A DNA stretch of 64,000 nt from an uncultured Pelagibacteraceae bacterium. Its GTDB lineage: Bacteria > Pseudomonadota > Alphaproteobacteria > Pelagibacterales > Pelagibacteraceae. Below, in pieces: positions 1-64,000 of the stretch. Numbering within the stretch: position 1 is the first letter of the stretch; each line of letters starts with the position of its first letter. Made by a program: the position numbers and the translations under genes. Location of the stretch: NCBI GenBank assembly GCA_902582875.1, contig CACHTV010000001.1:62001-126000 (forward strand), given 5' to 3'. The notes beneath the pieces were generated by a model. The model was not told the DNA's origin. It worked only from the letters and a program-made list of their open reading frames with translations, and did no database searches.

Positions 1-2
1 TA

Positions 3-290
3 AAAGCTATAGCTGAAACTTTTAAAGAAAAAATTCCAAAAATAAGTTCAACAAAATCTCTTTCGGGTCATCCTTTAGGAGCTGCTTCTGTTCATGAAGC
101 CATTTATTGTCTAATAATGATGAAAAATAATTTTATTGCTGGTTCTGCTAATATTAGTGAAATGGATGAAGAAGCAAAAAAATTTCCAATAATAAATAAA
201 ATTGAAAAACAAGTTAATTTAAATGCGATTATGTCTAATAGTTTTGGATTTGGTGGAACAAACGCAACATTAATTTTTGAAAAGGTATAA
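3..290 (+). CDS. fabB: 3-oxoacyl-ACP synthase (FabB), C-terminal part, truncated by window start
   Basis: Frame ending at TAA 288-290 reads ...STKSLSGHPLGAASVHEAIYCLIMMKNNFIAGSANISE...NAIMSNSFGFGGTNATLIFEKV, the KAS C-terminal HPLGAAG/NSFGFGGTNA motifs. Confidence 0.93.
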   Translation, partial: KAIAETFKEKIPKISSTKSLSGHPLGAASVHEAIYCLIMMKNNFIAGSANISEMDEEAKKFPIINKIEKQVNLNAIMSNSFGFGGTNATLIFEKV

Positions 291-1076
291 ATGAGTTTAG
301 TTAAAGGTAAAAAAGGATTGATTATGGGAGTTGCTAACGAGCGATCAATAGCTTGGGGTATTTCTCAGAAACTCGCTGGAGCTGGAGCAGAATTAGCCTT
401 TACTTATTTAGGAGATGCATTAAAAAAGAGAGTCATACCGCTAGCTAAATCTCTGAATTCTGAATTTACTCTTAGTTGCAATGTAGAAAATAAAGAAGAA
501 GTTATTAAACTTTTTGAAGACATAAAGGCTAAATGGGGACAAATTGATTTTGTTGTTCATGCTGTAGCATTTTCTGATAAATCAGAATTGTCTGGTGAAT
601 ATTTAAACACTTCAAGAGAAAATTTTTTAAAAAGCATGTTGGTGTCTTGTTTTTCTTTTACAGAAGTTGCTAAAGAAGCTTCACAAATAATGAAGAAAGG
701 CGGAAGCATGCTTACCTTAACTTACGAGTCTACTAAAACAATTCCAAACTATAATGTTATGGGTGTTTGTAAATCTGCTCTTGAAGCCAGTGTAAAGTAT
801 TTAGCAAGAGATTTAGGTTCAAAAGGAATTAGAGTAAATGCTATTAGCGCAGGACCTATCAAAACTTTAGCAGCTTCAGCTATAGGTGACGCAAAGTTTT
901 TATACAAATGGAATGAGAGTCACTCATTTTTAAAAAGAAATGTAGATATTAATGATGTAGGAAACTCAGCTTTATATCTCTTAAGTGATCTTGCTTCTGG
1001 TGTTACTGGAGAAATACATTATGTTGATGCAGGTTATAACAAAGTAGGAATGCCTAATCCTAAAAATATTTCCTGA
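291..1076 (+). CDS. fabI: enoyl-ACP reductase
   Basis: SDR fold with GVANERSIAWGIS motif; abuts fabB. Confidence 0.95.
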   Translation: MSLVKGKKGLIMGVANERSIAWGISQKLAGAGAELAFTYLGDALKKRVIPLAKSLNSEFTLSCNVENKEEVIKLFEDIKAKWGQIDFVVHAVAFSDKSELSGEYLNTSRENFLKSMLVSCFSFTEVAKEASQIMKKGGSMLTLTYESTKTIPNYNVMGVCKSALEASVKYLARDLGSKGIRVNAISAGPIKTLAASAIGDAKFLYKWNESHSFLKRNVDINDVGNSALYLLSDLASGVTGEIHYVDAGYNKVGMPNPKNIS

Positions 1077-1162
1077 TCTGCAAAAATTGCATAGGTGAAT
1101 TAAAATCATATCAATTATAAAATAATTATTAAAACTTTAAGTAACTTTACTAGAGATAAAAA

Positions 1163-1678
1163 ATGAAAATTTTAAAAATAAATGTAAAAGAAAAATTAGA
1201 TAACTTTTTTGATTGGATCAAAGGCGCTCAGTTAGTCGAACTTCAAACATGTAATGTCAATGAAGATCCTGTGAGACCCGAACTTGATATTAAATTTAGA
1301 ACTGAATATGGACGTAAAATCTATGGTGTAAAATATAAAAATGAGATTTGTGCAATTATGTGCTTTGGGTTTACAAATGATATTCCCAAAACTGTTGAAG
1401 AGTTAGACTTGATGACTAAAGATGCACATTTACAAAGTACTTTAAGAGACCGAAATGTTGGAAAAATAGCCATTGCCTATACTGTGTGGTCTAAGAAAAA
1501 GGGTGGAGGAAAATTAATTGTTAAAGAAGTTTTTAAAAAAATCAAAGAATCAAATCACTTAAACAGGTTAGTGACTTTATCTCCCTTGACTGAAATGGCT
1601 AGAAATTTTCATCTTAGAAATGGTGCTTTTGAACTTCAAATAAATGAAAAAACTCAAAATTTTGAATATAAAATTTAA
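1163..1678 (+). CDS. GNAT-like N-acetyltransferase, putative
   Basis: 171 aa; C-terminal LSPLTEMARNFHLRNGAFEL resembles GNAT C-terminus. Confidence 0.5.
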   Translation: MKILKINVKEKLDNFFDWIKGAQLVELQTCNVNEDPVRPELDIKFRTEYGRKIYGVKYKNEICAIMCFGFTNDIPKTVEELDLMTKDAHLQSTLRDRNVGKIAIAYTVWSKKKGGGKLIVKEVFKKIKESNHLNRLVTLSPLTEMARNFHLRNGAFELQINEKTQNFEYKI

Positions 1679-1682
1679 GATT

Positions 1683-3755
1683 TTAAGCTACAGCTTGCTT
1701 TATAGATAACTTAACTTTACCTCTATCAAAACCCACAACTTTCACAGAAACTTCATCCCCTTCTTTGACTACGTCACCTACTTTTGCAACTCTTTTAGCG
1801 GCAAGTTCTGAAATATGAACTAGACCATCTTGCTTACCTAAAAAGTTTACGAAAGCTCCAAATTCCATAATCTTTACTACTTTACCTTTGTAAATTTTAC
1901 CTATTTCAGGTTTAGCTATAAGATTTTTTATAAATTCTATAGCTTTGTTTCTTGACTCTTCATCTGGAGCGGCAACAGTAACTTCTCCTGTGTCTTTTAC
2001 ATCTACTTTTGCTCCAGAAGTTTCAACTATCTCTCTAATAGTTGCTCCACCTTTACCAATAACTGTTGCGATATCTTTCTTATCTACTTTTATCGTCTCC
2101 ATTTTAGGTGTATGTTTTGAAAATTCTTTTCTAGAGGATTTTATAGCTTTATTCATTTCTCCTAGAATATGTTCTCTTCCATTTTTAGCTTGGTCTAAAG
2201 CTTTTTCCATAATTTCAAATGTTATACCTGTAATCTTAATATCCATTTGAAGAGATGTGATGCCGTCTTTGGTTCCAGCTACTTTGAAGTCCATATCCCC
2301 TAGGTGATCTTCATCTCCTAAAATATCTGATAGTACTGAGAATTTTTCTCCTTCCTTGATTAAACCCATTGCTATACCTGCTACTGGTTCTTTTATAGGT
2401 ACGCCTGCATCCATTAAAGATAAAGAAGTTCCACAAACTGTCGCCATTGAAGATGATCCATTTGACTCAGTTACTTCAGAAACAACTCTTAATGTATAAG
2501 GAAAATTTTCTTTTTTTGGTAATGATGAGTTGATAGCTCTCCAAGCTAATTTACCATGACCTATTTCTCTTCTGCCAGTACCTATTCTTCCACATTCACC
2601 CACTGAATAGGGAGGAAAATTATAATGAAGCATAAAATTTAATCTTTGCATACCATTAAGGCTCTCTAATCTTTGTTCATCATCAGACATTCCTAATGTG
2701 GTAACTACTAAAGCTTGGGTCTCACCTCTTGTAAATAGTGCAGAACCATGTGTCCTTGGTAGCACACCCACTTCACAATTTATTTGTCTAACATCTTCGA
2801 GACCTCTACCATCAATTCTTTTCTTATCTTTTAAAATTGCAGTTCTAACAATATCTTTTTCAAGTGACTTTAGTTGTGCCATTGCTTGATTTTCTGTTAC
2901 ATTCTCATCCTCTTCGAACATTTTCTTACACTTTGTATCTATTTCTGAAATAGCAGTAGATCTTTTCTTTTTATCGATTTCTTTAAATGCTTTTCTTAGA
3001 TCTGTCTCAAAAGCACTTGCTATTTTCTTTTTAAGCTCTGAATGATCTATCTCTTCAACTTCCCACTTAGGTTTTCCAACTTTTTTAGCCAACTTTTCAA
3101 TTGCTTTAATAACTGGGACAAAATTTTCGTGTCCAAATTTTACCGCATCAAGCATTACTTTTTCTGTTAATCCTGACGTTTCTGACTCTACCATTAAAAC
3201 AGCATCTTTTGTTCCAGCTACAACTAAATCTAACTCGGAATCTTGCAGTTCTGTAGTTGAAGGATTCAATAAATATTTTCCATCCTTATAGCCAACTCTA
3301 CTAGCAGCAATTGGACCTTGAAATGGAAGTCCGGATATAGCTAGAGCAGCTGAGGATGCAATTATAGATAAAATATCTGGCTGATTTTCTCCATCGTAAG
3401 ATAAAACTGTAGGTAATAATTGCACTTCATTCATAAAACTAGATGGAAATAATGGTCTGATTGGTCTGTCAATTAATCTAGATATCAGTGTCTCTGACTC
3501 AGTAGGCCTTGCTTCTCTTTTAAAATATCCTCCAGGTATTTTTCCTGCAGCATAGTATTTTTCTTGGTAATTTACTGATAATGGAAAATAATCTTGTCCT
3601 TCTTTTAAATTTTTTGCCCCAACTGCTGTAGCTATGACTACTGTTTCGCCGCATGTTGCGATAATTGCTCCGTCTGCTTGTCTAGCAATTTTTCCTGTTT
3701 CTAAAATTATTTTCTTTCCATTTATTTCGATTTCTTCTTTATGAATCTTGAACAT
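1683..3755 (-). CDS. pnp: polyribonucleotide nucleotidyltransferase
   Basis: Two RNase PH domains, KH ([14 protein letters not shown]) and S1 domain. Confidence 0.98.
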
Positions 3756-4015
3756 TATTTCCTTAAATTTAATTGTTTTATTATCTTTTGATATGAGTCT
3801 GAATTTTTCTTTTTAAGATAAACTAAAAGTTTTTTTCTTTTATTTACAGATTTTGTCAATCCTAATGTTGAGTGTTTGTCTTTTTTGAATTTTTTAAAAT
3901 GTTCTGAAAGTTTTGATATTTTATCAGTCAATAATCCAATCTGTATTTCTGTAGATCCTACGTCTTTATCATGAATTGCTAGTGATTTAATTGTATCTTT
4001 TTTTTTCTGTATCAT
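3755..4015 (-). CDS. rpsO: 30S ribosomal protein S15
   Basis: [19 protein letters not shown]...[20 protein letters not shown]. Confidence 0.96.
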
Positions 4016-4385
4016 TTATTTTTATTTCTTTTATAATTTTTTCAATCTTTTCTGCATACTCAAATGAGTTATCTTCAACAAATGTAAGTTTAGGAAGAAA
4101 CTTAATAACTAATCTTTTAGATAGCGCTTTTCTAACAAGATGGGAGTATTCCGTCAAGACTCTTACTGTTTCTTGCATATCAACACCTCCCAAAGGTATT
4201 ACGTAGACTCTGGCTGTTTTTAGATCAGGTGTCATTCTAACCTCGGTAACAGTAATTAGTTTTGAATTGATTGATGGAATTTTAGCTTCATTCCTAATAA
4301 ATAATTCACCCAAATTTTGTTTAACTAGCTCACCAACTCTTAATTGTCTTTGGCTAAAAGTTTTTGGTATTGTTTGATTGCCCAT
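3987..4385 (-). CDS. rbfA: ribosome-binding factor A
   Basis: RQLRVGELVKQNLGELF...ITVTEVRMTPDLKTARVYV. Confidence 0.95.
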   Translation of the reverse strand: MGNQTIPKTFSQRQLRVGELVKQNLGELFIRNEAKIPSINSKLITVTEVRMTPDLKTARVYVIPLGGVDMQETVRVLTEYSHLVRKALSKRLVIKFLPKLTFVEDNSFEYAEKIEKIIKEIKINDTEKKRYN

Positions 4386-6568
4386 TATATAGACCTTTGA
4401 ATTTCCTCTGCCTGGTATGACTCAATTACATCTTTTTCTTTAAAGTCAATGAAATCTTTAATGCTAATTCCACATTCTAATCCAATACCAACTTCCTTAA
4501 CTTGATTTTTTTCTCTGTAAATACTCTGAATTTCACCACTATAAACAACGACACCATCTCTTATAATTCTAGCTTTAGATTTATTCTTAATCTCACCATT
4601 AATAACTTTTGATCCTGCAATTTTACCGGCATTAGATACTTTGAATATCTTTTGAATTTCAGCAGAACCTAATACTGTCTCTTTAATATCAGGTTCTAAT
4701 AAACCTGATAAAGATTTTTCAACATATTCTAATGCTTCATAAATTATATTAAAATATTTGATATCAATCTTCTGCTCTTCAGCTAATTTTTTTGCTTCTC
4801 TGTTTGGTTTAACATTAAAACCAATCAATATTGCATTTGATGCTTTTGCTAATGAAACATCAGTTTCATTTATCATGCCAATATCTGATAAAATTATTTT
4901 AGCTTCAACTTCTTCATGTTTTATTTTATTAATTGCCATTTTAAGAGCCTCACTTGATCCTTGAACATCTGATTTAATTATAATATTTAATTCATCTTTT
5001 TCTTTGACACTTTCAAAAAGAGTTGTCTTATCTTTAACTAAGACTTTATTTTTTACAAAATTGTTTTTTCTATATTCTGCCATTTCTTTAGCTTCTTCCT
5101 CATTTTTTGTTACTAGGAATTCCGCACCTGCAAAAGCTGAGCTATTCATTCCTAATATTTCAACTGGCATTGAAGGTAGAGCTTCATCCACATTTTTACC
5201 TTCATAATTTATCATCGCTCTAATCTTTCCCCATGTGTCACCACAAATAAAATAGTCGCCTTTCTTTAATTTCCCATTACTAATTAAAACTGTAGATACT
5301 GGTCCTTTTCCTTTGTCTATTTTAGATTCGATAACTATACCCTTTGCTTGACCTGAAAAAGAAGCTTTCAAATCTAAAATTTCTGACTGTAATAAAATGC
5401 TTTCCTTAAGTTTATCAAGATTAATTTTCTTTACTGCAGATACTTCTACAAATAAAGTATCTCCACTTAAATCTTCAGCTATTAACTCATATTGCATCAT
5501 TTCATTTTTAATTTTACTTATATTTTTATCAGGTAAATCACATTTATTAATTGCAACTATTATTGGAACCTTTGCTGCTTTGGCGTGTTTAATAGCTTCA
5601 ACTGTTTGAGGTTTTATTCCATCATCAGCAGCTACTACTAAAACAACTATATCTGTAATTTTTGATCCACGTGCACGCATCTCTGTAAAAGCAGCATGCC
5701 CAGGAGTATCAATAAAAGTAATAATTTTATTATTTTTAGCTGTAACTTGATAAGCTCCAATATGCTGAGTAATACCTCCATGTTCCTCAGAAACCACATT
5801 TGCATCTCTCAAAGAATCTAACAAAGAAGTTTTTCCATGATCTACATGTCCCATAATTGTAACTATAGGAGGTCTGGTTTGAATATCTCCCTCTAATTTT
5901 TCTTTAACCTTATTTGTTTCTAGTTTTGGCTGATCTTCTATTATTGGTTTATGTCCAAATTCTTTAACAATATATTCGGCAGTATCTTTATCAATATTGT
6001 GGTTAATGGTTGCTATTACTTTCATGTTGAATAAAAACTTGATGATATCACTAGATTTTTCTGCCATCCGATTTGAGAGCTCTTGGATAGTAATCTGTTC
6101 AGGTATTTTCACGTCCCTTATTACTTTTTTAAATTCCTTTTTTTCTTCTCCTTCTGGCTTATTTTTTTTCTCTTTTAGCCTCGCTCTCTTAACAGAAGCT
6201 AAACTTCTTTGTTTAATTTCAATTTCCTCGACATTTAAAGCCCTAGAAACAGTTAGTTTAAAGTCTCTTTTGTCTACAGGACTTTTTAGTCTTAGTTTGC
6301 TTTTACCAGTTGGTTGATTGTCTTTTTTAATAAAATCTTTAGTAGCTTGTTGTTCTATAAATTTTCTAGCAAAATTCTTTTTTTTGAAATTGGGATCAGT
6401 TACTCGCTTGGAAGGTTGAGTTGTCTTGATAAATCCTTGACTTCCTTTGAAGGTTTTTCTTTTTTCGACTGAAAAAGATTTTTTTCCATCTCTGGCTATA
6501 GAACTTGTATCAATTTTTTTTTTTAGACTTGAAGAAATTGTAAGTGTCTTTTTTTTATCTTTTTCCAT
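4385..6568 (-). CDS. infB: translation initiation factor IF-2
   Basis: [35 protein letters not shown]. Confidence 0.98.
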
Positions 6569-6572
6569 AACA

Positions 6573-8123
6573 TTACTTGTAAGCTATCTCTCTAGCTGAC
6601 ATAATTAACTCATCAGCTTCTTTTCTAGATAGAGAAAATTCCTCTAAATATCCATCAATCCTAATTTTTTTTCCTTTTATTTCATCAAATCCACCAATTA
6701 ACTCATCAGAGGATAAATCTGCAAAATCACTTATTTTTTTGATATTTTTTTGTCCTAAGATCACCAACATCCCTTGGGTCATACCTTTTAAATTAATTAA
6801 AGACTCTTCAACTCCAAGTTCTTTTAATTTTTGTGCAACAGCCTCTTTTTCTTTAACCAATGTTTCTTTTGATCTATTAATTAATTCTTTAGCTGTTTCT
6901 TCATCAATAGCTTCTATTTTCGAAATATTTTCTGGTGTTGATTGAGAAATATCTTCAATACTTGTAAATCCCTCTGATACTAAAAGTTGTCCTAGTGTTT
7001 CATCTACCTCTAAATTTTTAATTAATGTTTCAGTCTTATCTTTAAATTCTGCTTGTCTTCTCTCTGAATCTTCTTTGTCAGTCAGTATATCAATTTCATA
7101 ATTAGTTAATTTTGATGCTAATCTTACGTTTTGTCCTCTACGACCAATTGCTTTGCTTAAATTTTCTTCCGTTAAAATAATATCTATTCTTTTATTATCT
7201 TGATCTATCAAAACTCTCTGAATTTCTGCTGGAGAAAGAGACTCTGAAATTAAAGTAGGTAAATCTTCTGTCCATTTAATTATATCTATCTTCTCTCCAT
7301 GAAGTTCATTAACAATTGTTTGAACTCTACTTCCTCTCATACCCACACACGCTCCTACAGGATCTATAGAGGAGTCCTGTGAATAAACACAAATTTTAGC
7401 TCTACTACCAGGATCCCGTGCTACAGATTTAATTTCAATTGTTCCTTCATAAATTTCTGGAACCTCTTGAAAAAATAATCGTGCTAGAAATTGCGGATGG
7501 GCTCTTGATAAGAATATTTGATGTCCCTTAATTTCTTTCTTAACTTCATAACAATATGCTTTGACTCTATCTCCAGTTTTTAAAATTTCTCTTGGAATAA
7601 GTTCATCTTTTTTAATAACCCCCTCTGCTTTTCCTAAATCAACAATAACGTTTCCGTATTCAAGCCTTTTGATAATTCCACTTAATATTTGTCCTTGTTT
7701 ATCTATAAAATCATCATATTGTCTATTTTTTTCAGCTTCTCTCACCCTTGAGCTAATTACTTGTTTTGCGCTTTGGGCTGCAATTCTTCCAAAATCAACC
7801 TGGGGCAATTCCTCAAAAATTTTATCTCCTACTTTTAATTCATCATTTTTAGAATTTATTTTTTTTGCATCACTTAAAGTAATTTCTCTTGCTGTATCTT
7901 CAACTTTTTCCACTATATCCAAGACTTTATGAATTGTTATGTCACCACTTTCTCTATCGATAACTACCTCAATATTGTTATCATTGCCAAATTTTGTTAA
8001 CGCAGCTTTTTGGATAGCACTTTCCATAGATCCAATAACAAGTTCTTTATCGATAGATTTTTCATTTGCCACAGCATCTACGATTCTTAATAGTTCTTGT
8101 TTATCTAGTCCTCTATTTAACAT
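6573..8123 (-). CDS. nusA: transcription termination/antitermination factor NusA
   Basis: S1 + KH domains (GRRGQNVRLASKLTNYEIDIL), VGACVGMRGSRVQ. Confidence 0.97.
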   Translation of the reverse strand: MLNRGLDKQELLRIVDAVANEKSIDKELVIGSMESAIQKAALTKFGNDNNIEVVIDRESGDITIHKVLDIVEKVEDTAREITLSDAKKINSKNDELKVGDKIFEELPQVDFGRIAAQSAKQVISSRVREAEKNRQYDDFIDKQGQILSGIIKRLEYGNVIVDLGKAEGVIKKDELIPREILKTGDRVKAYCYEVKKEIKGHQIFLSRAHPQFLARLFFQEVPEIYEGTIEIKSVARDPGSRAKICVYSQDSSIDPVGACVGMRGSRVQTIVNELHGEKIDIIKWTEDLPTLISESLSPAEIQRVLIDQDNKRIDIILTEENLSKAIGRRGQNVRLASKLTNYEIDILTDKEDSERRQAEFKDKTETLIKNLEVDETLGQLLVSEGFTSIEDISQSTPENISKIEAIDEETAKELINRSKETLVKEKEAVAQKLKELGVEESLINLKGMTQGMLVILGQKNIKKISDFADLSSDELIGGFDEIKGKKIRIDGYLEEFSLSRKEADELIMSAREIAYK

Positions 8124-8137
8124 ATTTTAACTCTCCT

Positions 8138-8164
8138 AAAAAAAAATGGGCTAAAGCCCATTTT
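8138..8164 (-). terminator. Rho-independent terminator hairpin between metK and nusA
   Basis: Minus strand AAAATGGGCT-TT-AGCCCATTTTTTTTT: 10-bp perfect stem plus U tract. Confidence 0.85.
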
Positions 8165-8217
8165 GATATTCTCCAGTTATAATGCTTATTTAATTGAAAA
8201 TTAAGGTTTTTTCAAGA

Positions 8218-9381
8218 TTACAGCTTAAATAAATGTGCTTTATCTGTTTTTTCCCAAGTAAATTCACCTTTATTTGATGATTTTCTGCCAAAATGACCGT
8301 AGGCAGATGTAATCTCGTATATTGGATTATTTAGTTTTAACATTTCCCTAATGCCTCGTGGAGATAAATCGAAATTTTGGTCAATAATCTTTTTTATATT
8401 AACAACTTTATCTTCATTATCTTCATCAAGTTTTATAAAAATTGATAATGGTTTTGAAACTCCAATAGCATAAGCTAACTGAATTAAACATTTTTTTGAG
8501 ACGCCAGAAGATACAATATTTTTAGCTAGATATCTTGCAGCATAAGCAGCAGACCTATCTACCTTAGTAGGATCTTTTCCAGAAAAAGCCCCACCACCAT
8601 GTGGCGCTGCTCCTCCATAAGTATCAACAATAATTTTTCTACCAGTTAGACCAGTATCTCCATCCGGCCCACCAATTATAAATTGACCTGTTGGATTAAT
8701 ATATATTTCTTTAGTGTCTAAATCTTTAATATAATTTTCTGGAATAGATTTTTTAATATAAGGAACAACTAAATCTTTAACTTTTTCTTGATTTAAATCT
8801 TTTGAATGTTGAGTAGAAATTACTACTGAAGTAACTTTAACTGGCTTGTTATCTTGATATAACATCGTTACTTGACTCTTAGAGTCCGGCTCTATCCCTT
8901 TTAAAATTCCTTTTTTTCTATCTTCAGCCATTAACCTTAAAATTTTATGTGAAAAATGAATTGGAGCTGGCATTAATTCCTGCGTTTCCGTACATGCATA
9001 ACCAAACATAATTCCTTGATCACCAGCACCTTCATCTTTATTATCTTTAGAGTCTACACCCATTGCGATATCTGAAGATTGTTCGTGTAGAAACGTCTCT
9101 ATATTAGCTGATTTCCAACTAAAACCTTTTTGGTCATAACCAATATCTTTTATACATTCTCTGACTTTATTTATAATTTCTTCTTTTTCTATTTTTGGAC
9201 CTCTAGTCTCTCCAGCCAATACAACTTTGTTGGTTGTTGTAAGTGTTTCGCACGCAACACGAGAAAAAGGATCTAGAGATAAATAAGAGTCAACTACCAT
9301 ATCAGAAATTCTATCACAGACTTTATCTGGATGACCTTCAGAAACTGACTCGCTAGTAAATAAATATTTATTATTTTTCAT
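8218..9381 (-). CDS. metK: S-adenosylmethionine synthetase
   Basis: [36 protein letters not shown]. Confidence 0.98.
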
Positions 9382-10943
9382 TATCTTTTATTTTTAAAAA
9401 TTAAAAAGATAAATAGATATGTAAATAAAAGAATAAAAAATATCAAATCATTTTTATTTTTAAATTCTGAATTTAATAAGGGAATATTCATCTCTATGCT
9501 CCCTGTTTCATGTGTATTTAATTTTTTAGTAATTTCTCCCTTATTATTTATTATAGCGCTTATTCCTTTGTTTGCTGATCTAACCAAGAATGAATTATTT
9601 TCAATAGATCTAAAAATTGCCTTAGCAAAATGTTGATGGGGGCCAATAGAACTTCCAAACCATCCATCTTCAGAAATATTCACTATAAGATTAGTTGCTT
9701 TATTAGTTTTTTGTGCAAGTTCTGGAAAAATAATTTCATAACAAATTAAAGGTAGAATGTTTAAATCATCAATTATAATATTTTTTTGTATATCGCCCTT
9801 TAAAAAAGAACCATGACCTTCTGTAATTTTTTTTAAACCAAATTTAGTTAAAACTTTCTCAAAAGGAAGAAACTCTCCAAAAGGAACTAGTTTTTTTTTA
9901 TTATATTGATGTAATAGTTGAAATTTATTATTCACTACAATTAAGCTATTAAAATATTTTCCACTTTTTTTATCTAATATATTAATACCAAATAAAATTA
10001 AGTGATTTTCTTTAAAATGGTTATTTATTAAACTCTTAAATTGAGAAATTTCATTAAAACTATATCCAGTGAAAACACCCTCCGGCCAAATAAAAAGAGT
10101 ATCCTGCTCTGAATCTGGATTGCTATATCTAACTAATTTTTTTATTCTCTTTTCTATCTCTTTAACAGAAGAGTTATATTTTAATTCAAAGTTTGGAGAT
10201 ATAACTTTTATATAAACTTTTTTATTACTTTCTAGATAATTAATTAAACCTTTATTCTTATTTATAGAAAAAGTTCCATAAATATAAATAAAAAAAATAA
10301 ATAGAAATGTAGAACTTAATATTAAAATTTTTTTACTTAATTTAGTTTTAAAAAATAAAACTGCTGGTACAGTAAAAATAGTTATAACTAAAAGATTAAA
10401 AGCAAATAAACCTAATAAATTAAGAATTTGTAAAACCTCAGTAAGCCATGACCAACTATAACCCCAAAGATTCCAAGGAAAGCCAGTTAAAATTTTACCT
10501 CTTAAATAATCTGATAAAGCAAAAGATCCTGAGAATAATAAAAGTGAAGAAAAATTATAACTTAAAAATTGACCTATTATTAAAGTTGTTAAACCAATAA
10601 AAAGCCCTAAAAAAAGAGGTATAAGTATTATAGCAAGAGGAATTAAATATTTAAAACTATCATCAAAAGTCAAAGAATAAGATATCCAGAAGATTCCACT
10701 CAAATAAAAACCAAACCCGAAACTGAAGCCGATCAAAAACAAATTTTTGCGATAAGGTTTTTTTCTATAAATATTTTTAGATTTTTGTTTTACATAGACT
10801 ATGAGTAAAAAAAAAATTGGCAATAAAAAAAAATTAATAAAAGAAAAATTAAATGGTTGAAAAGAAAATACAGCCAATAATCCTAAGCAAAAAGGCAACA
10901 AGTATAATACTATAGTTCTATTGTTTAATATTTTATCTAACAT
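9381..10943 (-). CDS. lnt: apolipoprotein N-acyltransferase
   Basis: Multi-TM N-terminus plus nitrilase domain ([10 protein letters not shown]..., [22 protein letters not shown]). Confidence 0.93.
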
Positions 10944-11408
10944 TCAATTTATAAATTTAAGATATTTTTTTTCCATTTTATCCATACTATTAAAATCTTT
11001 ATTTTTTTTATGTTGGTAACCAAATAAATGCACTAAACCATGTATCCAAAGTTTATTTAATTCTTGCTGAAATCGAGTTTTATTTTTTTTGTTTTTTATC
11101 TTGCTAAGATTGATGATGATATCTCCCAGATAAACTTCTTTTTCACTCTTGATGATATCATTTAACTGTTTTTTTTCATAAAAAGGAAATGATAAGACAT
11201 CAGTAGATTTGTTTTTGTTTCTGAATTTTTTATTTAATTTCTTTATTTCTGTTGTTCCTGACAAAAGTAAAGAACATATTAAATTATTTTTTTTGTATAA
11301 TTTATTTTTCTTATTAAGTAGTTCTATCTTTTTATCAATAAATCTATGTGGATTTTTTATATATTTCTTCCAAATAATGTTATTTAGAATTACATTAATC
11401 TTTATCAT
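10944..11408 (-). CDS. ybeY: endoribonuclease YbeY
   Basis: NKSTDVLSFPF, YLGDIIIN, HGLVHLFGYQHKKNKDFNSM (HGxLHLxGxDH-type metal site). Confidence 0.93.
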   Translation of the reverse strand: MIKINVILNNIIWKKYIKNPHRFIDKKIELLNKKNKLYKKNNLICSLLLSGTTEIKKLNKKFRNKNKSTDVLSFPFYEKKQLNDIIKSEKEVYLGDIIINLSKIKNKKNKTRFQQELNKLWIHGLVHLFGYQHKKNKDFNSMDKMEKKYLKFIN

Positions 11409-12414
11409 CAGTGCTTTTTTTTTGATAAGCCCGAATAATTTTTGAGACCAGAGGATGTCTTACAACATCGGTATGGTCAAACTCTATAATTTTAATCTCT
11501 TTCAAATCTTTTAGAATATTTTTTGACTTTATGAGTCCAGATTGTGATTTATTAATTAAATCTATTTGAGATGGATCTCCATTAACCACTAATTTTGAAT
11601 TTTCTCCAATTCGAGTTAAAAACATTTTAATTTGTGTTTCTGTTGCATTTTGTGCTTCATCTAATATTGCAAAACAATTTTTTAAAGTTCTTCCCCTCAT
11701 AAATGCAAGTGGAGCGATTTCAATTTCTCCAGTTTCAATTTTCTTATCTATTTTATCTGCACCAAACAATTCATACAAAGCATCATAAAGTGGTCGTAAA
11801 TATGGATCTACCTTTTCTTTCATATCTCCAGGTAAAAAACCTAACTTTTCACCAGCTTCTACTGCCGGTCTTGATAAAATTACTCTCTCAATCTTTTTTT
11901 CCATCAACAAAGTTACTGCTACAGAAACTGCTAAAAAACTTTTTCCAGTTCCTGCGGGGCCTAGTGACATTACAATATCATTTTCTTTTAGTGCTTTTAT
12001 ATAATCCGACTGTTTTTCAGACCTAGCTATAACTGATTTTCTTGGAGTCTTAATTAACTGTTTAAATGATTGTACGTTTGATTCTTTTGGTTTCATATTT
12101 TTTTTAACTGACAACATAATATCGCTTTTTTCAATAAGATTAGTCAAAAGATATTTGCCAATTAAAAATTTAATTGCTTCTGAAAAATCATTTAAATTAC
12201 CCTCTTTTCCTTTACATGTAATAGAATTCCCTCTAAAAAAAATTACTGTGCTAGTTAACTTCTCTAACTCCTTTAAATTTTGATCAAATTGACCAACGAT
12301 TGACATTAACATTGTGTTATCAGTAATTTGAATATTAATTGTTTCTGAGTCAATTTTTCTTATGATTAAATTTTGATCTAACTTACTTATCTCTGACATA
12401 AATTTATGCTGCAC
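11395..12414 (-). CDS. phoH: PhoH-like ATPase
   Basis: SLGPAGTGKSFLAVS, FAILDEAQNATETQIKMFLTRIG. Confidence 0.95.
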   Translation of the reverse strand: MQHKFMSEISKLDQNLIIRKIDSETINIQITDNTMLMSIVGQFDQNLKELEKLTSTVIFFRGNSITCKGKEGNLNDFSEAIKFLIGKYLLTNLIEKSDIMLSVKKNMKPKESNVQSFKQLIKTPRKSVIARSEKQSDYIKALKENDIVMSLGPAGTGKSFLAVSVAVTLLMEKKIERVILSRPAVEAGEKLGFLPGDMKEKVDPYLRPLYDALYELFGADKIDKKIETGEIEIAPLAFMRGRTLKNCFAILDEAQNATETQIKMFLTRIGENSKLVVNGDPSQIDLINKSQSGLIKSKNILKDLKEIKIIEFDHTDVVRHPLVSKIIRAYQKKSTDDKD

Positions 12415-13738
12415 ATTCCTTTGGTTTGTCTTTTAAAACGACTTCACCAAATAAAGTATTTTGATTACAACTCTGAATTTTAACTTTTTTTATTTTACCT
12501 ATTAAATTTTCATTGCTATTAACAATAACAGAATTAAAAAATTCATCTCTACCAAAAAATGTGTTTGGACCTCTAGCATTATTTTCAAATAACACTTTAG
12601 CATTTGAATGAACAAGCTCTTTTCTATATTTTTTCTTTACTTCATCAGCTACTCTTTGAAAGATAAATAATCTTTCCTTAGCAGTTTTGTCATCTATCTT
12701 TTTTAAATTTGCCGCTGGTGTTCCTGGCCTTGCACTAAAAGTAAAAGAATATGAATTTATAAATTCTATTTGTTTCATCAGTAATACCGTTTGTTCAAAA
12801 TCGCTTTTAGTTTCACCTGGATAAGCAATAATAAAATCACTAGAAAATTTTATAGTTGGCTTCTTTTTTTTTAGTTTTTCAATTGTTTCTAGATACTCCT
12901 CTATTGAATGATTTCTATTCATATTTTTTAAAATCTTTGTTGAACCGCTCTGAACTGGCAAGTGTAAAAGTGGCATTAATTTTTCACATTCTTCATGTGC
13001 ATCTATAAGATCGTTAGTAAAATCTTTTGGATGAGAGGTTGTATACCTTATTCTCTCTAAATCTTTAATTTCATTAAGAGAATACAATAAATTAGAAAGT
13101 TTTAGGTTTTTGAAACTATAAGCATTTACATTTTGTCCCAATAAAATAATTTCTTTTACGCCATTTTCAACTAGCTGTTTTGCTTCACTTAAAATTTCTG
13201 CAGAGGATCTAGAATATTCTGGGCCTCTAGTATAAGGAACTACACAGAATTTACAAAATTTATCACATCCTTCTTGAATAGTTAAAAAAGATGAAATTTT
13301 ATTACTAGAATTTTTAACTAAATTAAGTTGATCAAATTTCTCAATAACATCAAATTCAGTTGAATTTATTTTTTTATCTTTGTTTTCCCTATCTAAAATT
13401 ATCCTATTTATTTCATGATAAGATTGTGGACCAATCACTGCGTCTATATATTTTTCTTTTTCTAATAATACTTCTCCTTCTGCCTGGGCTACACAACCAG
13501 CAATTAATATGATTGGTTTTTTCTTAGTCCTAAACTCTTTTTTTACTCTACCTATCTCATGATAAACTTTTTCAGTAGCTTTTTCTCTTATATGACAAGT
13601 GTTAAGAATATAGCAATCTGCTTCTTGAATATTTTTTGTTAAATTATAATTAATCTTTCTTGTTAAGTCTAAAATACGATTACTATCGTATTCATTCATT
13701 TGACATCCCAATGTTTTAATAAATATTTTTTTTGACAA
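12404..13738 (-). CDS. miaB: tRNA-2-methylthio-N6-dimethylallyladenosine synthase
   Basis: KTLGCQMNEYDS, radical SAM CDKFCKFCVVPYTRG. Confidence 0.97.
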   Translation of the reverse strand: MSKKIFIKTLGCQMNEYDSNRILDLTRKINYNLTKNIQEADCYILNTCHIREKATEKVYHEIGRVKKEFRTKKKPIILIAGCVAQAEGEVLLEKEKYIDAVIGPQSYHEINRIILDRENKDKKINSTEFDVIEKFDQLNLVKNSSNKISSFLTIQEGCDKFCKFCVVPYTRGPEYSRSSAEILSEAKQLVENGVKEIILLGQNVNAYSFKNLKLSNLLYSLNEIKDLERIRYTTSHPKDFTNDLIDAHEECEKLMPLLHLPVQSGSTKILKNMNRNHSIEEYLETIEKLKKKKPTIKFSSDFIIAYPGETKSDFEQTVLLMKQIEFINSYSFTFSARPGTPAANLKKIDDKTAKERLFIFQRVADEVKKKYRKELVHSNAKVLFENNARGPNTFFGRDEFFNSVIVNSNENLIGKIKKVKIQSCNQNTLFGEVVLKDKPKECAA

Positions 13739-13739
13739 T

Positions 13740-14165
13740 TTATTTTTTGATTTTTAATCCGTATAGTTCTAGTTTATGGTCGACAAGCTTGTATCCTAAT
13801 TTTTTTGCCATCGCATTTTGTAATTTTTCTATATCTTTGTCCACAAATTCTATTATCTCTCCACTATTAATATCTATTAGATGATCATGATGTTCATCAG
13901 GAGATTGTTCGTATCTTGCTTTGCCACCTTTAAAATCATGTTTTTCAACAATGCCGGACTCTTCAAATAATTTCACAGTTCTGTAAACTGTAGCAATACT
14001 AATTTTATTATCTATCTCACTAACTCTTTTGTGCAACTCATCTACATCTGGATGATCTTTAGCTCCATATTTCTGTTTAGAGTCAGACATGACCTGAGCT
14101 ATAACTCTTCTTTGATCAGTGAGTCTAACCCCTTTTAATTTACATTTTTCTTCTATTGCATTCAT
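13740..14165 (-). CDS. fur: Fur-family metalloregulator (Fur/Mur)
   Basis: GVRLTDQRRVIAQ..., HHDHLIDINSGEIIEF. Confidence 0.9.
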   Translation of the reverse strand: MNAIEEKCKLKGVRLTDQRRVIAQVMSDSKQKYGAKDHPDVDELHKRVSEIDNKISIATVYRTVKLFEESGIVEKHDFKGGKARYEQSPDEHHDHLIDINSGEIIEFVDKDIEKLQNAMAKKLGYKLVDHKLELYGLKIKK

Positions 14166-14176
14166 AATTTATTAAT

Positions 14177-14560
14177 TTAACTTAAATATAATGGTTTAAT
14201 CAATTTTTTTTCAATTAATTTTTTATTAATTAAAAGTTCAATATTTTCAAGGTTAAATTGAGATAAATTTTCATCTTTAAATCCAAATAACTTTACATTA
14301 TTTGATATTTTAATTCCTTTCGCTACAGCTAAAGCTACTCGTATAGTTGAAAAACTGCCAGGCCCATTATTTACAAGAACTGTAAAATCTTCATCAATAT
14401 TTGCTTTGTGCTTATTGATAAAATTTAATATGGTTAAGGCTAATATTTCGTTATTTTTAATTTTAGTTTTAAAATCATGAACAAAAAAATTATTATTTAT
14501 TTTTAAACCAATTTTATCATTTTTGCCTGTGCAATTTATTATTAAAAAATCTTTTATCAT
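14177..14560 (-). CDS. tsaB: short TsaB-like protein (t6A biosynthesis)
   Basis: VNNGPGSFSTIRVALAVAKGI matches the TsaB GPGSFTGLRIG motif; only 127 aa. Confidence 0.82.
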   Translation of the reverse strand: MIKDFLIINCTGKNDKIGLKINNNFFVHDFKTKIKNNEILALTILNFINKHKANIDEDFTVLVNNGPGSFSTIRVALAVAKGIKISNNVKLFGFKDENLSQFNLENIELLINKKLIEKKLIKPLYLS

Positions 14561-15584
14561 CTTTATACTTATAATTTTTTTATTTCTTCAAAACAATTCA
14601 TATTCGACTTCATCTGCAAAAACTTTTAATGATTATGGCTTAATATCAATAATGTATCATAGGTTTAATGAAAGCAAATATCCATCAACAAATATACAAT
14701 TAGAAATTTTTAAGGAACAATTAAAAATAATAGAAAATGAAGGTATCCAATTTATTCATCCAATGAAATTTAAAGAACATCTCTCAAAAAATAAGAAAGA
14801 AAGAAAAGTTTTATTAACTATAGATGATGGTCTATTGTCGTTTTATAAAAATGCCTGGCCAATTTTAAAAAAAAAGAAAATACCTTTTATTTTATTTGTA
14901 AATACTAGAGAAGTTGGGTCTTTTAATTATATGGATTGGAATCAAATTCTTGAGCTTCATCAGTCTGATCATGTCGAAATTGGAAATCATAGTCATTCTC
15001 ATGAATACCTTGTAGAGGAAAGCGCAGAAACAATTGAAAAAGATATTAAAAAATCAATTGAAATTTTTAATAAAAAACTCGGAAAAAATTCAGATTTCTT
15101 TTCTTATCCATTTGGTGAATATAGTGAAGAATTTAAAAAGATAATTAAAGAATTTGGTTTTAAATATGCGTTTGGCCAACACTCAGGTGTGATTGATGAA
15201 ACTAAAGACCTATGGGAACTTCCAAGATTTCCAATAAACGAAAAATATGGAGAATTAGATAGATTTAAAACTTTAATGAAAACACTTCCACTCAAATACA
15301 AAAAAATTACCCCTCAAGATAAATATTTATTACAATCTCAAAATCCACCAAGTGTTAAAATTTATTTTCAAGAAAATATAAACAACCTTAAACAAATTAC
15401 ATGTTTTTCAAATGAAGGTAATAAATGGAGAAATTCTAAAATCTCTTTTGTTGAAGAGAATATTTTAGAAATAAAGATTGATGAGAAATTTTTAGGAGAA
15501 CGTGGACGTATTAATTGTTCTTTAAGAGAGAGTGATGGTTTTTGGCGTTGGCTTGGAGTTCAATTTGTAATTGCGGAAAAATAA
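14523..15584 (+). CDS. polysaccharide deacetylase (NodB homology) family protein
   Basis: Signal peptide, LLTIDDGLLSFYKNAWPIL, IGNHSHSH, FSYPFGEYSEEF; start codon non-ATG/uncertain. Confidence 0.82.
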   Translation: MPVQFIIKKSFIIFILIIFLFLQNNSYSTSSAKTFNDYGLISIMYHRFNESKYPSTNIQLEIFKEQLKIIENEGIQFIHPMKFKEHLSKNKKERKVLLTIDDGLLSFYKNAWPILKKKKIPFILFVNTREVGSFNYMDWNQILELHQSDHVEIGNHSHSHEYLVEESAETIEKDIKKSIEIFNKKLGKNSDFFSYPFGEYSEEFKKIIKEFGFKYAFGQHSGVIDETKDLWELPRFPINEKYGELDRFKTLMKTLPLKYKKITPQDKYLLQSQNPPSVKIYFQENINNLKQITCFSNEGNKWRNSKISFVEENILEIKIDEKFLGERGRINCSLRESDGFWRWLGVQFVIAEK

Positions 15585-15587
15585 TCT

Positions 15588-17099
15588 TTATAAATTTAGT
15601 TCTTGTCTTTGAACTGAATTTGCTAATCTAACCGGTTCAAAATCCATTAATCTATTCTGAATAATTATTTGTGCCAAAATTTTAGTATATTCACTTCCAG
15701 TTTCAGCGTAATTACCTAAAGTTTTTGCTAACTTTAAGCCATTAATTTCTTTATTTTTGTTTCTTAAACTTTGTCTTTTTTCTCTAAATTTTACATAGCT
15801 TTTATGAGTATTTAAATTATTTTTATAAGCCTTAACAGATGCCCTCAAAATTGGAAATCTTAAGATTTTATGATTTTTAGACTTATCTTTTAATAATGGT
15901 TCAATTCCCTTTCCATTCCAAGTCCATTGACCAAATATTGCATTTCCTTCTAAGGCAAAACGAGATGTTCCCCAACCACTTTCTTTAGCAGCTTGAGCTA
16001 AAGCAATTGATGCAGGAATTATATCCATCCTTACTTTTAATTCTTCTATGCCACCTTTTTTTACCTTATATTCTAAGAACTTTTGCCGTAACCATTGTTT
16101 CTCTTTACTTGTTGTAGTTTTCTTAGAGGTAATATCTTTTAATTTAAATCTATCATCCAATATCTTTTCATTCTCAGCAACAATTAGAGGAAGAACAATT
16201 TTAATAAAAGTCTCTTTTTTTAATTTAACACTTTGAATTTCATCTAAATCCTTAGGAAATTGAGTAAAGTAAATAGGCTGTACTGTTTTCTGATATCTTA
16301 CAGTATTTAAGTCATACTCTACATCCTCAAACAGACTTAAAACTGTTTCAGTTTTTAAATTTAAATCAGGCAAAATAAGTTCGGTAACTTTTTCTTTTTT
16401 TTTAATTTTTTTTGTAGGTTTTTTAACTTCTTTTTTTACTTTAACTTCTGGTTTTTTAACTTCTTTTTTCTGTTCAAGTTCTGGCTTTTTAATTTTTTCT
16501 TCTTTCTCAACTATTTGTTTTCCTCCAGATCTTTCTAAATTTTTAAATGTAGTAACACCAGAAGCTAAAACTGTTAAAACTCCTATAAGAACAAAAAAAG
16601 CCGTGACAACTTTACCAGATTTACCTTTGTTGATTTGCTGATCATAAATTCCATGGAATAAATTAGTTAAAGCATTAGAAAAAAAGCTATAAATTGCTAT
16701 TCCAACTTTCGGAAAAGTGTTTAAAACTCCAAGTCCAGCAAGTCCTAAAGATCTCCATAAATTAGATAAAAATCTAGAAAATGATCTTGAACTGTCTTCT
16801 TTAAAATAAGTTATTTGTCTAGAAACTTTTGAGGCTTTTTTAGAGCTATCATCTTTAAAATCATCTATTCTTTTCGATACTCTAGATAATGGTTTAGTAA
16901 AATTTTCTTTGAAAAAATTTGTTTTAAAATCTTTTGGAATAATAATCTTATTTTTTTTTAAGATTAGCTCTAGTTGACCTGTTGTTAAATTTTTTCTTCT
17001 TTTTAAATAGTCTTTAATTTCTTTTACATCATAGATATGGGCCAGTTCTATTAATTGATCTCTGTAGCTTAATCTTTTTTTCATTTTAATTTGCCTCAA
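15588..17099 (-). CDS. Bax-like glucosaminidase domain membrane protein
   Basis: C-terminal ASIALAQAAKESGWGTSRFALEGNAIFGQWTW; TM segment and Lys/Pro-rich linker KKEVKKPEVKVKKEVKKP. Confidence 0.8.
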   Translation of the reverse strand: MRQIKMKKRLSYRDQLIELAHIYDVKEIKDYLKRRKNLTTGQLELILKKNKIIIPKDFKTNFFKENFTKPLSRVSKRIDDFKDDSSKKASKVSRQITYFKEDSSRSFSRFLSNLWRSLGLAGLGVLNTFPKVGIAIYSFFSNALTNLFHGIYDQQINKGKSGKVVTAFFVLIGVLTVLASGVTTFKNLERSGGKQIVEKEEKIKKPELEQKKEVKKPEVKVKKEVKKPTKKIKKKEKVTELILPDLNLKTETVLSLFEDVEYDLNTVRYQKTVQPIYFTQFPKDLDEIQSVKLKKETFIKIVLPLIVAENEKILDDRFKLKDITSKKTTTSKEKQWLRQKFLEYKVKKGGIEELKVRMDIIPASIALAQAAKESGWGTSRFALEGNAIFGQWTWNGKGIEPLLKDKSKNHKILRFPILRASVKAYKNNLNTHKSYVKFREKRQSLRNKNKEINGLKLAKTLGNYAETGSEYTKILAQIIIQNRLMDFEPVRLANSVQRQELNL

Positions 17100-17631
17100 C
17101 TGAATTTACTTCTTTTACGTAATGTTTTAAAAGATTCTGTACACCTTGTTTTAAGGTCATTAATGAACTAGGACAACCAGAACAACTTCCTTGAAGTTCA
17201 ACTTTAACAACTCCGTTTTCAAAAGATTTAAATTTTATATCTCCGCCATCTCTAGCTACAGCTGGTCTAATTTTAGTATCTAAAACATCAAGTATTTTTT
17301 TAATTGTCTCATCACTCTCACTCTTAACACTTACTTTTTTTTCTTCTTTTAAAATAGGTTCCTTGTGATTTTCAAAATAATGATTTAAATGTGAAATAAC
17401 CATTGGCTTTAATTCATTCCAAGTAATATCTTTTGTTTTTTTTACTGATAAAAAGTTCTTAGACAGCAAAACTAACTCTACACCCTTAAAACTTAATAAT
17501 TCTTTAATAAAAGGGTTGGTCACTTTATTAATTGTATTTTTTTGAAACTCTTCAGTTCCAACTGCTGAAATTATATTTTCAGACAAAAATTTTAAAGACT
17601 CAGGATTTGGCGTCTGTTCAGTTTGGATCAT
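17086..17631 (-). CDS. nfuA: NifU-like Fe-S scaffold protein
   Basis: N-terminal Nfu_N TPNPESLKF and LQGSCSGCPSSLMTLKQGVQNLL. Confidence 0.9.
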   Translation of the reverse strand: MIQTEQTPNPESLKFLSENIISAVGTEEFQKNTINKVTNPFIKELLSFKGVELVLLSKNFLSVKKTKDITWNELKPMVISHLNHYFENHKEPILKEEKKVSVKSESDETIKKILDVLDTKIRPAVARDGGDIKFKSFENGVVKVELQGSCSGCPSSLMTLKQGVQNLLKHYVKEVNSVEAN

Positions 17632-17646
17632 GTAGGTAATTGTATA

Positions 17647-18651
17647 TTATATCAAACCAACTTTTTCACGTATATTTTTTAGGTTTTCCTCAGCTATAAT
17701 GCCAGCTTTTTCGGTGCCTTTTTTTAATATCTTAATTAAATGAGCTTTATCTTTCATTAATTTAATGATCTCTTTACCAACTGGACAAATCTCGCTAATT
17801 AAAAGATCTGCAAGTTTTGTTTTTATATAAGAGTATTCTTTTCCTCCCATTTCTTTTAAAACCTTTTCTAGATTAGTTTTAGATACCTCTGAATATATAT
17901 TTAAAAGATTTAATGCCTCAGGTTTATTTTCTAAAGATTTAAGATTATCAGGAATAGGCTCTGAATCTGATTTAGCTTTTTTAATTTTTTTTACAATTTC
18001 ATCAGGACCATCTTTAAGATTAATTCTTGAATAGTCAGACTCTTCAGATTTGCTCATTTTTTTTGTTCCGTCTCTTAAACTCATTACTCGAGAAATATTT
18101 TTAAGAATAAGTGGTTCAGGTAAAGGAAAAAATCCATTACAATTAAAGTCTTTATTAAATTTTTGTGCAATGTCTCTTGATAATTCTAAATGTTGTTTTT
18201 GATCTGCTCCGACAGGAACATGAGTCGCCTTGTACAGTAAAATATCTGCAGCCATTAAATTTGGATAAATGTAAAGACCAACACTTGCTTTTTCCTTATC
18301 TGATCCTGCTTTATCTTTAAATTGAGTCATTCTATTTAACCAGCCAATTCTTGAAATACAATTAAAGATCCAAGCTAGCTCAGAATGAGCAGAAACTGAA
18401 GATTGATTAAAAATTATGCTTTTATTTGAGTCAAGGCCTGAGGCTAAAAAACTCGCAGTAGTTTCCAAAATATTATTTTTTAAATCTTTAGGATTTTGAA
18501 AAGTAGTTATAGCATGCAGATCAACTACGCAATAAATACAGCTTTTCTCTTTTTGTAATAATACAAAATTTTTTAATGCTCCCAGATAATTTCCTAAATG
18601 AAGGTTGCCTGTGGGTTGAACGCCAGAAAATACTAATTTTTTATCACTCAT
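17647..18651 (-). CDS. trpS: tryptophanyl-tRNA synthetase
   Basis: FSGVQPTGNLHLGNYLGA, KKMSKS. Confidence 0.97.
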   Translation of the reverse strand: MSDKKLVFSGVQPTGNLHLGNYLGALKNFVLLQKEKSCIYCVVDLHAITTFQNPKDLKNNILETTASFLASGLDSNKSIIFNQSSVSAHSELAWIFNCISRIGWLNRMTQFKDKAGSDKEKASVGLYIYPNLMAADILLYKATHVPVGADQKQHLELSRDIAQKFNKDFNCNGFFPLPEPLILKNISRVMSLRDGTKKMSKSEESDYSRINLKDGPDEIVKKIKKAKSDSEPIPDNLKSLENKPEALNLLNIYSEVSKTNLEKVLKEMGGKEYSYIKTKLADLLISEICPVGKEIIKLMKDKAHLIKILKKGTEKAGIIAEENLKNIREKVGLI

Positions 18652-18652
18652 T

Positions 18653-20179
18653 TTAATCTGTTTTAAAATTTTTTATTTTTAATACTCCAATTAAATAACA
18701 CGATATCAAATAAAAACTAGCAACAAAACCAACAATTATTAGTAAATAAAGTGATTTATATTTATAGGTATAATCTAAATAATCTACAAAGGTATCTAAC
18801 ATAAATATCAAAATAATAGACATCAAAATTGTGCTTAAAATAATTTTTGCAATATTTTTAGGTAAATAATCTTTTAATAGTAAGAAGTTTTTATTATTAA
18901 GCAAATATATATAAATGAAAACCCCAAACCATGTAGAAATAGAAGTGGCTATAGGAATTATAATAAAACCAATTCGGCTGAAAAAAGTAATACTTATTAA
19001 GATATTTAATAAAACTACTAAAGAAGAAACATAAAAAGGAATCTTTGTATTGTTTCTTGCAAAAAAGAAATTTGACAAGATTTTAATTAGGGCAAATGCT
19101 GGGATACCATAACCAAAATATTTTAGGGCCGAAGAAGTCATTTTTATATCTTCAATGGTAAAAGAACCATATCCAAATAATGCATTAACAATTTCATTTG
19201 CAGCTAAAATTAAACCTAAGCTTGCCGGTATTGATAATAAGAGTGAGAGTTCTATCGATCTACTTTGAATATTTGAAATCTTAAGAATATTTTTTTGTTT
19301 AAATGCTTTAGACAAAACTGGTAAAGAAACAGTTCCTACAGCTATACCTGCTATAGCTAGATTTATTTGATAAATACGATCTGCATAATATAAATATGAT
19401 ACCGCACTAGCTTCAAAAGAAGCTATTATTGTGCCTACTAAAATGTTTATCTGAGTAACTCCAGAAGATAAAATACTTGGCAAAAGTTTTTTAAAAAAGA
19501 ATCTTACTTTACTGCTTAATTTGTTTTTAAATTCAATAGATGGTAAATAATATTTCTTCGTAAAATAAATTAAAAATAGTAATTGAATTATTCCAGCTAA
19601 AGTAACTCCATATGATAGTTGTTTAGCAAAATTTTGATCAAAAAAATAAGAAGTTAATAAGCTTAGTATTAAAACAATATTTAATATTATCGGTGCTGCA
19701 GCTGCGGCAGCAAATTTATTATTAGAATTTAAAATTCCTGAAAAAAAAGATGACATGCTTACAAACAATAAAAAAGGAAATGTTATTCTTGTAAATTCAA
19801 CTGCAAGATTAAACTTTTCACTATTACTCCAGAAACCTGGAGCAATAAGATAAACCAGATACGGTGTAAATATTTCTACAATTAAAACTATGAAAAAAAG
19901 AATTAAAATTAATACACTTAAAACCTCGTCAGCAAACTTTTTTCCCTTTTTTTTGCTTATAGTTTTTTCTGAAACGTAGCTGGGTATAAATGCAGCATTA
20001 AATGTTCCTTCAGCAAACAAACGCCTAAATGTATTAGGCAGTCTGAAAGCAACAAAAAACGCATCAGAAAAAATTGATGCTCCTAAAAATATTGCAATTA
20101 ATATATCTCTGAGATAGCCTAAAATTCTACTTAATAAGGTAAAAAAACTAAAAATGTATGTTGAAGATAACAAGTTCAT
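18653..20179 (-). CDS. murJ: lipid II flippase MurJ/MviN
   Basis: FTLLSRILGYLRDILIAIFLGAS, FRLPNTFRRLFAEGTFNAAFIP. Confidence 0.95.
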   Translation of the reverse strand: MNLLSSTYIFSFFTLLSRILGYLRDILIAIFLGASIFSDAFFVAFRLPNTFRRLFAEGTFNAAFIPSYVSEKTISKKKGKKFADEVLSVLILILFFIVLIVEIFTPYLVYLIAPGFWSNSEKFNLAVEFTRITFPFLLFVSMSSFFSGILNSNNKFAAAAAAPIILNIVLILSLLTSYFFDQNFAKQLSYGVTLAGIIQLLFLIYFTKKYYLPSIEFKNKLSSKVRFFFKKLLPSILSSGVTQINILVGTIIASFEASAVSYLYYADRIYQINLAIAGIAVGTVSLPVLSKAFKQKNILKISNIQSRSIELSLLLSIPASLGLILAANEIVNALFGYGSFTIEDIKMTSSALKYFGYGIPAFALIKILSNFFFARNNTKIPFYVSSLVVLLNILISITFFSRIGFIIIPIATSISTWFGVFIYIYLLNNKNFLLLKDYLPKNIAKIILSTILMSIILIFMLDTFVDYLDYTYKYKSLYLLIIVGFVASFYLISCYLIGVLKIKNFKTD

Positions 20180-20252
20180 ATAAATTCTAAATTAAGCCAC
20201 AAATAATAAATAAAAAATGCAATATTATTTATATTACATGCTCATAATTTAA

Positions 20253-22535
20253 ATGACAAAAAAATCTAAAATCGATCATTATTCTGATAAAGAAGCACTT
20301 GATTTTCATATAAAAGGAAAGTCAGGCAAAATTGAGATAAGCTCCTCTAAACCTTTAATAACTAAAAGAGATTTATCTCTGGCATATTCTCCAGGCGTTG
20401 CAGCTCCTGTTAAAAAAATAGCAGAAAATCCTGATCTAGCTTATGATTTTACAAGTAAAGGAAACCTAGTTGCAGTTATTAGTAATGGTTCAGCAATATT
20501 GGGGTTGGGCAACCTAGGTTCTCTTGCATCAAAACCTGTAATGGAAGGAAAATCTGTTCTCTTTAAAAGATTTGCCGACATAGACTCTATTGATATTGAA
20601 GTTAATAGTAATAATGCTAACTCAATAATAGAAACAATTAAAAATATAAGCGGTACATTTGGTGGTATCAATCTTGAAGACATTGCTGCGCCTGATTGTT
20701 TTATAATAGAACAAAAACTCAAAGAAGTTTTAGATATACCTGTTTTTCATGATGACCAGCATGGTACTGCGATTATTACAACGGCAGCTTTAATTAATGC
20801 TTTAGATGTTTCCAAAAAAAAAATTAATGAAGTAAAAATTGTTGTCAATGGAGCAGGAGCATCCGCTCAAGCGTGCACAAATTTATTTAAGAGTTCAGGT
20901 GTTAATAGTGAAAATATCATTATGTGTGATAGTAAAGGTGTAATTTATAAAGGTAGAAAAAATATTGACCAATTTAAATCTGCTTTTGCTATAAATACTA
21001 AATTAAGAACTTTAGAAGAAGCAATAAAAAATGCCGATGTATTTTTAGGTCTATCTACAAAAGATGTTGTTACTAAAGATATGATAAAATCCATGGCAAA
21101 AAATCCAATAATATTTGCTTGTGCTAATCCTGATCCTGAAATTAAGCCTGAAATTATAAATGAAGTTAGGTCTGATGCTATAGTAGCAACTGGCAGATCC
21201 GACTATCCTAATCAGGTGAATAACTTAATTGGATTTCCTTATATTTTTAGAGGAGCGCTAGATGTCAGAGCTAAAGAAATTAATGAAGAGATGAAAGTTG
21301 CTGCAGCAAAAGCGATTGCCTTGTTGGCCAGAGAGGATGTTCCTGATGAAGTTGTGTCTGCTTATGGTGGAGATAGACCTAAATATGGAAAAAATTATAT
21401 TATACCTTCAACATTTGATCCTAGATTAATTAGTGTAATTCCATCAGCAGTAGCTCAAGCAGCTATGAAAAGTGGGGTAGCTAGAAAAAAAATTGAAGAC
21501 TTGGATGTTTATAAGGATCAACTGACAAATCGTCTGGACCCGTCAATGTCAATCATGCAAGGCATAAATGCAAAAGTCAGAAAAAATCCAAAAAGAGTTG
21601 TATTTGCTGAGGGAGAAGATGAAAATATGCTTAAAGCAGCCATCGAATTTGGCAAAAATAAACTTGGTACACCTATATTAATTGGAACTGAAAAAAGAAT
21701 TAAAGAACAGTTAAAAAAAATTGGCTTAGATGAAAACCATAAAATTCAGATAGTAAATTCGACTGATAAAGAAAAAAGACTAAAATACGTAAGACATTTA
21801 TACAAAAGATTACAACGAGAGGGTCAATTAGAACGAGATGTTGATCGTTTGGTCAGAAACGATCGTATTGCTTGGGGTGCTTCGATGATTGCATGTAAAG
21901 ATGCGGATGCAATGGTAACGGGTAATATTAGACATTATACTGCCTCGATAGAAAAATTAAGGAAAGTTGTTGATCCTAGACCTGGAGAAGAGATTTTTGG
22001 TATGACAATGATTAATTCAAAAGGAAAAACTATTTTAGTAGCAGATACAAACGTTAAAGACTTTCCTTCACCAGAGAGACTAGTTAAAGTCTCAAAATCT
22101 TGTGTGCGTGTAGCTAGGTTGTTTGGATTTGACCCTAAAGTTGCATTTCTTTCACATTCTACTTTTGGCAAGCCAGTTTCAAAAAATACAAAACATGTAA
22201 GAGATGCTATTGAATTATTAAAGAAAGAAAAAGTAGATTTTGATTTTGATGGTGAAATGCAACCAGATGTGGCTTTAAATCCAATCTACAAAGAGGTTTA
22301 TCCTTTTTCAAAAATTGTAGGAAGTGCAAATATTTTAATAATGCCCGCTCTGCATAGCGCTGCAATCTCAACAAAATTAATGAAAGTATATGGTGATGCA
22401 AAACTAATAGGCCCTCTTTTAATAGGACTAGGCCTCCCAATTGAAGTAGCTCCGCTTAGATCTAGCACATCTGATATTTTAAATTTGGCTTCAGTAGCGG
22501 CTTACTCTTCAGATATAATTGACTACTCAAGTTAA
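20253..22535 (+). CDS. maeB: NADP-dependent malic enzyme with C-terminal phosphotransacetylase domain
   Basis: SLAYSPGVAAP, FHDDQHGTAI, PTA-like C-terminus; 760 aa. Confidence 0.95.
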   Translation: MTKKSKIDHYSDKEALDFHIKGKSGKIEISSSKPLITKRDLSLAYSPGVAAPVKKIAENPDLAYDFTSKGNLVAVISNGSAILGLGNLGSLASKPVMEGKSVLFKRFADIDSIDIEVNSNNANSIIETIKNISGTFGGINLEDIAAPDCFIIEQKLKEVLDIPVFHDDQHGTAIITTAALINALDVSKKKINEVKIVVNGAGASAQACTNLFKSSGVNSENIIMCDSKGVIYKGRKNIDQFKSAFAINTKLRTLEEAIKNADVFLGLSTKDVVTKDMIKSMAKNPIIFACANPDPEIKPEIINEVRSDAIVATGRSDYPNQVNNLIGFPYIFRGALDVRAKEINEEMKVAAAKAIALLAREDVPDEVVSAYGGDRPKYGKNYIIPSTFDPRLISVIPSAVAQAAMKSGVARKKIEDLDVYKDQLTNRLDPSMSIMQGINAKVRKNPKRVVFAEGEDENMLKAAIEFGKNKLGTPILIGTEKRIKEQLKKIGLDENHKIQIVNSTDKEKRLKYVRHLYKRLQREGQLERDVDRLVRNDRIAWGASMIACKDADAMVTGNIRHYTASIEKLRKVVDPRPGEEIFGMTMINSKGKTILVADTNVKDFPSPERLVKVSKSCVRVARLFGFDPKVAFLSHSTFGKPVSKNTKHVRDAIELLKKEKVDFDFDGEMQPDVALNPIYKEVYPFSKIVGSANILIMPALHSAAISTKLMKVYGDAKLIGPLLIGLGLPIEVAPLRSSTSDILNLASVAAYSSDIIDYSS

Positions 22536-23110
22536 TTTTTGTTTCGACTTAATTCAGAAACTAAATATATAGATGGAAAAATATCTTTTACATCGTATAT
22601 TTTATTAGCTTCATCAATAACTTCCTTTTTTTCCTCTTTATCCATTGCTATACCAAAAATATAAATGTTCTTATTAATAGTTTCTAAAGTATAATTTCTT
22701 GCTTTAGTTTTTTTATTAAATATTAAAGCAGACCTTAATTGACTGGTAATTAATATATCTTTAGCTGTGCTTTTAAAATTGCTCTGACCTTTGATGGTAA
22801 TTGCATTTTTTACAGATCGAACACCTTTTGTTTCCCAAGCCATTTTTGTAATTTTAATTTTTTCTTCTGGTTCATCTACCTTACCTGATAAAAATATTCG
22901 ACCATCAATTACTTCAGATTGAATAGTTAAAAAATATTTTTTTTCAGTAAGGGCTAGTCTGGCATTTAAATTTTTTTGCATGATAACATCATCAATTTGC
23001 ATTCCGATGGTTCTAGGATCAAATGTTATATCTACTCCTGTACCAAATCTTCCAACAGAGGTACAAGAAACTAAAAAAAAAATTAATAATAAACTAACTA
23101 TTTTTTTCAT
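22532..23110 (-). CDS. BON-domain lipoprotein (DolP/YraP-like)
   Basis: Lipobox FLVSCTS and two BON repeats. Confidence 0.85.
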   Translation of the reverse strand: MKKIVSLLLIFFLVSCTSVGRFGTGVDITFDPRTIGMQIDDVIMQKNLNARLALTEKKYFLTIQSEVIDGRIFLSGKVDEPEEKIKITKMAWETKGVRSVKNAITIKGQSNFKSTAKDILITSQLRSALIFNKKTKARNYTLETINKNIYIFGIAMDKEEKKEVIDEANKIYDVKDIFPSIYLVSELSRNKN

Positions 23111-23936
23111 TTTTTTTGATATTTAAACATATTTGATAAATTTTCTTTTTATTAATTTTTTCAGATTCAAATAATAATTCAACAACATCTTTTAAACTAT
23201 ATTTTTTTAAATACAATTTTGCTCTTTTAATAATTTTTTTTTCATCAAAAAATTTATTTTTAATATTTTTTTCCGATATTACAATAGTTAACTCACCTTT
23301 AATCCGAGTTTTGAACATATTAATTTTATCAATATCTTCTCTATAAAATGTCTCATGTAACTTAGTAAGTTCTTTGGCAATTAATAGTTTTCTACCAGAA
23401 AAAAATTGTTTAAACTTTTTTAAATAAAAATTAATCTTAATAGCAGGTATAAAAAATACTTGTGAGAAGCTTAATTGACTAAGAGAAGATAAAATTTTTT
23501 CCAACTCTTTTTCTGTTTTGGGAAGAAAACCATAAAAAAGAAATTGATCTTTAAAACCAGAAACACTTATTGAGCTCGTTATAGAAGATACTCCTGGAAT
23601 CGGAATAATTCTTATGTTTTTTTGGATGCATGTTTGAATTAGTAACCGGCCTGGGTCTGAAAGCAATGGAGTTCCCGCATCAGAAATTAAAGACAAAATT
23701 TTGCCTTCATTTAAATATTCTATTATTTTTTCAAGCTCCTTTTTTTCATTAAATTTATGATAGGAGATTAATTTTTTTTTAATTTTTAAATGATTTAATA
23801 ATTTTAGAGAGTGTCTAGTGTCTTCACAGAGAATAATATCAGATTTTTTTAATACTTCTATTGCTCTTATTGTAATATCATCAAGATTTCCAATAGGCGT
23901 GGAAACAATATATAAACTGTTAATAGATAATTTCAT
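23094..23936 (-). CDS. rsmI: 16S rRNA 2'-O-methyltransferase RsmI
   Basis: LYIVSTPIGNLDDITIRAIEVLK, LISDAGTPLLSDPG. Confidence 0.96.
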   Translation of the reverse strand: MKLSINSLYIVSTPIGNLDDITIRAIEVLKKSDIILCEDTRHSLKLLNHLKIKKKLISYHKFNEKKELEKIIEYLNEGKILSLISDAGTPLLSDPGRLLIQTCIQKNIRIIPIPGVSSITSSISVSGFKDQFLFYGFLPKTEKELEKILSSLSQLSFSQVFFIPAIKINFYLKKFKQFFSGRKLLIAKELTKLHETFYREDIDKINMFKTRIKGELTIVISEKNIKNKFFDEKKIIKRAKLYLKKYSLKDVVELLFESEKINKKKIYQICLNIKKNEKNS

Positions 23937-23939
23937 TTT

Positions 23940-25094
23940 ATGAAAAATAAATTTATAATAATAATAACTTATTTATTAATATTTTTTAATTCTAATCTAC
24001 TAAGTAATGAAAATAATAATATTCTCAAAATTGGGTTGTTAGCTCCTCTCAGTGGAGAATACAAGGAACTAGGGGACTCCCTTCTATATTCTTTGCAATT
24101 AGCGTTAGATGAAATTGGTAATAAAAATGTTCATATTATACCTAGAGACTCTGGTTCTAATGATAAAAAAAAATTGTATAATGCAGTTGAAGAAATTCGA
24201 GCACAAGGTGCCAATATTATAATCGGTCCAATTAACAATGAAGACTTTGATGAAGTTAAAAAATTCAATGACATGGTGTTTATCTCTCCTTCAAATATAA
24301 ACCCTGAATTTCAAAATAATATAATAAGCATTGGAGTAAGTTTAGAATCTCAAATGTTAGCATTGATGAAGTTTCTTAAAAAACAAAAAAGAAATAAAAC
24401 CGTGATTCTTATGCCAATAAATCAATACACAAATTTAATCGAAAACAAATTAAACAAATTAGATTTAAAAAACTTTAAAATTTTTAAGTATAACCCTGAT
24501 CCTAAAATTTTAACTGGAGAAATTGAAATTTTAACAAATTATTCCCAAAGAAAGAAAAATTTGGAGTATAGAAAAAAAATGTTTGAGGACAAAGAAGATG
24601 AACAGTCAAAACGTCAATTAGAAAGATTGGAGCAAAAGTATACCTTAGGTGATGTGAATTTTGACTCAGTAATTATAATTGACTTTGGAAATAGTTTAAA
24701 AAGTGTATTAACTTCATTGATCTTTACTGATGTCGATCAGAAAAAGGTATTGTTCACAACTGTAAATCAATGGTTTGATGAAAGTATTTTTTATGAAAAT
24801 ACAGTTAAGAGCTTGTATTATCCTTCTGTCAATTATACAGAATTTAAAAAATATAAAGATAACTATTTTAAAACATTTAACATTTACCCAAGTGAAATAA
24901 CTATTCTTGCATATGATGCAATAGGTTTAATTTATTATGCTTGGAAAAAGAATGGAAAAATTAATACGGTTAATGACTTTTCCTTCAAAGGAAAGATTAA
25001 AGGTAAAATAGGAACATTTAGTTTTAACAATAAAAAAATAACTCAAGACCTTAATATTTATAAAGCTGCAAATAACAAATTCACAAAATTTTAA
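23940..25094 (+). CDS. LpoA-like penicillin-binding protein activator / periplasmic binding protein fold
   Basis: KIGLLAPLSGEYKELGDSLLYSLQLAL; divergent from rsmI as in yraL-yraM. Confidence 0.82.
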   Translation: MKNKFIIIITYLLIFFNSNLLSNENNNILKIGLLAPLSGEYKELGDSLLYSLQLALDEIGNKNVHIIPRDSGSNDKKKLYNAVEEIRAQGANIIIGPINNEDFDEVKKFNDMVFISPSNINPEFQNNIISIGVSLESQMLALMKFLKKQKRNKTVILMPINQYTNLIENKLNKLDLKNFKIFKYNPDPKILTGEIEILTNYSQRKKNLEYRKKMFEDKEDEQSKRQLERLEQKYTLGDVNFDSVIIIDFGNSLKSVLTSLIFTDVDQKKVLFTTVNQWFDESIFYENTVKSLYYPSVNYTEFKKYKDNYFKTFNIYPSEITILAYDAIGLIYYAWKKNGKINTVNDFSFKGKIKGKIGTFSFNNKKITQDLNIYKAANNKFTKF

Positions 25095-25659
25095 CTTTTC
25101 TTTTTAATTTCTTAAATGCAATATATCTGTGATCCATAATAATTTTTTTAAATTTTGGCATTTGACCAAAAGTAATAGTTTTTTTATTTGGGATAAATAT
25201 TGGATCATATCCAAATCCTTTAGTTCCAAGAATCTTGTGTGAAATTAGTCCTTTTAGTTTGCCTACAACTGTAACCATTTTTCCTCTTGGATATTTGAAA
25301 GATAAACTGCATACAAATGTAGCAGATCTATTTTTTTTATTTTTCATTTTTTTTAATATAAATTTCATTGAGTTTAAAAAACTTCCATGTTTTTTTGCCC
25401 ATCTTGCAGAATAAATTCCTGGTTTTTCTCCAAGAGCTTTTATACAAAGCCCTGAGTCATCAGAAATTACTGGTAGTTCTGTAAATCTAGAAAAGTATTT
25501 AGCTTTTAATTCTGCATTTTTTGAGAAGGTTTTTTCAGTTTCTTTTGGGCTTTTAATTCTTAATTTTATTGGTGAAACTTTTTGTATCTTTTTAGATAAT
25601 AGAAAGCTAATTTCTCCAAATTTTCCTTTATTATGGGTGCCTATCAAAATTTTTTTCAT
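25081..25659 (-). CDS. rdgB: XTP/dITP diphosphatase
   Basis: IGTHNKGKFGEI, SDDSGLCIKALGEKPGIYSARWA, GFGYDPIF. Confidence 0.96.
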   Translation of the reverse strand: MKKILIGTHNKGKFGEISFLLSKKIQKVSPIKLRIKSPKETEKTFSKNAELKAKYFSRFTELPVISDDSGLCIKALGEKPGIYSARWAKKHGSFLNSMKFILKKMKNKKNRSATFVCSLSFKYPRGKMVTVVGKLKGLISHKILGTKGFGYDPIFIPNKKTITFGQMPKFKKIIMDHRYIAFKKLKRKVKIL

Positions 25660-25703
25660 TTATGCCTAGTATTTTAAATTTTAAATACTATATAGCAATT
25701 ATC

Positions 25704-26294
25704 ATGAGTGAAGATAATCAAAAAGAATCTGCTAAAGCAGAGAAAAATCAGCATGAGGATGAAAAATCTAAATCCGAAACTAAAAAAGAAAAATCTTTAG
25801 AGGAGAAATTTGCTGAGTCCGAAGATAAATTATTAAGGTCATTAGCTGAAATAGAGAATCAAAGAAGAAGATTTGAAAAAGAAATTAAAGATGCTTTTGA
25901 ATTTGGTTCTTTTAATTTTGCTAAGGAAAGTTTAGCAATTTTAGATAACTTGCAAAGGGCAAAGCTAGCTATTAAAAATGATAATACTCTGAAAAATAAT
26001 AAAGACTTAGATAAATTTTTAGAAAATATAACAGTTATAGAAAAAGATTTAGTTTCTATATTTGAAAAAAATAGAATAAAGAAAATTAACACAAAAAATC
26101 AAAAATTTGATCCAAATCTTCATCAGGCTATGTCTGAAGTTGAAGATGAAAAGGCAGAAACAGGTACTATTCTTCAGGAGATACAACCTGGATATATGTT
26201 AGGAGAAAGATTGTTAAGACCAGCTTTAGTAGCTGTAGCAAAGAAAAAATCATCCAAAAATGAGGAAAAAGATAATAAAAAAGATGAGAAATAA
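25704..26294 (+). CDS. grpE: GrpE nucleotide exchange factor (start moved to MSEDNQKES; ORF track begins 25662)
   Basis: LLRSLAEIENQRRRFEKE, LHQAMSEVEDEKAETGTILQEIQPGYMLGERLLRPALVAVAKK. Confidence 0.94.
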   Translation: MSEDNQKESAKAEKNQHEDEKSKSETKKEKSLEEKFAESEDKLLRSLAEIENQRRRFEKEIKDAFEFGSFNFAKESLAILDNLQRAKLAIKNDNTLKNNKDLDKFLENITVIEKDLVSIFEKNRIKKINTKNQKFDPNLHQAMSEVEDEKAETGTILQEIQPGYMLGERLLRPALVAVAKKKSSKNEEKDNKKDEK

Positions 26295-26295
26295 C

Positions 26296-26324
26296 CTTGT
26301 AGAGGAAAAAAAAACACCCATATA
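26296..26324 (+). promoter_or_regulatory. sigma32 (RpoH)-like promoter upstream of dnaK
   Basis: CTTGTA (26296-26301), 14 nt, ACCCATAT (26316-26323); consensus CTTGAA N13-17 CCCCATNT. Confidence 0.65.
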
Positions 26325-26352
26325 AACACCTGTAATTAAAGGAAATTAAACA

Positions 26353-28269
26353 ATGAGCAAAGTAATAGGAATAGATTTAGGTACTACAAATTCATGTGTA
26401 TCCATTATGGATGGATCACAAGCTAAAGTTTTAGAAAATGCTGAAGGAACTAGAACTACGCCTTCAGTCGTGGCTTTTTTAGAGAATGAAGAAAAACTTA
26501 TTGGTCAACCTGCCAAAAGACAAGCTGTAACAAACGCACAAGATACTATATTTGCAACTAAAAGATTAATTGGTAGATCTTTCGAAGATGAAACTGTTAA
26601 AAAAGATATTGGTAGAGTCCCTTTTAAAATAGTTAAATCAGATAATGGAGAAGCTTGGGTTGAAGGTAAAGGAAAAAAATATTCTCCCTCACAAATATCT
26701 GCTTTTGTTTTACAAAAAATGAAAGAAACTGCTGAAAAATATTTAGGCCAAGCTGTAACTAAAGCTGTAATTACTGTTCCTGCTTATTTTAATGATGCTC
26801 AAAGACAGGCAACAAAAGATGCAGGAAAAATTGCTGGACTAGAAGTTTTAAGAATTATTAACGAACCCACAGCCGCAGCTTTAGCTTACGGGTTAGATAA
26901 GAAAAAAGGACAGAAAATTGCAGTATATGATTTAGGTGGTGGAACATTCGATGTTTCAATATTGGAAATTGGAGATGGTGTCTTTGAAGTAAAATCTACC
27001 AATGGAGATACTTTTTTAGGAGGTGAAGACTTTGATGATGCAATAGTCAAATACTTAATAGATGAATTTAAAAAAGATAATGGAATTGATCTTAGAAATG
27101 ATAAGTTAGCCTTACAAAGACTAAAAGAAGCTGCCGAGAAAGCGAAAATAGAATTATCTTCAGCAGCTCAAACAGAAATAAACTTACCTTTTATCACTGC
27201 AGATAAAACAGGGCCTAAACATGTTAATTTAAAATTCACAAGAGCTAAGTTAGAAGCTTTAGTATCTGATCTTGTAGAAAAAACTTTAGAGCCATGTAAA
27301 ATAGCTCTTAAAGACTCTGGCTTTTCTGCTGCAGAAATTAATGAAGTAGTTTTAGTTGGTGGCATGACTAGAATGCCAAAAATTATTGAAACAGTTAAAA
27401 ATTTCTTTGGCAAAGAACCTAATAAAAGTGTAAATCCAGACGAAGTAGTAGCAATGGGTGCTGCTATTCAAGCTGGTGTCTTACAAGGAGATGTTAAAGA
27501 TGTACTGTTGTTAGACGTAACTCCTTTATCGCTAGGAATAGAAACTTTAGGCGGTGTTTCAACTAAATTAATTGATAAAAATACTACAATACCAACTAAA
27601 AAAAGTCAGGTATTTTCAACCGCTGAAGATAATCAGCCAGCAGTTTCAATAAGAGTTTTACAAGGTGAAAGAGAAATGGCATCTGATAATAAAATTTTAG
27701 GAAACTTTGAGTTGGTTGGCATACCTCCTGCTGCTAGAGGAACTCCCCAGATTGAAGTTACATTTGATATTGACGCAAATGGTATTGTCAATGTCTCTGC
27801 AAAAGATAAGGGAACTGGAAAAGAACAAAAAATTCAAATTCAAGCATCAGGTGGTTTAACTGAAGAGGAAATTCAGAAAATGGTTAAAGATGCAGAGGCT
27901 AACAAAGAAGCAGATAAAAAGAAAAGAGAAACTGTTGATGCTAGAAACCAAGCAGATAGTTTAGTTTTTTCAACGCAAAAAAGCCTTAAAGAACATGGTG
28001 ATAAAATCTCTGCTGAGGAAAAAAAAGCCATAGAAAATGGAATTGCAGATCTTAAAAAATCCTTGGAAGGAACTGACTCTGAAGATATTAAGAAAAAAAC
28101 ACAAAGCTTAATTCAAGTTTCAATGAAACTAGGAGAAGCAGTTTATAAGAGTCAGCAAAAACCTGAAGCTAAAACAAAAGCATCAAAAGAAGCAAAACCA
28201 GAGGATAAAGAGAACGTCGTAGATGCAGATTTTGAAGATGTAAAAGACGATAAAGAAAAGAGCGCCTAA
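26353..28269 (+). CDS. dnaK: chaperone DnaK
   Basis: [19 protein letters not shown]. Confidence 0.99.
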
Positions 28270-28293
28270 GAAAATTAATAAAGGAGACGTCCT

Positions 28294-29415
28294 GTGGCTA
28301 AAAGAGATTATTATGATGTCTTAGGTGTAAATAAATCGGCATCTAAAGAAGAAATTAAAAAAGCATATCGTAAGTTAGCACTTAAATATCATCCGGACAA
28401 AACAAAAGGTGACAAAACTTCTGAAGAAAAATTCAAAGAAGCAAGTGAAGCATATCACGTGCTTTCTGATGAAAAGAGAAAAACAAATTACGATCAATTC
28501 GGTCATGCAGCTTTTGAAGGAGGTGGAGGTCAAGGTTTTGGAGGATTTGATTTCAATTCTTCTTCCTTCTCTGACATATTTGAAGATTTTTTTGGAGATT
28601 TTGGAGGCGGGGGATCTTCAAGAAGATCTAGTAATAGAGGAAATGATTTAAGATACGATGCAAGTATTAGTTTAGAAGAAGCCTATAAAGGATCTGAAAA
28701 AAACGTAAAATACACTACTTACAAAAAATGCTCATCTTGTTCAGGTAGCGGAGCTGCAAAAGGTTCTAAGCCTATAAAGTGTAGTTATTGCTCGGGTAGA
28801 GGTAAAGTTAGAACTAATCAAGGATTTTTTACAATTCAACAAACTTGTCCTCAATGTAGTGGCTATGGAGAAACAATTGGAAATCCGTGTAAAAGTTGTA
28901 GTGGCAATGGAAAAGTACAAGGCAGTGAAAATGTAACAGTCAAAATTCCAAAAGGTGTAGACGATGGCACTCGAATAAGATTGTCAGGAAAAGGAGAGGC
29001 TGGTTCCAAAGGAGGATCAAGTGGTGATCTTTATCTTTTTATTTCTATTGAAAATCATAGTATTTTTAAAAGGTCAGAAGAAAATTTATATTATGAACTT
29101 CCAGTTTCTTTTTCTGATGCAACTCTAGGTACAACTGTAGAGGTGCCTTCAATAGATGGTGGAAAATCTAAAATTAAAATTCCTGCTGGAACACAACATG
29201 GAAAACAATTCAGATTAAAAGGGAAAGGAATGCCAGTTCTGAGGAGAAATTTGTTTGGAGATCTGTACATTAGAATTGTAACTCAAGTACCAACTTCTCT
29301 CTCTAAAAGACAAAAAGAGATATTGGAAGAATTTAATGAAATAGAAACAAATAAGCCTGATCCAATAATTAAAAGTTTTTTTGAGAAGGCTAAGAAATTT
29401 TGGAAGAGCTCATAA
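28294..29415 (+). CDS. dnaJ: chaperone DnaJ (GTG start)
   Basis: J domain HPD, four CxxCxGxG repeats. Confidence 0.98.
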
Positions 29416-29420
29416 TCTAA

Positions 29421-29588
29421 ATGGAAATTGAACAGATAATGTCTGCAATATTTCTAATTGCAGTATTGATTTTAATCTTACCAGCGTTTTTGTCTACAAA
29501 TAATAAGATAAAGCAGTTTTTAAAGAATTTATCTATTTGGGCTATAATTGTTCTTATTATTATTGTAATTATTAATCTTGTATATTGA
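29421..29588 (+). CDS. small membrane protein, 55 aa (not in ORF track)
   Basis: ATG at 29421 reads MEIEQIMSAIFLIAVLILILPAFLSTNNKIKQFLKNLSIWAIIVLIIIVIINLVY, TGA at 29586-29588 overlapping the dapB ATG. Confidence 0.65.
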   Translation: MEIEQIMSAIFLIAVLILILPAFLSTNNKIKQFLKNLSIWAIIVLIIIVIINLVY

Positions 29589-30364
29589 TGAAAAAAATTA
29601 ATTTAACAATAACTGGTTGCATGGGAAGAATGGGCAAACAACTCATCAAAAGCTCTAAAGCAGATAAAAACTTTAATTTAGTATCTCTAACTGAAAATAG
29701 GATAATAAATAAAAATATAATGGGTATCAGACCTGATCTAAATACTGAAAATGCATTCAAAAAAGCGAATGTAATAATAGATTTTACAATGCCAAAATGT
29801 ACCCTAGAAGTTTTAAAAATTGCATCTAAGCTAAAAAAAAGAGTAGTTATAGGGACTACTGGATTCTCTAAAAAAGAAGAAAATTTAATAAAAAAATACT
29901 CCAAAAAAATTCCTATTCTTAAAGCTGGAAATATGAGTCTAGGAGTAAATTTATTAATGTATTTAACTGAAATAGCTTCAAAATCACTTGATAGTAATTT
30001 TTTAACTAAAGTTTTTGAAGTTCACCACAGAAACAAAAAAGATCATCCTTCAGGAACAGCATTAATGCTTGGTAAAGGAATAGCAACTGGGAAAAAAAAG
30101 GATTTTTATAGTTTAATAGGAAAAAAATATATAAATAAAAAAGCTTTTCCTTACGGAAAAAAAATTAATTTTAATTCTTTGAGAAAAGGTTCAGTTATAG
30201 GCAAACATGAAGTTTCTTTTTCTAGTGGAAAAGAAATAGTTTCTTTAAATCATGAGGCCTTTGATAGAGCCCTTTTTTCAGAAGGAGCATTAACCGCTGC
30301 AAGATGGATAATAGGGAAAAAACCAGGCCTTTATTCTATGAGAAACGTTTTGAATTTTAAATAA
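29588..30364 (+). CDS. dapB: 4-hydroxy-tetrahydrodipicolinate reductase
   Basis: TGCMGRMGKQL, FEVHHRNKKDHPSGTAL; ATG at 29588 (ORF track begins one codon earlier). Confidence 0.96.
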   Translation: MKKINLTITGCMGRMGKQLIKSSKADKNFNLVSLTENRIINKNIMGIRPDLNTENAFKKANVIIDFTMPKCTLEVLKIASKLKKRVVIGTTGFSKKEENLIKKYSKKIPILKAGNMSLGVNLLMYLTEIASKSLDSNFLTKVFEVHHRNKKDHPSGTALMLGKGIATGKKKDFYSLIGKKYINKKAFPYGKKINFNSLRKGSVIGKHEVSFSSGKEIVSLNHEAFDRALFSEGALTAARWIIGKKPGLYSMRNVLNFK

Positions 30365-30374
30365 ATTTAAAACA

Positions 30375-31028
30375 ATGAGTAAAAATATAAGAGCAACCAA
30401 AGTATTAAGACTCTTAAACAAATTTTATCCTAGAGTATCAGTTCCTTTAAAGCACAGAAACTTATTTACTTTACTGGTGTCAGTAGCATTGTCCGCACAA
30501 ACTACAGACGTAAATGTGAATAAAGCAACCAGAAAAATCTATCCAAAATATAATAAACCAGAGCACTTTGTTAAATTAGGAAGAAAAAAAATTGAAAAAT
30601 TAATAAGAAGTACTGGTTTTTTTAAAAGAAAGGCTAAAAGTGTGTATTTACTTTCAAAACAATTAGTAGAGAAACATAAAGGAAAAGTACCTGGAAATTT
30701 TGAAGATCTTGAAAAATTACACGGCGTAGGACATAAAACAGCTAGCGTAGTGATGTCTCAAGGGTTTGGACACCCTGCTTTTCCAGTAGATACTCATATT
30801 CATCGATTGGCACAAAGATGGGGTTTAACCAATGGTAAAAATGTTGTTCAGACTGAAAAAGATTTGAAAAGACTATTTCCTAAAAAATCGTGGAATAAAC
30901 TTCATCTACAGATAATTTGGTATGGGAGAGAGTATTGTCAAGCGAGGGAATGTTACGGTATAGCTTGTAAAATTTGTAAAAGCTGTTATCCAAAAAGAAA
31001 ACAACCTATTAAAACAAAAAAAGCTTAA
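30375..31028 (+). CDS. nth: endonuclease III
   Basis: HhH LHGVGHKTASVV, VDTHIHRLAQRWG, C-terminal 4Fe-4S cysteines. Confidence 0.96.
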   Translation: MSKNIRATKVLRLLNKFYPRVSVPLKHRNLFTLLVSVALSAQTTDVNVNKATRKIYPKYNKPEHFVKLGRKKIEKLIRSTGFFKRKAKSVYLLSKQLVEKHKGKVPGNFEDLEKLHGVGHKTASVVMSQGFGHPAFPVDTHIHRLAQRWGLTNGKNVVQTEKDLKRLFPKKSWNKLHLQIIWYGREYCQARECYGIACKICKSCYPKRKQPIKTKKA

Positions 31029-31033
31029 AAAAA

Positions 31034-31963
31034 ATGAAAATTATAGGAATTGGAAATGCAATCGTTGATGTTATTTGTAAAGTAGATAATGACTTTTTAG
31101 CTAATAACAAATTAACAAAAAGTACGATGAAACTTGTAGATGAAGGTGAATTTAAAAAATTATTATCGAGTCTTAAAATTCAAGAGACAATTTCAGGTGG
31201 ATCAGTAGCAAATTCGATTGTTGGACTTTCACAATTAGGAAATAAAGTAGGTTTTATAGGAAAAGTATCAGACGATGAATTAGGAGTAAAATATGAAGAA
31301 GGTTTAAAAAAAGAAAATGTTAAATATTTTTACTCTAAAAAAAAGGAAACGCTGCCTACTGGAACTTGTTTAATATTAATAACACCCGACTCGGAAAGAA
31401 CAATGTGTACTTTTCTAGGAACAGCAGGAAAGATCAATGAGAATGATATAGATATCAATCCTATAAAAAATAGTGATATTTTATTTCTTGAGGGTTATCT
31501 TTGGGATGAAGGAGAGCCTAAAAAAGCTTTTGATAAAGCAATACAAAACTCAAACAAAGTAGCTATGTCTCTGTCTGACTTATTTTGTGTTGAAAGACAT
31601 AAACCACACTTCTTAGATTTAGTGAAAAATAAGTTAGATATAACTTTTGCTAATGAGCAAGAAATTATGTCCTTAATAGATACAAAAAATTTCAATGATG
31701 TAATTGAATTTTCAAAAAAACTTAAAAAGTTACTAGTTATTACTAGAGGAGAAAAAGGAGCAATTGCCATCCAAGAAAATGAAGTAGAAGAATGTAAAAT
31801 TCAAAATAATCTTAAAGTTGTAGACTTAACTGGCGCAGGTGATCTTTTTGCTGCAGGATTTTTACATGGCTATATAAATAATCTATCTCTTAAAAGAAAT
31901 TTAGAAAAGGGAACTGAAATGTCTTCAAAAATAATTCAAAAAATTGGTGCTAGATTAAACTAA
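31034..31963 (+). CDS. PfkB-family sugar/adenosine kinase
   Basis: GGSVANSIVGLSQLG, DLTGAGDLFAAGFLHG. Confidence 0.9.
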   Translation: MKIIGIGNAIVDVICKVDNDFLANNKLTKSTMKLVDEGEFKKLLSSLKIQETISGGSVANSIVGLSQLGNKVGFIGKVSDDELGVKYEEGLKKENVKYFYSKKKETLPTGTCLILITPDSERTMCTFLGTAGKINENDIDINPIKNSDILFLEGYLWDEGEPKKAFDKAIQNSNKVAMSLSDLFCVERHKPHFLDLVKNKLDITFANEQEIMSLIDTKNFNDVIEFSKKLKKLLVITRGEKGAIAIQENEVEECKIQNNLKVVDLTGAGDLFAAGFLHGYINNLSLKRNLEKGTEMSSKIIQKIGARLN

Positions 31964-31964
31964 A

Positions 31965-32072
31965 TTATTTTTTTCTTCTTTTGAAGCTTCCTTTACCTTT
32001 TTTTGGCTTCACAACACGTTTTCGATATTTATTCGTAAAAAGGTCGATAGCAATTTTATTTCTTTTTTTCAT
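31965..32072 (-). CDS. candidate ArfA-like alternative ribosome-rescue factor, 35 aa (not in ORF track)
   Basis: Minus-strand ORF MKKRNKIAIDLFTNKYRKRVVKPKKGKGSFKRRKK; ATGA overlap with upstream regulator stop; resembles ArfA segment [29 protein letters not shown]. Confidence 0.65.
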   Translation of the reverse strand: MKKRNKIAIDLFTNKYRKRVVKPKKGKGSFKRRKK

Positions 32073-32692
32073 AATAAATATCCATTTTTATTATTTAAAA
32101 TAAAGTTTTCATCTAAAAATTTAGATTTTATTTTTTTTCTTAATCTATAAATGTGAGTTTCCACAGTATGAGTGTCTGCTGAAGGCGAATATTTCCATAC
32201 TTCTTCCAAAATTTTATCTTTATTAATTGGTTTTTTATTATTCAAAAATAACTCTAAAAGTTGAATTTCTTTTTCAGTTAGTAAAATATGCTTTTCATCT
32301 TTTATTAGTTTTTTCTCATTTTTATCTAACTTATATTCCTTAATTAATATGGATGAATTTTTACTAAAGTTTTTTCTAATAACTGAATTCTCTACAACCC
32401 TATTAAGTTCTGAAATTTTTATAGGTAAGGAAATAATATGATTTAAATAATCTTTTTTCTTTTCGCTGTTATTGGAAACTAAAATCTTAATTTTTTCACT
32501 TTTTTTTAATAATGTCTCTAAATATTCCAATGATAGGCAATCTTTGTGAAAAATTAAAACATCGTAATCTTTTAATATTTCTTCATTTATCTTGTCTGTA
32601 AAAGATAACTTAAAGTCTAAATGAGCTTTAAGTTCTTCTAATGAAATGTTAAAATTTTTAGAACCAAATGATAAAGCATTAATTGTATGCAT
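32069..32692 (-). CDS. OmpR/PhoB-type winged-helix regulator with degenerate receiver domain
   Basis: C-terminal ILLTEKEIQLLELFLNNKKPINKDKILEEVW...THTVETHIYRLRKKI...NKNGYLL. Confidence 0.8.
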   Translation of the reverse strand: MHTINALSFGSKNFNISLEELKAHLDFKLSFTDKINEEILKDYDVLIFHKDCLSLEYLETLLKKSEKIKILVSNNSEKKKDYLNHIISLPIKISELNRVVENSVIRKNFSKNSSILIKEYKLDKNEKKLIKDEKHILLTEKEIQLLELFLNNKKPINKDKILEEVWKYSPSADTHTVETHIYRLRKKIKSKFLDENFILNNKNGYLL

Positions 32693-33178
32693 ATTCTAAT
32701 AAAAAATAAAAAATTATCTTTTAATAACTATAAAGTAAAATGCTCTGTAGGTAAAAGAGGAATTGGAGTTAAAAAAAGAGAAGGAGATCAAATTACACCA
32801 AAAGGGAAATTTAAAATTAAATATATCCTATATAGAAAAGATAGAGTTCCTAATTTAAAGACTAAACTAAAGAAAATGGTAATTAATAAAAATATGGGTT
32901 GGTGTGACGATCCAAAATCAGAATTTTACAATAAACTCATTAAGTTGCCTTTCAAATATAACTTTGAAAGACTTTATAGAAGTGACAATATCTATGACAT
33001 AATTTTAGTATTAAATTTTAATTTAAATCCAGTTCAAAAAAATAAAGGAAGTGCAATCTTTATTCATATTGCAAAAAGAAATTATAAAAGTACAGCAGGG
33101 TGCATCGCAATAAATAAAAAAAACTTAAAAAAAATAGTAAAAAAAATTAATAAAAGAACATTAATAAAAATAAATTAA
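32687..33178 (+). CDS. L,D-transpeptidase (YkuD-like) domain protein
   Basis: GDQITPKGKF and IFIHIAKRNYKSTAGCIAI (HxxxxxxxxxxGC catalytic motif). Confidence 0.75.
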   Translation: MHILIKNKKLSFNNYKVKCSVGKRGIGVKKREGDQITPKGKFKIKYILYRKDRVPNLKTKLKKMVINKNMGWCDDPKSEFYNKLIKLPFKYNFERLYRSDNIYDIILVLNFNLNPVQKNKGSAIFIHIAKRNYKSTAGCIAINKKNLKKIVKKINKRTLIKIN

Positions 33179-33825
33179 GATCTTTCTCCAAATATTGCAC
33201 TGCCTATTCTCAAATACGTAGCTTTGTAATTTAAAGCTTTCATATAATCTGAGGACATCCCCATACTCAGTTCTTTAAGACCAAGTGAGGAATTAAGCTC
33301 ATAAAGACTTTTAAAATACTTATCTGTATTTTTATCATTTGGTGGTATTGCCATTAAACCAAGAATATTCATATTTTTTTCTTTTGTGCAGTAACTATAA
33401 AACTGATCTACTTCATTATATTGTATGCCGGACTTTTGTAATTCATTACCAATATTTACCTGAATAAAATAATTAATTGATTTATTTTTCTCAGTTTGGG
33501 ACTTAGATAAAACATCTGCAAGTTTTTGACTGTCAAGAGAATGTATATAATCAAATATTTCAACTGCTTTTTTTGCTTTATTGCTTTGCAATTTACCAAC
33601 CATATGAAGTTTAAGATTTTTTTTTTCTTTTTTAATCTGACTCCATTTACTATCAGCTTCTTGAACTTTATTTTCTCCAAAATGATTATGGCCAAATTCG
33701 ATTAAGGGCATTATATAGTCTAAAGAAAAAGTTTTACTAATTGCAATAATTTTTGATGATTTAGAGTTATCTATTTTTGATATATTCAATTGTATTTTGT
33801 TAAATCTTTCAATTATGATGCTCAT
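33175..33825 (-). CDS. YggS-family PLP-binding protein
   Basis: IAISKTF, FGENKVQEA, LKLHMVGKLQSNKAKKAVE, LSMGMSSDYMKAL, RIGSAIFGER. Confidence 0.95.
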   Translation of the reverse strand: MSIIIERFNKIQLNISKIDNSKSSKIIAISKTFSLDYIMPLIEFGHNHFGENKVQEADSKWSQIKKEKKNLKLHMVGKLQSNKAKKAVEIFDYIHSLDSQKLADVLSKSQTEKNKSINYFIQVNIGNELQKSGIQYNEVDQFYSYCTKEKNMNILGLMAIPPNDKNTDKYFKSLYELNSSLGLKELSMGMSSDYMKALNYKATYLRIGSAIFGERS

Positions 33826-34401
33826 ATGTTTGCCTTTAAAAATAAATATTTTTTAATAATAGAAAATATCAAAGATATAGATTTAAGAAATATTAAACTT
33901 ATTAATAGATTTATAATCATTTATAGAAATAGTGGTAAAATAGAGAATATTGATGAATTAGCAAGATTTAGGAGACATTGTAAATCTAAAAAGATAGATT
34001 TTTATGTATCCAATAACGAAAAGTTAACCTCCGAGTTAAAAGCTGATGGTTTATATATATCTGCTCACAACAAAAACCTAAGATTAGTAAGCCTGAAAAA
34101 ATCGAATTATAAAATAATTGGCTCCGCACATAATATTAAAGAATTGAACTTAAAAATTTTACAAGGTTGTTCACATATTATTTTTTCAAGATTGTTTAAA
34201 GTTTCTTATCAATTTAAAAAAAGCTTTTTAGGAGTAGTAAAATTCAATCTTTTCAAAATATCTAGAAAAGAGAGTTTGGTGCCTTTGGGAGGCATTAACT
34301 TATCTAATTTAAATAAATTAAAAATGGTAAGATCTAACTCTTTTGCCCTTTTATCTGAAATAAAAAAAAAGCCGGCTAAATTATTTAACCGGCTTTTTTA
34401 A
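33826..34401 (+). CDS. ThiE/TenI-like thiamine phosphate synthase family protein, divergent (ATG chosen at 33826)
   Basis: KADGLYISAHN, IIGSAHNIKEL, SLVPLGGINLSNL match TMP synthase landmarks but several are altered. Confidence 0.65.
   Translation: MFAFKNKYFLIIENIKDIDLRNIKLINRFIIIYRNSGKIENIDELARFRRHCKSKKIDFYVSNNEKLTSELKADGLYISAHNKNLRLVSLKKSNYKIIGSAHNIKELNLKILQGCSHIIFSRLFKVSYQFKKSFLGVVKFNLFKISRKESLVPLGGINLSNLNKLKMVRSNSFALLSEIKKKPAKLFNRLF
34366..34398. terminator. Bidirectional Rho-independent terminator, overlapping the 3' coding end of the ThiE-like gene
   Basis: AAAAAGCCGG ... CCGGCTTTTT, 10-bp perfect stem, A/T tracts both sides. Confidence 0.88.
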
Positions 34402-34424
34402 ATTTCGCTTAACTTAAGACTTAA

Positions 34425-35483
34425 TTAAAAGTCCATAGCTAATGAAAATACAGTTCTTTTCTCGTCTTTTGCTGCAGTGTAATCTGCATTACCTACATCA
34501 ACGATTGAAACACCAACTGTAGCACCACCTAAAATGTAAGCAACTTGAATTGATTCCATTTCAGATTCTACTGCTGTTTTCACTGAACTTGAAGCACCAT
34601 CAACGATATCTACTGCTGTTGTAGCTTCAGATGTTTCTTCGTTGTAAGAAACGCTTAATGCATCGTTTATTGCAAATTCAAGTCCCCATGCAATGTTTTC
34701 ATACGATGTTACACTTCCGTTTTTGTCAGATAAAGGAACTGCATAGTAACCATGGTTGTAACCGACTTTCCAGTTACCCATTGCATACTGTGCAAAATAG
34801 TTACCAGACTCGAAAACCTGAGCTGTAGCTGTACCATCATCTGATTCAGCGTAGTCTGCTCCGATTTTTAAACCATCAACTGGCGCTGCAGTTAATTGGT
34901 AGTGAGTCAAGCTATCTCCTTGTAAAGAGTTAGTTTGCTCTGGTCCTGAATTTTTAAAGCTGTTGTTATCTCCATCAGCTAAATTCGGTGCGTAACCTAT
35001 TTTTGCTCCTATACCGAAAGGTAATAGATCTGCTGGTACGTGATATTGAATGTTAGGATAGTTAGAAACATCATCACCATAAGAAACTGTCATAGTGTTG
35101 TTGTAGTCTGAACCTGTTCCTAAAGCTCCAATTCCATATCCAAGCTCTTGCGATAGTCCACCTTCTGAGTCGTAGAAACCTATCGTACCCATGTCACCCA
35201 TTCCGATGACTAATTGAGTATCGTCGTTATCATGAGCACCGCTATCGTTACCATCTAACTCCATAGAGTAGTTCCAAGTGAAACCATTATCCATTTCGCC
35301 TGAAGCTGTGAAGTTTAGTTCGTTTGAGATACCAATACCTTTACCTTGTGCGTCTGAAGCACCACCTATTACGTAAGATGCTTTAGCAGAGCCTGAAACT
35401 GAAAGTTCACCAGCTGTTGCTGAAGCAAAAGAAATAGAAAGTGCAGAAACTAACACAAGTAATGTTTTAGTTATGTTTTTCAT
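34425..35483 (-). CDS. outer membrane porin
   Basis: Signal peptide then Gly/Asp/Asn-rich beta-barrel repeats, terminal VFSLAMDF. Confidence 0.8.
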   Translation of the reverse strand: MKNITKTLLVLVSALSISFASATAGELSVSGSAKASYVIGGASDAQGKGIGISNELNFTASGEMDNGFTWNYSMELDGNDSGAHDNDDTQLVIGMGDMGTIGFYDSEGGLSQELGYGIGALGTGSDYNNTMTVSYGDDVSNYPNIQYHVPADLLPFGIGAKIGYAPNLADGDNNSFKNSGPEQTNSLQGDSLTHYQLTAAPVDGLKIGADYAESDDGTATAQVFESGNYFAQYAMGNWKVGYNHGYYAVPLSDKNGSVTSYENIAWGLEFAINDALSVSYNEETSEATTAVDIVDGASSSVKTAVESEMESIQVAYILGGATVGVSIVDVGNADYTAAKDEKRTVFSLAMDF

Positions 35484-35590
35484 ATTTTTCCTTATTGTTA
35501 ATTATTAATTAATAATAATGGTTGATTCTTACCAAAAAACTAATCAAAACTGTCTTTAATCTAGATTTCATAGGCTTTTTTCAATGAACT

Positions 35591-35606
35591 GTTGTAAAAA
35601 TACAAC
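35591..35606. promoter_or_regulatory. inverted repeat between porin and DUF3576 gene, candidate operator
   Basis: GTTGTA-AAAA-TACAAC perfect palindrome. Confidence 0.35.
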
Positions 35607-35686
35607 AATGAAATTCCTTAAAAAAACCTAAATAAATAGTGATAATACGATTTTTGCCGATATATATGGATATATTATAGTAATTT

Positions 35687-36226
35687 ATGAATAATTTTAA
35701 GTTTAAAACACCCATAAAAGCAATTGTCATAGTAATTTTGTTAGCAGTTACAGCATGCGGAGGATATAAAAAAGTTGATCAAAGAAAAATGCCTGACGGG
35801 GCTCAAGCCAAAGCTAAAAAAAATATTGCAGAAGGAAGAGGAGTAGGTCTTGGTGGCTTACGTAAAGGTTTAGGAAAAAATACTTATGAATTTAGTACAT
35901 CCAATCCAATGTGGAGAGCTTCTTTAGAAACTCTAGATTTTCTTCCTTTAACGACTGTAGATTATTCCGGAGGGGTAATTATCACAGATTGGTATTCTGA
36001 TAACAATTCAGCAAAAGAATCGATTAAAATTTCCTTAAGATTCCTGGCAAATGAAATAAGAAGTGAAAGTTTGAAAGTAATTGTTCATCAAAAAATCTGT
36101 ACGACTAATTTTGATTGTAGAGTAATTTTATTATCAGATACGAAAATTAAAGAAGAACTACATAGCACTATACTTAGAAAAGCCGCTCTTTTAGAAAAAG
36201 AATCTAAAGAGAAAAAGAAAAGATAA
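35687..36226 (+). CDS. DUF3576-like lipoprotein
   Basis: Lipobox [41 protein letters not shown]; upstream of leuS. Confidence 0.75.
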
Positions 36227-36233
36227 TTTCTTA

Positions 36234-38768
36234 ATGGAAAGAGTAAATTTTCAAGCAATTGAGAAAAAATGGCAAGTTAAGTTTAACTCCTCAAAACTTC
36301 ACAATAAAAATGGAAAAAAATTTTATTGTTTAGAGATGTTTCCTTATCCATCTGGAAAAATTCATATGGGTCATGTTAGAAATTACACCATAGGAGATGT
36401 TGTAGCTCGTTATAAATATTTAAATGGTTTTAATGTTTTACATCCAATGGGATGGGATTCATTTGGTCTGCCTGCAGAAAATGCTGCCAGACTAAACAAT
36501 TTAAACCCTAAAACTTGGACAGAAGAAAATATAAAGACAATGAAAGAACAATTAAAAATGTTAGGTCTATCAATAGATTGGAGTTTAGAGATATCTACCT
36601 GTAATAAAGACTATTATAAACACCAGCAAGAGCTCTTTATTGATTTTTATAATCAAGGACTTGTTTCTAGAAAAGAAACCTATGTTAACTGGGATCCAGT
36701 TGAAAAAACTGTTTTAGCTAATGAACAAGTTATAAATGGAAAAGGCTGGAGATCTAATGCTGTAGTGGAGAGAAAAAAGTTATCACAATGGTTTTTCAAT
36801 ATCACAAAATTTTCAGACCAACTGTTAAAAGATATGGAAAGTTTAGAGGGTTGGCCAGAAAAAGTTAAATTAATGCAAAAAAATTGGATTGGTAAGTCTT
36901 TTGGATGTGAATTAGATTTTAAAATTCAAAGTCTTAAAAAAAATTTAAGAATTTTTACTACTAGACCTGATACAATTTTTGGTGCCAGCTTTATTGCCAT
37001 TTCTACAGATCACAAAATTTGTGAAAATTTTAACGAAGACCCTAATTTTAAAAAATTTCAAAAAGAATGTTCTAAAATTGGAACTACTGAAGAAGCTTTA
37101 GCTAATGCAGAAAAATTAGGATTTGAAACAAAATTATTCGCAGAACATCCTTTTCTTAAAAATAAAAAATTACCTATATATGTAGCAAATTTTGTTTTAA
37201 TGGATTATGGAAATGGAGCAATTTTTGGTTGTCCTGCTCATGACCAGAGGGATTTTGATTTTGCAAAAAAATATAACCTTCCAATTACTAGAGTGGTTGA
37301 AGATAAGAATAATTCTGAAGTAGGTGAAAAAATGAAAGAAGCTTATACTGGCACAGGTAAAATAGTTAATTCTGAATTTTTAAATAATTTAAGTGTAAAC
37401 GAAGCTATAAATACAATTATTAATAAAATTGAAGAAAAAAAAATTGGAGAGAGAAAAACTTTATTTAGATTAAAAGATTGGGGAATATCAAGGCAAAGAT
37501 ACTGGGGATGTCCCATTCCTATGATTTATCTAGAAGATGGTTCTGTTGTTCCGGTTGATAAAAGCGAATTGCCAATTACTCTCCCGGAAGATGTTGATCT
37601 TAATTCATCAGGAAATCCATTAGAGAATCATCCCAGATGGAAGAAAACAATTCATAAAAAAACTGGAAAACCTGCTATTAGAGAAACAGATACTTTAGAT
37701 ACATTTGTAGACTCCTCTTGGTACTTTTTAAGATTTTGCTCACCAAAAAATGAAAAATATCCATTTGAAAGCAAAGAAACAAATTATTGGATGCCTGTTG
37801 ATCAATATATTGGAGGAATAGAGCATGCTATTCTTCATTTACTTTATTCTCGATTTTTTATGAAAGCAGTTAAACAAACTAATAACGAAATCAAATGCTC
37901 TGAGCCCTTTAAAAATTTATTTACTCAAGGAATGGTGTGCCATGAAACCTATAAAGATCTTGAGGGAAATTGGTTAGATCCTCTTGAAGTAGAAAAAACA
38001 TCAGAGAAAAAAGCCATAAAGAAATCTGATAAATCTAAAGTTACAGTTGGTCCTTCAGAGTCTATGTCCAAATCTAAAAAAAACACAGTAGATCCTGAGA
38101 CTATGATTAAACAATATGGCGCTGACTCAGTAAGATGGTTCATGCTCTCTGATAGTCCTCCAGAAAAAGATGTTCAATGGTCTGATGCAGGAGTGGTTTC
38201 ATCAAGTAAATTTCTACAAAAAATCTGGAATTTAAATCAATCAGTTTTAGATAGAAATAAAACAAAAATCAAAGAAGATGAAAAAATACAAAAATCTTTT
38301 GAAAACAAAATAGACCTTAGTGTTTACAAAATTGATAGTGCTATTAATAATTTTCAATTTAATGTAGCAATAGCTCAATTTTATGAGATTTATAGATATT
38401 TTAATGACTCAATGAAATTGGGAATAAATAATAGTATTTTTATTAAAAATATAACTAAAATTATGAAATTGATGATACCTTTTACACCTCATCTTGCTTA
38501 CGAGTGTTTGACAAATTTAAATTGTAAGGAAATTGATCAATGGCCAAAAATTAATGAAAAAATAATTGAAAATAGTGAAGTTAAAATGGTTATACAAATA
38601 AATGGAAAAACAAGAGATGTCTTGGCAATAAAAAGAAATTTGGAAAAAGATGATGTTACTAAATTAGTCAAAAAATCTTTGAAAGCAAACAAACACATAA
38701 TGAATAAAAAAATTTTAAGAACTATTTTTGTTAAGAATAAAATAATAAACTACATCGTAAATAATTAA
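36234..38768 (+). CDS. leuS: leucyl-tRNA synthetase
   Basis: [33 protein letters not shown]. Confidence 0.98.
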
Positions 38769-39244
38769 TGAAAAAAAATTTAAATAAAGTTTTCTTAATA
38801 TTATTTTTATTTATTACATCCAATTGTGGTTATAAAGTTTTAAATAATTCAGAAATAAACAATTTTAACATGGTACAAATTAAGTCTTCAGGAGATCAAA
38901 GAATAAATTTTAAAATTAAGAATATCTTAACTGTTAATTCATCAAAAAATAAAGAAAATAGCTTGATTATGGAATTAAATACAAAAAAAGAGAAAAAAGT
39001 GAAGGAGAAAAATATTAAGAACGAAATTACAAAATACGAAATATTGCTAAGCTCAAGAGTTAAATTAAACTTTTTAGAAAATAATATAGAAAAAGAATTT
39101 ACTGTTACGTCAACAGGTGATTATATAGTGGGTAATAAATATTCAACAACTTTATCAAATGAAAAAAGATTAATTTCAAATTTAACAGAGGATCTATCAA
39201 AAAAGATTATCAATAACATAAACTTAGCATTAAATGATTTTTAA
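38768..39244 (+). CDS. lptE: LPS assembly lipoprotein LptE-like
   Basis: Lipobox ITSNCGYKVL; located between leuS and holA. Confidence 0.75.
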   Translation: MKKNLNKVFLILFLFITSNCGYKVLNNSEINNFNMVQIKSSGDQRINFKIKNILTVNSSKNKENSLIMELNTKKEKKVKEKNIKNEITKYEILLSSRVKLNFLENNIEKEFTVTSTGDYIVGNKYSTTLSNEKRLISNLTEDLSKKIINNINLALNDF

Positions 39245-40232
39245 AAGCTATATTCTAGAGGAAAATTTTGAACCAATTAAGAATCTAAAATTATTTTTAT
39301 TTTATGGTGAAAACCAAGGTTTGAAAAAGGAGTTTAAAGAAAAATTAAGAATTAAAAATAAAGGTAAAGAAATACTTAATTTATTTCAAGATGACATAGT
39401 TAAAAATAAAAATATTTTGATAAATGAAGTGAGTAATAAATCTTTGTTCAATGAAAAAAAAATAATTTTTATAGACCAGGTAAATGACAAAGTTTTAGAC
39501 ATTATTGATGAAATTAGTGAAAATATTGAAGAAGAAAAGATTTTCTTATTTTCTGATATTCTTGATAAGAAATCTAAACTAAGAAGTTATTTTGAAAAAT
39601 CTAAACTTTGTGGAATTACTGCTTGTTATCAGGACAACGAAATCTCAATTAGAAAAATAATTACGAAGAAATTAAACGGTTTTCAAGGATTAACCAGTCA
39701 AATTATAAATCTTATTACTCAAAATACAGGGCTTGATAGAATTAGAGTTAATAATGAGATCGATAAAATTGTAAGCTGCTTTAAAGATAGGAAAATAGAT
39801 ATCGAAAAAATCGATTTATTACTTAATATTAGAACTAATGAAGATTTCAACAAACTTAAGGACGAAGCGCTAAACGGCAATAAAATCAACACTAATAGGC
39901 TTTTATCTGACACTGTTTTTGAAGTTGAAAATAATATTTTTTATTTAAACTCAATAAACCAAAGAATTAATAAACTTAGGGATATTGATAACAAAAAAGA
40001 AAAAAACTCTAACATAGAATTACTGATATCTAGTCTTAAACCTCCAGTATTCTGGAAAGATAAGCCAGTATTAATAGAACAATCAAAAAAATGGAATAAA
40101 ACAAAGATCAAGTCTGCTTTAAAAAAAACCTATGATGCAGAAATAGAAATAAAATCAAATTCTTCTATAAGAAAAGATTTGTTAATTAAAAATTTAATAA
40201 TAGAATTATGTGCTACAGCTAATTCCGCTTAA
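39234..40232 (+). CDS. holA: DNA polymerase III delta subunit
   Basis: FYGENQGLKKEF; context leuS-lptE-holA. Confidence 0.85.
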   Translation: MIFKSYILEENFEPIKNLKLFLFYGENQGLKKEFKEKLRIKNKGKEILNLFQDDIVKNKNILINEVSNKSLFNEKKIIFIDQVNDKVLDIIDEISENIEEEKIFLFSDILDKKSKLRSYFEKSKLCGITACYQDNEISIRKIITKKLNGFQGLTSQIINLITQNTGLDRIRVNNEIDKIVSCFKDRKIDIEKIDLLLNIRTNEDFNKLKDEALNGNKINTNRLLSDTVFEVENNIFYLNSINQRINKLRDIDNKKEKNSNIELLISSLKPPVFWKDKPVLIEQSKKWNKTKIKSALKKTYDAEIEIKSNSSIRKDLLIKNLIIELCATANSA

Positions 40233-41085
40233 GCAAGTTAGAAACAAGTTCAAATTGTTCTAAGTTTTTGTATAAAATAGTAATTTTCCCTGAATTGTTT
40301 TTCTTGTTTTGAATATTAACATTCAAACCTAAGTTTTCTTGAATTTTATTTTGTTCGCTTAAAATATTAGAGTCTATTTTAATCTGACCAGATTTTTGAG
40401 GTCCTTTTTTATTTCTTACTAAAAGTTCAACACTTCTAGCGCTTAAATTCTTGGCAACAATTTCTTCTGCGATATTTGTAGCGCTAGGTAAACCTATTAG
40501 AGGTCTAGCCTGGCCTGCAGTTAGATTACCTTCCTCTATCAAACCAATAACATCTGTTGGTAATGTTAAAAGTCGCAATGTATTGCTGATATGACTCCTG
40601 CTTTTAGACATAAATCTAGCAATTTTTTCATGATCATAATTAAATTCATCTGATAATCTTTTGTAACCTTTAGCTTCTTCTATAACGTTTAGATCATCAC
40701 GTTGAATATTTTCAACAATAGCGACCTCCAAAGCCTCGTTATCATCCAGGTCTAACTGGACAACTGGCACTTCATGCAAGCCCGCTTTTTGAGCTGCTAA
40801 CCATCTTCTTTCTCCAGCTATAATTTCGAATCTTCCAGGATCTACTTTATCCTCTCTGACTGCAATTGGCTGTATAACCCCATTTTTCTTTATAGAATTA
40901 GCCAATTCTTGCAATTTTTCCTCATTAAAATTTACCCGAGGCTGATACTTATTTGGGCTTAAATCACCGATACTAACTTTATGTCTAGTATGGCTTGTTA
41001 TCTCCTCTTTTTTCACTTCTTCTTTTTGATCTCCAAAGAGAGCTGTTAAACCCCTGCCTAGGCCTTTTTTTTTAGTCGTACTCAT
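40219..41085 (-). CDS. parB: chromosome partitioning protein ParB
   Basis: KKGLGRGLTALF, NKYQPRVNF, IAGERRWLAAQKAG. Confidence 0.97.
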   Translation of the reverse strand: MSTTKKKGLGRGLTALFGDQKEEVKKEEITSHTRHKVSIGDLSPNKYQPRVNFNEEKLQELANSIKKNGVIQPIAVREDKVDPGRFEIIAGERRWLAAQKAGLHEVPVVQLDLDDNEALEVAIVENIQRDDLNVIEEAKGYKRLSDEFNYDHEKIARFMSKSRSHISNTLRLLTLPTDVIGLIEEGNLTAGQARPLIGLPSATNIAEEIVAKNLSARSVELLVRNKKGPQKSGQIKIDSNILSEQNKIQENLGLNVNIQNKKNNSGKITILYKNLEQFELVSNLLKRN

Positions 41086-41897
41086 GCTGCGCTTTCTACA
41101 TTAATATTTTTTTTAGCTAAAAATTCATCGGCTAATTTCAAATAAGACTTACTTCCCAAACATGTTTTATCGTAAATAACACACGGTAAACCATGCGAAG
41201 GAGCTTCGGATAATCTTACATTTCTAGGTATTACAGTTTTGTAAACTTTTTCCTTAAAATAACTTCTTGCCTCTCTGTCTACTTGTGAAGATAATTTGTT
41301 TCTTTTATCAAACATCGTTAGTAGAATTCCTCGAACTTTTAAATCAGGATTCAGATTAATTTTAATTCGATCTATAGTCTTAACTAACTGAGTAATGCCC
41401 TCTAGAGCAAAAAACTCTGTCTGTAATGGAACTAATAGCTCTTCAGACGCAACTAAAGCCATAATCGTCAGTAGACTTAATGAAGGTGGACAATCTATAA
41501 AAATGTTATCGTACTTAGATAACAAGTTATTTTTTTCTTTATCTAAAATTTGTTTTAATACAAAAGCCCTATCTGAGTCATTTGCTGTTTCTACCTCAAG
41601 ACCTGATAAATTTACATTTGATCCTATAATGTCTAAATTTTTAATATCTGTTTTTTGAATTACATCTTTCAATTCAATTTTTTTTATTAGCAAATTGTAA
41701 ATATTCTTATCTTCGTTATTGTTAGATCTACCTAATCCAGTAGTTGCATTACCTTGTGGATCTAAATCAATAATGAGATTATTTTGACCCAAAATGGACA
41801 GTGCTGTAGACAAATTAATGACAGTAGTTGTTTTACCAACTCCTCCTTTTTGATTTATAACTGCTATGGTAGATCTGTTCTGCATTTTATTTTGCAT
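41082..41897 (-). CDS. parA: chromosome partitioning ATPase ParA
   Basis: AVINQKGGVGKTTTVINLS. Confidence 0.97.
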   Translation of the reverse strand: MQNKMQNRSTIAVINQKGGVGKTTTVINLSTALSILGQNNLIIDLDPQGNATTGLGRSNNNEDKNIYNLLIKKIELKDVIQKTDIKNLDIIGSNVNLSGLEVETANDSDRAFVLKQILDKEKNNLLSKYDNIFIDCPPSLSLLTIMALVASEELLVPLQTEFFALEGITQLVKTIDRIKINLNPDLKVRGILLTMFDKRNKLSSQVDREARSYFKEKVYKTVIPRNVRLSEAPSHGLPCVIYDKTCLGSKSYLKLADEFLAKKNINVESAA

Positions 41898-42507
41898 TAA
41901 CTATGATTATTTTAGAATCATCTTCTGTAATACTCTCCTCTAGTTTATAGCTATAATTTGACCCTAAAGAAACATTATTAATTTCCATCTGTGCATTTTT
42001 CCCTTTTAAAACTATCAATTTATGAGGTTTTTCAACTATTTCACGTGAAATCTTCAGTATTTCATCTAATTTTTTGAAAGCTCTGCAAACTACAACATCA
42101 GCTAATATCTTATTTTCATATATGTTTTCCTCTATATCTATATTTTTAATATCTAATTTTTCCTTTATAGTTTTAAGAAAAATCCTCTTTACAGGAGATT
42201 TTTCATATAATTTCACGTGAAATCTACCTTTTTCATCATTTAATGCAATGATCAAACCAGGGAAACCAGCTCCAGATCCAAGGTCAACAATGTTATTAGT
42301 TTTAGAGTAGTCTATAAAGCTCAACAATTGAGCAGAATCAAGAATATGTCTAAACCAGATCATTTTCTCTGTTTTCTTGGAGATTAAATTATAGCTTTTA
42401 TTATATTCCAAAAGGTAATCATGGAATTTTATTAGCTTATTTATGGAAAATTCACTAAAACCTAGCTTTTTTTTAAGTATTTCAACTACTTTAATATCAT
42501 TCATCAA
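41887..42507 (-). CDS. rsmG: 16S rRNA m7G methyltransferase RsmG (GidB)
   Basis: [17 protein letters not shown]; gidA-gidB-parA-parB order. Confidence 0.94.
42038..42051. promoter_or_regulatory. parS-like site 1 (inside rsmG)
   Basis: Perfect palindrome ATTTCACGTGAAAT; parS core TTNCACGTGAAA. Confidence 0.85.
42210..42223. promoter_or_regulatory. parS-like site 2 (inside rsmG)
   Basis: Second identical palindrome ATTTCACGTGAAAT. Confidence 0.85.
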
Positions 42508-44375
42508 GCAGAAGCTCTACTTCTTGACTTCTTTATATGAGAAAGAATTAATATAGCTGCAGCTGGTGTTACTCCATCTATTCTTAAAGCCTGACCTAAT
42601 GTGTTAGGCTTGATTTTTTTAAGTTTAGACTTAATTTCGTTAGAAAGTCCACTAAAAGAATCGTAATCAATGTGATTAGGTATGACGATAGACTCATCTT
42701 TTTTGAAAGATTTAATATCATGAGCCTGACGACCTAGATATCCTAAGTAGTGCGCATCGATTTCAACCTGTCTATCTAGAGACCCATCAAACAGTGGAAT
42801 TGAAGGAAATATTTGCCTTATTTTAGCCATATTTACATTTCTTTGTCCTATAACTTCTAGAGCAGACCGTTTTACTCCATCCATAGCAATTTTAATCGAA
42901 AATTTTTTAGCCTCGTTAGGAGATAAAAAATTAGATTTTAAGGATTTAGTTAATTGAAATAATTTTTTTTCTTTATCCAAAAAAATATTTTTTCTTTTTT
43001 GTTTTACCAAATTATTTTTAATTCCTATTGGTGTTAATCTTTGGTCTGCATTATCCGCCCTGAGAGTTAATCTATATTCTGCTCTTGATGTAAACATACG
43101 ATATGGTTCTGAGACACCTTTAGTAATTAAATCATCTAACATAACACCTATATAAGAGTTAGATCTATTTAAGATAAATTCTTTTTCCTTTTTCACTTTT
43201 AAAGCCGCATTTGCTCCTGCCACTAGACCCTGAGCAGCTGCTTCTTCATATCCAGTAGTTCCATTAATTTGGCCAGCTAAAAAGAGGGATTTAATTTTCT
43301 TAGTTTCTAGTGTTATTTTAAGCTCACGTGGATCGACAAAATCATATTCTATAGCATAACCTGCCCTTTTCATCTTAACTTGCTCTAAACCCTTGATTTT
43401 GGCCAATATTTGAAGCTGAATCTCTTCGGGAAGTGAAGTAGATATACCGTTTGGATAGATAGTATTGTCCTTTAATCCCTCTGGCTCAAGAAAAATTTGA
43501 TGTTTACCTTTTTCTTTAAACTTTACAATCTTGTCTTCAATAGCAGGACAGTATCTTGGTCCTACTCCTTTTATATTACCAGAATACATTGCGCTTCTAG
43601 AAATATTTTCACTTATAATTTTGTGTACTGTGTCGTTAGTATAAGTCATTCCACACTTGATTTGTTTATTGTATAGTTTTCCAGTTAAAAAAGAAAAATA
43701 GTAAGGATCTTCATCAGCTGGCTGCATTTCTAATTCATCATAATTAATTGTATCACCATCTAATCTTGGCGGTGTGCCTGTCTTAAGTCTTCCAATCTGT
43801 AAATTAAATTTTTCCAATTGTTCACTTAATCCTGTTGAAGGTTTTTCATCATAACGACCAGCCGGTGTCTGTTTTTCACCAATATGAATTAATCCATTTA
43901 AAAATGTTCCTGTTGTAAGAACCAGTTCTTTACATCTTACTTCTTTTCCACTTTGACAAATAATTCCAACGATTTTATTTTTATTAAATAAAAATTTTAT
44001 AACTGGGTCCGATATGACCTGTAAATTTTTGTAATTAATCAGAATTTTCTGCATATGCTCTTTATAAAGAGATCTATCTGATTGTGTTCTGGGACCTTGT
44101 ACTGCTGGTCCTCTGCTTCGATTTAATAATCTGAATTGAATACCTGATTTGTCAGCTACAATACCCATAACGCCATCTAAAGCATCGATTTCTCTAACTA
44201 GGTGACCTTTTCCAAGTCCCCCAATAGCTGGATTGCAGGACATCTCTCCAATTGTCTCTTTTTTATGGGTAAAAAGTGCAGTATTCACACCAATTCTGGC
44301 AGATGCAGCAGCAGCCTCACACCCAGCATGCCCACCACCTATTACAACTACATCGTAGCTCATTTCTTTAGTCAT
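42504..44375 (-). CDS. mnmG: tRNA uridine 5-carboxymethylaminomethyl modification enzyme MnmG
   Basis: [43 protein letters not shown]. Confidence 0.98.
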
Positions 44376-44425
44376 TTTGTGAATGTATCTGTCTAAATTG
44401 ATTTTACAAGAAGTATTTTTGATAA

Positions 44426-44446
44426 TGGGGGTCTTGGCAACCCCCA
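44426..44446 (-). terminator. GC-rich hairpin just after the GIY-YIG gene
   Basis: TGGGGGT-CTTGGCA-ACCCCCA, 7-bp stem; 6 nt beyond stop codon; weak U tract. Confidence 0.6.
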
Positions 44447-44452
44447 GTTATT

Positions 44453-45178
44453 TTAGTTCTCTCTTCCCATAACACGATTATGAGGAGGTAGAAGACCATT
44501 TTCATCTATAAACTTTTTAAGATGATATGCTTCCCATTTTTTTCTTTCCTCATCACTTACATTGGATAAAACAGAATATTCTACAGTGTCAAATTTTATT
44601 TCATCATTTTTTAAATGCTGATTAATTCTCCTGTTTATATTATTCGTTTCTCCGATGTATTGAATGTCACCATTATACAAAAGTCTATAAATACCTTTTC
44701 CATCAATAAGATTTTTTAAATCTCTGTTACGATATTCAAAACAAGGTATCAAAGGTATCTTCCACATTTGGTGTTTTTCATCCCTAATCAAAAAAATACG
44801 TCTTTGTTGTCTTGGCTTTTTCAATAGACTAACTATCTTCGGTATCTGCTTTGCAATTGTTCCGAAGCAACTAATAGAAAAATTAGTTTTCCTATCATTC
44901 ACTCTAATTGGACAATTTGCATCTGAAGCGGGATCGTTATTAGGTGACAGATAAAGCGCTAATGCTTCTTCTGGTTCTATTCCTTCTTCGATTACAATTG
45001 CACAATGCTTATACTTATCAAAGCCTAAGGGCTTAAAAGCACTTGAGCTAAAACTAATATAAGAGTGGTTTAAGAAAACAGATGGATTTTCCATCAGATA
45101 ATGTGAAGTTCTCTTTAACGGTCTAAACTTCAATTTTCTGTCTTTCTCTTTAACAACTGAGAGATAATTGTTTTGCAT
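44453..45178 (-). CDS. GIY-YIG domain protein with uncharacterised N-terminal domain (start chosen at MQNNYL, ORF track 45199)
   Basis: C-terminus GIYRLLYNGDIQYIGETNNINRRINQHLKN is GIY-YIG; SD AAGGAGG at 45185-45191 lies 6 nt upstream of ATG 45178. Confidence 0.8.
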   Translation of the reverse strand: MQNNYLSVVKEKDRKLKFRPLKRTSHYLMENPSVFLNHSYISFSSSAFKPLGFDKYKHCAIVIEEGIEPEEALALYLSPNNDPASDANCPIRVNDRKTNFSISCFGTIAKQIPKIVSLLKKPRQQRRIFLIRDEKHQMWKIPLIPCFEYRNRDLKNLIDGKGIYRLLYNGDIQYIGETNNINRRINQHLKNDEIKFDTVEYSVLSNVSDEERKKWEAYHLKKFIDENGLLPPHNRVMGREN

Positions 45179-45509
45179 TTCTAACCTCCTTTCTTTCATT
45201 TACTAGTGCTCTAAAGGTAACTGATACTTTTGGTGTTTTAGAGTCACCACGAAGTTCAACCATTGGTAAAACTTCAATGTTGCAGTCAGTAAATTCATTA
45301 ACTGACCCAATCTCTTTTATTATTTCTTTTTCGACAAATTTATCGAATAAGCATTGTTGCTCGAAGCGATAATCATCATCTTTAACTAAGCTCATGTCTG
45401 TTACTAGTATTCTAGTAATTAATAGAGCTCCTTTTCCTTTCTTGTTTACAGTGTCAACTACATTTCCTACTTGAGTAATAGACACACCTTTCTTGTTACC
45501 ATTATTCAT
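45150..45509 (-). CDS. hypothetical protein, 119 aa
   Basis: ATG with SD AGGAG close upstream; overlaps GIY-YIG gene by 29 nt; no family recognised. Confidence 0.7.
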   Translation of the reverse strand: MNNGNKKGVSITQVGNVVDTVNKKGKGALLITRILVTDMSLVKDDDYRFEQQCLFDKFVEKEIIKEIGSVNEFTDCNIEVLPMVELRGDSKTPKVSVTFRALVNERKEVRNAKQLSLSC

Positions 45510-45623
45510 GGTTTCTCCTTTTTTTTTGGGGGCTTGTTTGTTTAAAGATTGTGGTATAAAAAATACCTGGATATCAATCTATTCTGCTTGGTGCCCCCAG
45601 GGTACCAGGCTGAATTTTAAAAA

Positions 45624-46733
45624 TCATTTACCTCTTATTCTATCAATTTCCATCTGAACATATTGATCTTCAGCTTCTTCCATTACTTCAGCGTAAGTTT
45701 TACCTGTTCTTTCCATGTATTCATCCATTCCAGGATCTTCTCCTGGATTATAATCCCACTTACTATAATCTATACCGGATGCATGCTCAGCAGTAATTGA
45801 TACTTTGTTTTTATCTATTTTATCGTTGTATTGATAAGTGTCAGAAAGAGCAGCGTCTAAGTATCGTTCTGCATCCCACTCATACCCTGATGTGCTAAAT
45901 TTTAAATCATCTAATATGCTTTGTAATTTAGGAATACTCCAATAGTTTTCGTAGTTAAATAGTAAAGAGGATTTGAAAGGTTTGTAAAATGAGAAAATAG
46001 CATAATCTTTCTTTGTTATGCCTGCTTCCCATGATCCTGTTGTAATCATTTGGTTCTCATAAGCTGGGTGTCGCTCTAACTTTTCTGAACCAGACATTAT
46101 AATCGGTGCTATTGTGTTTAGCTGGAAATTACCTGCATATAGATAAATGCCCAATTTTTCTAACTCTTTGATATTTTGCTCAAAGCCAGAAACGCTATTA
46201 AGTGCTTCTATTTCTTTATCTAAAGCAAAATAACTTTCTGTCTCACTTTTTTTCAAAACCGATTTCGACTCTTTATGAACGCTGTGAATATCCCGTAAAA
46301 TATCCGTTACAATTTTTGCTTCTTTAGATTTTGGAGGTAAAGAAACATTGTAAAAGATTTTTCTAAATGTTGATCTTTTTATAATTTCAGTAAGTTTTTC
46401 TTCAGACGCGAGGCTATAGAGATAGCAACTTTCAAAAATGCCTGACCGAACTGTTTTATTTTTTTTATTATTAATAGATTTTGTTTTAGTTATATCTTCT
46501 AATGAAACTGGCTTGTTATAAGTTGTATATTTTTTTAAATATTGATCAAAAAATTGTGCAACTGAGGTCAAATATTTTAGACTAACTGACTCGCCTTTTT
46601 CAGCACGTTGATAATTTCTAAGACTTGTTTTTAATCTAAATTCTTTAAAAGCAAAAGGTATAGATGCTTGTTTCAATTTAGCTGCCCGTCTTAATTCTTT
46701 TATTTTTTGTTTATCTCCTTTAATCTCTTTCAT
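45624..46733 (-). CDS. HTH (XRE-like)-containing hypothetical protein (start chosen at MKEIKG; ORF track start at 46775 is a TTG)
   Basis: N-terminal KIKELRRAAKLKQASIPFAFKEFRLKTSLRNYQRAEKGESVSLKYLTSVAQFF reads as XRE-type HTH; long unknown C-terminus. Confidence 0.65.
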   Translation of the reverse strand: MKEIKGDKQKIKELRRAAKLKQASIPFAFKEFRLKTSLRNYQRAEKGESVSLKYLTSVAQFFDQYLKKYTTYNKPVSLEDITKTKSINNKKNKTVRSGIFESCYLYSLASEEKLTEIIKRSTFRKIFYNVSLPPKSKEAKIVTDILRDIHSVHKESKSVLKKSETESYFALDKEIEALNSVSGFEQNIKELEKLGIYLYAGNFQLNTIAPIIMSGSEKLERHPAYENQMITTGSWEAGITKKDYAIFSFYKPFKSSLLFNYENYWSIPKLQSILDDLKFSTSGYEWDAERYLDAALSDTYQYNDKIDKNKVSITAEHASGIDYSKWDYNPGEDPGMDEYMERTGKTYAEVMEEAEDQYVQMEIDRIRGK

Positions 46734-46770
46734 GGTTAGAGATATAATGTATATTTTATGTAATGCAACC

Positions 46771-46798
46771 GCCAAAATAGTGACATTTTACTTTTGGC
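46771..46798. promoter_or_regulatory. inverted repeat upstream of the HTH gene, candidate operator
   Basis: GCCAAAA-N14-TTTTGGC; further TTTGGCAT copy at 46841-46848. Confidence 0.4.
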
Positions 46799-46875
46799 AT
46801 TATTGACTTAATTATGTTGTTTTTTATTGTTTTTTTGATATTTGGCATATTTATTCAAAAAAAAAGGCTAAATTG

Positions 46876-48204
46876 TCACTTTCCTATACAAAAGTCCTTA
46901 AAAATAGAGCCTAAAATCTCCTCAACATCGACTTTTCCTACAATACTTCCAAGATGTCTAGTGGCCATTCGTAAATCTTCAGCCGCAAGCTCAATATCTT
47001 TGTTTTGATCTTTTTTAAGAAACTTATCTATCTCTTCTAAACAATGGTTTAGCTTAACACGGTGTCTTTCTCTTGTAATTAAAACATTATTGCTAGAGAT
47101 AAATTTTTTGCTTAATTTTTCTTTTAATTTTTTAATAACTTGATCGATATTTCTGTTATCTTTTACAGAAACTAAAATCGTATCTGCATCAAATTTATGA
47201 TTTTCTTTATTTTTAATATCTGATTTATTTAAAAGTACTATTGAGTCTTTATTTATTAATCTCCTAACTTTATCGTTTATTTTAGATGATGAATTATCAA
47301 TCATTACAATATTAAGATCGGCTTCTTTTGATTTACCTAAAGCTAAAGAAATACCTTTTTTTTCTATTTCATTTTTAGCCTCTCTTATGCCTGCTGTATC
47401 AGCTAAAATTACTGGATATCCATCTATATTAAGATAGGTCTCGATAACATCTCTCGTAGTTCCTTCTTCTTCTGAAACTATCGCTACTTCTCTTTTTGAA
47501 AGTAAATTTAATAAAGATGATTTGCCTGCGTTTACCTCGCCAATGATTGAAACATGAAATCCGTCTCTTATTTTTTCTCCGATTTTATTATCCTCTATTA
47601 TCTTATGAATATCTTTATGAATGTCTTTAATAGAGTTTTGTACTTCCTTCAAAACTTTTTCTGGTAAATCATCTTCTGCAAAATCTATTTTGGCCTCTAT
47701 ATAAGATAATGATTTTAAAAGTTTCTCTCTCAAATCATTATAATAATTTGAAGCATTACCTTGAACTAATTTAACAGCTTGGTCTCTCTGAAGCTCTGTT
47801 TCTGCGTGTATTAAATCACCAATACTTTCAGCTTTTAAAAGATCAATTTTATCATTTTGAAAAGCTACCTTTGTAAATTCACCTGGCTCGGCTAATCTAC
47901 AATTATCTTGTTCTGATAATGCTTTTAATAATGCGTTGATGACAGCATTACTTCCATGAACTTGGAATTCGGCTAAATCATCTCCTGTATAACTATTAGG
48001 CCCAGGAAACCACAATAATAGAGCTTCTGGATCTATAACTTTATCATTTTTAGGATCATAGAATGTGCAATAATTTACCTCATTAGAATTGATTTCTTTT
48101 AATTTAGACAAATTCTTACAAACTTTAAGAGTATCTTTGCCTGAAATTCTAACGATGGCTATTCCTGACGGACCTTTGCCTGATGAAAGAGCATAAATAT
48201 TCAT
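46876..48204 (-). CDS. mnmE: tRNA modification GTPase MnmE (TrmE)
   Basis: GEVNAGKSSLLN, C-terminal FCIGK. Confidence 0.97.
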   Translation of the reverse strand: MNIYALSSGKGPSGIAIVRISGKDTLKVCKNLSKLKEINSNEVNYCTFYDPKNDKVIDPEALLLWFPGPNSYTGDDLAEFQVHGSNAVINALLKALSEQDNCRLAEPGEFTKVAFQNDKIDLLKAESIGDLIHAETELQRDQAVKLVQGNASNYYNDLREKLLKSLSYIEAKIDFAEDDLPEKVLKEVQNSIKDIHKDIHKIIEDNKIGEKIRDGFHVSIIGEVNAGKSSLLNLLSKREVAIVSEEEGTTRDVIETYLNIDGYPVILADTAGIREAKNEIEKKGISLALGKSKEADLNIVMIDNSSSKINDKVRRLINKDSIVLLNKSDIKNKENHKFDADTILVSVKDNRNIDQVIKKLKEKLSKKFISSNNVLITRERHRVKLNHCLEEIDKFLKKDQNKDIELAAEDLRMATRHLGSIVGKVDVEEILGSIFKDFCIGK

Positions 48205-48208
48205 TGAA

Positions 48209-49306
48209 TTAAATTGATAAACCTCGATTAGAAATAAATTTGCTTATTTTTTTTAGAGTATTATTTTTCGAAATGTTCTTCAAAATTGTTTCTTTAAATG
48301 GATCTAGTAATTTATTTTGCTTAAAGAAATTATAAGTTAGATCAATTCCTATACCAGTAATGATATTTTCGGATTTTCTATTATTTGTAAAATCTTCAAG
48401 CGCTGGGGTGCTTTTTAAAGACATGCCTAATCCAGTATAGTACTTAAGTATTTCTTGTAATTTATTAATATCTCTAAGTACAAGATTGAAACCTTGACCA
48501 GCTACAGGATGAACTGTGTGCAGTCCTTCACCTAAAATAAGAATATCATTTTTATAATATGTTCGTTTTAAATTAAGCATCAAAGGATAAGATTGCTGAT
48601 TTGAAATCTGTATTTTTTTTGTTTTTAAAACTTCACAAATTTTAGATTTTACAATTAAGTTGATATCTTTCTTTGGAAAATCTTTATCTACACTCCATAC
48701 AAAAGAAAAATTATTTTTTGAAAAAGGGAGTATTGCTAAAGGTCCTTCCTTCAAGAAATATTGAGCAGTATTCAAATTTTTTAAGTTATGCTTAACATAA
48801 CCTGTGATAGCAATTTCTTTATAATCTTTATCTAGTGATCTTTTATCAATTATACTTTGATAGATTTTTGAGGATCTACCTAAGCAGAGCACTTTCATAT
48901 CGTAATCATCTAAATCTTTTAGTCCATTAATATTTTTTTGAAGAGTTTTAATCTTTTTCTTTTTTATTTCTTTAATTAGAATCTCTTTAATTTTGTCATT
49001 TTCAAAAACGTACATAAGATTTTTGCTATCTTCATTAAAGTTTAAGAAATTCATGTTCTGATCTTTTGTCTCGTAGAAAAGACCTATCTTTTTGGAAGGC
49101 CAAAACAACTTTTTGTCAAGTTTGGCTACGACTTCGTTAAAAAACTCGTAGTTAGAGGCAGAAATAGCTGTTGTTCTTTTATCTCTAGTTTGCTTGTTTT
49201 TTTTAGATATTAAATGAACTTCTAAACCTTCTAATCTGTTTAGTGCCAAAGCAGCCATTAAACCTGAAAGACCGTCTCCAACTATGCATATTCTCTGTTT
49301 TTTCAT
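48209..49306 (-). CDS. UbiH/UbiF/VisC-family FAD monooxygenase (start moved to MKKQRI)
   Basis: CIVGDGLSGLMAALAL, ILGEGLHTVHPVAGQGFNLVLRD. Confidence 0.88.
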   Translation of the reverse strand: MKKQRICIVGDGLSGLMAALALNRLEGLEVHLISKKNKQTRDKRTTAISASNYEFFNEVVAKLDKKLFWPSKKIGLFYETKDQNMNFLNFNEDSKNLMYVFENDKIKEILIKEIKKKKIKTLQKNINGLKDLDDYDMKVLCLGRSSKIYQSIIDKRSLDKDYKEIAITGYVKHNLKNLNTAQYFLKEGPLAILPFSKNNFSFVWSVDKDFPKKDINLIVKSKICEVLKTKKIQISNQQSYPLMLNLKRTYYKNDILILGEGLHTVHPVAGQGFNLVLRDINKLQEILKYYTGLGMSLKSTPALEDFTNNRKSENIITGIGIDLTYNFFKQNKLLDPFKETILKNISKNNTLKKISKFISNRGLSI

Positions 49307-49362
49307 ATTAAAATTTTTAACAGTTTCATAAAAATGGTAAAAAGTACGTAAAACGATTCGAT

Positions 49363-51450
49363 ATGAATACAAACTTTTTAAACAGTGTAACAAATTTTTT
49401 AAAAAAACGAACCTTTGAATTATTGGGACTAATCCTAATTTTAGCAGGTATAGCGCTGGCTATATCATTTGCTACTTACGCTCCTGAAGACCCATCATTT
49501 ATTTATGGAGATAGTAATATAGAAGTTAAAAATCTATTGGGTGTATATGGCAGTAGTATAGCAGACTTTCTTCTTCAAAGTTTTGGTTTAGCTTCTTTTT
49601 TGCTTTTAGCGAATTTTTTATTTTGGGGAATAAATTTATTGATAAATAAAGAAATCAAAAGAATAATATTAAAATTATTCTTAGTTATAATCTATCTTAC
49701 TCTAGGATCAATTTTTTTATATCTAACATTCAATAATTCCTTTTGGCTTATAGATAATGGTAACTCAGGTTTTGTTGGAGAAATAAGTTATAATTTTATT
49801 AGTAATGTTGCTCCTTGGATTAATAATCAATACCTTGTTTTTACTTTATTTTTTTTAACGTTAGTTCTTTTTATTTTTTCTTCTGATCTAAATATAAAAG
49901 CTTTAGTGGGAAGAATATTGAGATCTTTATTTAAAAAAAAAGATGAAAGTTTAACTACTGAAAATCTGACAAATAATGAAACTGAAGAAGAAGTTTCTTT
50001 GACTGAAAAACCGCAGCAATCTTTCATCTTTGAAAATGAGGAAAAAGAAGATCAAAAGATAGCTCAACAAAAAATTAAATACAAATTACCATCTATAGAT
50101 TTCTTAGAAAAAAGCTCTTCAAAGCCAAGTTTATTAGATATTAATAAAAATCGTCCAGACTCTAAATTTATGGAAAAAATTTTATTAGATTTTGGAATTG
50201 ATGGAAAGATAAAAGCTATAAACAACGGTCCAGTAGTTAGTTTATACGAATTTGAACCTGCACCAGGTGTAAAAGTTTCAAAAATTATAAATCTATCTGA
50301 AGACTTGGCTCGTAATACAAGTTCAACATCAGCAAGAGTTTCTGTAATTCCTGGGAAAAATACTGTTGGTATTGAAATTCCAAATGAAACTAGAGAAGGT
50401 GTTTCTTTAAGAGAAATAATATCAAACGAGAAATTTCAAAATAAAGAAATTAGACTTCCTATAGCGCTTGGAAAAAGTATCTCAGGCATACCTATAATAG
50501 GTGATTTAACTAATATGCCTCATTTGCTTATTGCGGGAACGACTGGATCAGGAAAATCAGTGTGTATTAACACAATAATTGTATCCTTACTTTATAAACT
50601 TAATCCAGATTTATGTAAGTTCATTTTAATTGATCCTAAAATGTTAGAGCTTTCTACTTATGAAGGAATACCTCATTTGCTTTCACCTGTAATCACTGAC
50701 GCTAAAAAAGCAACATCTGCATTAGCCTGGACAGTAAAAGAAATGAATAGTCGTTATAAGCTAATGAGTAAAGTTGGAGTAAGAAATATAGATGGCTACA
50801 ACGCAAAACATAAACTTAAAATGCCTTATATAGTGGTTGTAGTAGACGAAATGTCAGATTTAATGTTAGTTGCTGGGAAAGAAATAGAAAATTATATTCA
50901 AAAGTTATCTCAAATGGCTAGAGCAGCTGGTATTCATATTATCATGGCTACTCAAAGACCAAGTGTAGATGTGATAACAGGGACAATTAAAGCTAATTTT
51001 CCGACACGTATTTCTTTCCAGGTAAGCTCCAAAATTGATAGTAGAACCATATTAGGAGAACAGGGTGCAGAACAGTTACTTGGTAAAGGAGATATGCTTT
51101 TCATGTCATCAGCAAATCGCATTATTAGAATACATGGTCCTTATGTTTCAGAAGAAGAAATCGAGAGAATTGCTAATATATTAAGAGCCCAGGGCGAGCC
51201 AGATTATATAGAAGAAATTACGATGCAAGAAAGCAAAGAAAGTACTTCAAGTCTAACGGATGAAGGTGAAGAAGACGAACTTTACAGTCAAGCTTTAGAA
51301 ATTATCAAATCAGAAGGAAAAGCATCTACTAGTTTTTTACAAAGAAAATTACAAATTGGATACAATAGAGCTGCTAGAATCATTGATATGATGGAAGAAA
51401 AAGGGATAGTGAGTAAAGCAAATCATGTTGGCAAACGTGAGGTCCTATAG
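49363..51450 (+). CDS. ftsK: DNA translocase FtsK
   Basis: N-terminal TM helices, IAGTTGSGKSVCINTII, C-terminal gamma domain. Confidence 0.97.
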   Translation: MNTNFLNSVTNFLKKRTFELLGLILILAGIALAISFATYAPEDPSFIYGDSNIEVKNLLGVYGSSIADFLLQSFGLASFLLLANFLFWGINLLINKEIKRIILKLFLVIIYLTLGSIFLYLTFNNSFWLIDNGNSGFVGEISYNFISNVAPWINNQYLVFTLFFLTLVLFIFSSDLNIKALVGRILRSLFKKKDESLTTENLTNNETEEEVSLTEKPQQSFIFENEEKEDQKIAQQKIKYKLPSIDFLEKSSSKPSLLDINKNRPDSKFMEKILLDFGIDGKIKAINNGPVVSLYEFEPAPGVKVSKIINLSEDLARNTSSTSARVSVIPGKNTVGIEIPNETREGVSLREIISNEKFQNKEIRLPIALGKSISGIPIIGDLTNMPHLLIAGTTGSGKSVCINTIIVSLLYKLNPDLCKFILIDPKMLELSTYEGIPHLLSPVITDAKKATSALAWTVKEMNSRYKLMSKVGVRNIDGYNAKHKLKMPYIVVVVDEMSDLMLVAGKEIENYIQKLSQMARAAGIHIIMATQRPSVDVITGTIKANFPTRISFQVSSKIDSRTILGEQGAEQLLGKGDMLFMSSANRIIRIHGPYVSEEEIERIANILRAQGEPDYIEEITMQESKESTSSLTDEGEEDELYSQALEIIKSEGKASTSFLQRKLQIGYNRAARIIDMMEEKGIVSKANHVGKREVL

Positions 51451-51452
51451 TC

Positions 51453-52007
51453 TTGTTTGTTAGGAAATTTTTTTTAATTTTATTATTCACTTCTTTTTCT
51501 TTTAGTTTGTCTGCAAATCAAAAAGATCAAATCGTAACTCAACTAAAAAACTTAAATTCTTTAGAATTTACTTTCAAACAACTTGTTAATGAAAAGTTAG
51601 AAGAGGGTAGCTGTCTACTAGAATTCCCTGGAAAGTTAAAATGTGAGTATTTTGATAATAAACAAAAAGAACTTATTATTAATGATAAAAGACTGGCCAT
51701 AACACAGAAAAGATATAATAAAACTTATTACTACCCTATATCAAAATCTCCTTTTTTAAATATTTTGTATAAAGATAAGCTTTTAGAAATAGTTAAATCT
51801 GGAAAATTACAATTAGGTGAACAACTCATAAAACTCATTTATTCAAGTGAAAATGAAATAACTGTTTTTTTTGATATAAAGACATTAAATTTAAAAGGCT
51901 GGGAAATAATAGATCAATACAACAATAATATAAATTTTTCTTTAAATATTATCTCAAAGAATGACACCTATAAGAAAGATACTTTTAAAATTCCAAAAAT
52001 AAATTAG
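51453..52007 (+). CDS. lolA: LolA-like outer-membrane lipoprotein carrier (TTG start)
   Basis: Signal peptide; LNSLEFTFKQ...EEGSCLLEFPGKLKCEYF. Confidence 0.8.
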   Translation: MFVRKFFLILLFTSFSFSLSANQKDQIVTQLKNLNSLEFTFKQLVNEKLEEGSCLLEFPGKLKCEYFDNKQKELIINDKRLAITQKRYNKTYYYPISKSPFLNILYKDKLLEIVKSGKLQLGEQLIKLIYSSENEITVFFDIKTLNLKGWEIIDQYNNNINFSLNIISKNDTYKKDTFKIPKIN

Positions 52008-52510
52008 GCAACAAAATCTATTTCTTCTTCTTTAAATATTTCAAAACCTTTTGATCTATAATTTTGCAGAGCGTGCTTATGATCTAAGCTACAAGTGTGT
52101 ACCCACATTCTATTTGGATTTTTTCGGGATGCGCTCGCTATAGCATGGTTTAAAAGCATAGAACCTAGCTTTAATCCTCTAAACTCCTTTAAAATTCCCA
52201 TATTTATCAATTCTACTTCTTTAGATCCCGGGTGATACTCTTGTTCATAAAATCCAACTAAATCCTCCTCTTTTTTTAAAATATGAGTCTCAAGATTCTT
52301 GTTTTTTGCATACATTGACCATTCTTTATCTGACCAGATCAATCTATCTCTCCAATAATGATCAACCCCGATTTGTTTATAAAAAAATTTATTTAATTCA
52401 AAATTTTTTTTATCATCTAAAATAATTTGATAATTTTTTGGGATATTTAGTTCTATAGGATTTGAAAAATCTTTTATTTCTAGAAAATATCTTTTTACTC
52501 TTGAAACCAT
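52004..52510 (-). CDS. GNAT N-acetyltransferase
   Basis: INMGILKEFRGLKLGSMLLNHAIA (R/QxxGxG/A type acetyl-CoA loop). Confidence 0.8.
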   Translation of the reverse strand: MVSRVKRYFLEIKDFSNPIELNIPKNYQIILDDKKNFELNKFFYKQIGVDHYWRDRLIWSDKEWSMYAKNKNLETHILKKEEDLVGFYEQEYHPGSKEVELINMGILKEFRGLKLGSMLLNHAIASASRKNPNRMWVHTCSLDHKHALQNYRSKGFEIFKEEEIDFVA

Positions 52511-52866
52511 TAGCTAACCATTTTTCCTATCTTTTCACCTGCAAATATATGAAAGTGTAAGTGGGGAACTTCTTGTCCACCATCACTTCCAATGTTAGTT
52601 AAAGCTCGATAGCCTTTATCCTTTGCTCCCAACAAGCTTGAAACATGAGTAATAGCTTTATTTAATTCTACTATTTCCTTATCAGACGCTTTGCTGCTAA
52701 AGTCATTCAGATCAATGTACTCACCTTTTGGAATTACTAAAACATGAATTTTTTTCTGAGGACTAATATCATGAAAAGCTAAAACATGATCATTTTCATA
52801 AACTTTTTTACAAGGAATTTCTCCTCTAAGTATCTTAGCAAATATATTATTCTTATCATAAATCAT
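52510..52866 (-). CDS. HIT-family protein (HinT)
   Basis: GQEVPHLHFHIFAG histidine triad. Confidence 0.95.
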   Translation of the reverse strand: MIYDKNNIFAKILRGEIPCKKVYENDHVLAFHDISPQKKIHVLVIPKGEYIDLNDFSSKASDKEIVELNKAITHVSSLLGAKDKGYRALTNIGSDGGQEVPHLHFHIFAGEKIGKMVS

Positions 52867-53135
52867 TTCTGTCTTTTCTTTAACTCAATCATTACGTCCT
52901 CGATCTTTATATCATTAGCCTCTAGGTAAACCATCAAATGATAAATCACATCTGCAGCTTCGTGGATTTTATTAGAATTTTTCTCCACAGACTCTATTAG
53001 CTCTCCTATCTCTTCTTTTACCTTCGAAACACTTAAGCTTTTGTCATTAAGGAGTTTGTTCGTATAAGATTTATCTGGAGAAGCATTTTTTCTATCTCTA
53101 ATTGTTTTTATTAATTGCTCAAGGTTTTCAAACAT
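52863..53135 (-). CDS. hisE: phosphoribosyl-ATP pyrophosphatase
   Basis: KVKEEIGELIESV, EAADVIYHLMVYLEANDI. Confidence 0.94.
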   Translation of the reverse strand: MFENLEQLIKTIRDRKNASPDKSYTNKLLNDKSLSVSKVKEEIGELIESVEKNSNKIHEAADVIYHLMVYLEANDIKIEDVMIELKKRQK

Positions 53136-53136
53136 T

Positions 53137-53898
53137 TTATAATCTTACCGATACATTTTTGGAATTCAAATATTCTTTAGCATCTTGAATTTTATACTCA
53201 CCGTAGTGAAAAATAGAAGCAGCTAGTACAGCACTTGCTCCTCCTTTAACTATACCATCATATAAATGGTCTAATGTCCCAACACCACCAGAAGCTATAA
53301 CAGGAATATTGGTGCTTTTTGTAATTGCTTTTAATAAATCCACATCGTAACCAGATTTAGTTCCATCTTTATCCATTGAAGTTAATAAAATTTCTCCAGC
53401 TCCATTAGTTTCTACTTGTTTAGCAAATTCCACAGCATCAATACTTGTTTTATTTCTTCCGCCATGAGTAAAGACTTCCCATTTCTTTTCTGAAACTTTC
53501 TTGGCGTCTATGGCTACAACGATACACTGAGAACCAAATTTTTTAGACGCCTCTTTAACAAAATTAACATTCTTAACTGCTGCAGTATTAATAGAAACTT
53601 TATCTGCTCCTGCTAACAATAAATCAGTAATATTTTGAATAGTTCTAACGCCGCCGCCAACAGTCAAAGGAACGAAGCATTCTTTAGCAGTTTTTCTAAC
53701 AATATCAATAATTGTATCTCTATTTTCATTAGATGCGGTAATATCTAAAAAACAAATCTCATCAGCACCACCATCACTGTAAATCTTAGCTTGTTCAACT
53801 GGATCTCCAGCATCTTTTAATTCTACAAAGTTAATTCCTTTAACCACTCTTCCATTTTGAACATCAAGACAAGGTATAATTCTATTTTTAAGCATCAA
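53137..53898 (-). CDS. hisF: imidazole glycerol phosphate synthase cyclase subunit
   Basis: [19 protein letters not shown]. Confidence 0.98.
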
Positions 53899-54613
53899 TC
53901 TCCTTTGCTAATTCATCAAGTTTAATATCGCCATCATAAATAGCTTTACCAACAATAATACCTTCAATTTTTTTATTATTTAAATCTTTAGCTTTCTTAA
54001 TATCATTTATTGAAGAAACTCCACCTGAAATAATAACTGGACAATTAGAAATTTCAGCAATTTTAACTGTCTCTTCATAATTGGGACTAGTTTTCATTCC
54101 ATCTTTATTTATATCTGTAAAAATAATTCTACTAACGCCAAAATCATTAACTTCTTTTAGAAAATCTATAGTTTTTATATTTAGATTTTCTTTCCAGCCA
54201 GACACTGAGAGATTTCCATCTTTTGCATCTAATCCTAAAGCAATTTTATTTTTAAATTTTTTGCATGCTTCTTTTAAAAATTCTTTATTTTTAATAGCAC
54301 CACTACCTAATATCACTTTCTCTACTCCTGCTTCGATATATTGATTAATGCTCTCTATGTTTCTCACGCCACCGCCTATCTCAATTTTAAAATCGTATTT
54401 ACTTACTATTTCCTTAATAATATCTAAATTTACTGTCTTACCCGTTAGAGCGCCATCTAAATCGACGATATGTAAATTCTTAAAACCATGATCTCTATAT
54501 TTTGACGCTTGATCCACTGGTGAAGTTTGATATTCGGTTTTGTTTTCAAAATCACCTTTAATTAATCTTACACATTTTTTTTCTTTGATATCTATTGCTG
54601 GAAATATTTTCAT
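53888..54613 (-). CDS. hisA: ProFAR isomerase
   Basis: [20 protein letters not shown]. Confidence 0.97.
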
Positions 54614-55242
54614 TATAGCTTTATAAAGTTATCGATTATTTTTAATCCAATTTTATCACTTTTTTCGGGGTGAAATTGAGTGCCGAATAAATTATCTCTT
54701 TCGACTGAACAAACAATTTTTGATGAATAATCTGTTGTTGCTGAAATGACTGATTTATCCTCAGGAATAAACTCATAACTGTGTACGAAATACATGTGAG
54801 ATTTATTTTTTATTTCTTTAAATATTTTACTTTCTTTTTGTATTTCAATTTCGTTCCAACCTATGTGTGGAAGTTTGAATTTTCCATTTTGATTATCAAT
54901 TTTAGAAACTTTACCTGAAATCCAACCAAGTCCTTTTGTTTCAGCTTCCTCAAAACCAACATCAGCAAACATTTGTAAACCTACGCAAATTCCTAACAAT
55001 GGTTTTTTATTTGTTATTGCAAATTCTTTAAGTGCATCAACCAATCCATTAATACTGTTTAAAGAGTCTACACAACTTTTGAATGAACCTTGACCTGGTA
55101 AAACAATTTTATCGCTAGATTTAATTTTATTTATGTTGGAGGTTACCTCTAAATTAACTTTATCTTTAGCGACCTCTGTAAAAGAATTTATGACAGAGCT
55201 TATATTGCCCGATTGGTAGTCAACAATAGTGACATTCATCAA
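54613..55242 (-). CDS. hisH: imidazole glycerol phosphate synthase glutaminase subunit
   Basis: LLGICVGLQMFAD, GTQFHPEKSDKIG. Confidence 0.97.
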   Translation of the reverse strand: MMNVTIVDYQSGNISSVINSFTEVAKDKVNLEVTSNINKIKSSDKIVLPGQGSFKSCVDSLNSINGLVDALKEFAITNKKPLLGICVGLQMFADVGFEEAETKGLGWISGKVSKIDNQNGKFKLPHIGWNEIEIQKESKIFKEIKNKSHMYFVHSYEFIPEDKSVISATTDYSSKIVCSVERDNLFGTQFHPEKSDKIGLKIIDNFIKL

Positions 55243-55243
55243 A

Positions 55244-55834
55244 TTAAATAGAGCCTTTTGTCGAAGGTATTGAGTTTTTAATTCTTTTATCTATCGCTAA
55301 AGCATCCTTAAGTGATCTAGCTAAACCTTTATAACAAGACTCAATCTTGTGGTGACTATTATCACCATAAATATTTTCAACGTGTAAAGTAACTCCTGCT
55401 GATTGGGAAAATGCTTGGAACCATTCTTTAAATAGCTCTGTATCCATTTCACCAAGTTTCTCTACTGGTAAATTTACTTTCCAGATTAAATAAGGCCTGT
55501 TCGATACATCAATTGAAACTCGGCTAAGAGTTTCATCCATCGGTATCATAGTTGAAGCGTATCTAGTAATTCCTTTTCTTTTGCCTGCAGCTTTTTTAAT
55601 AGCTTCACCAATAGCTATACCTGTATCTTCAGTTGTGTGGTGCAAATCAATATGCGTGTCACCTTTGGCTTTAACTTCTAGGTCAATTAGTGAATGCTTA
55701 GCTAGTTGCTCAAGCATATGATCGAGAAAACCAATTCCAGTTTTAATTTTATATTTTCCTTTTCCGTCTAAATTAACTATGACCGAAATGTTAGTTTCTT
55801 TGGTTTTTCTGTTTATTTTAGCTTTTCTTTTCAT
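55244..55834 (-). CDS. hisB: imidazoleglycerol-phosphate dehydratase
   Basis: [33 protein letters not shown]. Confidence 0.97.
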
Positions 55835-55936
55835 AATCTAAGACAATTTATCTTTGATATATATATAAATGAACATTTTTTCAATAAATCAGATTTCGCT
55901 ATTGAAGATCTAAAATTAATCTCCACATATAATATC

Positions 55937-56476
55937 ATGAATACAGCTGAAAAATGGCATGGCACTACAATTGTCTTGCTCAGAAAAAATAACGAAACAG
56001 TAGTTGCAGGAGATGGGCAGGTAAGTCTAGGAAATACTGTTTTAAAAAGTAAAGCAAAAAAAGTTAGAAAAATAGAAAGCAGAGGTGTTATAGCTGGTTT
56101 TGCGGGATCTACTGCAGATGCACTAACATTATTTGAGAGGCTGGAAGCAAAGCTTGAAAAACACGCAGGAAATTTACAAAGAGCGGCGGTTGAATTAGCT
56201 AAAGATTGGAGAAGTGATAAATTTTTAAGGAGATTAGAAGCATTAATGGCTGTAGCAGATAAAAAACATAGCTTTATAATTTCAGGTACTGGAGATGTTT
56301 TAGAGCCAGAAGATGGTATTATAGGCATTGGATCAGGTGGAAATTATGCTCTAGCTGCTGCAAAAGTTTTAATAGAAACAGATTTAAAAGCTGAAGAAAT
56401 TGCTAGAAAATCTATTAAAGTAGCTTCGGATATTTGTGTTTTTACTAATAATAACGTTACAGTAGAGAAGGTTTAA
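55937..56476 (+). CDS. hslV: ATP-dependent protease subunit HslV
   Basis: [26 protein letters not shown]. Confidence 0.97.
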
Positions 56477-56478
56477 TA

Positions 56479-57855
56479 ATGGTAAGTTCTAAGAATGTTA
56501 CAAATTTAAATTTAGTAAAGAATACTAAAAAACAAAATTCTAGAGTAAGCGCCCTATCTCCAAGAGAAATAGTTTCAGAACTAGATAGATATGTAATCGG
56601 TCAAAAAGAAGCAAAAAAGGCAGTTGCTGTTGCATTAAGAAATAGATGGAGAAGGCAAGCTCTTTCAGAAGAAATGAGAGATGAAGTTCTTCCTAAAAAT
56701 ATTCTTATGATTGGACCAACAGGTGTTGGTAAAACTGAAATTTCAAGAAGATTATCAAAATTAGCTGAAGCCCCATTTATTAAAGTTGAAGCTACAAGGT
56801 TCACAGAAGTTGGTTACGTTGGAAGAGACGTTGAACAAATAGTTAGAGATTTGATCGAGATAGCTATTGCAATGGAAAAAGAAAAGAAGAGAAAAGAGGT
56901 TAAAGCTAAAGCTGAACTAAAAGCTGAGGATAAAGTTCTAGATGCATTAGTAGGTAACAAAGCAAGTGTAGCTACTAAAGAAAGCTTTAGAAAAAGATTA
57001 AGAAATGGTGATCTTGATGATAATGAAATAGAGATAGAGGTCCAAGATAAAACTTCTGGTCTTCAAAGTTTTGAAATTCCAGGTATGCCAGGTGGAAATG
57101 TTGGGATGGTCAATCTAGGAGACATTCTTGGAAAATCTATGGGTAATAAAAAAGGAAAAAAGAAAAAAATGACGGTAAAAGAATCCCACGATATTTTAGT
57201 TGCCCAAGAGTCTGACAAGATGATTGAAGAAGATAAAATAATAAAAGAAGCAAAAAAAGCAACTGAAGAAAATGGTATAGTTTTTTTAGATGAAATTGAT
57301 AAAGTATCAGCAAGAAGTGATAGAGTTGGAGGAGATGTTTCAAGAGAAGGAGTGCAAAGAGACTTATTGCCATTAATTGAAGGCACAACCGTAAGCACAA
57401 AACATGGGCCAATAAAAACTGATCATATACTTTTTATTGCCTCTGGAGCTTTTCAATTAGCTAAGCCGTCAGATCTTCTTCCTGAATTACAAGGTAGATT
57501 ACCTATTAGAGTTGAGTTAGATGCTTTAAATGAAGAGGATTTCAAAAGAATATTAAAAGAGCCTGATAATAGTTTAATTAAACAATATAGAGAATTATTA
57601 AAAACAGAAAATGTAAATCTAGTATTTACAGATGATGGTATTGACATGTTGGCAAAAATATCTGCAGAGGTAAATTCATCAGTTGAAAATATTGGTGCTA
57701 GAAGATTGCATACAATTATTGAAAAAGTTTTAGATGATATAAGTTTTAATGCCACTGACAAAGCAGGAGAAACTATTACAATTGATAAAAAATATGTTAA
57801 TGAAAATTTAGGTAATCTAGTTAAAGATACTGATTTATCAAAATTTATTCTATAA
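56479..57855 (+). CDS. hslU: ATPase subunit HslU
   Basis: [33 protein letters not shown]. Confidence 0.97.
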
Positions 57856-58269
57856 CTTTTTTAGCTTTATTATAATTGCTCCATCACCACCATCTACTTT
57901 ATCAGCATTTGAAATTGATATGATATTTTTTGATAAATCTAGATCTGATTTAATATAGTCTGGAATAGAGTACCTTAGCTTACTAAAATCTTTAGAAAGA
58001 TAAATATCTTTGTCTGTATTAGAATGAATGCCTTTTCCAGTGATAAGTAAAATTTCTTTATAATTTTTTTTTACGCAAGATAAAATTATTTCTTTTACTT
58101 TTTGATTTGCATCTAGCAAAGTAAAACCATGTAAATCATACTTAAATCTATGATAATTGGTTTGACCATCTTTCCGGATATCATCTTTATCAGAAACATC
58201 CTTGGGATCTTTAATATAATTTTTCCAGGTATCGATATCTTCTTGGGAAAGGCTTTTCTTTTTAATCAC
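57850..58269 (-). CDS. Smr-domain protein
   Basis: [38 protein letters not shown]. Confidence 0.9.
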
Positions 58270-58868
58270 TTGCTGACAATTTCAGATAAATACCAATTAG
58301 GACCTTTTTTTAATATATTCTTTGTAAATTTCCAATAATCTGTAACCTGCTTAATCTTATCAGGATTACCTTCGATTATTTTATTATCCTTATCTTTTTT
58401 CACAGAGATAACTTCGGACACAAATTTTACCGAGGCGAAAAGTTCATTCTTAATTCTTTCATATTTTTCAACACTAGATTCCTTAACACCAATAAATGTA
58501 AACTCGGATTTTATATTTTCTTTATTTCTAGCTTGAATAGCTTGTTCAAAATTAGAGGCCATATCTGATGTAAGCAAACTTTTTAATTTCTGACTATCCC
58601 CTTTTGCAAATGATGTAAGAATAGTTTCGTAGGCAATTTCTGCACCCTTTAAAAATTCTTTTTTATCATTTCCTTCTAGGACATCATGATTTTGTTTAAA
58701 GTTTTTAACATTATTATTTGGTACCTTAAATTTTCCTTCTACAAAACCTGGATAAATTTTAGGCTCATGTCCAGTTTTCCTTCCTAGAATGTTTCTAAGC
58801 CTTAGGATTATAAATCCGGCAATCATTCCAAGTAAAATTATGTCTATATATCCGAAATTGCTACTCAT
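58266..58868 (-). CDS. Tim44-like domain protein (start moved to MSSNFGYIDI)
   Basis: FLKGAEIAYETILTSFAKGDSQKLKSLLTSDM, TDYWKFTKNI. Confidence 0.88.
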   Translation of the reverse strand: MSSNFGYIDIILLGMIAGFIILRLRNILGRKTGHEPKIYPGFVEGKFKVPNNNVKNFKQNHDVLEGNDKKEFLKGAEIAYETILTSFAKGDSQKLKSLLTSDMASNFEQAIQARNKENIKSEFTFIGVKESSVEKYERIKNELFASVKFVSEVISVKKDKDNKIIEGNPDKIKQVTDYWKFTKNILKKGPNWYLSEIVSK

Positions 58869-58912
58869 AGTTTGATAAATATACATTAATAATATAATTT
58901 TGTATCTGACAA

Positions 58913-59332
58913 ATGAACTCATTTTTTCTACTATTTATTGGTGTGCCAGCGCTTGAAGTTTTTCTTATGATAAAGATCGGAAGCAAAATAGGGGCTTTGA
59001 GCACTGTCTCATTAATCCTATTAACTGCATTTATAGGCATTTATTTTGCAAAAATTGAAGGAATTAAAACCATGCGTTCTGGTGTTATAAATTTGTATCA
59101 AAATAAAGTACCAATTTATGAAATGATTTCTGGAGCATCTATTGCAATAGCAGCTCTACTTCTTATCATTCCAGGTTTTTTTACTGACACTGTAGGTTTT
59201 TTACTATTAATACCTTTTACAAGAAGAGTTTTGATTAATTTATTTATGAAGAAAAAAATAATAAAAAACGATGATAAAGATGCAAATACCTTAGATGGTG
59301 AGATCATAGAAGATAAAAAAGATGAATTATAA
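58913..59332 (+). CDS. FxsA-family membrane protein
   Basis: FLMIKIGSKIGALSTVSLILLTAFIG, PGFFTDTVGFLLLIPFTR. Confidence 0.88.
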   Translation: MNSFFLLFIGVPALEVFLMIKIGSKIGALSTVSLILLTAFIGIYFAKIEGIKTMRSGVINLYQNKVPIYEMISGASIAIAALLLIIPGFFTDTVGFLLLIPFTRRVLINLFMKKKIIKNDDKDANTLDGEIIEDKKDEL

Positions 59333-59741
59333 AATAATTGGTAAGTATATAAAACAATTAGATTTTAAAATACCTAATCCAAAAGTTTTTTCTTTATTAT
59401 CAAAAGATATTTCAAATTATAAGATAAATTTTGATATCAAAAGCAATCAATTAAAAGAAAGAATTGTAGAAGTTGAAACAACTCTAAATCTTTCTCCAAA
59501 TAAAAATGATCTTGAAAAAATTAATACAAAAATAGTTTATTCTACTATTATTGAATTAAATAGTGAAATAACTGATAAAAAGGAGCTAGAAAAAATAATA
59601 TTAATTAATGTACCTTCAGAAATATATCCTGAAATAAGAAAAATATTTATATTTGTTTTTGAAAATTCAGGATTTAAAGATATTAAAATTAGTAATAATG
59701 TTGATTTCCAAAAACTTTATAATATTAAAAAAACTCAGTAA
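59322..59741 (+). CDS. secB: protein export chaperone SecB
   Basis: YIKQLDFKIPNPKVFS; VPSEIYPEIRKIF; context FxsA-secB-dnaQ. Confidence 0.82.
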   Translation: MNYKIIGKYIKQLDFKIPNPKVFSLLSKDISNYKINFDIKSNQLKERIVEVETTLNLSPNKNDLEKINTKIVYSTIIELNSEITDKKELEKIILINVPSEIYPEIRKIFIFVFENSGFKDIKISNNVDFQKLYNIKKTQ

Positions 59742-60400
59742 AAATTCTTTTTAATTTCAGATTTTAAAAATTCTTTATGTTTTTTTATTTCTATTTCAGT
59801 TATTTTTAAAACAGTTTTATTGTATCTTTTTTCTTGATTGTTAGAATTCATTGAGTCTTGAACTTCTGATGAAAGATTAAATCTAGGCTCTTTTGCATCT
59901 AAAAGATTAATGTAAACCTCTCTTAATAGTTCACAATCTAACAAAGCATTGTGCTTAATCCTTCTAGATATATCAATATTAAATCTTTTACATAATGCAT
60001 CCAAAGAATTAGATGCTCCTGGGAATTTATTTCTAGCTACCTCAAGAGAATCAATTATATTCGCTGTATCAATCAATTCTTTTTTTATTAAACCTAACTC
60101 ACCATTTAAAAATCCTAAGTCAAAGTTAGCATTATGAATTATTAATTTTTTTCCTTTTATAAAATCTATAAACTCGTCGGCAACTTTTTCAAAAGTATCT
60201 TTGTTGCTTAAAAATTCTTCTGAAAATCCATGAATTTTAAATGCCTCTTCAGGTATATCTCTTTTTGGATTAATTAATTTATGGAAAATTTTATTAGTTG
60301 GAATTAAATCTTTAGTTTCTATACATGCTATTTCAACTAGCTTGTGTCCATCTTTAAATGAAAGCCCAGTAGTTTCAGTATCTAAAAAAATTTCACTCAT
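59735..60400 (-). CDS. dnaQ: DNA polymerase III epsilon subunit
   Basis: FLDTETTGLSFKDGHKLVEIACIE. Confidence 0.95.
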   Translation of the reverse strand: MSEIFLDTETTGLSFKDGHKLVEIACIETKDLIPTNKIFHKLINPKRDIPEEAFKIHGFSEEFLSNKDTFEKVADEFIDFIKGKKLIIHNANFDLGFLNGELGLIKKELIDTANIIDSLEVARNKFPGASNSLDALCKRFNIDISRRIKHNALLDCELLREVYINLLDAKEPRFNLSSEVQDSMNSNNQEKRYNKTVLKITEIEIKKHKEFLKSEIKKNFY

Positions 60401-60959
60401 ACAATTTAATTATATTTAAAAGTTTTCTTTTTAAAATAGATAAAGATTTATTATTAACAACTATATGATCACAAAATTTCATTTTTTTGCTATCTTTTAA
60501 CTGATGTTTATTTAATAGTGAAAATAATTCCATACTACCTTTATTTGATATATATCTTCTTAATCTAAGTCTATTTTTTGATCTGATAAAAATTATAACA
60601 TCAAAATATTTTTGAAGTTTGCTTTCTACTAATAAAGGAATTTCAAAAAATAAAAAATTTTTATCTTTATTTTTTTTTAAAAACACAAACATCTCTTTTC
60701 TTACTAAAGGATGTATTATTTTCTCTAATTTTTTTAAATTTCCTTTTTTTTGTAAAATTTTTTTTTTTATTTCTTTTTTGATGTTTTGATTTAACTTAAA
60801 ACCTAGCTTACTTGAAACAAGTCTTTTAAAACTATTTTTAGAGTATAATTTTTTGACAATTTTATCTGCGCTAAAAAGTGGGCCCCTTCTATTAGAAATA
60901 ATTTTGCTAGCAGTTGTTTTTCCTGACGCTATAGAACCTGTTAAACCTATCTTAATCAT
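60393..60959 (-). CDS. coaE: dephospho-CoA kinase
   Basis: KIGLTGSIASGKTTASKII. Confidence 0.95.
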   Translation of the reverse strand: MIKIGLTGSIASGKTTASKIISNRRGPLFSADKIVKKLYSKNSFKRLVSSKLGFKLNQNIKKEIKKKILQKKGNLKKLEKIIHPLVRKEMFVFLKKNKDKNFLFFEIPLLVESKLQKYFDVIIFIRSKNRLRLRRYISNKGSMELFSLLNKHQLKDSKKMKFCDHIVVNNKSLSILKRKLLNIIKLYE

Positions 60960-61780
60960 TTTAGCTTTGAAATTAATAAATCAATTAACTGGTCATCTAT
61001 TTCTGGATTAATTTTATTCCATAAATAAAAAGATTTTTGACCTTGGTAAATAAACATTTCCAAACCATTGAATGTCTTTATTTTATTTTCTTTTAGAAAT
61101 TTTATAGTCTTTGTCTCTAAAGGGTTATAAATTGTATCTATATAGATCAGATTATCCTTAATATTATTAAAATTAAACTCAAAATCGTTTCCATTCTTTA
61201 AACCAAGACTGGTTGCATTGATAATAATGTCAAATTTACTAACTTCTTCTTTTAAAGATGTCCAATTTAAAACATTTAAAAAATTAAATCTTTTTTTAAG
61301 AAAAATAGATTTTTCATGAGTACGATTAATTACTGCTATGTCCTTAATCTTAGATTTTTGTAAAGAATAAATTACTGATGGAGAAACACCCCCGGCTCCA
61401 ATGACTAAAGCTTTTTTGTTTTCTGTATTAGAAATTTCTTTTAGATAAGCTGCTTGCAACCCAAATACATCAGTATTATCTCCAACAACAGTGTTGGCTT
61501 CATCTAGGAAAATTGTGTTAACTGAATTTGTAGATTTAGCGTCATTTATCAACTGGTCTACAAATGGAATTACTTTTTGTTTGTAAGGTAAAGTTATATT
61601 TATGCCGTTTAGTTCTTTATCTCGTATTTTCTTAATAACGATTTCGATATCTTTCTCTTTAATATCTAATAATGAATATTCAGCTTTAATATCATATTTT
61701 TTAAACCAATAATTGTGTAAAACTGGAGATAAAGAGTGAGCAACTGGACTTCCAATAATTGCAAATAATTTTTTATTCAT
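60956..61780 (-). CDS. aroE: shikimate dehydrogenase
   Basis: AIIGSPVAHSLSPVLHNYWF, VIGAGGVSPSVIYSL. Confidence 0.95.
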   Translation of the reverse strand: MNKKLFAIIGSPVAHSLSPVLHNYWFKKYDIKAEYSLLDIKEKDIEIVIKKIRDKELNGINITLPYKQKVIPFVDQLINDAKSTNSVNTIFLDEANTVVGDNTDVFGLQAAYLKEISNTENKKALVIGAGGVSPSVIYSLQKSKIKDIAVINRTHEKSIFLKKRFNFLNVLNWTSLKEEVSKFDIIINATSLGLKNGNDFEFNFNNIKDNLIYIDTIYNPLETKTIKFLKENKIKTFNGLEMFIYQGQKSFYLWNKINPEIDDQLIDLLISKLK

Positions 61781-62361
61781 TTTTTATATTGCTTAATATA
61801 GTTCATTATTTGTTTTACTGGCAAACCCATTATTGAGTCCTTATCGCCTTTTATATATTCAAAAAGACTAAGGCCTTCTGCCTCTACTTGATAAACTCCA
61901 TACATTAAAAGAGTTTCGGTCTTAATTTTATCTAAATACTTAATTAATTCCTCTTCTTTAAAATTTTTCATTTTTAACTCTGATTGGTCTGAATGATTCC
62001 AAATCATGGCGCCATTTTTTGAAATACAAACTGAACTAATGAGATAATGTTTAGAATTATTTAGTTCTTTTAAAATCTCTAAGGCTTCCTCTCTAGATTT
62101 TGGTTTATTAATTAATTTGTTGTTGAGTGAAATAACGCTGTCAGCCCCTAATACTAAACGATCAGGATATTTGCTGCTGACTTTTGTTGATTTAATTTCA
62201 GCAAGGTTCTTTGATATAACTAATGGAGTAGCATTTTCATATAAAAGAGATTCTTTAACCTGATCTTCATCTACATTTGAAACAACAACATCTGATCTAA
62301 TGTTATATTTATCTAAGATTTTCTTTCTTACACCACTTGCAGATGCTAAAATTATTTTCAT
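61777..62361 (-). CDS. maf: Maf-like nucleotide pyrophosphatase
   Basis: IILASASGVRKKIL, LGADSVISL. Confidence 0.95.
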   Translation of the reverse strand: MKIILASASGVRKKILDKYNIRSDVVVSNVDEDQVKESLLYENATPLVISKNLAEIKSTKVSSKYPDRLVLGADSVISLNNKLINKPKSREEALEILKELNNSKHYLISSVCISKNGAMIWNHSDQSELKMKNFKEEELIKYLDKIKTETLLMYGVYQVEAEGLSLFEYIKGDKDSIMGLPVKQIMNYIKQYKK

Positions 62362-63179
62362 TTATTTCTTTTTATCTCAAATATCTTTAGTATCGAAGCA
62401 GCTATTTCTTCAACAGATCTTCTAGTTACATCAATCGTGGGCCATTTATATTTATTAAAAAGTTTTTTAGACTTATTTACCTCATCTTTTATATGGTTAA
62501 GATCAGTATATTCCTTGATGTTATTATCTTTCATTATAGCAACTCTATTTCTCCTAATTTCTGAAAGTCTTTCTGGATCTGCCACAAGACCGACAACACA
62601 AGTTTTATTATTATGAGATTTTAAATCATCTGGTATTTTCTGATCTAAAACTAGAGGAATATTAATAGTTTTGTATCCTCTGTTTGCCAAATAAATTGAA
62701 GTAGGGGTTTTATTGGTTCTGCTTACTCCTAAAAGAACTATATCTGCCTTCGCAATGTCATCCAATTTTTTCCCGTCGTCATGGTACATGGTAAATTGAA
62801 TAGCTTCTATTCTTTTAAAGTACTCTTCGTCCAACACATGTTGTGCACTAGGTTTGTGAATAGCTTTTTGGTTTAATAGTTTTGAAAAGTTTAAAATCAG
62901 ATTGCCCAGTATTCCAAAGCAAGAAATATTATTTTTTTCGCTAACAACAGAAATGTACTTGGCCAGTTTGGTTTCAACAATAGTATATAAAATTATTGAA
63001 TTTTGTTGTTCTGAACATTCCTTTATTATTTTATCAATTTGTTGTTCGGTTCTTACAAAGGCGAATTCTTTTTTTTCATAGTCAAAGTTAGCGAATTGAG
63101 ATTTTAAAGATAAAAAAATCCTATCCAACGTTTCCCCGGTTGAATCAGACACAAGATATACATTGTATTTTTCGTTCAT
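62358..63179 (-). CDS. pyruvate,phosphate dikinase / PEP synthase regulatory protein (DUF299)
   Basis: VYLVSDSTGETLDRI, VLLGVSRTNKTPTSIYLANRGYKTINIPLV. Confidence 0.95.
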   Translation of the reverse strand: MNEKYNVYLVSDSTGETLDRIFLSLKSQFANFDYEKKEFAFVRTEQQIDKIIKECSEQQNSIILYTIVETKLAKYISVVSEKNNISCFGILGNLILNFSKLLNQKAIHKPSAQHVLDEEYFKRIEAIQFTMYHDDGKKLDDIAKADIVLLGVSRTNKTPTSIYLANRGYKTINIPLVLDQKIPDDLKSHNNKTCVVGLVADPERLSEIRRNRVAIMKDNNIKEYTDLNHIKDEVNKSKKLFNKYKWPTIDVTRRSVEEIAASILKIFEIKRNK

Positions 63180-63451
63180 ATCTCTGTTAATAATTATGTA
63201 ATAAACTAATTTTTTTCATTATTTTTTTGATTAGCAAAAAACAGTTAACAACAACTAACATTATTCTAACATTTTTTTAAATGTTGATACTATAATTTCA
63301 CAATTGTTTATAATTTAAATAAAATCGTTAAATTTCAAGTATTAATTCCTTATTTTATTCAAATCAGATTGTATAAAACATGTATAAACAGTTATATTAA
63401 TAATTCACAAGACCTACTACACAATTTATATTTAAAACCTAAATTATATAT
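63180..63451. other. candidate chromosomal replication origin (oriC)
   Basis: Largest gap in the window, very AT-rich, between ppsR-like and hemE; genes diverge on both sides; degenerate DnaA-box-like repeats. Confidence 0.6.
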
Positions 63452-64000
63452 ATGACTTCTCTTAAAAAAATATTATCCGATAAAAATTTATCTTGGAAAT
63501 CAGTTTGGTTTATGAGACAAGCAGGTAGATACTTACCTGAATTTAGAAAAATTAGATCACAAAATCAAAATTTTATTGAACTTTGTTTAAATAGTAAATT
63601 AAGCGCAGAAATAACTCTTCAACCTATAAAAAGATTTGATATAGATTCAGCAATAATCTTTTCAGACATATTAATGACACCATATGCTTTGGGTCAAGAT
63701 GTAAAATTTATTAAAGATCAAGGACCAGAACTTAGTGAATTTAATTTAGAAAGATTTTTGGATAGTAATGAAAGAGAATTTTCAGAAAAATTATTTCCAG
63801 TTTATAAAGCAATAGAACTAACAAGAAAAAATTTAAATAAAGATAAATCTTTAATAGCTTTTATAGGCGCTCCTTGGACATTGCTAGTTTATATTTTAAA
63901 TATTAAAAAAAATAAAACTGAAATGGATTTAAATAAATTAAATAACAAAAATATTAATATAAATCAGATTTTAGATAAATTAATTAAATTTTCATGTATA
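63452..64000 (+). CDS. hemE: uroporphyrinogen decarboxylase, N-terminal part, truncated by window end
   Basis: SVWFMRQAGRYLPEFRKIR, FSDILMTPYALG, FIGAPWTLLVY. Confidence 0.96.
   Translation, partial: MTSLKKILSDKNLSWKSVWFMRQAGRYLPEFRKIRSQNQNFIELCLNSKLSAEITLQPIKRFDIDSAIIFSDILMTPYALGQDVKFIKDQGPELSEFNLERFLDSNEREFSEKLFPVYKAIELTRKNLNKDKSLIAFIGAPWTLLVYILNIKKNKTEMDLNKLNNKNININQILDKLIKFSCI

Follow-up and report, generated by a model that had tools for sequence, protein, structure and literature searches.

A compact cassette with a predicted GIY-YIG nuclease, an exchangeable putative regulator, and a candidate pseudoknot RNA at conserved gene junctions in Pelagibacteraceae

INTRODUCTION

In HEARO/OMEGA systems, a structured RNA adjoins the nuclease gene of a mobile element, and such RNAs proved to be effectors. 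In type III toxin-antitoxin systems (ToxIN/AbiQ), a pseudoknot RNA made of tandem repeats lies ahead of a small protein gene, and the toxin ToxN is an endoribonuclease. Free-standing homing genes are, to our knowledge, single genes that lack an XRE-type partner. For the stand-alone homing genes of phages, RNA structure reduces translation initiation, as shown for mobE and implicated for segB (PMC3014915), and homing endonuclease genes are found close to essential genes and also where regions of genetic exchange meet their boundaries (PMC10448857).

Here, we analyze a 64,000-nucleotide stretch of DNA from an uncultured Pelagibacteraceae bacterium (referred to as the window), in which three minus-strand genes, A, B, and C, occupy positions 44376-46875 between mnmE (46876-48204) and mnmG (42504-44375), in agreement with the positions originally predicted for three co-directional genes. 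SAR11 bacteria have extremely streamlined genomes, and in the literature searched no account of such a compact recurring element was found. In a host group that is among the most abundant ocean bacteria, the combination of an intact nuclease with an exchanged regulator and a new structured RNA offers a testable mobile or defense system, and the candidate RNA family is one to look for. The features are as follows, all on the minus strand.

44420..46877: whole cassette, 2,458 bp, inserted in the mnmE stop codon
46734..46877: A promoter region, carrying repeats that resemble operators
45624..46733: gene A, 369 amino acids, with a weakly matching N-terminal XRE-type helix-turn-helix (HTH) at about residues 1-70
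45510..45623: predicted structured RNA in the A-B gap, with stem P1, central hairpin P2, and a pseudoknot
~45614-45604 with 45592-45582: P1, whose loop pairs just before the Shine-Dalgarno (SD) sequence of B
45599-45593 (TGGGGGC) with 45533-45527 (GCCCCCA): pseudoknot
45518-45515: SD of B, behind the pseudoknot
45150..45509: gene B, 119 amino acids, SD AAGGAG
44453..45178: gene C, 241 amino acids, with an N-terminal domain of ~150 amino acids without known family, followed by GIY-YIG
44504-44698: GIY-YIG nuclease domain of C (PF01541)
44426..44446: GC-rich hairpin TGGGGGT-TGCCAAG-ACCCCCA, directly behind C and without a T run

The cassette resembles the free-standing homing genes of phages (the GIY-YIG seg genes of T4 and the HNH gene mobE) in its intact catalytic residues, its place between conserved genes, the lack of a target duplication, the RNA structure at a translation start, and the exchange of neighboring genes. 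It differs from them in being a three-gene operon with a putative XRE-type regulator, in having a pseudoknot instead of a hairpin, and in residing in bacterial chromosomes, and we detected no homology to them beyond the nuclease domain. As in HEARO/OMEGA, a mobile element carries a conserved structured RNA next to its nuclease gene, but the nuclease is GIY-YIG and not RuvC/HNH, the RNA is a leader of B, and no guide-like segment was recognized in it. As in ToxIN/AbiQ, a pseudoknot RNA precedes a small protein gene; however, the RNA is a single unit, there is no ToxN-like match, and the gene that follows encodes a DNA nuclease. The locus was not assigned to type III toxin-antitoxin systems, given this single RNA unit and the lack of a family match for A or B. 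Finally, A may be similar to the XRE regulators of integrative elements and prophages (such as the ICEBs1 regulator, 7t8i) in its HTH (with a weak E value), its A-specific upstream repeats, and its variable specificity, whereas its large second domain without known fold and the absence of recognized integrase or phage genes from the cassette set it apart.

RESULTS AND DISCUSSION

A precise insertion in the mnmE stop codon

When the window was compared by blastn with a relative lacking the three genes (G267, locus L191), the aligned blocks stopped at 44419 and restarted at 46878, and both block ends fell on adjacent bases (6096/6095) of the relative. Given that the blocks adjoin there, the insert is exactly 44420-46877. 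The insertion point is inside the mnmE stop codon (AAGT^AAAATAC; context of the empty junction, GGAAAGT^AAAATACTTCTTGTA), and no target-site duplication was seen at the cassette edges in this comparison. Among the 21 genomes of the genus with a readable junction, the window itself not counted, 20 have an empty one with a gap of 42 to 65 bp, the occupied one being G195. A defined target is interrupted without duplication and relatives carry the empty allele, which is the configuration expected for a homing endonuclease. The 20 empty junctions rule out a core gene, the outcome that the original prediction had named as speaking against acquisition, and a transposon is ruled out by the lack of both a target duplication and a recognized recombinase. 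At this junction, nearly all relatives lack the predicted acquired and regulated module, and the cassette is genuine and horizontally acquired.

The three genes deviate mildly from their neighbors in GC3 and codon use. Relative to 64 neighbor genes, the GC3 z-scores were +2.2 (C), +1.5 (B), and +1.2 (A), and those of the codon-usage log likelihood were −2.3, −1.8, and −1.2, respectively, so that the less AT-biased text noted before is real but only slightly so. The gap of 114 bp between A and B is unusual considering that the median gene gap in the window is −1 bp. Regarding gene starts, C most likely starts at ATG 45178, with its SD AAAGGAGG inside B and a B/C overlap of 29 nt, while A starts at ATG 46733 and does not need the TTG at 46775 listed previously. 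The strong SDs that had been claimed are present for B (AAGGAG) and C, but A has no clear SD.

The insert holds three genes only, none recognized as an integrase or structural gene. Viral contigs yielded no relative of C, in scans resting on short peptide patterns, and no relative of A or C was found in phage records, nor of C in plasmids. These results do not support the suggested phage remnant, nor the remnant of a phage satellite.

Recurrence at conserved junctions

C is present in 8 of 169 genomes of the genus and in 17/346 genomes of the family, i.e., about 5%, frequencies that are rough because many assemblies are incomplete. A scan of genome contigs returned nine loci, all from Pelagibacteraceae; weak matches of C in a second genus (E values of 1e-3 to 1e-5, in open frames of ~620 amino acids) were taken as UvrC and excluded. 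Relatives of the cassette lie at four conserved junctions, mnmE-mnmG, recA-tolC, fabI-pnp, and argG, and also singly elsewhere (the names recA, tolC, fabI, pnp, and argG are our reading of the protein sequences). The recurrence of the trio as a unit at other sites supports the earlier idea of a single system.

mnmE-mnmG: the window, G195, G303, G191, G033, G346
recA upstream region, next to a tolC-like gene: G296, G230, G680, G188, G164, E06, G592 (L046 denotes the G680 genome and L047 the G592 genome)
Between fabI and a pnp-like gene: G618, G662, D23, and G262, in which only C occurs
argG neighborhood: G336, G695, G111, G381 (argG itself outside the stretch covered), G357, G461

Without the cassette, the tolC-recA junction measures 99 to 131 bp. 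The gap between fabI and the pnp-like gene (L153-L182) is a hypervariable hotspot that ranges from 13 bp to >1.5 kb and contains many unrelated small inserts. At this site, G618 and G662 have repeated CACTATTAG units ahead of A, and G262 (L041 5324-6921) has a second, partial fabI copy (128 amino acids) immediately before C, its only cassette gene, which looks as though the 3' part of fabI had been duplicated by the insertion. The sRNA family SAR11_0636 (RF01827) is found a few kilobases from the recA-site cassette in L031, L032, L033, and L035. A motif, A[AG]GTGCCACTTnTAGC, is common to the left ends of the cassettes of G346, G033, G296, and G188 (loci L083, L036, L031, and L033), which lie at two different sites; it is a candidate motif spotted by eye.

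Conserved flanks could in principle have spread a neutral accessory island by ordinary homologous recombination, the nuclease and regulator having a housekeeping use. Such flanks do recombine, and the unrelated inserts at fabI-pnp fit this picture, but some mechanism must have brought the cassette, with its exact edges, to several nonhomologous sites in the first place, and a covarying RNA together with conserved nuclease residues implies selection on function, so that we consider a neutral island quite improbable.

Genes B and C and the right-end hairpin

C matches PF01541 with an E value of 3.9e-8 and 33.9 bits (cutoff, 22.6), and an alignment of 14 relatives shows no variation at its residues Y164, I175, G176, R184, E216, and N234. 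By profile and residue conservation, C is a member of the GIY-YIG nuclease superfamily with the catalytic Tyr, Arg, Glu, and Asn intact. Of the GC-rich hairpins pointed out in the original prediction, the one behind C is exceptional, as a perfect hairpin at this position occurs in 18/24 copies versus 3/162 host genes. Its sequence varies between copies and a T run is mostly lacking, so that it may either mark the cassette end or serve as a terminator of an unusual kind. Several recA-site copies have a small extra open frame of 67 to 89 amino acids behind C (e.g., L032 6129-6398 and L051 5971-6174).

B matched no recognizable family, as had been stated before: there was no match in Pfam, NCBIfam, or PADLOC and no significant one in PHROGs. 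B was aligned in 15 rows, and its AlphaFold2 model shows a beta-beta-alpha-beta-beta arrangement (pLDDT 76.4), for which no significant fold match was found in the PDB.

Gene A and its upstream repeats

Profile searches with A returned weak matches to XRE regulators (9sf2, E value of 0.024; ICEBs1 regulator 7t8i, 0.049), and HTH_3 and HTH_19 were detected in a few A members only, with best E values of 0.0013 and 0.011, respectively. The AlphaFold2 model (pLDDT 77.6) has a helix pattern that agrees with an XRE-type HTH, while a structure search revealed no significant fold match in the PDB; likewise, Pfam and PADLOC gave no family for A, and NCBIfam and PHROGs no significant match. The C-terminal part forms an alpha/beta domain without known fold and ends in an acidic tail with the residues RGK. 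This tail is common to otherwise divergent A proteins (window 45624-45760, L031, L083, and L048) and may contact a partner that stays constant.

Upstream of A, the window contains an inverted repeat, GCCAAAA (46771-46777)/TTTTGGC (46792-46798), with a further half-site near 46842, and the G195 copy has the palindrome GTGACAATTATAAATTGTCAC in the same region. The repeats vary with the A variant, although in a shuffle test they were individually significant in some copies only (e.g., L051 and G191). In two fabI-site copies, they take in host-side sequence preceding the cassette. These features are consistent with putative A-specific operators and suggest autoregulation of A.

A candidate pseudoknot RNA ahead of B

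The A-B gap, absent from the original prediction as a structured RNA, is 114 nt long in the window and ~105 to 146 nt in the copies at mnmE, recA, and fabI, and in most copies a few nucleotides separate the end of the pseudoknot strand from the SD of B that follows. The paired strands change together, occurring as CCTGGGG/CCCCAGG, GCTGGG/CCCAGC, GCAGGG/CCCTGC, GCGAGGG/CCCTCGC, CCGTTGC/GCAACGG, CCTGAGGGC/GCCCTCAGG, and TGTTGAGT/ACTCAACA. Cognate strands reached a pairing score of 19.3 versus 13.1 for noncognate ones, with 0/2,000 permutations as high, in a test that is optimistic because the copies are related. In alignment A7, 11 pairs had changes on both sides compared to 4.4 in shuffles (0/500). 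A model (R1) that was trained on ten copies and leaves out the pseudoknot recovered six held-out copies at the expected place, with E values between 7e-8 and 0.04, and gave one strong match, i.e., one copy, in the window's own genome. It does not find the argG-site copies, which may carry a different leader. The A-B gap is predicted to encode a pseudoknot RNA with covarying strands, and no Rfam 15 covariance model matched it at gathering score.

The RNA core is common to copies from three sites. The RNA can differ although B and C are 96 to 98% identical (G164 versus E06), and it stays alike although B is down to 41% (window versus G195), which indicates that it does not tightly coevolve with B or C. 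An RNA that evolves as the partner of B or of A was rejected, since in the comparisons of copy pairs neither holds throughout.

A function of this RNA in trans, as a guide, an antitoxin, or a scaffold for B or C, and not just as a leader, would fit the strong covariation, the shared core, and the effector RNAs of HEARO/OMEGA. We nevertheless judge it unlikely, because nearly all copies have it directly ahead of the SD of B, which points to control in cis, and because the RNA shows no tight coevolution with B or C and is single copy in the genome. We attach an equally small chance to an undescribed class of conflict or homing element in which the pseudoknot RNA would be part of, or direct, the GIY-YIG nuclease and the swappable DNA-binding protein would confer identity.

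Exchange of A and linkage of B and C to the insertion site

Comparison of copies revealed a wholesale exchange of A, which the original prediction had not included, just as it lacked the several insertion sites. C is 100% identical and A 23% in G296/G230; C is 98%, B 96%, and A 21% in G164/E06; C is 92% and B 90%, with no match of A, in G618/G662; C is 99%, B 97%, and A 21% in G336/G695; C is 99%, with no match of A, in G381/G357; and C is 85% and A 20% in G195/G191. The window and G195 display the opposite pattern (A 80%, B 41%, and C 53%). DNA alignments of the pairs have sharp edges, where similarity ends at the A-side flank and restarts behind A, at the start of B, or near that of C. The nearest relative is located at the same site for 20/23 copies of C and 20/22 of B but for only 11/21 of A, and the site label changes 7 times on the C tree versus 15.8 times after shuffling (0/200 as low). 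From these identities, counts, and the tree, we infer that a site mostly keeps its B and C, whereas A passes from one element to another. That A determines the site was rejected, as its relatives cross sites and unrelated A variants share one site.

A nuclease lineage that tracks the insertion site is what a homing endonuclease would produce, although adjacency to the flank could also cause the linkage. We tentatively favor a homing-type or conflict element, in which a small mobile SAR11 cassette with a site-linked nuclease and a swappable regulator would enter intergenic seams beside conserved genes. Mobility would most likely come from C, acting as a homing-type nuclease on the allele that lacks the cassette, and repair of the cut allele by recombination would copy the cassette in. 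A would be a DNA-binding regulator that acts on the operators upstream of its own gene and so controls the operon. Behind A, the pseudoknot would fold beside the SD of B and restrain translation of B and of C, coupled to it by the overlap, so that little nuclease would be made. Cassettes exchange A as a module, which would be expected if the specificity of A determined which of the incoming cassettes are repressed.

In favor of homing are the clean insertion in the mnmE stop codon without duplication, the four conserved junctions, the sparse distribution, the clustering of C by site, and the replacement of A while C remains at 92 to 100% and, in three pairs, B at 90 to 97%. The RNA strand near the SD of B is comparable to the RNA structures of mobE and segB (PMC3014915), and homing genes lie close to essential genes and at exchange boundaries (PMC10448857). 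Against it, C forms two well-separated clades at mnmE, D23 (fabI) groups with the recA copies, and the N-terminal domain of C belongs to no known DNA-binding family; an XRE-type partner is also foreign to the single free-standing homing genes that we know of.

The main rival is anti-phage defense, since an exchangeable regulator fits a repressor-immunity group and a phage sensor equally. In that case, A would sense an infection signal and derepress the operon, B and C would cleave DNA and thereby kill either the phage or its host cell, and A would be swapped because phages differ. We regard this as the less probable explanation, if a serious one. A regulator- or sensor-like gene exchanged wholesale beside a conserved nuclease and a sparse, hotspot-like distribution would suit it, as would the weak PADLOC matches in the GIY-YIG stretch of C. 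However, PADLOC-DB 2.0.0 identified no known defense system: A and B had no match, and the weak matches of C (UzuA, 9.9e-5; PDC-S14, 2.1e-4) span only the generic GIY-YIG stretch, so that the defense or anti-mobile-element role proposed originally stays putative. Moreover, no defense gene was recognized among the neighbor genes listed around the copies, and defense alone leaves the precise insertion at several sites with a site-linked C unexplained.

Among the copies at the recA site, gene A of G188 (L033 256-1394) is split into two open frames, perhaps marking a decaying copy.
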